Origin: a virus
DNA length: 26,426 bases
IMG/VR virus record: IMGVR_UViG_3300032249_001335
Coordinates: 1-26,426 of that record
Strand: one strand, 5' to 3'
Positions within the stretch are counted from its first letter, which is position 1. Every line of letters starts with the position of its first letter. This document shows, in pieces, positions 1 to 26,426 of the stretch. The notes beneath the pieces were generated by a model that was not told the DNA's origin, searched no databases, and saw only the letters and a list, made by a program, of their open reading frames with translations. The position numbers and the translations under genes are program-made.

Positions 1-1
1 A

Positions 2-3000
2 AAGAACATCAAGGCTTCGATGGCGGGCACGTCCCACATGAACCTGCTGAAGGAGATATACACCCCGACTCGACACGCCAGCGAAGCCTTCAAGCTGCTG
101 GGTGTCGACATGCAGGAGATGCAGCGCCAGGGCCTGAGCAGCGCCGAGATGATCGACAAGATCCGCGAGGCGACGGCGAAACTCGACTCGACCAGCGTGC
201 GCTCGTTTGCTGCAGCGATCGGCGGCGAACGGGGTCAGAAGGAACTTGCGCCTCTGCTTGAAGGCGGCACGAAGAAGCTGGTCGACGTTCAGAACCAACT
301 CCTTGAAGCGAGGGGCTTCACAAAGTCCGTGATGCTCGAACTGCAGAACACCGTCGAGGGCTCTTCGGCACGCATCAGGCAGGCATTAACTAACGCTTTC
401 AGCTCAGCCTTCGAGGAGAGCAAGGGTTCGATTCAGACATTCAACAACGCGCTCGCCAATGCGATCAGCGGCGAGGAGTTCAAGAGCGCTTTGTCTTCCC
501 TTGCACAGGGTATGACAAGCCTGACTAGGTTCGTTCTAGACCACGCTGAGTCGATCAAGAACGTAGTCGTTGCTTACCTCGCGTTGAAGGCTGTCGGCAT
601 TGTCGGCACCATGCTCAGCAGCTTCGCGAAGTCGATGTCCGAAGGCGCTCTCGCGGCACAGTCCAAGCTGATCGCACTCAACAACTTGACCGGTGCGACA
701 ACCAGACTGACCGCTGCTGTCACAGCTCAATCGGCTGCGGACGCTCGCGGCGTCGTGCTGACAGCCAGCTCGACCGCTGCTGAGCGGGCCAGGGCGTTTG
801 CCACTAACGCCTCTGCGATGGCGGTGACATCTGCTGCTGCGACGACAGCAAAAGCTGGAGGCGTGATCACCACGGTGGCTGTAGGTACGACTGCGGCTGC
901 TGCCGCGTTTGCTCGACTCAGTACCGCTACCGCACTCATCGGTCGCGCTTTCACCTTCCTGTCTGGTCCTGTCGGTATCGCCATCGGGCTGGTAACCACC
1001 ATAGGATCGCTGTGGTCCATCCTTGCCTCAAAGCAGGACACGGCCAGGGACGCACAGGATGCTTACACCAACTCGGTCAACAACACGAACCGAATCCTTG
1101 ACCAGGAAATCGAGCGTCTTCGCGTAAAGAAGGACCTACTGAAAAACCCCGGCAAACCGGAAGCTCAGGCAAACATCGATCGTGAAAGGGATAGGACCGT
1201 CAATTACATCAGTCAAGTGACTGCGGCTAAAAACCAGATTGACGATCCCAAGTACAAGTCGCCTTACAACCGCGACACCAGAACATTCAAGATCACGGGC
1301 CTGGACGGCCAGGACACCGTCTACTCTGCAAAACAGATTCCAGAACTTTTTGCAGGCCTGAGTAAGGTTGGGGGTAAAGATCAGGCTCCTGGTGCGTATC
1401 AGCAGCTAAAGAAGATTCAGAAGGACTCTGCCACTATCGCCTCGGAAACCAAGGAGATCGACCAACTTGATGGTGCTGAATCCTTGAAGAAGTGGATCGA
1501 AGCCAAGACTGATGTGTTGCTGGCTCGACGGGATGATTTCGTAAAGAACAAGCAGAGCACAAAGCAAGTTGACAGCGAGCTGGCCGTTCTCAAGAAGTAC
1601 AGCAGCAAAGAAGTTCTTGGGTCTGTTCGCGATACGCAGTCCGCTGAGAAAATCAAGGATCGACTTCAGAAAGTCATTGATCAGTCAGGCAAGCAGGTTC
1701 TCTTCGGTGCACCAACCGGCACCGATGGAGAAGCTGTTGCCAAGAGCAACCTTGCTATTGACGGCATCAATCGCGAGATTGAGGAGATGAAGGACGCAAC
1801 TCGGTTCCGCAAGGAACTCGACGAGGTCACTTACAACACTGATAAGTTCGGCCCTTACATGGCTGCGCTCATCGCGGAGCAACGCGCACAGAAAGACGTT
1901 CTGGACATCGAGGCACAGCGTCTCGAAGCTCAGCGGGCTCTGGCTAAGGTGGACAAGAGCAAGTTCACGGATGCTGACAAGGTCAACTTCCAGCGTAAGT
2001 CAGAAGGCATCGATGCCGACTTTGACAAGCAGAAGCGTCAGGCTGGCAATCGTGTGGTCATCGCGCAAGCCAAGGCTGTCAACGCTGGCTACAGTGAGAC
2101 GAGCAACGATACCGACGAGCGCCGCAGGCTCAACGACCAGAGCCAGAAGCAGCTCGGCGAGATCTACAGCAAGTACAACGTCAAGACCTTGTCTTCGACT
2201 GAAGCCGCTGAGATGGAGGCTCGCCTCAAGGCCGAGGAAATCTACCGTGGCGCGATCAGCAAGAAGACTGAAGACCTTGCCGTCGCTCAGGCCAGCGTTG
2301 CCGTGCTGCAGGAGCGAGCCAAGGCCGCTCTTGGCGAAGCTAAGGGACCGGCGCAGGAGCAACTCAGGATTGCTCAGGAGCGTGCCGCTGCTGAGGAGAA
2401 GGTCCTACAGGTTCTCCAGGCTGAAGCCGCGATGCAGGGCGACAAGGCGGGAACACTTGCCAAGGACCTCCAGGCTGAGTCCGAAACCGCTGCCGCAGGT
2501 TGGAACAGGTTCTGGCTGCAGTACCAGCAGCAGGGCACTAACTCGGCCATGATTGTCGAGAGCGCATTGAAGACGGCGACTCAGGGTATGAGCGACGCTT
2601 TCATGACTTTTGTGACGACCGGCAAGCTTAGCTTCCGTAGCCTTATCACGAGCATGATCACCGAGCAGTTGAGGCTGCAGGCAAACAAAGCGACGGGAAG
2701 CATCTTCAGCTTCCTTGCCAACGCGGCTATCAATGCAATCCCCGGTTCGTTCGGCGGAGTAACTGGCGGAACCACCATGACTGCGGGCGGCGTCACCGGC
2801 AGCATTGCTGACTACTCCGGTGCCAGCGTCAAGTTCGCCAAGGGCGGCATCATGACCGAGTACGGCAGCTTGCCCCTGAACAAGTACCGCAACGGCGGCG
2901 TCGCCACCGGCCCGCAGGCCGCGATCTACGGCGAGGGCACCCGCCCTGAGGCTTACGTCCCCCTGCCAGATGGCCGCTCGATCCCGGTCACGATGGAAGG

Positions 3001-3184
3001 GCAGGGCGGCGGCGGGCCGACCACAGTGAACATGAACGTGAATGTTTCGTCGAACGGCAATTCGGAAGTAGAATCTGACACTTCTGGAAAAAAGGGTCAA
3101 CAACTGGGCCGGATGTTCGAAGCGGCGACGATGGAGGTCATCGCCCGCGAGAAGCGCCCCGGTGGTTTGCTCTACAGCAGGTAA
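2..3184 (+). CDS. Tail tape measure protein (5' end outside window)
   Basis: This protein sets tail length in siphoviruses and is thought to be ejected ahead of the DNA. The reading frame is open to the left edge of the window, so about 1060 C-terminal residues are visible and the true start is missing. The middle holds an Ala-rich hydrophobic stretch (roughly residues 285-340), as expected for the membrane-interacting part of a tape measure. It is followed by long charged helical segments rich in Lys, Glu and Gln. The C-terminus has the lambda-type motifs: a TTGKLSFRSLITSM stretch, then Gly-rich repeats (FAKGGIM, YRNGGVA, YGEGTRPEAYVPL). The gene ends 6 bases before the M homologue. Length, helical composition and position before M-L-K-I-J fit lambda gpH. 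The family call is firm; the exact subfamily is not decided. Confidence 0.93.
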   Translation, partial: KNIKASMAGTSHMNLLKEIYTPTRHASEAFKLLGVDMQEMQRQGLSSAEMIDKIREATAKLDSTSVRSFAAAIGGERGQKELAPLLEGGTKKLVDVQNQLLEARGFTKSVMLELQNTVEGSSARIRQALTNAFSSAFEESKGSIQTFNNALANAISGEEFKSALSSLAQGMTSLTRFVLDHAESIKNVVVAYLALKAVGIVGTMLSSFAKSMSEGALAAQSKLIALNNLTGATTRLTAAVTAQSAADARGVVLTASSTAAERARAFATNASAMAVTSAAATTAKAGGVITTVAVGTTAAAAAFARLSTATALIGRAFTFLSGPVGIAIGLVTTIGSLWSILASKQDTARDAQDAYTNSVNNTNRILDQEIERLRVKKDLLKNPGKPEAQANIDRERDRTVNYISQVTAAKNQIDDPKYKSPYNRDTRTFKITGLDGQDTVYSAKQIPELFAGLSKVGGKDQAPGAYQQLKKIQKDSATIASETKEIDQLDGAESLKKWIEAKTDVLLARRDDFVKNKQSTKQVDSELAVLKKYSSKEVLGSVRDTQSAEKIKDRLQKVIDQSGKQVLFGAPTGTDGEAVAKSNLAIDGINREIEEMKDATRFRKELDEVTYNTDKFGPYMAALIAEQRAQKDVLDIEAQRLEAQRALAKVDKSKFTDADKVNFQRKSEGIDADFDKQKRQAGNRVVIAQAKAVNAGYSETSNDTDERRRLNDQSQKQLGEIYSKYNVKTLSSTEAAEMEARLKAEEIYRGAISKKTEDLAVAQASVAVLQERAKAALGEAKGPAQEQLRIAQERAAAEEKVLQVLQAEAAMQGDKAGTLAKDLQAESETAAAGWNRFWLQYQQQGTNSAMIVESALKTATQGMSDAFMTFVTTGKLSFRSLITSMITEQLRLQANKATGSIFSFLANAAINAIPGSFGGVTGGTTMTAGGVTGSIADYSGASVKFAKGGIMTEYGSLPLNKYRNGGVATGPQAAIYGEGTRPEAYVPLPDGRSIPVTMEGQGGGGPTTVNMNVNVSSNGNSEVESDTSGKKGQQLGRMFEAATMEVIAREKRPGGLLYSR

Positions 3185-3190
3185 TCAGCG

Positions 3191-3526
3191 ATGGCAACAT
3201 TCACCTGGACTCCAGATAAAGGCGTCGATCGAACCTTCAAGCCGAGAGTCAATGAGGCGAAGTTCGGCGACGGCTACGGGCAGCGCTCTGCCGACGCCAT
3301 CAACAACCTTGATGAGAGTTGGAGCCTGAGCTTCACGGTTCGCACGGCCACTGAGATTGCGGCGATCGAGGCTTTCCTTGCGACTGCCAAAGGGGTCAGC
3401 AACTTCGACTGGACGACGCCTGCAGGCAACAACCAAAAATTCGTGTGCAGGTCTTGGTCATCGTCTTACAACTACTCGGGCGACAACTCCTTGCAGGCGA
3501 CGTTCGACAGGGTCTTTGAGCAGTGA
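3191..3526 (+). CDS. Minor tail protein M (tail tip)
   Basis: Homologue of lambda gpM (Phage_min_tail family), 111 aa, the usual length. It takes part in building the tail tip on which the tube polymerises. The N-terminal FTWTPDKGVDRTFKPRV and the FGDGYGQR motif are characteristic, as is the late FDWTTPAG segment followed by a beta-rich C-terminus ending in FDRVFEQ. The start ATG lies 6 bases after the tape measure stop, with a weak AGG upstream. The stop overlaps the GTG start of the L homologue by four bases, which suggests translational coupling in the late tail operon. Order and overlap match the lambda H-M-L layout. Confidence 0.93.
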   Translation: MATFTWTPDKGVDRTFKPRVNEAKFGDGYGQRSADAINNLDESWSLSFTVRTATEIAAIEAFLATAKGVSNFDWTTPAGNNQKFVCRSWSSSYNYSGDNSLQATFDRVFEQ

Positions 3527-4209
3527 ATCTACCTGAACTTCTTCAGCAGCTAGACGCGGGCGCAATCATCGAGTTGTTTGAAGTCGATGCCACCAGCATT
3601 AGCGGCGTCCCCACGGATGTGTTCAGGTTCCACGCTGGCACGAACAACATCAGTCAGCCTGTGGTGTGGCAGGGGCTGTCCTACACCCCGATGCCTGTCG
3701 AGGCCAGCGGCTTTGACCTGACACCACGAGGCACTCTCCCGCGCCCGGTCTTCAAGGTCGCCAACCTGAGTGGCTCCATCTCGGCACTCATGATCAGCTT
3801 CGAGGATCTGGTCGGAGCCAAGGTCACACGCAAGCGCACCTTCGCTCGCTACCTTGACGGGCAACCGGGCGCGGACCCGACACAGTACCTTCCTGACGAC
3901 ATCTACTTCGTTGAGCGCAAGGTCAGCGAGACGCACGTCGCTGTCGAGCTTGAGCTTGCATCGGCCCTCGACCTAGAGGGAGTGGAGCTGCCTAGCCGCC
4001 CGATCCTCGTCGACGTGTGTGCGTGGCAGTACAGAAGCGCCGAGTGCAGCTACACAGGAAGCAACTACTTCAACGTGAACGACGACCCGGTCTCGCTTTT
4101 TGGACAGGATGTGTGCAGCCACAAGGTCACCGGTTGCAAGAAGAGGTTCGGTGCACGCGGCGTCTTGCCGTTTGGTGGGTTCCCTGCCGCGAAGCTCTAC
4201 AAGACATGA
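3523..4209 (+). CDS. Minor tail protein L (tail tip, likely Fe-S)
   Basis: Homologue of lambda gpL (228 aa; lambda gpL is 232). The N-terminal domain (LDAGAIIELFEVDAT ... FKVANLSGSIS) matches the tail-tip/baseplate-hub fold of the family. The C-terminal part has four cysteines (C166, C175, C198, C205) in the spacing expected for the domain that holds an iron-sulfur cluster in lambda gpL; whether a cluster forms here is inferred. The GTG start overlaps the M stop as GTGA, and the stop overlaps the K start as ATGA, so it belongs to the same coupled tail-tip operon. Confidence 0.92.
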   Translation: MNLPELLQQLDAGAIIELFEVDATSISGVPTDVFRFHAGTNNISQPVVWQGLSYTPMPVEASGFDLTPRGTLPRPVFKVANLSGSISALMISFEDLVGAKVTRKRTFARYLDGQPGADPTQYLPDDIYFVERKVSETHVAVELELASALDLEGVELPSRPILVDVCAWQYRSAECSYTGSNYFNVNDDPVSLFGQDVCSHKVTGCKKRFGARGVLPFGGFPAAKLYKT

Positions 4210-4925
4210 CACTTCTCGAAGAAATGCTGCTTCATGCAGAAGAGGACACACCCAATGAAGCCTGCGGACTTGTGGTCTCTTCTGGCAAGCGTCACCGTCT
4301 CATTCGAGGCAAAAACGTGGCGCTGCTGCCAAAGCAGCAGTTTGAAATGCACCCCGACGCGTGGCTGGAAGTTCAAGACCATGAACAGGTCATCGCCATT
4401 TACCACTCCCACCCCCACACGAGTGCTGAGCCCAGTGTGCAGGATCTGGTCGCTTGTGAAGCCTCTGGGCTCCCGTGGCACATCGTGTGTCCGCACACCC
4501 GTCAGCACACCTTGACCGAGCCCTCAGGCTATGAAGCTCCGTATGAGGGCCGACCGTACCTTTATGGTGTTCTCGATTGCTACAGCCTCATGCGTGACTG
4601 GTACAAGCGCGAGTGGGGCCTGAGGCTTATGGACTTTGAGCGTGAGCCCAGCTTCTGGCTGAAGGGCAAGAACACCTTCGTCGAGAGCTTCGAGGAATGC
4701 GGGTTCACAAGGCTCATCGAACAGGAGCCCGAGGTTGGTGACTTGATGCTGGTTCAGATCGCCTCGACAGTGCCGAATCACATCGTGCTCTATGTCGGCG
4801 ACGGCAAGATCCTGCACCACGTTGAGGGCAGGCTGTCCAAGATCGACCCCTACGGCGGCGCGTGGCGGCGCTTCACCACTCACCACCTGAGACACGCCTC
4901 ACGCATGGAGGTCGCTCATGGTTGA
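4206..4925 (+). CDS. Tail assembly protein K: JAMM protease + NlpC/P60
   Basis: Lambda gpK-type protein, 239 aa. The N-terminal half is a JAB/JAMM metalloprotease domain: E18 in NEACGLV, then H67-x-H69 and S77-x-x-D80 in YHSHP...PSVQD, the complete zinc motif. The C-terminal half is an NlpC/P60-type peptidase: catalytic Cys in LDCYSLMRDWY (C125) and His in PNHIVLYVGDG. In lambda this protein is needed for tail-tip assembly, and the peptidase may help at the cell wall. I chose the ATG at 4206 because it overlaps the L stop (ATGA) and begins exactly at the domain. The longer open frame from 4017 only reads through L in another frame. The end overlaps the start of the I homologue by 8 bases. Confidence 0.93.
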   Translation: MTLLEEMLLHAEEDTPNEACGLVVSSGKRHRLIRGKNVALLPKQQFEMHPDAWLEVQDHEQVIAIYHSHPHTSAEPSVQDLVACEASGLPWHIVCPHTRQHTLTEPSGYEAPYEGRPYLYGVLDCYSLMRDWYKREWGLRLMDFEREPSFWLKGKNTFVESFEECGFTRLIEQEPEVGDLMLVQIASTVPNHIVLYVGDGKILHHVEGRLSKIDPYGGAWRRFTTHHLRHASRMEVAHG

Positions 4926-5823
4926 GGTCAGGCTGCACGGAGAACTTGCGAGGGAGTTCGGCAAGGTCTGGAACCTTGCGATCGAGACGCCTCGCGAAGC
5001 CATCGAGGCGATCAACGCCAACATGCCAGGGTTCAAGCGGAAGATCGCAGACCTTGCACGTCGAGGCATGGTCTTCAGGGTGCGCACGAAGCAGCATGAT
5101 TACGACAATGAGGACGTAGGCAGCACCCTCGGCAATGCGAGTCGACTCGACATTGTGCCGATCGTCATGGGCGCTTCAGCAGGCATTCGGTTCGTGGTCG
5201 GAGCAGTACTGCTTGCTGTAGGTCTCTACACCGTGAATCCGACCCTTACGACTATGGGTGCCTCGCTGATGCTGGGCTCGATCGTCGAATGGCTCACACC
5301 TGTGCCAAAGGCCAAGGACGGCGTCAACAAGTCGACGAGCTGGACGTTCAATGGTCCGCTCAACACCGTAGAGCAGGGCCTGCCGGTGCCGATCATCTAT
5401 GGCGAGGTGCTCACTGGTGCCTACCCGATCAGCGCGGGCATCGCGACCAGTTCGATCAACGCTGATTCCAGCGCTGCTTCAGCGACGGTCAGTGGGCAGA
5501 CTTCGGCGCACTTCCCGATGACGACGCTCACCGGCCCGGTGACTGGCGTCTTCAACCTCAGCTCAGCCGCGATCAACATCGACGAACCCCGAACCTACGC
5601 TTGGTCGAGGTCTGGGTTCGCTGGCGCTTCCGCTGTCAATATGGCTCCTACCGACAAAGCCTCGACCAAGCTTTCAATCACCCTGAACAGTCTGGGAGCG
5701 TCACCTTCACAGACAGTCTCTGGTACGGTCACTTTGACGGTTACGGGCAAGAGACCAGGAAAGAGCACCACGGCGACGGCGACAGTCAGTCAGACAATTA
5801 CCGCTTACTTTGACAACTACTGA
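4918..5823 (+). CDS. Tail assembly protein I, ubiquitin-like, with C-terminal extension
   Basis: Lambda gpI-type protein. Residues 1-85 form a beta-grasp (ubiquitin/ThiS-like) domain starting VRLHGELAREFG. A Gly-rich hydrophobic segment follows (about 80-125, AVLLAVGLYTVNPTL ... LMLGSIVEWLTPVPK), then a conserved NTVEQGLPVPIIYGEV stretch. Lambda gpI is about 223 aa; this protein is 301 aa. The extra roughly 110 residues are Ser/Thr/Ala-rich and beta-prone, and look like an added Ig-like or adhesive module. The pairing with the JAMM protein directly upstream is a known phage-tail combination. The ATG overlaps the end of K by 8 bases. The family is secure; the role of the extension is unknown. 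Confidence 0.85.
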   Translation: MVEVRLHGELAREFGKVWNLAIETPREAIEAINANMPGFKRKIADLARRGMVFRVRTKQHDYDNEDVGSTLGNASRLDIVPIVMGASAGIRFVVGAVLLAVGLYTVNPTLTTMGASLMLGSIVEWLTPVPKAKDGVNKSTSWTFNGPLNTVEQGLPVPIIYGEVLTGAYPISAGIATSSINADSSAASATVSGQTSAHFPMTTLTGPVTGVFNLSSAAINIDEPRTYAWSRSGFAGASAVNMAPTDKASTKLSITLNSLGASPSQTVSGTVTLTVTGKRPGKSTTATATVSQTITAYFDNY

Positions 5824-5834
5824 TTGACACTTCG

Positions 5835-8800
5835 ATGAAAAGAGAACTACAGATCATCGGAGCTGGCGGCGGCGGCAAGGGAGGAGGAGGCGGCGGCGGC
5901 ATCAGCGAGGACCCCGACACCCTGTCATCGGTCGCGTATGCGCGGGTTATCGAACTTCTTGCCGAGGGTCCTATTAAGGGGCTGGTCAACGGTGAGTATT
6001 CGATCTACCTTGACGGCGTGCCGCTCAGAGACTCTGCAGGCACTCCGAACTACAAGCCCTTCAAGTGGGCTTTCACCCAAGGTACACAGAGTCAGCCGCC
6101 GATCGCTGGCTTTGCGGGCACACAGTCAGAGACGACCGTAGCTGTACCGCTGCGGGTCAGCACCGGGCGAATCATCAGGACCATTACAGACGCCGACGCC
6201 GACAGCGTGCGCGTGACGGTCTCTGTGAATGGTCTGACGAAGACAACTTCCAAGGGCAAGATCGAAGGCTCCACGGTCGAGTACACGATCGCCGTCAGGC
6301 GGCAGGGCTCGCCGACCTGGACGCGCGATTACCAACAGGTGATCAAGGGTAAGACTGGCTCCAGGTACCAGCAGTCGACCGAAGTCGAACTCACTGGACT
6401 GGGTGTTGGACCTTATGAGGTCAGCGTGCTGCGCACCACTGCCGACTCGACCAGCGCACTGCTGATCGATGACCTGAATTGGGACAGCTACACGACGATC
6501 AACTACGAGCAGTTCAGTTACCCGAACAGCGCCCTAGTTGCTCTTGAGCTTGATGCTCGGTACTTTAGTCAGGTACCAGTGCGCAGCTATCACGTGCAGG
6601 GTTTGCTGATTCGCATTCCTAGCAACTACAACCCGGTCACACGCAGGTACACCGGCAACTGGGATGGCAACTTCCAGGTCGCCTACAGCAACAACCCAGC
6701 GTGGTGCTTCTTCGACTTGCTGACAAGCGATCGGTACGGACTCGGTAAGCGCATCAGCGACGCGCAGGCGAACAAGTGGCTGATGTACCAGATCGGCAAG
6801 TACTGCGACGAGCTGGTGCCGACCGGTCTGACCACGAACGTCTACGACGTGACGGGCGGCACCAGCTTCTCGGCGCAGGGCAGGTTCAACGCAGGGCCAC
6901 CCAAGAACACCGGACCACTTGAACCTCGCTTCACTCTCAACTGTGTCATAAACACAAGAGAGGACGCATACAAAGTCATCAACTACCTGTCCAGTGTCTT
7001 CCGTGGGATGACGTATTGGTCGGGCGGCATGGTGGCAGTCACTCAGGACTCACCCGCCAATCCAGAAATCATTTGGAACAACGCCAACGTCATCGACGGC
7101 ATCTTCCATTACGAAGGCTCTTCGAGGACTCAGCGCCACACCACATGCACGGTGGCCTGGAACGATCCTACTGAGGATTACAAGCAGAAGTTCGAGTACG
7201 TCGAAGATCGCGAGGGCATCGCCCGCTACGGTGTAAGACCGACTGACGTTGTCGGGTTCGGTTGTACTTCCAAGGCTCAAGCGCACCGGCAAGCGCTCTA
7301 CATCTTGCTGACTGAAAAGCTTGAGCAACAGATCATCAAGTTCACAGTTGGGCTTGACAGTGCTGAAGTCGTGCCGGGTTTGATCGGACAAATCTTTGAC
7401 TACAAGCGCGCTGGCACTCGGTGGGGTGGGCGCATCACTGGTCACACCAATATCACGGTGACCCTTGATAGCCCGGTAACTCTGAATGCAGGCACCTACA
7501 GCCTGTCCGTTATGTCGATCGAGGGCACAGTGATCACGCGCTCCGTGATCATTGCTACCGGGGGCACCTTCACAGGTCTGACTGTCAGCGTTGCGTTCAC
7601 TGTCGCACCAGTCAGTATGGCTGTCTGGACGCTAGCGTCGACGACGATCACGCCGATCCTCGGTCGCGTCATCAGCGTCAAGCAGCAAAGTGCGTCGACA
7701 TTCGAGATCTCCTGTATCGCGCATGACCCGTCGAAGTACTCGGCGATCGACTACGGCACGCCGCTGATTCCTCAGACCTACAGCACGCTGACTTACGACG
7801 GCGCTCCAGATATCGCTAACTTGAGGGTGATCGAGGTCACCTACAAGACAGTCGACACTGCGAAGACGATCAGCAGTCTCGACATCAGTTGGGACATTTC
7901 ATCGAACCCGCTGGTCAGGGGCTACAAGCTTGTTATCAAGACCTCGTCAGGCACCGTGATCAAAGAGGACGAAGTCAACAAGGCTTCGTTCACGCTTGAG
8001 AACGTGGTGCCCGACACTTACGTGGTTACTGTCTCAAGCATCAGCAACTTTGCTGTCTTGGGTGTGCCGACGACGGTGACGACGACGGTGACGGGTGTCG
8101 ATCGCACGAGACCTATCAATGTCACCGGGCTCACGGGTACGCCGACCAACGGAACGATCGTGCTGACGTGGGACAAGCCTGCGGACCTTGACTACAGCTC
8201 GACGATCCTGCAGCAGGGCACGACCTGGAGCGACGCGACGCCTTCGCTGTACGACGGGCGCTCGAACACCTTCACGTGGCCCTGGCCGGGTCCTGGCACT
8301 TACACCGTACTGGCGAAGCACAAGGACACCAGCGGCAACGTCAGCCTCACTGCGGCCAGCGTGACGGTGACGCTGTCACCAAGCAGCAGCCCCGGCTTCC
8401 TGTCGGTACCGCCGAACCTCACGAACTTCACCACTGCTGGTACCTTTAAGGCCGTGTTCCTGTCATGGGACATGAACCCTTATCCGAACCACAGTTACGT
8501 CGAGGTGCGTCGCAGCACAACAGACAGCTTTGGCACGTCGACCACCATAGGAACCAGCAGTTCCGACATGTATGTCGATACCAGTGCGTCAGGGTCTACT
8601 ACTTACTACTACTGGATCAGGGCCGTAGGCTACCTAGCTGACGGTACTCCAATCTACGGCGCTTACAACCCGACTGGAACGGGCGGCACATCTGGTGGTG
8701 CTCTGTTGATTGGCAACGTCGATCTAGGCCCCTTGATCGTTGAAGCGGCAAACCTTGCTAGCGGGGCAGTTACAGCAGGAAAGCTGGCGGCTAACTCAAT

Positions 8801-9569
8801 TGCTGTTGGTACTGCTGCGATTCAAAACGCTGCCATCGTCAACGCGATGATGGCGAACTCGTCAATCGACACTGCAAACATTATCAACCTAGCTGTTGCT
8901 ACTGCGAAGATTGCAGACTTGGCAGTAACAACTGCGAAGATCGCCAACCTCGCCGTTGGTAATGCTCAGATCGCCAACCTTTCCGTTGACAACGCAAAGA
9001 TTGCAAATCTTGCTGTCGAGACTGCAAAGATCGCCAACTTGGCAGTGACTACAGCGAAGATTGGTAACGCACAGGTCGACAGTCTTCAGATTGCCGGTTA
9101 CGCAGTCGTTGTCCCTAGTAGCGCCCAGGTTACTGCTAATAAAGACGCAACCTATGTCTCAAACGTAACTTCAAGATCTAAGAATGTAACGCTCATAACA
9201 GTGGTCACAGGATCAACTACTAACGGAGAGCTTGTTTTATTCTTATCGCCTTTACAAATACCTAGTGGCGAGATTCCAACAATTGCCCAAGCAATAACAG
9301 GTCTGCAATCGGCTCCCACATCTACTACAGCCATAGTTAGCGTAAAGAGAAACGCAAGCACTATTTCTAGTCAGTCTGACGCTGAGACAAATGGTAGCGG
9401 TCTTTTTGCTAACGTCTCTTTTACCAATATGATCATACGAGACACTGGCCTTAGCCCGAATACAACTTACACATACACTTTAGAGGCTGCTACTACCTCT
9501 GTTTCAAACTGCAGACATCAGATTATTATTAACGCTCTCAACGTAGTTGCTCTTGAGGTTAAAAGATGA
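5835..9569 (+). CDS. Central tail fibre / host specificity protein J
   Basis: A 1244-aa lambda gpJ-type protein, the central fibre that closes the tail tip and contacts the receptor. It begins with a Gly-rich run (residues about 10-24) and the family motif ARVIELLAEGPIKGLVNG with SIYLDGVPLRD. Residues about 360-530 hold the phage-tail hub domain (LNCVINTREDAYKVINYL ... YWSGGMVAV). Three fibronectin III-like modules follow (about 657-754, 758-853, 858-950). Residues about 1018-1079 are 10-residue LAVxTAKIAN repeats. The last ~155 residues form a tip whose DNA is clearly AT-richer than the rest of the gene, suggesting exchange of the receptor-binding end. No good ribosome site precedes the ATG, but the N-terminus aligns with the family at this start. 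Confidence 0.93.
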   Translation: MKRELQIIGAGGGGKGGGGGGGISEDPDTLSSVAYARVIELLAEGPIKGLVNGEYSIYLDGVPLRDSAGTPNYKPFKWAFTQGTQSQPPIAGFAGTQSETTVAVPLRVSTGRIIRTITDADADSVRVTVSVNGLTKTTSKGKIEGSTVEYTIAVRRQGSPTWTRDYQQVIKGKTGSRYQQSTEVELTGLGVGPYEVSVLRTTADSTSALLIDDLNWDSYTTINYEQFSYPNSALVALELDARYFSQVPVRSYHVQGLLIRIPSNYNPVTRRYTGNWDGNFQVAYSNNPAWCFFDLLTSDRYGLGKRISDAQANKWLMYQIGKYCDELVPTGLTTNVYDVTGGTSFSAQGRFNAGPPKNTGPLEPRFTLNCVINTREDAYKVINYLSSVFRGMTYWSGGMVAVTQDSPANPEIIWNNANVIDGIFHYEGSSRTQRHTTCTVAWNDPTEDYKQKFEYVEDREGIARYGVRPTDVVGFGCTSKAQAHRQALYILLTEKLEQQIIKFTVGLDSAEVVPGLIGQIFDYKRAGTRWGGRITGHTNITVTLDSPVTLNAGTYSLSVMSIEGTVITRSVIIATGGTFTGLTVSVAFTVAPVSMAVWTLASTTITPILGRVISVKQQSASTFEISCIAHDPSKYSAIDYGTPLIPQTYSTLTYDGAPDIANLRVIEVTYKTVDTAKTISSLDISWDISSNPLVRGYKLVIKTSSGTVIKEDEVNKASFTLENVVPDTYVVTVSSISNFAVLGVPTTVTTTVTGVDRTRPINVTGLTGTPTNGTIVLTWDKPADLDYSSTILQQGTTWSDATPSLYDGRSNTFTWPWPGPGTYTVLAKHKDTSGNVSLTAASVTVTLSPSSSPGFLSVPPNLTNFTTAGTFKAVFLSWDMNPYPNHSYVEVRRSTTDSFGTSTTIGTSSSDMYVDTSASGSTTYYYWIRAVGYLADGTPIYGAYNPTGTGGTSGGALLIGNVDLGPLIVEAANLASGAVTAGKLAANSIAVGTAAIQNAAIVNAMMANSSIDTANIINLAVATAKIADLAVTTAKIANLAVGNAQIANLSVDNAKIANLAVETAKIANLAVTTAKIGNAQVDSLQIAGYAVVVPSSAQVTANKDATYVSNVTSRSKNVTLITVVTGSTTNGELVLFLSPLQIPSGEIPTIAQAITGLQSAPTSTTAIVSVKRNASTISSQSDAETNGSGLFANVSFTNMIIRDTGLSPNTTYTYTLEAATTSVSNCRHQIIINALNVVALEVKR
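8886..9075 (+). repeat. Six 10-residue LAVxTAKIAN-type repeats in J
   Basis: Six near-identical decapeptides (LAVATAKIAD, LAVTTAKIAN, LAVGNAQIAN, LSVDNAKIAN, LAVETAKIAN, LAVTTAKIGN) lie just before the fibre tip. The DNA copies differ at many synonymous positions, so the protein pattern is kept while the DNA repeats have diverged. Such repeats are common in J-type and tail-fibre stalks, where they are likely to trimerise into a rigid rod. Confidence 0.85.
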
Positions 9570-10159
9570 CTACAACAGTGTTTATAGTAGACAGTGCGGG
9601 AATGCTTCTAAGAAAAGTAAATTGTCTAGAGGAGCATGTTTCCGTTCAAGCGCAAACAGGGGAAACAGCGGTTACACAGCAGCCCCTCGAACAACCTTGC
9701 TACTGGAGCTTCGCTGGCAACGAGTGGGTAGCTAAGGCTGCGCAACCTTCACCCCTGTACGTTTTCGATTGGAGCACTTACACGTGGTCTGACCCCAGGC
9801 CGCTCGACGAGAAGCGGGCACAGAAGATTGCAGAGATCAAAGCCATTCGAGACGCAAAGATCACCGAGCCGAAGGTCACAAGCTACGGTACTTTCGACTC
9901 CACTGACAAGGCACAAAACGACCTGAGCAAGGTCATTCAGATGTTGACCATCTCTGTTGCCCTGGGGACGGGCAACACTGCTAACTTCACCTTGTCGGAT
10001 AACACCAGACCTTCTTTCACTTTGGTTGAGCTGCAGACTGCAGCTTTACAAATGGGTGCCCAAGTTCAAGCGTTGTTTGACATAGCTAGCACCCTCAGGT
10101 CTCAGATAGAGACAGCAACCGAAGCAGAGCTTGAAAGCATTACATGGCCCGCTACCTAA
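9566..10159 (+). CDS. Tail fibre-associated protein with DUF4376 domain
   Basis: A 197-aa protein whose ATG overlaps the stop of J by four bases (ATGA). Residues about 65-190 resemble DUF4376, seen downstream of tail fibre genes: a WSTYTWSDPRPLDEKRAQK stretch, then AEIKAIRDAKI and FDSTDKAQNDLSKVIQ. The N-terminal ~50 residues have AT-rich coding DNA continuous with the J tip, whereas the DUF4376 part returns to the GC content of the arm. This suggests that the J tip and the N-terminus of this protein moved as one unit. A fibre assembly or fibre-tip accessory role is inferred from position; no catalytic motif is visible. Confidence 0.75.
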   Translation: MTTTVFIVDSAGMLLRKVNCLEEHVSVQAQTGETAVTQQPLEQPCYWSFAGNEWVAKAAQPSPLYVFDWSTYTWSDPRPLDEKRAQKIAEIKAIRDAKITEPKVTSYGTFDSTDKAQNDLSKVIQMLTISVALGTGNTANFTLSDNTRPSFTLVELQTAALQMGAQVQALFDIASTLRSQIETATEAELESITWPAT

Positions 10160-10392
10160 TCAGAGTACTCGTTGGCATTGATCAACTGGCAACCACCCTT
10201 GTCGGAGGTTGGCCTGATGAAACTCTGTCCAGCTATGCCTATAGGCTTGAGCTTCAAGGCAAGATCGGAGGCAAGATATTCCGACCGATCATCGACTTTC
10301 TTTTCAGTTGGCAGCGAATCCCAGGTGGACACTGTCATAAAGCTTTCATGTATGAGCGGGCTAGGACCCAACTTCCACCTGAATTGCGGTAA
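10144..10392 (+). CDS. Small conserved phage protein before lysis genes
   Basis: An 82-aa basic protein that overlaps the end of the DUF4376 gene by 16 bases. It has a distinctive pattern: GGWPDETLSSYAYRLE, an internal hydrophobic segment (FRPIIDFLFSW), a GHCHKAFMYER segment and the C-terminal LPPELR. To my recollection, small proteins with GWPDETLSS...LPPELR are common just upstream of phage lysis genes, with no assigned function. The segments are too short and charged for a clear membrane protein. Function unknown; the motif pattern and tight overlap make it very likely a real gene. Overlapping frames on both strands here lack any family signal. Confidence 0.7.
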   Translation: MARYLIRVLVGIDQLATTLVGGWPDETLSSYAYRLELQGKIGGKIFRPIIDFLFSWQRIPGGHCHKAFMYERARTQLPPELR

Positions 10393-10405
10393 TAGATTGT
10401 CGGAA

Positions 10406-10436
10406 TTGTAGAAAGAGAAAAAATGTCGTATAGAAT
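10406..10436 (+). promoter_or_regulatory. Possible promoter ahead of lysis group
   Basis: An AT-rich gap of about 80 bases separates the small conserved gene from the TM protein gene, the largest gap in the late arm. It contains TTGTAG, 17 bases, then TATAGA (an overlapping TAGAAT at 10431 is 5/6 to the -10 consensus). This is a weak sigma70-like match, so a secondary promoter for lysis genes is only a suggestion. Confidence 0.25.
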
Positions 10437-10485
10437 CCGGCCTTACGGGAGTTGAGTTCATCCTCCGTTTTCTATGGGAAAACAG

Positions 10486-10836
10486 ATGCCTGAAAACCAA
10501 AACCCTGACGGCCCGCAAGGTTTGCGCATTCGATGGGAAGTACCCCTTCCTTGGCTCATCGGTGGCATTGTTGTGATCTGTGTGCAAGCCGCGATCGTGT
10601 ACTTCGCCCAGGTCAGACAAGGTGAATTACTGGCAGAGCAGAGCATCACGATTCGTGAACTCTTAAAGCAGGTAAAGGAAATCAACCTGCTTATCACCAG
10701 CGGCAATCTCAAGGATGTCGAACACGACCTAAAGATTTCTGATCATGAGCGTCGGCTTAACTACGTCGAAGCCCAGATCCAGAACTACCACCAAAGGAAT
10801 GAGAATGGCGCTCGATCCGATTACCGCAGGCCTTGA
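10486..10836 (+). CDS. Single-TM coiled-coil protein of lysis region
   Basis: A protein of about 116 aa with a short N-terminal tail, one clear membrane segment (WLIGGIVVICVQAAIVYF) and then a charged helical stretch predicted to form a coiled coil (ITIRELLKQVKEINLLI ... DHERRLNYVEAQIQ). The ATG at 10486 is preceded by GGGAAAACAG; an ATG at 10474 in the same frame adds four residues but has no ribosome site. The end overlaps the holin start by about 30 bases. N-terminal TM plus periplasmic helix is the layout of an inner-membrane spanin, but spanins normally follow the endolysin and no outer-membrane lipoprotein partner is visible. It could also be an antiholin-like or holin-associated protein. 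Confidence 0.65.
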   Translation: MPENQNPDGPQGLRIRWEVPLPWLIGGIVVICVQAAIVYFAQVRQGELLAEQSITIRELLKQVKEINLLITSGNLKDVEHDLKISDHERRLNYVEAQIQNYHQRNENGARSDYRRP

Positions 10837-11221
10837 CCTAATCGGCAAAGTTATCGACAGATTCGTCGAAGACCCGAAAGCTGCAGCTCAAGCCAAGCTG
10901 GCGATGTATGAGGCTCAGCAGGCCGGTAAGCTCGACGAGGTAAAGATCGCCATGAGCGCGATCATCGCTGAAGCAAACAGCTCTGACCCTTGGACAAGCC
11001 GCGCTCGCCCAAGCTTTCTGTACGTCGTCTACATCATGCTGCTTTTCGGCTTGCCGATGGGCGTCGTGTCTGCCTACAGCCCTGAGACGGCACTGGCCGT
11101 TGCTTCTGGCTTCAAGGCTTGGCTGCAGGCCATTCCTACCGAGCTTTACCTGCTGTTCGGTACGGTGATGACAGGTTACGGAGTCGCCAGGACCGTTGAG
11201 AAAGTCAAGGGTGTCGCGTGA
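10805..11221 (+). CDS. Holin, three-TM type
   Basis: A 138-aa protein starting MALDPITAGLDLIGKVIDRF, a recognisable start of the three-TM phage holin family (GTA_holin_3TM-like). An amphipathic N-terminal part is followed by hydrophobic segments at about residues 68-86 (FLYVVYIMLLFGLPMGVV), 88-105 (weaker) and 112-130 (ELYLLFGTVMTGYGVA). Holins make the timed lesions in the inner membrane that let the endolysin reach the cell wall. I chose the ATG at 10805, preceded by AAAGGA with 7-base spacing, over an in-frame upstream ATG at 10745 that would add 20 unsupported residues. The stop overlaps the endolysin GTG by four bases (GTGA). Confidence 0.85.
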   Translation: MALDPITAGLDLIGKVIDRFVEDPKAAAQAKLAMYEAQQAGKLDEVKIAMSAIIAEANSSDPWTSRARPSFLYVVYIMLLFGLPMGVVSAYSPETALAVASGFKAWLQAIPTELYLLFGTVMTGYGVARTVEKVKGVA

Positions 11222-11715
11222 CCATTCCTGCAGTCATCGACTTTGATACCTGCTTTGAGCGCCTCATGGGCTCGGAGGGCGGGTATGTGAATCGGGCTTC
11301 CGATCCCGGAGGCGAGACCAATTGGGGTATCTCCAAGCGTTCGTACCCAAACCTTGACATCAAGTCGCTGACCCGAGAGCAGGCCAAGAAGATCTACCTT
11401 GAAGACTTCTGGCTCGATGGGTCTATGCCGAGCTTCCACGGCGCGATCGCTTTCCAGGTGTTCGACGCCGCCGTTAACCACGGACCACAGACCGCCATTC
11501 GTTTGCTGCAGCGGGCTGTTGGTGTTGCTGACGATGGCAACGTCGGCCCGGTGACCCGCGCCGCTGTCAGGGCCATGTCGGTCACTGATGTGCTGCTGCT
11601 CTTCATGGCAGAGCGCTTCGAGTTCTGGACGCGCTGCTCTGACTGGAAGAACTCCAGCAAGGGTTGGGTTCGTCGAGGTGCTGAGAACCTTCGCTACATC
11701 GCCTCCGACACGTGA
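11218..11715 (+). CDS. Endolysin, glycoside hydrolase family 108 muramidase
   Basis: A 165-aa cell-wall lysin. The N-terminus has the GH108 motif SEGGYV with the catalytic Glu at position 20, followed by DPGGETNWGIS. The C-terminal half matches the peptidoglycan-binding part of the family (FDAAVNHGPQTAIRLLQRAVGV ... DDGNVGPVTRAAV). It would cleave the glycan strands of murein. No signal peptide or SAR segment is seen, so export should depend on the holin encoded just upstream, with which it overlaps by GTGA (GTG start). Its own stop overlaps the GTG of the acetyltransferase. Confidence 0.93.
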   Translation: MTIPAVIDFDTCFERLMGSEGGYVNRASDPGGETNWGISKRSYPNLDIKSLTREQAKKIYLEDFWLDGSMPSFHGAIAFQVFDAAVNHGPQTAIRLLQRAVGVADDGNVGPVTRAAVRAMSVTDVLLLFMAERFEFWTRCSDWKNSSKGWVRRGAENLRYIASDT

Positions 11716-12137
11716 AGATCAGCCGTATCGATCCTCTGAAGTTTTCTCAGGTGATCGAACGGCTTCACCGGGAGTGCTTCCCTTCGGATGCTCTGTGCGA
11801 GCTTGAGGGAATTTGGTGGTTAGCCAAAGACGGCGCGACGCCCGTGGCGTTCGCAGCCATGAAGGCGTCAGCTCAGTGGGGCGACGCGGCCTACCTCTCG
11901 CGCTGCGGGGTGCTTGCATCGCACCGTGGGCAAGGGCTACAGAGAAAGCTGATCCGAGTCAGAGAGGCAGCAGCGCGATCGCAAGGTTTGCGCTGGCTGA
12001 TAACTGACACTCGCCGAAACCCGGCGAGTGTCAATAACCTAACTAGAGCTGGATTCCAGATGTATGAGCCGTCCAGGCCCTGGAGCTTCAAGGACGCGCT
12101 GTATTGGAAGAAAAAACTCGACAACAGGAACTCCTGA
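11712..12137 (+). CDS. GNAT-family N-acetyltransferase
   Basis: A 141-aa protein with the acetyl-CoA binding motif A, GVLASHRGQGLQRKLI (R72-G-Q-G75 being the Q/R-x-x-G-x-G/A loop), after beta strands VAFAAMKASA and AYLSRCGV. A motif B-like end, NPASVNNLTRAGFQMY, follows. The substrate cannot be read from the sequence. It is tightly coupled to the lysis genes: the GTG start overlaps the endolysin stop (GTGA) and its stop shares a base with the next ATG. A late-expressed acetyltransferase might modify a host or virion protein, but this is inference. Confidence 0.88.
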   Translation: MKISRIDPLKFSQVIERLHRECFPSDALCELEGIWWLAKDGATPVAFAAMKASAQWGDAAYLSRCGVLASHRGQGLQRKLIRVREAAARSQGLRWLITDTRRNPASVNNLTRAGFQMYEPSRPWSFKDALYWKKKLDNRNS

Positions 12138-13198
12138 TGGCTAATCCAAAGATCACTCTGGAACGCGTCACCGAAGTCTTACAGCGCTACGACCTGTTAA
12201 AGGCATCTGGGCACAGCTTAACCAGCGCTGCCCTTGAAATGAAGATGCCCTTGGCAACGCTCAAAGACTTCTTGTATCGGCACCCCAAGATCGTCGGGTA
12301 CGTCAGGAGGAATCAGGAAGCTGAGCTTGACATCCCTGTAGGTCCTTCGAAGGAAGAACCCCTGTCAGAGCTTCTTGCAAGGCGCAAGAAGATGTACCAG
12401 CGCGGCGTCGACAGCGACAACTTCCACAAGCTCATCCCCATCAAGGTGAAGGCCGCTGGCCCTGTCGCCATCTGCGCCGTTGGCGACCCCCACGTCGACG
12501 ACGATCAGTGTGACCTCGGCGCTCTCGAACGCGACATGTCAGTGATTGGTCGCACTGAAGGCATGTATGCCCTTCATCTCGGTGATTTTACTAACAACTG
12601 GGTAGGACGCCTTGGTCGTCTTTATGCCTATCAAGCGACTAAAGCCAGTGACGGTATTCGCTTGTGTGAGTGGATGTTCGAGCTTGCTCCACCGCTGGCC
12701 GTTGTCGGCGGCAACCACGACATTTTCGGCGATGGGATGAACTGGCTCAACTTTGTTATCAAGCAAGCGGGTACCAAGATTAGCCAGGAGCACGGCTGTC
12801 GTATCGAGCTGCAGTTTCCTAACAAGAAGTCCATTCGCATCCATGCGAGGCATGACTTTCCAGGCCACTCTCAATTCAACCCGCTGCACGGCTTGAGGAA
12901 AGAGCACCTTCACGGCTTGCGTGACCACATCAATATCGCCGGTCACAAACACATTGACAGCGCTGCAGTTGTTCCATCGCCTGATGGTTACATGCAGTGG
13001 ATGTTCCGAGTATCTGGCTACAAGGGACACGACGACTACGCCAAATCGTTGAACCTTCAGCAGATGAAAATGGCTCCGACTGTTGCATTGATCATTGATC
13101 CCTCATCAAGAATTCAGGCAGAGCTTGTGAAACCTTTCTGGTGTCTCGAAGAGGCAGCGGACTTCCTGACGTTTAAGCGAAAGCGTGCTCAAGTATGA
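12137..13198 (+). CDS. HTH-metallophosphoesterase (calcineurin-like)
   Basis: A 353-aa protein. Residues about 5-60 look like a helix-turn-helix (SLTSAALEMKMPLATLKDFLYRHP), used for DNA or RNA contact. From residue 110 it carries the full binuclear-metal phosphoesterase signature: D117-x-H119 (GDPHVDD), GD150 (LHLGDF), GGNHD (193-195), a later HARHDFPGHS and GHKH. The enzyme should hydrolyse phosphodiesters; nuclease activity is plausible but not shown. It is the last late gene and is followed by the terminator. The ATG at 12137 shares a base with the upstream TGA and has AGGAA nearby; a GTG/ATG at 12104 would overlap the acetyltransferase. It is unrelated in detail to the SbcD-type enzyme in the early arm. 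Confidence 0.88.
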   Translation: MANPKITLERVTEVLQRYDLLKASGHSLTSAALEMKMPLATLKDFLYRHPKIVGYVRRNQEAELDIPVGPSKEEPLSELLARRKKMYQRGVDSDNFHKLIPIKVKAAGPVAICAVGDPHVDDDQCDLGALERDMSVIGRTEGMYALHLGDFTNNWVGRLGRLYAYQATKASDGIRLCEWMFELAPPLAVVGGNHDIFGDGMNWLNFVIKQAGTKISQEHGCRIELQFPNKKSIRIHARHDFPGHSQFNPLHGLRKEHLHGLRDHINIAGHKHIDSAAVVPSPDGYMQWMFRVSGYKGHDDYAKSLNLQQMKMAPTVALIIDPSSRIQAELVKPFWCLEEAADFLTFKRKRAQV

Positions 13199-13269
13199 TT
13201 TTCATCACCTTGACACCGTTCTGCCGACAGTTGACACGCCTGTCGATCCTGCAGCCTACTAAGCAAATA

Positions 13270-13290
13270 CCCCCGGTTTAACAGCCGGGG
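13270..13290. terminator. GC hairpin between convergent arms
   Basis: A six-pair CCCCGG/CCGGGG stem with an 8-base loop. There is no T-run on the plus side and only a weak GTATTT on the minus side, where it would lie about 30 bases beyond the integrase stop. It may help stop leftward transcription of the integrase gene. Confidence 0.45.
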
Positions 13291-13315
13291 CATTCAGAAC
13301 CCTGTGGTGGGGTTT

Positions 13316-13337
13316 CCCTGCTCAGGCAGGGTTTTTT
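13316..13337 (+). terminator. Rho-independent terminator of late arm
   Basis: Perfect CCCTGC-TCAG-GCAGGG hairpin followed directly by six T residues. It ends rightward transcription of the tail/lysis operon. Its right half is also the coding end of the convergent integrase gene (stop codon at 13324-13322), so the two operons share these bases. Confidence 0.9.
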
Positions 13338-14392
13338 GACAGTGAGAGTTGCTTAGGCAATAGTGCCGCGGATCGAGATGCGTCGTTGTTGTAGTAAGTG
13401 TCTCTGATGATCCGAATGTCTTTCGTGCCGATCGCGTGCGACAAGGCCAGAGGATCGAGGTAGGGCGCGAGACGCGTCGCTGCCTCGTGCTTGGTGTCGT
13501 GGAAGGTGAAGTCCTCAACAGCGGCTTTGTCCCGGCACTTCCGCCACAGCGCGTCGCGCTGTGAGTCGTTCATTCCCACGATGTAGGGCTGGTCCTTCGG
13601 CTTGCTGGCAAGGAGTTGGTCGAGCAGATCGATAGCACGCTCGGTCAGCGGCACCGGCCTGCTGGGATCGATCGAGGCCCGTCCGCTGCGAGCGGACTTC
13701 CGGCCCCCCTGCTCGATCGCGGCGACGCGCACGGTCCTGGCCGATCGCATGTAGTCGACGGGGCGCAGGCGCAGGATCTCACCGGACCTCATGCCCGTCT
13801 CAAGCGCCAGCAGGAAGCAGGCTCCAACCTTGGCGGTGAGAGTGGACAGGTCGCTGTCCTTCGAGTAGCCCGTGGTGTGGCACAGCGCCTCGATCTCGCG
13901 CTCGGTGAGCAGGGGTCGGTTGCGCGGTGCCGTCTTGGGCGGGCGCATGGCACCTCGGCACGGGTTCACGGTGATCCAGCGACGAACCTTGACGGCGTAA
14001 GTGAAGGCGGCAGACAGCAGTGTCAGCTCCCGGTTCGCTGTCGAGTCCATGACCTCCAGACGGCGTCTCTCGATCCACTGATTGATATCATGGGTTATGA
14101 CCTTGTCGACCTTCAGCTCAGCGATTTTGTCTTTGCAGAAGTTGTTGATGCGCAGCAGGTTCCACTTCGCTGAGTCGGTCTTCGATGCGATTTCGTCGCT
14201 GTATGCCCGCAGCATGTCGCCGACCGTGACGCTCGAAGACGATGTCAAGGCACCCGTGCGGACAAGCGCTTCTTGCTGCTTGCCCCATGCAGCAGCTTCT
14301 AGCTTTGTGTCACGCGTGGCGCTGATTTTCTTGCCATCGGCAAGCCTGACCACGCATCGCCAAGCTTTTCCTCTTTGTTCCAGGTGTGCCAT
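13322..14392 (-). CDS. int: Tyrosine recombinase integrase
   Basis: A 356-aa phage integrase. The N-terminal arm-binding domain (MAHLEQRGKAWRCVVRLADGK) is followed by a SAM-like core-binding domain (about 55-150) and a catalytic domain. Catalytic Arg I is in LETGMRSGEIL (R202) and the nucleophile in RDTYYNN (Y333/Y334). Two positions are unusual: the HxxR box reads FHDTKHEAATR (H298, Lys301 in place of Arg) and the usual Gly-His reads IGTKD (Thr323). I chose the ATG at 14392 since it gives the normal family start; a GTG at 14455 would add 21 residues encoded entirely by attP repeats. It lies beside attP, converges on the late arm, and integrates the phage at a tRNA 3' end. Confidence 0.92.
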   Translation of the reverse strand: MAHLEQRGKAWRCVVRLADGKKISATRDTKLEAAAWGKQQEALVRTGALTSSSSVTVGDMLRAYSDEIASKTDSAKWNLLRINNFCKDKIAELKVDKVITHDINQWIERRRLEVMDSTANRELTLLSAAFTYAVKVRRWITVNPCRGAMRPPKTAPRNRPLLTEREIEALCHTTGYSKDSDLSTLTAKVGACFLLALETGMRSGEILRLRPVDYMRSARTVRVAAIEQGGRKSARSGRASIDPSRPVPLTERAIDLLDQLLASKPKDQPYIVGMNDSQRDALWRKCRDKAAVEDFTFHDTKHEAATRLAPYLDPLALSHAIGTKDIRIIRDTYYNNDASRSAALLPKQLSLSKNPA

Positions 14393-14521
14393 GTCGTCCC
14401 CAATGAGTTCAGTCTTGGGGACATTCTTGGGGACGCGCTGGGGACACGTCAACACCCTTCCCAGGAGGCTGGGGTATGAATTGGGGACATCCTATGCTCT
14501 GATAGTGTCACCGTAGAGAAG

Positions 14522-14552
14522 AAAAAACCCGCTAAATCAACGACTTAGCGGG
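14522..14552 (-). terminator. Leftward terminator in attP core
   Basis: On the minus strand an 8-pair CCCGCTAA/TTAGCGGG stem with a 9-base loop is followed by six T residues: a strong intrinsic terminator. It lies 17 bases downstream of the tRNA-like CCA end, so it was probably the terminator of the host tRNA gene. In the phage it stands at the end of the leftward early operon and before int. Confidence 0.85.
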
Positions 14553-14569
14553 CTCAAGGAGATTTATCA

Positions 14570-14585
14570 TGGTGCCCAGGAGAAG
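14570..14585 (-). other. tRNA 3'-end fragment (attP core)
   Basis: Read on the minus strand, CTTCTCCTGGGCACCA is the end of a bacterial tRNA: last T-arm bases, acceptor strand CCTGGGC, discriminator A and CCA. From memory it best fits a tRNA-Leu whose acceptor begins GCCCAGG. The match stops here, and no full tRNA lies in the window. Integration would rebuild the host gene end from this copy. Confidence 0.7.
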
Positions 14586-14619
14586 CACCCTAGACCCGCA
14601 TAAATGCTAGCTCTGTGGC

Positions 14620-15066
14620 TTATCGGGGACCGGTTCCTGTCCCCATTGAGTTCACGTGAAAGCCTTTCGGGGGCCAAAGCTTCTCTGCTGACACGCAGGT
14701 TCGCTCTTCTGGCCTGAGTCCTTGGTTCTTCAGTTCGACTTCTGAAAAGCAACCGAAGCCGCTGCTGTAGGTGCTGCAGATGAGTTGGATGTTGTTGCTG
14801 TTGCCCGGTGCCCAGAGTTCGACTTTTACCCAACCAGAGCCCTGCAGGCACTTCGGACCCTGCGATACGTCGTCCATGATGTTGAGGCTCCAGCCCCGGT
14901 ACGGCTCGTTCTTGTCGATGAAGTCCAGTGCGCTGAGTGCTGCGTTCGTTCGAGCCTGAGTGCGTGCGTTCTCCAAGACGTAGGGAGCAGGAGGAGCGGC
15001 GAAAGAGTTGAGTTGCAGGGCTGCGTTTGCGAAGACAACTGCGAGGGCCAAGACAAGTTTGTTCAT
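14620..15066 (-). CDS. Secreted four-cysteine protein, possible lysogenic conversion gene
   Basis: A 148-aa protein with a clear Sec signal peptide: MNKLVLALAVVFANAAL, then LNSFA-A with likely cleavage after SFA. The mature part of about 125 residues has four Cys (in GPKCLQG, LICSTYSSGFGCFSE and ERTC) that could form two disulfides in the periplasm, and a YRGWSLNIMDDVSQG stretch. I do not recognise the family. The ATG at 15066 has AAGGA about 8 bases upstream; a longer frame from 15132 would hide the signal peptide. It is the last gene of the leftward operon, after a 46-base gap, next to attP. That is a typical site for host-phenotype genes such as superinfection exclusion, but this role is inferred from place only. 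Confidence 0.72.
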   Translation of the reverse strand: MNKLVLALAVVFANAALQLNSFAAPPAPYVLENARTQARTNAALSALDFIDKNEPYRGWSLNIMDDVSQGPKCLQGSGWVKVELWAPGNSNNIQLICSTYSSGFGCFSEVELKNQGLRPEERTCVSAEKLWPPKGFHVNSMGTGTGPR

Positions 15067-15112
15067 GATTTCTTTCCTTAGAGAAGTGACAAAGTAGAGG
15101 AGGCTTGCGTAA

Positions 15113-15400
15113 TCAGTTCTTGCGTCGTGCACCTCCCGTTGGTGGGTTCCTGTCGAAGTGCTTCTGCACCCAGTCGAGCACCTCTGATCGCCGCCACTTG
15201 GGCTTACCCGGCTTGCCGTCTTGCTTGGTCAACCTGACGCAGGCGGGAAAGCCGGGAGCGAGGGCGTAGTTGTCGAGGAAGTAGCGCCCGGTGCAGCAGA
15301 GCAGTGCACCGACATCACCGGTGTCGAGCAGCGCGTCAGGTGCCATGCGAGATGCGATCTCGCGGGCCAACTCTTGAACATCGATTGCCTCTGCGGTCAC
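15113..15400 (-). CDS. Excisionase / AlpA-like DNA-binding protein
   Basis: A 95-aa protein with a winged-HTH of the AlpA/MerR-like excisionase type: LLDTGDVGALLCCTGRYF (about 24-41), then the PGFPACVRL wing and PKWRRSEVLDWV (68-78), with a basic tail. Proteins of this shape bind DNA as recombination directionality factors or as small regulators. Being near attP and int supports an excisionase role, but a transcription regulator cannot be excluded. It starts with GTG, overlapping the ThyX stop (GTGA), so it would be made with the early operon, consistent with excision on induction. Confidence 0.65.
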   Translation of the reverse strand: MTAEAIDVQELAREIASRMAPDALLDTGDVGALLCCTGRYFLDNYALAPGFPACVRLTKQDGKPGKPKWRRSEVLDWVQKHFDRNPPTGGARRKN

Positions 15401-16074
15401 AGCACATGCTCCCTGAAGGCACTCACTGCCACCGGCACGATCGGCTCGATCATCCGCATCATGGCTTCGGCGTAGACGCGGATCTCGTACTGGGCGTGCG
15501 GGTGCAGGCGCAGCTTGAGGAAGTGGAAGAGGTTGTGCAGGCTCATGGATGTGAACATGTGTGTGTAGGTGCCAAGGGGTAGGACGCTGCGGGCCAGCTC
15601 ACGCGGGCATCCGTTGGCGATCAGGTTGCGGTAGATGTCAAACGACCTGGAGCACGTGTCCTCGATCTGCCACCTGATGTAGCTAGCAGCGCCGTTCTTC
15701 TGATCCGTTCGCATCTGCTTGTTGCTCGTCGACTGCGTCGTGATCTGGTCAGCCTCGGGCACGTAAAAGACCTCAGGCAGCTCGGTGTAGCGGGCCGAGA
15801 CCTCGTTGTAGGCCTGCGTGCGGTGCCGGTGCCACTGTCTGATCACGAAGATCGGAGCGCGGATCTCGAAGGTGAACTGCACCGATTCGAAGGGGGTCGT
15901 GTGCCTGTGCTTCATCAAGTAGTTGATGAGCTTCTCGTCCTTGTCGGCGTCCTCACCTGTGCGCCACTCGGCGTCATACGAGACCCGCGCCGATCGGATG
16001 ATCGACAGGTCGTTACCCATGTGGTCCACGAGTCTCACAAGACCGTGATCTAGAACCTTGATTGCTTCAGTCAA
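15397..16074 (-). CDS. thyX: FAD-dependent thymidylate synthase ThyX
   Basis: A 225-aa flavin-dependent thymidylate synthase that makes dTMP from dUMP using methylene-tetrahydrofolate, FAD and NADPH. The ThyX signature RHRTQAYNEVSAR (RHR at 83-85, Ser93) is complete. The upstream KHRHTTPFESVQFTFEI and the C-terminal SLHNLFHFLKLRL helices are also typical, and the length is normal for the family. It overlaps the membrane-protein gene upstream by 8 bases and the excisionase-like gene downstream by 4. With the dCMP deaminase two genes upstream it forms a dCMP to dUMP to dTMP route feeding phage replication. Confidence 0.95.
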   Translation of the reverse strand: MTEAIKVLDHGLVRLVDHMGNDLSIIRSARVSYDAEWRTGEDADKDEKLINYLMKHRHTTPFESVQFTFEIRAPIFVIRQWHRHRTQAYNEVSARYTELPEVFYVPEADQITTQSTSNKQMRTDQKNGAASYIRWQIEDTCSRSFDIYRNLIANGCPRELARSVLPLGTYTHMFTSMSLHNLFHFLKLRLHPHAQYEIRVYAEAMMRMIEPIVPVAVSAFREHVL

Positions 16075-16315
16075 CCTTATCTCCTGCTAGTTTCGCCGCA
16101 AGTCTTTGCAGCTTTGAGTTAAAGAACCTGCGGACCACATAGCTCCTGATGATTGAGAGCACGGTGAACCACAGCGTGATTTGAAAGTTGACGCCGTAGG
16201 AAACCTCCATTCCGTACCACGGGTAAAGAAAGTGACCAAGCAAGAAGGAGAGAACAAACCCGATTCCGATGCTCAGCAATACTTCGTAGAGAGATCCGAG
16301 GCGCGATTGACTCAT
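16067..16315 (-). CDS. Small two-TM phage membrane protein (DUF7220-like)
   Basis: An 82-aa protein starting QSRLGSLYEVLLSIGIGFVL. It has two hydrophobic segments (about 12-32 and 43-62) joined by a short loop, and a basic end with SIIRSYVVRRFFN. This pattern matches small phage and prophage proteins of the DUF7220 type as I remember them; their function is unknown. Start and stop overlap the dCMP deaminase and thyX genes (ATGA and 8 bases), so it is translated with the nucleotide genes. Confidence 0.75.
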   Translation of the reverse strand: MSQSRLGSLYEVLLSIGIGFVLSFLLGHFLYPWYGMEVSYGVNFQITLWFTVLSIIRSYVVRRFFNSKLQRLAAKLAGDKVD

Positions 16316-16923
16316 GCTTTTTCTTCATTAGTGTCAATGTATTCTAGAACTACACCGCACTCGCTGAAGAGTTCTTTCGCCAGCTTGAAGTCCTTGCCCC
16401 ATCGAGCATTCTCGACACCCGGCTTCGGACACACTACGCGCACAATACCCGCCTGCACGATTGACTTGGCGCAAGCCATGCAAGGCATCAAAGTGCAGAT
16501 AAGGGTGCCGCCCATTAACTTCGTGCCGCTGCGGGCTGCATTGGCAATTGCATTGGCTTCAGCGTGTACCGTCCAATCAAGGCGCTCCTCGCGCTCAACT
16601 GAACGCTTGTCGGTATCAGCGTCGCAACCTCGTGGTGCACCGTTCCAACCCGTTGAGAGTACTTCCTTGCCTTCTCCGAGGATCACACAGCCCACCTTAG
16701 TGCCAGGAAGCTTGCTCATCTGCGCAAAAGCCTGAGCAATGGGGAGAAAACGCTTGTATTTCGACTCGAATTCGATAAATCCAATTTCAGGCCACGACAA
16801 CGAAACCTGAGGCGCTGCATCGGGATCGCCAAAATAATAGTTTGTAGCCTGTTCTGAGGGCTCGTTTTTCACGAGGTATCTGTTAAAAAAGCCGCCAGAT
16901 AAGACAGATCGTTGGTATTCCAT
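16312..16923 (-). CDS. dCMP deaminase with N-terminal extension
   Basis: A 203-aa zinc-dependent deaminase of the cytidine/deoxycytidylate family, converting dCMP to dUMP for ThyX. Motifs: KYKRFLPIAQAFAQMSKLPG start of the domain, HAEANAI (H120, E122) and PCMACAK (C148, C151). The first ~55 residues are not part of a normal dCMP deaminase, which begins near the KYKRF segment, and I do not recognise them. The ATG at 16923, four bases after the sbcC stop, has GGAGA upstream at good spacing. A longer frame from 17004 lies in the sbcC end and is not supported. Confidence 0.92.
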   Translation of the reverse strand: MEYQRSVLSGGFFNRYLVKNEPSEQATNYYFGDPDAAPQVSLSWPEIGFIEFESKYKRFLPIAQAFAQMSKLPGTKVGCVILGEGKEVLSTGWNGAPRGCDADTDKRSVEREERLDWTVHAEANAIANAARSGTKLMGGTLICTLMPCMACAKSIVQAGIVRVVCPKPGVENARWGKDFKLAKELFSECGVVLEYIDTNEEKA

Positions 16924-16927
16924 TAAA

Positions 16928-19033
16928 TCATTCTCCAAGTTGTATAACGTGATCAGCCACAGATTCGCTGAGTTCATCGTGAGAGGCCAAGAGGGTTTGT
17001 TCAAACCCTACCGAGCTGAGAAACCCCAAGACATTGCCGGTTCTGGTTGAGTCGCATCCATGTGCGGGCTCATCGAGCACAAGAAATGAGGCGTGGGGAA
17101 CGAATGTTTTGCTTAGGGCTACCCGGATAGCCAAAGCCAGGACATCGAGGGTGCTGCCCGACAGAGACTCGATTGACTGACCGTTTACCTTGAAGCCACT
17201 TTCGTCTTTCGCGACCACACTTGTTTCGCCACGTAGCGAAGAGAAGAAGTTGCTCACCGCTGCAAGGGTTGCGTTCCATAGGTAGTCCGTGATGGCTGGC
17301 TTGAGACCCTTGAGCTTCTTCACCAGTCCGTTGTTGAAGGCCAGGGCCTTGATATCGTCCTGGTGCTCTTTGACCCGCGCCGCCGCTGTCGCCGCCGCTG
17401 CCACAGCCTGCGCGTGCACTCTCTCTGCCTCGACCTTCTGTGCCGTAGCCTCAGCCAGTGCAAGCGTCAGTGAAGACAGCACGCTGTCTGCCTCGATCGA
17501 CAAGACATAGGCTTGGTCGTAGGCAGCGTTAAAGGGCTGCAGATCAACAGGTGGGTTCTTCTCAAGGGTCTCAGACCACTCCTGCACGGCAAACTGCAGA
17601 TCTTTAGCAGTCGCCGTGTGAGCCTCGACGCGCCCCTGTGCCTGTACTGCCTTGGTCTGCATCTCTTCGAGCAGCTTCAGCTCTGCCTTCTGCTCAGCGA
17701 TAAGCGAAGCTGAGGGCACGTCACCCTTCCACTTAACGAGCGCCGGGTACACGCTCATATCGAAGTCGATGAACGGGGCAATGTTGCAGGCGGCGGCGTA
17801 GGAGTCCCGGCCCACCTTGTCGATGGCTTTGAGATCCGCCACGATCTTGCTGGCCTGCACTACGCTCTTGGCTGCGAGGTCCTGCCTAACCATCAGATCC
17901 CTGATCTGCAGATCAACCGTCGCGTTGTGCTCAGCGACGTGCTCAGCGCTGTTCTTGGCGGTGCCGCAGGTAGGGCACTTACCGTCTGTGATCTTCGTCA
18001 GGCCAAGGCGTGTCCGCTCCCTGATCAGATCCTCTTGCACTGCCCGAGCCTCATCCGAAGCAGCTACAGCCTCACGCAACGCGGCATCAAAGCTCTCTCT
18101 TGGCTCATCCCAGAAAACGTCAGGCTGCGGTGGCAGTTTCTGAAATTGAGAATAAGCCTCAAGACTGTTCGTTGCGACCTGATATCGCAGGGAAGAGATT
18201 CGACCCTGATCAGGCACCTTCGCTGCGTCGACCGAAGCCGCCTCCAACTTCACAAGCTCAGCGCTCAACTGCTCTTTTGCTTTGGCAAGCTGATCGACGC
18301 AAGTAGTTCGCGTTGCAGCCCCGGCCTCAGCTTCGTCGAGCGCCTTCTCAGCCGCCTCACGAGCAACCGATGCCTTTTTGGAAACAGTTTGCTGCACCTT
18401 GTGCTGCGCCGTCAGCGCGTCGATCTTTTCCTGCGCCTGCGGGTCGAGCGGCACGATCGCGGCGGCGGCGGCGGCGTGAGCCTCTTCGGCCAGCGACAGC
18501 TTTACCCGCACTGGCGCATCGGACCCCAGAGACAGGTTGGCCTGCGCTGACTCAAGCAGCTTGTCGATCATGTCGAAGTCAGCCAGCTTGCCCATGAGGG
18601 TGCTGACGGCTGCAGGCCCGTCGTCGAGTGCGCCGCGCAGCCCGTTCTGCGAAGCGAGCATGAGCAGGCCAGCGGTCTTGCTGTCGGCTCCGAGGAGCTT
18701 GGTGGCGAAGGCGCTGACCTCGCTTTGGCCGGTGACTAAGCCGTCGCCGTAGACGCACTCAGCCCCAGCCTTCGATCGCTTGAAGACGTAGTCAATCCCG
18801 CTGATGCTGATAACCAGCTCAACTTTTAATTCTGACTCTTTGCGGCCCCAGGTGACGGTGTCGACCAGAGGGTTGCGCAGACTCTTGCTTCCGTACAAGG
18901 CGTACAGCAAAGCTTCAGTGACCGTCGTCTTGCCAATCTCGTTCGGGCCGCGCAGCACGTTCAACCCTGCGGTGAACGTGAGCTGCGTATCGATGTGCTT
19001 GCGAAAGCACTTCATGCTGAGTGACTTGATCAT
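16928..19033 (-). CDS. sbcC: SbcC/Rad50-like recombination ATPase (T4 gp46-type)
   Basis: A 701-aa SMC-like ATPase. Walker A GPNEIGKT is at 29-36. Long Ala- and Lys-rich coiled coils flank a CPTC zinc hook near residue 353. The ABC signature follows at about 620 (LSGSTLDVLALA), then Walker B with the acidic pair (FLVLDEPAHG, near 650) and the H-loop ASHDE. With the SbcD-type nuclease upstream it forms a complex that resects or opens DNA ends, as gp46/gp47 do in T4. It is shorter than bacterial SbcC (about 1000 aa), as is usual in phages. The ATG overlaps the sbcD stop (ATGA). Confidence 0.94.
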   Translation of the reverse strand: MIKSLSMKCFRKHIDTQLTFTAGLNVLRGPNEIGKTTVTEALLYALYGSKSLRNPLVDTVTWGRKESELKVELVISISGIDYVFKRSKAGAECVYGDGLVTGQSEVSAFATKLLGADSKTAGLLMLASQNGLRGALDDGPAAVSTLMGKLADFDMIDKLLESAQANLSLGSDAPVRVKLSLAEEAHAAAAAAIVPLDPQAQEKIDALTAQHKVQQTVSKKASVAREAAEKALDEAEAGAATRTTCVDQLAKAKEQLSAELVKLEAASVDAAKVPDQGRISSLRYQVATNSLEAYSQFQKLPPQPDVFWDEPRESFDAALREAVAASDEARAVQEDLIRERTRLGLTKITDGKCPTCGTAKNSAEHVAEHNATVDLQIRDLMVRQDLAAKSVVQASKIVADLKAIDKVGRDSYAAACNIAPFIDFDMSVYPALVKWKGDVPSASLIAEQKAELKLLEEMQTKAVQAQGRVEAHTATAKDLQFAVQEWSETLEKNPPVDLQPFNAAYDQAYVLSIEADSVLSSLTLALAEATAQKVEAERVHAQAVAAAATAAARVKEHQDDIKALAFNNGLVKKLKGLKPAITDYLWNATLAAVSNFFSSLRGETSVVAKDESGFKVNGQSIESLSGSTLDVLALAIRVALSKTFVPHASFLVLDEPAHGCDSTRTGNVLGFLSSVGFEQTLLASHDELSESVADHVIQLGE

Positions 19034-20085
19034 TGGTGATCCTTCATCAGCCCCTCGACCACGGCAAGCTCTGCCGGGTCTAGGTGCTTCTTGATGTAGT
19101 CGAGAACGTCGAATGCCTTGGCAACCTCGAACGACGCGGGTAGTGCTTCCGTATCCACAATACCGTCAATCTTCACGCCGTTCGTGATCACGAAGGCGCT
19201 CGACTTGCTGCGGAACTTGGCGATCGCATTGATCACATCGCCTGCCTGCGTCGAGGTTGCTGTGCCGACGACCTTGATGAAGCCAGCGACGATGTCGCTG
19301 TCGAGGTCTTTCCAGTCGACCTCGACGTAGCCGTGTTCACTGCTGCGTTGCCACGTCAGCACAGTCTTCAACTCGCAGTCCAGGGCGTGGGCGAACTTCT
19401 GGTTGTTGTTCAAGCAGTCGGCCACAGAGGTCGGCCACTGGTTGCCCAGGATCACCACCTTGCCGCCGAGCGCCGTGCGAGCTTGATGCTCGTGAGCGAA
19501 GACCAGCTTCCATCCCGCCTCGACAAACTCACGCGCCTGCTCCTCGCTCACGTTCAAGCTGTGGTCGCTCTCAGCAGCGAACCCGTTGTTGTAGTTCGCG
19601 TGCAAGAACAGGTAGTGCGGGACATCTATGCCAGCTTCGAGAATGCCCTGCAGCTTCATGTCGAAGATGTCTTGGTTGGCGCAGTGAGCAAGCACAGTGA
19701 CGGGGTATCCATCGATCTTGGCTGACTGGTTGATGTTCACAGCATTAAAAAGCTCTGGAAACTGACTTTTAAGAACAGTGCAAAGCATTTCAAATGATGA
19801 CACCTTAGTCCCTCTAGGGCTCCAATCGTGATTACCAGCTATAAGGGTGAGTTTTTTACCTAAACTTAGCCAGTTAGCAAAAAGGTCGTATGTTTGCAGC
19901 CAGTCCCTAGAGTCAATACTAAAGTCGTCAAAAAGATCCCCAGGTACAACTAACTCAGTCTGCTCTGACAAGCGAAGAAGTCCTGAAAGAGACTCAAACA
20001 GGTATGTACGCAGTGTTTCCTGCGATGCCGGTGTTGTCCCACCCTTGCGACTTACCCCGATGTGAATGTCTGAAATGATTAACAT
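19030..20085 (-). CDS. sbcD: SbcD/Mre11-like nuclease (T4 gp47-type)
   Basis: A 351-aa metallophosphoesterase nuclease. Motifs in order: SDIHIG (near 5-10), PGDLFDDF (~48), AGNHDW (~83), then FLHANYNNG and FAHEHQA, giving the full binuclear metal set. A C-terminal part of about 120 residues would contact the SbcC partner. The start ATG is supported by AAGGA five bases upstream, and the stop overlaps sbcC. The first third of the gene (about 19740-20085) is visibly AT-richer than the remainder. It merges with the AT-rich HNH gene next to it, hinting that this part was replaced with the insertion. Confidence 0.94.
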   Translation of the reverse strand: MLIISDIHIGVSRKGGTTPASQETLRTYLFESLSGLLRLSEQTELVVPGDLFDDFSIDSRDWLQTYDLFANWLSLGKKLTLIAGNHDWSPRGTKVSSFEMLCTVLKSQFPELFNAVNINQSAKIDGYPVTVLAHCANQDIFDMKLQGILEAGIDVPHYLFLHANYNNGFAAESDHSLNVSEEQAREFVEAGWKLVFAHEHQARTALGGKVVILGNQWPTSVADCLNNNQKFAHALDCELKTVLTWQRSSEHGYVEVDWKDLDSDIVAGFIKVVGTATSTQAGDVINAIAKFRSKSSAFVITNGVKIDGIVDTEALPASFEVAKAFDVLDYIKKHLDPAELAVVEGLMKDHQ

Positions 20086-20093
20086 TAGATTCC

Positions 20094-20696
20094 TTAGTTT
20101 GTAATTGAACGTTGAAAGTCCCAGCCCCTTACAACGTACCTCTTATACAGCTTTAGATACGGTAGGTTTAACTTAACAGCCCAATCTTTAAGACATAGGC
20201 GCTGACCATTGTGTTCGACCCAAATTGTTGTTCTCCTAGATAATGCTTGATCTTTAGTGCTAGCCCATACGCATGTCTCAGGCGAGTAAACCCTTGCTCC
20301 GTTTACTCTTTCTAGAGTGAGGCCTTCGGGTGTTTCTCCCATGTCGTGTAAAAAATTCAAGTAATCCTCTTTCCAACGCTGACAGACTGTAATACCCACT
20401 GCCCCGTATCTCTCGAAAGAAGTGGCTCCGCTGTGATAACACCTGGAGATCATGCTTTGCCACACGCACCACGTTTTGGTCTTGCTCAACCCGTGTGTAG
20501 TGCTTCTGTTTTTTGTCAGCTCTAACCTAATGCACCCACAGGACTTAGTTTTTCCAGATGTCAGGTTGTATTGGTTAACGCTGCACTTTTCGCCGCACTC
20601 ACAGACACAAGCCCACCTTCTTACGTTGGGCCTGATCCTGGCTGCTTCTCCTACAACTCGTAGTCTTCCGAAAACCTGACCCTGCAGATCAATCAT
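20094..20696 (-). CDS. HNH homing endonuclease-like protein, partly degenerate motif
   Basis: A 200-aa protein related in layout to the HNH protein inside the polymerase gene. The N-terminal zinc-binding part (C30-x-C32-x-C34-G, KSC53-G-C55) is followed by an HNH-like core (RYGAVGITVCQRW, FLHDMGETPEGLTLER, YSPETCVWAS, QALSRR) and a C-terminal DNA-binding helix region (LCLKDWAVKLNLPYLKLYKRY). Where the sister protein has LDRKDPNGNY...NKENCHW...QAANKR, this one reads LERVNGARVYSPETCVW...QALSRR. It thus lacks the Asp and two of the Asn positions and may be inactive or only DNA-binding. It lies between ligase and sbcD with gaps on both sides (42 and 8 bases), unlike most operon junctions. AT-rich, so likely acquired. 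Confidence 0.82.
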   Translation of the reverse strand: MIDLQGQVFGRLRVVGEAARIRPNVRRWACVCECGEKCSVNQYNLTSGKTKSCGCIRLELTKNRSTTHGLSKTKTWCVWQSMISRCYHSGATSFERYGAVGITVCQRWKEDYLNFLHDMGETPEGLTLERVNGARVYSPETCVWASTKDQALSRRTTIWVEHNGQRLCLKDWAVKLNLPYLKLYKRYVVRGWDFQRSITN

Positions 20697-20726
20697 TTCT
20701 TATTTTGTGGTAGTTCCTTAATTGCC

Positions 20727-20755
20727 ATTCTGTCAGACCTAAGCTGACATGTCAA
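20727..20755 (-). promoter_or_regulatory. Sigma70-like promoter ahead of HNH gene
   Basis: Minus-strand TTGACA (20755-20750), 17-base spacer, CAGAAT (4/6 to the -10 box, 20732-20727), about 30 bases before the HNH start. The -35 box overlaps the end of the ligase gene and a perfect 10-base palindrome TGACATGTCA (20745-20754). The -35 match and spacing are ideal, the -10 is weak. Confidence 0.4.
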
Positions 20756-21626
20756 TCTGATCTCTCAAGCCCAAGAACACTGGGAATCGAGGTGCTTCTT
20801 TCACTCCGATCGAGAACGACTTGAACTTGACGTGCAGGCCGGGGAGCTTCTCCCGCACCTTCCACAGAGCCTCACGATCCGAGTGATCAAAGCCGGTGCC
20901 GATGTTGAATTCGATGCCGTCGTCGGTCTTGCAGATCAGTGCTCCGAGGCGATCCTTGCCACGTTTGTTTTCTGCATGGGAACTGCGTTGCGTATGGCCC
21001 AGTTCATTCGTCTTGGCTTCGTTAAGATTCTCCATCTCCTCCACATAACCCACGACGGTGGCCTCGTCACTTTGCATCCTCTTTAGCTTCAGCAAGGATG
21101 CTTCCTTGGCTGTCGAGCGACCGTACTTGTAGCGTGACGATGGGCCGCTGAAGGCACGCAACATCACTCCTTCGTAGCCTCGGTTCAGGTACATCTGTTC
21201 GATGTAGAGAACGTCTAACTGGCTCATCACTGGGTGGTTCATGACCTTGACGACACCCTCGTGCGGCTCGACGGCACCAAAGCGCTGGTAGTACTCATCG
21301 TTGGGCCGCTTGATGTGATCGAAGGCGTAGAACTTCACATCGGGTGCACCAGTCTTTGACATGACCCCGCTGTAGGTGTCGCGGTAGACGGTCGGTGAGT
21401 TGGGTTCGCCAACGATCAGCTCGCCGTCGTAGCCTTCAAGCTCTGGCCGGTTGCCGAACATGTCCTGCACAACAATGTTCGGTATCGGCTTGAGGCTGCG
21501 AGCCATCACGACGCCGTCGATGATGATTGCCCTGATGCCGTCGAGCTTGGCGCTGACCCAGGTGTTGGAGAAGTCGACGTGCTGGAAGTCAACTGGCGAG
21601 GCCAGCATCGGCTTGAAGGCGCTCAT
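20739..21626 (-). CDS. ATP-dependent DNA ligase
   Basis: A 295-aa compact ligase like those of T7-type phages. The adenylation motif I is SAKLDGIRA (Lys27 nucleophile). Motif III is DGELIVG, IIIa is FYAFDHI, motif IV is YEGVMLRA and motif V is LLKLKR. A small C-terminal OB-like part follows (ATVVGYVEEME ... FNIGTGFDHSDRE). It seals nicks during phage replication and recombination. Its ATG overlaps the stop of the upstream gene (ATGA). The downstream junction, with a 42-base gap and the HNH gene, breaks the otherwise tight operon. Confidence 0.95.
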   Translation of the reverse strand: MSAFKPMLASPVDFQHVDFSNTWVSAKLDGIRAIIIDGVVMARSLKPIPNIVVQDMFGNRPELEGYDGELIVGEPNSPTVYRDTYSGVMSKTGAPDVKFYAFDHIKRPNDEYYQRFGAVEPHEGVVKVMNHPVMSQLDVLYIEQMYLNRGYEGVMLRAFSGPSSRYKYGRSTAKEASLLKLKRMQSDEATVVGYVEEMENLNEAKTNELGHTQRSSHAENKRGKDRLGALICKTDDGIEFNIGTGFDHSDREALWKVREKLPGLHVKFKSFSIGVKEAPRFPVFLGLRDQIDMSA

Positions 21627-21970
21627 TGCAACACCGCCGTCTTCGAGTCTTCAGTTGCGACGATCAGCAACATGTTTTCTCCAACAGTTTCAAAGACCGC
21701 GTTGAAGACTCCGAGACTGAGCATCGTGAATGCTTCGTGCAGGATCTGATTCGCAAGGGCCGACACTGTGTCTTCTCGTCCCATAATGGCAATCCCTTGT
21801 TCGTTCCAGAGTTGGTAAAGCCGGTACAGCTTCTGGTGATGTTGAAAGCTCGTGTCGTCCTTATGGACGAGATCCATGATGTCTGAGGTGAGTTGAAGCC
21901 AAGAGACGACATCAGGCCTCGTAGAAGCAAAGTCGCCCATAGCTATGGAGCGTTGTTCGTAAGTGGTCAT
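21623..21970 (-). CDS. Hypothetical protein in replication operon
   Basis: A 115-aa, largely helical protein (MTTYEQRSIAMGDFASTRP start). A moderately hydrophobic second half (HEAFTMLSLGVFNAVFETVGENMLLIVAT) does not look like a true membrane anchor. I do not recognise a family. It overlaps the nuclease gene before it and the ligase gene after it by four bases each, so it is almost surely translated, probably as a partner or regulator in replication. Confidence 0.7.
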   Translation of the reverse strand: MTTYEQRSIAMGDFASTRPDVVSWLQLTSDIMDLVHKDDTSFQHHQKLYRLYQLWNEQGIAIMGREDTVSALANQILHEAFTMLSLGVFNAVFETVGENMLLIVATEDSKTAVLQ

Positions 21971-22416
21971 TTGAAGATTTCTTCAAGTGCTGCGGCTGCA
22001 GTCGGGAATGTTGGGCGACCCTCGAAAGGGAAGGAAGGCGGGCAGGTGTCGTAGTAGAAGAGTTCGCGCCGTCGCAGGTAGAGCCAGTCTTTGAAGGCGC
22101 TGCGGTAGACCAGCACGATCGTGTTGAAGCCTGCTTCATCGAACATCTTCAACTTGCCGTACTGGCTGACCTTGGCTTTGGGCAGTCTGTTCTCCTGCGC
22201 GGTCTCCTTAACTTCAAGGTGGTAGGCAGGCGACTTGTTGGGTAGCGGGTACCCGACAAGGAAGTCAGCAGGCTGTGCGGCAAGCGCGCCGCGTGCAGCT
22301 TTGGCATCTGGATAACGATGCCAAGCGAAGCTGGCAACAGACGAGGACTTGGCTTCAAGCCACTCCTGCGCCTGTTGCTCGGCCCACTTACCCGGTGTTA
22401 GCGGTTTGGTGGTCAA
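21967..22416 (-). CDS. PD-(D/E)XK nuclease, resolvase-like
   Basis: A 149-aa protein with the PD-(D/E)XK core: an N-terminal helix with Glu13 (GKWAEQQAQEWLE), then QPADFLVG (Asp51) and YHLEVKET (E68-x-K70), followed by a QYGKLKMFDEAG helix. Small enzymes of this type in phage replication operons act as Holliday-junction resolvases (Hjc/RecU-like) or debranching endonucleases. The sequence does not tell which. It starts three bases after the acidic protein and overlaps the next gene by ATGA. Together with SbcCD and ligase it completes a recombination set. Confidence 0.8.
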   Translation of the reverse strand: MTTKPLTPGKWAEQQAQEWLEAKSSSVASFAWHRYPDAKAARGALAAQPADFLVGYPLPNKSPAYHLEVKETAQENRLPKAKVSQYGKLKMFDEAGFNTIVLVYRSAFKDWLYLRRRELFYYDTCPPSFPFEGRPTFPTAAAALEEIFK

Positions 22417-22419
22417 GCT

Positions 22420-22671
22420 TCAGTCCAGGTCGAGGTCTGAGCCCTGCACAAGGAGGGCGTCGTCTACAGCCGCTTCTGCAGGCTCTTCAGCCACCGGCTC
22501 CTGCCACTCAAGAGAGTGGTCGCGGATCAAAGTGCCTTCGGCTACCTTCTCCACCGTCTGCATGAAGATCTGAGGACGCTTGCCAGCCTCCAAACTGATC
22601 ACGGCTTTCACGATGTTGCCTTGCAGACCGAGGAGGCCGCAGATAGTGGTTTCAAGTTCTTGCTGGGTCAT
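22420..22671 (-). CDS. Small acidic protein downstream of polymerase
   Basis: An 83-aa protein. The first half is mixed (MTQQELETTICGLLGLQGNIV), the second half is strongly acidic and Ala-rich (PVAEEPAEAAVDDALL, ending GSDLDLD). An acidic disordered tail recalls those of single-strand binding or processivity partners, but no OB-fold pattern can be seen, so function is unknown. Its ATG overlaps the polymerase stop (ATGA). Confidence 0.65.
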   Translation of the reverse strand: MTQQELETTICGLLGLQGNIVKAVISLEAGKRPQIFMQTVEKVAEGTLIRDHSLEWQEPVAEEPAEAAVDDALLVQGSDLDLD

Positions 22672-24869
22672 GCTGCTTCTTTCATTTCAAAAATGTCATT
22701 GAGGGATTTGCGGATGTTCTCTTCTATGAACCAGTCGCCGCATTCGTACTGGTCTGCAAAATCGGGTCCGAAAGAGATGGACCCGAGAATCGGTACCTTC
22801 ATGGTCGAGTAGGCTTTCGTCATGCAGGCGTGCTTCTCGCGCAAGAACTCGACAGCGTCCTCACGCGTCACGCTGTCAACAAGTTCGTCATGGATCGGTG
22901 CGATGAATCGGGCGTCGTATTTGAAGAAGATGCCTCTCACCCACATCTCGGCCATCGCAAGCTTTGTCATCTCTCCCGCGCTGCCCTGGATCTCGAAGTT
23001 CCACGCCTGTCTTGCAGCGCGATCGGCAGCACCCTTCTCGTCGCTCATGATGGCTTCGCGGAGATGGCGACGAGCACCCATGAAGGTCAGGGCGTAGCCT
23101 GTGCGCTTGGCTTCTTCAGCGGCACGCTCAGCGGCCTCGTCGACGCCGGGGAACATGGCACTGCGGGCGTCGAGGAACAACTGTGCATCCTCGACCGGCA
23201 TCACCAGAGTCTCTGAAAGCTTCACAGCCTTCGCTCCGTTCTGTGCCCCGAAGTTCACGTTCTTCGCGTCCTTGCGGAGGTCGTCTGCCTTCTTGCCCAC
23301 CGGCTCGTTCTTGCCCAGCTTGCGCAGGCGCAGGAACAAGTCGTAGGTGCCGTCTTCGCTGCGGTCAAGGTCAGCGCCGTAGGTCTTGCGAAGCTCGTCG
23401 ACGATCTCTCGACCCCACTTCATCTCCAGCGCACCGGCAGCGGTGATGCTGTGGATGTCCTTGAGCTTGCTGCCCACGTAACAGGCCAGCATGTTCTTGT
23501 CCTGGCTGCGCTCTGCTGCAAGTCGTAGCTCTTGCCCGACGAAGTCGATCGATGTCACAACTGCGTTCCTCTTGTGCGGCTTGAAGATGCCACGGAACTT
23601 CACAGCCTCACCCTTCTTGGGAAGCTGCTGCAGGTTCGGATTCGACATGCTGTAGCGGCGCGTCACAGCGGCGCACTGGTTGGCCTGAGCGTGAACCAGC
23701 CCGTCCTTCCAGTGCCGGATGTTCCAGTAGTTCTTGTAGAACAGGCTGCGCCGCGTCATCACGCTCTTCATCACGCCGATCGCCTTCAGCGCGGCGCGGG
23801 CGGCGTCGTCGATCACGTCAGCGTCGAAGGCCAAGGCGAAGTCGATGGCGGTGTCATCGGTCTTCGCCTTCAGTTTCATCAGCGCCTTCTGCTCATCGGT
23901 GAGCACACCTTGCTCAGAGCCAGCGCGGATCTTCTTGAACCGCTGCACCGCTGCAAACAGCTCAGGATTCTTCTCTTTCTCCAAGGGTGTCACGTCGTTG
24001 ATGACCTTCACCGGCAGCTTCATGTGCGTGTAGAGAAGCTCCTTCATCTGCTTCGGTGAAGCAAGGTCGAGCTTGGGCTCGCCGTTGAAGTTCTCGGCCA
24101 CCAGCTTGTTGAAGTACTCCATCTCGCCAGAGCCAACCACGATCGACAGCACCCGAACCTTGTTCGCGATGTCGTCTTCGCCTTCTGCAGTCAGCTCATC
24201 TGCGTGCACCTCAAGCAGCTTCGCCAGCTTGCTGAGCGTGCGGATCAAGGTCTTGGGGTGCTCGCGCCCGGTGATGTGCTGGTACCCCTCTTTGATGTTG
24301 GCCGGGGTCATCTCGGTGTAGACCGGGCACTGCGTGCCGTCGAACCCGATGTCCATGAGGTACTGGCGCAAGACGGGGGCGGCGGCGTCGTAGGCCGCGT
24401 CGTCTTCCTTCTCCATCGCACGCATGTCTTCCAGCGAGATCGCCGTGCCCTGCACGAACGCCAGTGCCGTCAGGTAGGCCGGGTAGGTCTCAACCTGCTC
24501 GTAGACGTGCCACGTCTTCTCGATCTCCATCACGCACCGGAAGTGCACGGCGACAGCGGCAGTGCAGATGGTGTCGTCAGCGCCGTAGCTGAGCACCTGA
24601 CGTGCGGTCAGCTCGTTCATCTTGTGCTGCACCTTCACCCACTCAGCGCCGTCTTCTTCCTGCCACTCCCCCAACACCTTGCCCTTGCCGTTCCAGGCTG
24701 ACTTCAGGTACTCCTTGGTGGTGGCGCTGTCGTAGGTCTCCTGCTCGTAGCCCAGCAGGTCCTTGCTCAGTGACTTCAGGCCACGACTGCGGTTCTCATC
24801 GACGTAGCTCGATCCAATGGCGGTGTCGCGCACGTTGGGCAAAAAGCCATGCCAGATATCATCAACCAT
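22668..24869 (-). CDS. polA: DNA polymerase I, C-terminal piece of split gene
   Basis: A 733-aa family A polymerase piece. It begins MVDDIWHGFLPNVRDTAI, the middle of the 3'-5' exonuclease domain, and carries Exo III (YGADD, about 93). Polymerase motif A is SIDFVGQELRLAAER (near 441), motif B is RKDAKNVNFGAQNG (about 530-543) and motif C is IHDEL (near 660). The O-helix Tyr is Asn here; the Phe of NFG is kept. I prefer the ATG at 24869, which has GGGAGG five bases upstream and overlaps the HNH stop; the ATG at 24881 adds four residues inside the HNH frame. The piece lies in the same frame as the N-terminal piece upstream and should assemble with it or act alone as an exonuclease-poor polymerase. 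Confidence 0.93.
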   Translation of the reverse strand: MVDDIWHGFLPNVRDTAIGSSYVDENRSRGLKSLSKDLLGYEQETYDSATTKEYLKSAWNGKGKVLGEWQEEDGAEWVKVQHKMNELTARQVLSYGADDTICTAAVAVHFRCVMEIEKTWHVYEQVETYPAYLTALAFVQGTAISLEDMRAMEKEDDAAYDAAAPVLRQYLMDIGFDGTQCPVYTEMTPANIKEGYQHITGREHPKTLIRTLSKLAKLLEVHADELTAEGEDDIANKVRVLSIVVGSGEMEYFNKLVAENFNGEPKLDLASPKQMKELLYTHMKLPVKVINDVTPLEKEKNPELFAAVQRFKKIRAGSEQGVLTDEQKALMKLKAKTDDTAIDFALAFDADVIDDAARAALKAIGVMKSVMTRRSLFYKNYWNIRHWKDGLVHAQANQCAAVTRRYSMSNPNLQQLPKKGEAVKFRGIFKPHKRNAVVTSIDFVGQELRLAAERSQDKNMLACYVGSKLKDIHSITAAGALEMKWGREIVDELRKTYGADLDRSEDGTYDLFLRLRKLGKNEPVGKKADDLRKDAKNVNFGAQNGAKAVKLSETLVMPVEDAQLFLDARSAMFPGVDEAAERAAEEAKRTGYALTFMGARRHLREAIMSDEKGAADRAARQAWNFEIQGSAGEMTKLAMAEMWVRGIFFKYDARFIAPIHDELVDSVTREDAVEFLREKHACMTKAYSTMKVPILGSISFGPDFADQYECGDWFIEENIRKSLNDIFEMKEAA
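24860..24864 (-). repeat. TGATG at downstream edge of insert
   Basis: A five-base TGATG that also occurs at the upstream edge (25529-25533). Joining the two copies removes 669 bases (223 codons) and restores the frame as ...KNTADDIWHGFLP.... It may be a target duplication or chance. Confidence 0.4.
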
Positions 24870-25527
24870 TAAGCCTCCCATTCAATATTTGATCAACAGA
24901 CCAACCTCTTCGGCGTCGTGTGTAAATAGTGCTGACACTTATACCTAACTCTTCAGCCCAAGCACTCGGTGCCTGAGTCCTACCGTTGTAAGTTATGAAT
25001 TTTGTTCCACATTGACGTTTATTCGCAGCCTGAGTAAACCAATCAGCCCAGTGACAGTTTTCTTTGTTGTAGTTGCCGTTTGGGTCCTTTCTGTCGAGCG
25101 TTAATCCTTCAGGCACGTCACCCATATCAGCAAGGAAAACCGAGAAATCGTTCCATGACGGATCGTAAGTAATCCCACGCCCGCCGTAGTCTTCGTATGA
25201 CTCAGACATCGGGTTATCGCATCGAGTCTTCATGTCTCTCCACGCTCTGTACGTGGAACTCTGTCTCTTAGTCGCCTGCCCATGCTTGGTGTTACGTTTG
25301 CTCGTCAGCTCTTTTTGCAAACACCCACAGGATTCTGTAGCCCCTGTACTAAGCGATTGATTTAAGATCTCTTTAAGCACTCCGCACTCACACCGACATA
25401 GCCAGCGCTTTCTTGGCTTACCGCTGCTTATGAGAGGTGTAGCGGCGCTTAATACATCTAATCTGCCGTAAACGCAGCCTACACTGACTACTGATCTGAA
25501 GGAAGATCTAGCGTTTAGTCTGCTCAT
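24862..25527 (-). CDS. HNH homing endonuclease inserted in polymerase gene
   Basis: A 221-aa endonuclease. The zinc-binding N-terminal part (C44-x-C46-x-C48-G; C67-G-C69) is followed by an intact HNH-type core (YEDYGGRGITYDPSW, GLTLDRKDPNGNYNKENCHW, QAANKR) and a C-terminal helix-turn-helix-like segment (QAPSAWAEELGISVSTIYTRR). It lies inside the DNA polymerase gene. Its ATG overlaps the stop of the N-terminal polymerase piece (ATGA), and its TGA lies within the first codons of the C-terminal piece. The coding sequence fills the whole 669-base insert, leaving no room for a group I intron core. It is AT-richer than the polymerase on both sides, marking it as acquired. Confidence 0.88.
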   Translation of the reverse strand: MSRLNARSSFRSVVSVGCVYGRLDVLSAATPLISSGKPRKRWLCRCECGVLKEILNQSLSTGATESCGCLQKELTSKRNTKHGQATKRQSSTYRAWRDMKTRCDNPMSESYEDYGGRGITYDPSWNDFSVFLADMGDVPEGLTLDRKDPNGNYNKENCHWADWFTQAANKRQCGTKFITYNGRTQAPSAWAEELGISVSTIYTRRRRGWSVDQILNGRLNG

Positions 25528-26426
25528 ACATCAGCCGTGTTTTTAAGTACTACAAGTTCAAACTGCGAGTTATGAACGTATGTTATCTTGTCACGTGGTA
25601 TTAGCCTTATAAAGTCAAAAGTCTGATTGACGCTCAGATTACTAATCCCAGGCTCCTCTACGTTATCAACCGGAAGGTAGACGGTGTGCTGAACATTCGG
25701 GCCGAACGTGATCTGCACAGAGGTCAGCTCTGACCCGAACACATCGACCTTGTCTTCCTTGCCTGCGACTTCAAGCCACTCATCGCTCTCAGGCGGCGTG
25801 CTGGTCTCGATGTCGAGCGTGACGAAGGGGCTGGCAGCAATCTGCTTGCGTGCCCAGTCGGCAGCTTCGCTATAGTTCTCAGCCGAGACGATGCGCTTAG
25901 TGCCTGCCCACTTGCGCAGGCGGTCGTCTTCACAGGACTCGCGTGGCTTGACCATTCCGGCCTGCCAGGACAGCGGGCGGCACAGGGTGTTGATCTTCTC
26001 GATGCGCAGCCGCCCAAGCTCGTAGCTCAGGTAGACGCTGTCGGCGTCGTCGATGATCTTCTGCAGATCGCGCATCTCTGCAAGGTCTTCCTGCAGAGCC
26101 AGCAGGTTCTTCGACAGGATCAGCTCGCGCATCATCTCAAGCCCGCTGTCGCCGAACAGCTCGACCAGCTTCTCGAACGCCTTCGGCCCGAAACCCTTGG
26201 CACCGGGGATCTTGTCGCTGCTGTCGCCCACCAGCGCGATCGCAACGGGGATGAGGTCGTGCCTGAAATCGCCGAAAGGGTTCTTGTCGACAGCGCCAGC
26301 ACGCCAGTGATGCACGTCGCCGCCGACGAGCTGCGCCAAGTCCTTGTCACCCGACACGATCCAGCGCTCGCCTTCGAGGTTGAGAGCGAGGTAGCCGATG
26401 ACATCGTCAGCCTCGACGCCGTGGTC
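25524..26426 (-). CDS. polA: DNA polymerase I, N-terminal piece (5' nuclease + 3'-5' exonuclease start), partial
   Basis: About 300 residues are visible; the frame is open to the window edge, so the start lies outside. The first part is the 5'-3' exonuclease (FEN) domain: GVEADDVIG and VSGDKDLAQLV hold metal ligands, and ALVGDSSDKIPGAKGFGPKAF is the helix-hairpin DNA-binding loop. The 3'-5' exonuclease domain then begins: Exo I is VTLDIET and Exo II is HNSQFEL, with Glu where Asp is usual. The piece stops at a TGA directly after KNTADV, where the HNH gene starts. The last ~165 bases are AT-richer than the rest. So this is a full three-domain Pol I cut in two, not a short phage polymerase. Confidence 0.92.
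   Translation of the reverse strand, partial: DHGVEADDVIGYLALNLEGERWIVSGDKDLAQLVGGDVHHWRAGAVDKNPFGDFRHDLIPVAIALVGDSSDKIPGAKGFGPKAFEKLVELFGDSGLEMMRELILSKNLLALQEDLAEMRDLQKIIDDADSVYLSYELGRLRIEKINTLCRPLSWQAGMVKPRESCEDDRLRKWAGTKRIVSAENYSEAADWARKQIAASPFVTLDIETSTPPESDEWLEVAGKEDKVDVFGSELTSVQITFGPNVQHTVYLPVDNVEEPGISNLSVNQTFDFIRLIPRDKITYVHNSQFELVVLKNTADV
25529..25533 (-). repeat. TGATG at upstream edge of insert
   Basis: Partner of the TGATG at 24860-24864. It sits just before the endonuclease start, in the codons for the last two residues (Asp-Val) of the N-terminal polymerase piece. Confidence 0.4.

Follow-up and report, generated by a model that had tools for sequence, protein, structure and literature searches.

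The attP layout described here has been published for the mycobacteriophages CrimD, Pixie and Omega (PMC3203893, PMC3706429). In CrimD and Pixie (Cluster K), the core overlaps a tRNA or tmRNA gene and is flanked by arm-type repeats. Moreover, in CrimD the core is located 5' of int and a stem-loop terminator separates it from the near arm, and Pixie carries three direct arm sites on one side together with an inverted site (PMC3203893). In lambda attP (P1, P2, core, P'1-P'3), arm and core sites are bound in a two-domain manner and the tandem direct sites P'1-P'3 are spaced 10 and 11 bp apart; this attP is found on the 3' side of int, with a core that does not coincide with a tRNA end. For the tRNA-associated integrase of KplE1 (attL/intS, argW target), the promoter overlaps arm sites and the int and excision factor (RDF) genes are uncoupled. 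Negative autoregulation was shown for this system and is expected to be general for tRNA-associated integrases (PMC2951348). Cluster J mycobacteriophages use a tRNA-Leu target and carry inverted sites resembling arm sites at the start codon of int, with attP 3' of int and an identity that begins in the anticodon loop (PMC3706429). The T7-like cyanophages P-SSP7 and S-TIP37 combine lytic-type replication genes with int and a tRNA-Leu attP, which lies downstream of int and has a core of ~40 bp (PMC8776855).

Our analysis covered a virus record from IMG/VR with a length of 26,426 bases (the window). On sequence grounds, we consider it very probable that the stretch in front of its tyrosine integrase gene is the attP of this integrase (Int) and that it serves integration into the 3' end of tRNA-Leu(CAG) in the host. 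The features of CrimD and Pixie named above are all present, combined with another arm sequence and another target RNA gene than in these phages of actinobacterial hosts. Since CrimD and Pixie share this plan, the window attP is another example of a known architecture, and in itself an ordinary, well-preserved one. Accordingly, the reading as a well-preserved attP in an earlier note on this DNA is supported as a whole, as most of its computable predictions held at the level of sequence. As in lambda, there are three tandem direct arm sites, here spaced 11 and 12 bp, and Int would bind arms and core in the same two-domain manner; unlike in lambda, the triad is located 5' of int and overlaps the int expression signals. 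The window shares with KplE1 a tRNA-associated integrase, a (candidate) promoter overlapping arm sites and the uncoupling of int from the (candidate) RDF gene, with a different target and an autoregulation that we only presume. The tRNA-Leu target and an inverted site at the int start codon are found as in Cluster J, and the combination of lytic-type genes, int and tRNA-Leu attP as in the cyanophages; both groups differ from the window in the position of attP and in the extent of the identity, which is 16 bp here, and the cyanophages also in their cyanobacterial hosts.

The 16-mer in front of int had been taken for the end of a tRNA-Leu, and in Burkholderiales it does indeed match the 3' end of tRNA-Leu(CAG) exactly. 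Of 399 genomes of this order, 22 contained it without mismatch together with the preceding T-loop prefix TTCGAGT, frequently as tandem pairs, and ARAGORN called tRNA-Leu(CAG) at all 8 host loci checked. When the phage core was joined to the host tRNA in silico, the resulting attL contained an intact tRNA-Leu in 6/6 hosts. The core is thus identical to the host tRNA 3' end, and integration would rebuild the tRNA. At the host tRNA-Leu loci the DNA beyond CCA differed in every host and did not match the phage. Therefore, the identity shared by phage and host is the 16-bp tRNA end only, and of the host search suggested earlier the tRNA-Leu genes were recovered but not the match downstream. For an uncultivated phage, this predicts both a host group, namely Burkholderiales with this tRNA-Leu end, and the integration site. 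Dyad symmetry and a like layout in the relatives L062 and L063, weaker in L064, suggest TCTCCTG as the 7-bp overlap of strand exchange (Table 1). The element CGCATAAA beside the core also occurs as a single copy beside the core in L063 (3745), L064 (3788) and the relative L066 (3612), and is reversed in the window; it is possibly a site for a host factor or an excision factor.

Table 1. Coordinates of the attP features and neighbouring genes in the window
Feature	Positions	Strand	Basis
Int, tyrosine recombinase, 356 aa, ATG at 14392	13322..14392	-	PF00589 E=3e-12; phrog_1 integrase 2e-49
Inverted near-arm site CGTCCCCAA	14395..14403	+	word scan
Near-arm triad site 3, TGTCCCCAA, 12 bp from site 2	14415..14423	-	word scan and spacing search
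Candidate int promoter TTGACG-18-AAGAAT overlapping the arm triad	14423..14452	-	consensus scan only, 9/12
Near-arm triad site 2, CGTCCCCAA, 11 bp from site 1	14427..14435	-	word scan and spacing search
Near-arm triad site 1, TGTCCCCAG	14438..14446	-	word scan and spacing search
Isolated near-arm site TGTCCCCAA	14481..14489	-	word scan
Intrinsic terminator between core and near arm	14525..14555	-	14-pair stem, -20.1 kcal/mol, z = -3.85
attP core CTTCTCCTGGGCACCA, exact 3' end of tRNA-Leu(CAG)	14570..14585	-	host genome matches, ARAGORN, in-silico attL
Putative 7-bp strand-exchange overlap TCTCCTG between half-sites GGGTGCT (14584-14590) and GGCACCA (14570-14576)	14577..14583	-	dyad symmetry
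CGCATAAA beside core, sole copy in window	14597..14604	+	
148-aa protein with apparent signal peptide, between attP and RDF candidate	14620..15066	-	ORF; weak relative at same place in L062
Far-arm site GGTCCCCGA, weakest of the seven	14623..14631	-	word scan
Far-arm site TGTCCCCAT, inverted relative to the preceding site	14638..14646	+	word scan
Candidate excision factor (RDF), 95 aa, winged-helix-like	15113..15400	-	synteny and model

The core is accompanied by a cluster of short repeats. Counted on both strands, GTCCCC occurs 10 times in the window, and 7 of these words are packed into 249 bp, at 14396-14401(+), 14417-14422(-), 14429-14434(-), 14440-14445(-), 14483-14488(-), 14625-14630(-) and 14639-14644(+). 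Dinucleotide shuffles of 14391-14660 contained a mean of 0.35 and a maximum of 4 words, and seven were reached in 0/2000, which confirms the seven arm repeats reported before. The 7-mer GTCCCCA is the cleaner statistic, since a run of GCCGCC in coding DNA also counts 7 at the 6-mer level. It is the most clustered and highest-count 7-mer of the window, its six copies in 260 bp being a number that 40 shuffles of the entire sequence never reached. The mixed orientation of the repeats on both arms held as well, with the correction that five lie on the integrase side and two on the far side of the core. Hence, arm-type repeats are found on both sides of the core, as in lambda-type sites. On the minus strand the order from the far side is two inverted GTCCCC sites (14623-14646), CGCATAAA, the 16-mer, the terminator, five GTCCCC sites (14395-14489) and int. 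The consensus that had been proposed for the Int arm sites, TGTCCCCAA, recurs in the closest relative and in a Variovorax attL remnant. Far-arm pairs in inverted orientation are present in L063 and L064, too. In the window this pair is located inside the 3' end of the gene for the 148-aa protein, which is possibly a lysogeny-linked accessory gene. The complement GGGGA of the inverted near-arm site occupies the Shine-Dalgarno position of int (GGGGACGACATG), and this site may have a regulatory role. The outermost arm sites extend into the direct repeat of 15/16 bases noted before (14396-14411 and 14639-14654). This repeat is longer than the arm consensus, and none was seen in L062.

The terminator beside the core was likewise confirmed. 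Its loop and upper stem correspond to TAAGTCGTTGATTTA (14533-14547), and this 15-mer (R at position 7) is common to L062, L063, L064 and L066, with a one-base variant in the relative L027. As host DNA after CCA does not match, the terminator is carried by the phage, and a position within the shared core is ruled out because host sequence past CCA never matched. We also considered whether the 15-mer TAAGTCRTTGATTTA might mark attP sites specifically. Burkholderiales genomes are enriched in it (29 vs 2 with the reversed control), mostly away from integrases; followed by a T-run it is widespread in IMG/VR contigs, again mostly away from integrases among the matches listed. Therefore, this role was rejected. 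A text search on the 15-mer returned no relevant description.

Comparison with related loci shows that target and layout were kept while the arm word changed. In L062, the closest relative (Int 63% identical), the order of the neighbouring genes is retained, and so are the tRNA-Leu end (CCTCTTCTGGGCACCA), the terminator and four arm words GTCCCC. L063 and L064 have the same tRNA-Leu(CAG) end but GGTGTC arms, and L066/L026 (Paucibacter sp. KBW04) combines TTAACCA arms with the 3' half of an apparent tRNA-Leu(CAA). In L027 (Variovorax sp. J22R24), GTCCCC words separate a truncated int from the intact tRNA-Leu(CAG) that it directly follows, and in L071 a related int directly follows an intact tRNA-Leu(CAG). 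This arrangement, seen in the Variovorax remnant and another Comamonadaceae genome, places integrated relatives of the window phage at the same tRNA gene. The proposed integration site is thus backed by related integrases that adjoin this gene or carry its end. No integrated copy of the window phage and no close relative with intact attL and attR was found, the truncated remnant L027 being the nearest integrated relative. A DNA comparison with phage records matched ThyX only, with no close record for the region. On the L026/L066 contig, we observed an apparent unrecombined attP with no intact tRNA beside the tRNA-Leu(CAA) half.

The AlphaFold model of Int (pLDDT 87.6) has full-length lambda Int (1z1b) as its best PDB match. 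Its N-terminus, a strand-strand-strand-helix at residues 3-45, is predicted to adopt the lambda-Int-like fold of an arm-binding domain. The catalytic residues R202, H298 and Y333 of tyrosine recombinases are conserved, and integrases of named phages are at most 34% identical to Int. In the Int clade a Lys replaces the usual box II Arg, a change with which activity is not assured. Judging by its sequences, the clade appears to have a variant active site, in which this Lys is combined with an enlarged beta2-beta3 loop. Most of the family differs from Int and its close relatives, which have HDTKH or HDMKH (Int residues 298-302) and an expanded conserved GGRKxxxSGR loop (Int residues 227-240). The distant relative L068 has the box II Lys and lacks this loop.

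The Lys bears on whether the site is used. A real attP that is inactive, or that serves rare and transient integration of an essentially lytic phage, would fit this residue as well as the lytic-style replication set of the window (PolA-type polymerase, ThyX and exonuclease), and integration at tRNA-Leu that does not lead to stable lysogeny is known from T7-like cyanophages (PMC8776855). Nevertheless, the Lys is common to six distinct clade sequences, and the full arm set, core and terminator are kept across divergent relatives, which suggests selection for function. We therefore regard this alternative as rather unlikely while giving it some weight. Because of the lytic-style replication set and since no repressor was recognised in the 26-kb fragment, integration may be occasional, in the manner of these cyanophages.

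Far less probable is that the GTCCCC repeats are operators of a phage repressor or iterons of an origin, with the tRNA fragment being a separate matter. Such sites could overlap the int promoter region, as they do here, and could account for an outer direct repeat of 16 bp that exceeds the arm consensus. However, no repressor gene adjoins, and in the window and the attP forms most similar to it (L062, L063 and L064) the tRNA end and terminator have arm words to either side. Moreover, direct repeats precede int across the family at the same place and spacing with other sequences. That the window represents a prophage end (attL or attR) can practically be dismissed. A tRNA end beside int is also an attL signature, but ARAGORN found no complete tRNA in the window, the core has arm sites to either side, and the genes flanking it on both sides match the L062 order.

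For the favoured reading as a free attP, we infer Int binding, cut positions, autoregulation, RDF function and lysogeny as follows. By analogy with lambda, the N-terminal domain of Int would hold the arm sites and the catalytic domain would bind the core half-sites at the tRNA-Leu(CAG) end. Int would then recombine attP with the 3' end of the host gene, whereby the phage would rebuild the tRNA 3' end and bring its own terminator between tRNA and int. As in lambda and KplE1, integration would part the near arm and int (attL) from the far arm and the RDF candidate (attR). Int probably represses its own gene, as in KplE1, because the promoter region and the ribosome-binding site of int coincide in part with the arm triad and the inverted site. 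By its association and synteny, the 95-aa product is likely the best candidate for the excision factor: homologues are encoded beside attP/int in L062 (49%), L064 (44%) and L063 (35%), and beside int in L253 (29%). Its model (pLDDT 76) gave weak matches only, MerR/BldC- and AlpA-like, and a Pfam search found no match even at E = 5.

The arm triad may reflect a more general rule. We searched the 110 bp before the int start of 40 family members for three similar 7-mers with spacings left free between 8 and 16 bp. Triplets were present in 30/40 members compared to 41/800 shuffled sequences, and 18 of the 30 had spacings of exactly 11 and 12 bp. Similarly, 8-mer direct pairs occurred in 43/47 loci and in 22% of shuffles; 35 of the 43 pairs were spaced 11 or 12 bp, whereas shuffles were flat. 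These spacing counts include some close relatives, so that rows are not all independent, and the repeat words are diverse (GTCCCCA, TGCACCA, TACGCGC, CCCGCG, GGCCCA and others). In named phages of Acinetobacter, Pseudomonas, Pasteurella and Mannheimia, mostly pairs about 10-11 bp apart were found. For triads, the named phages gave a mixed picture, as several had pairs with a spacing of 11 bp instead. On balance, we lean towards a family with a fixed arm geometry and a variable repeat sequence, in which the int start codon is closely preceded by three direct repeats with spacings of, most commonly, 11 and 12 bp, the clade of the window having a variant active site. We found no statement of this spacing rule in a limited literature search. 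From window and relatives, a simple rule would emerge by which the sequence alone reveals the arm sites of an integrase. If true, the arm-binding specificity of many integrases could be read directly, and these would form a natural data set for working out the code by which the N-terminal domain recognises its sites. This would aid the design of integration tools and the study of how integrase DNA specificity changes. Covariation of the arm motif with the N-terminal domain beyond the rest of Int gave a partial Mantel p of ~0.06 for both domains with only 22 sequences. In the locus of another family integrase, L073, the core-like GGCACCA lies at the apparent end of a protein-coding sequence, not a tRNA, which makes it a possible secondary site.
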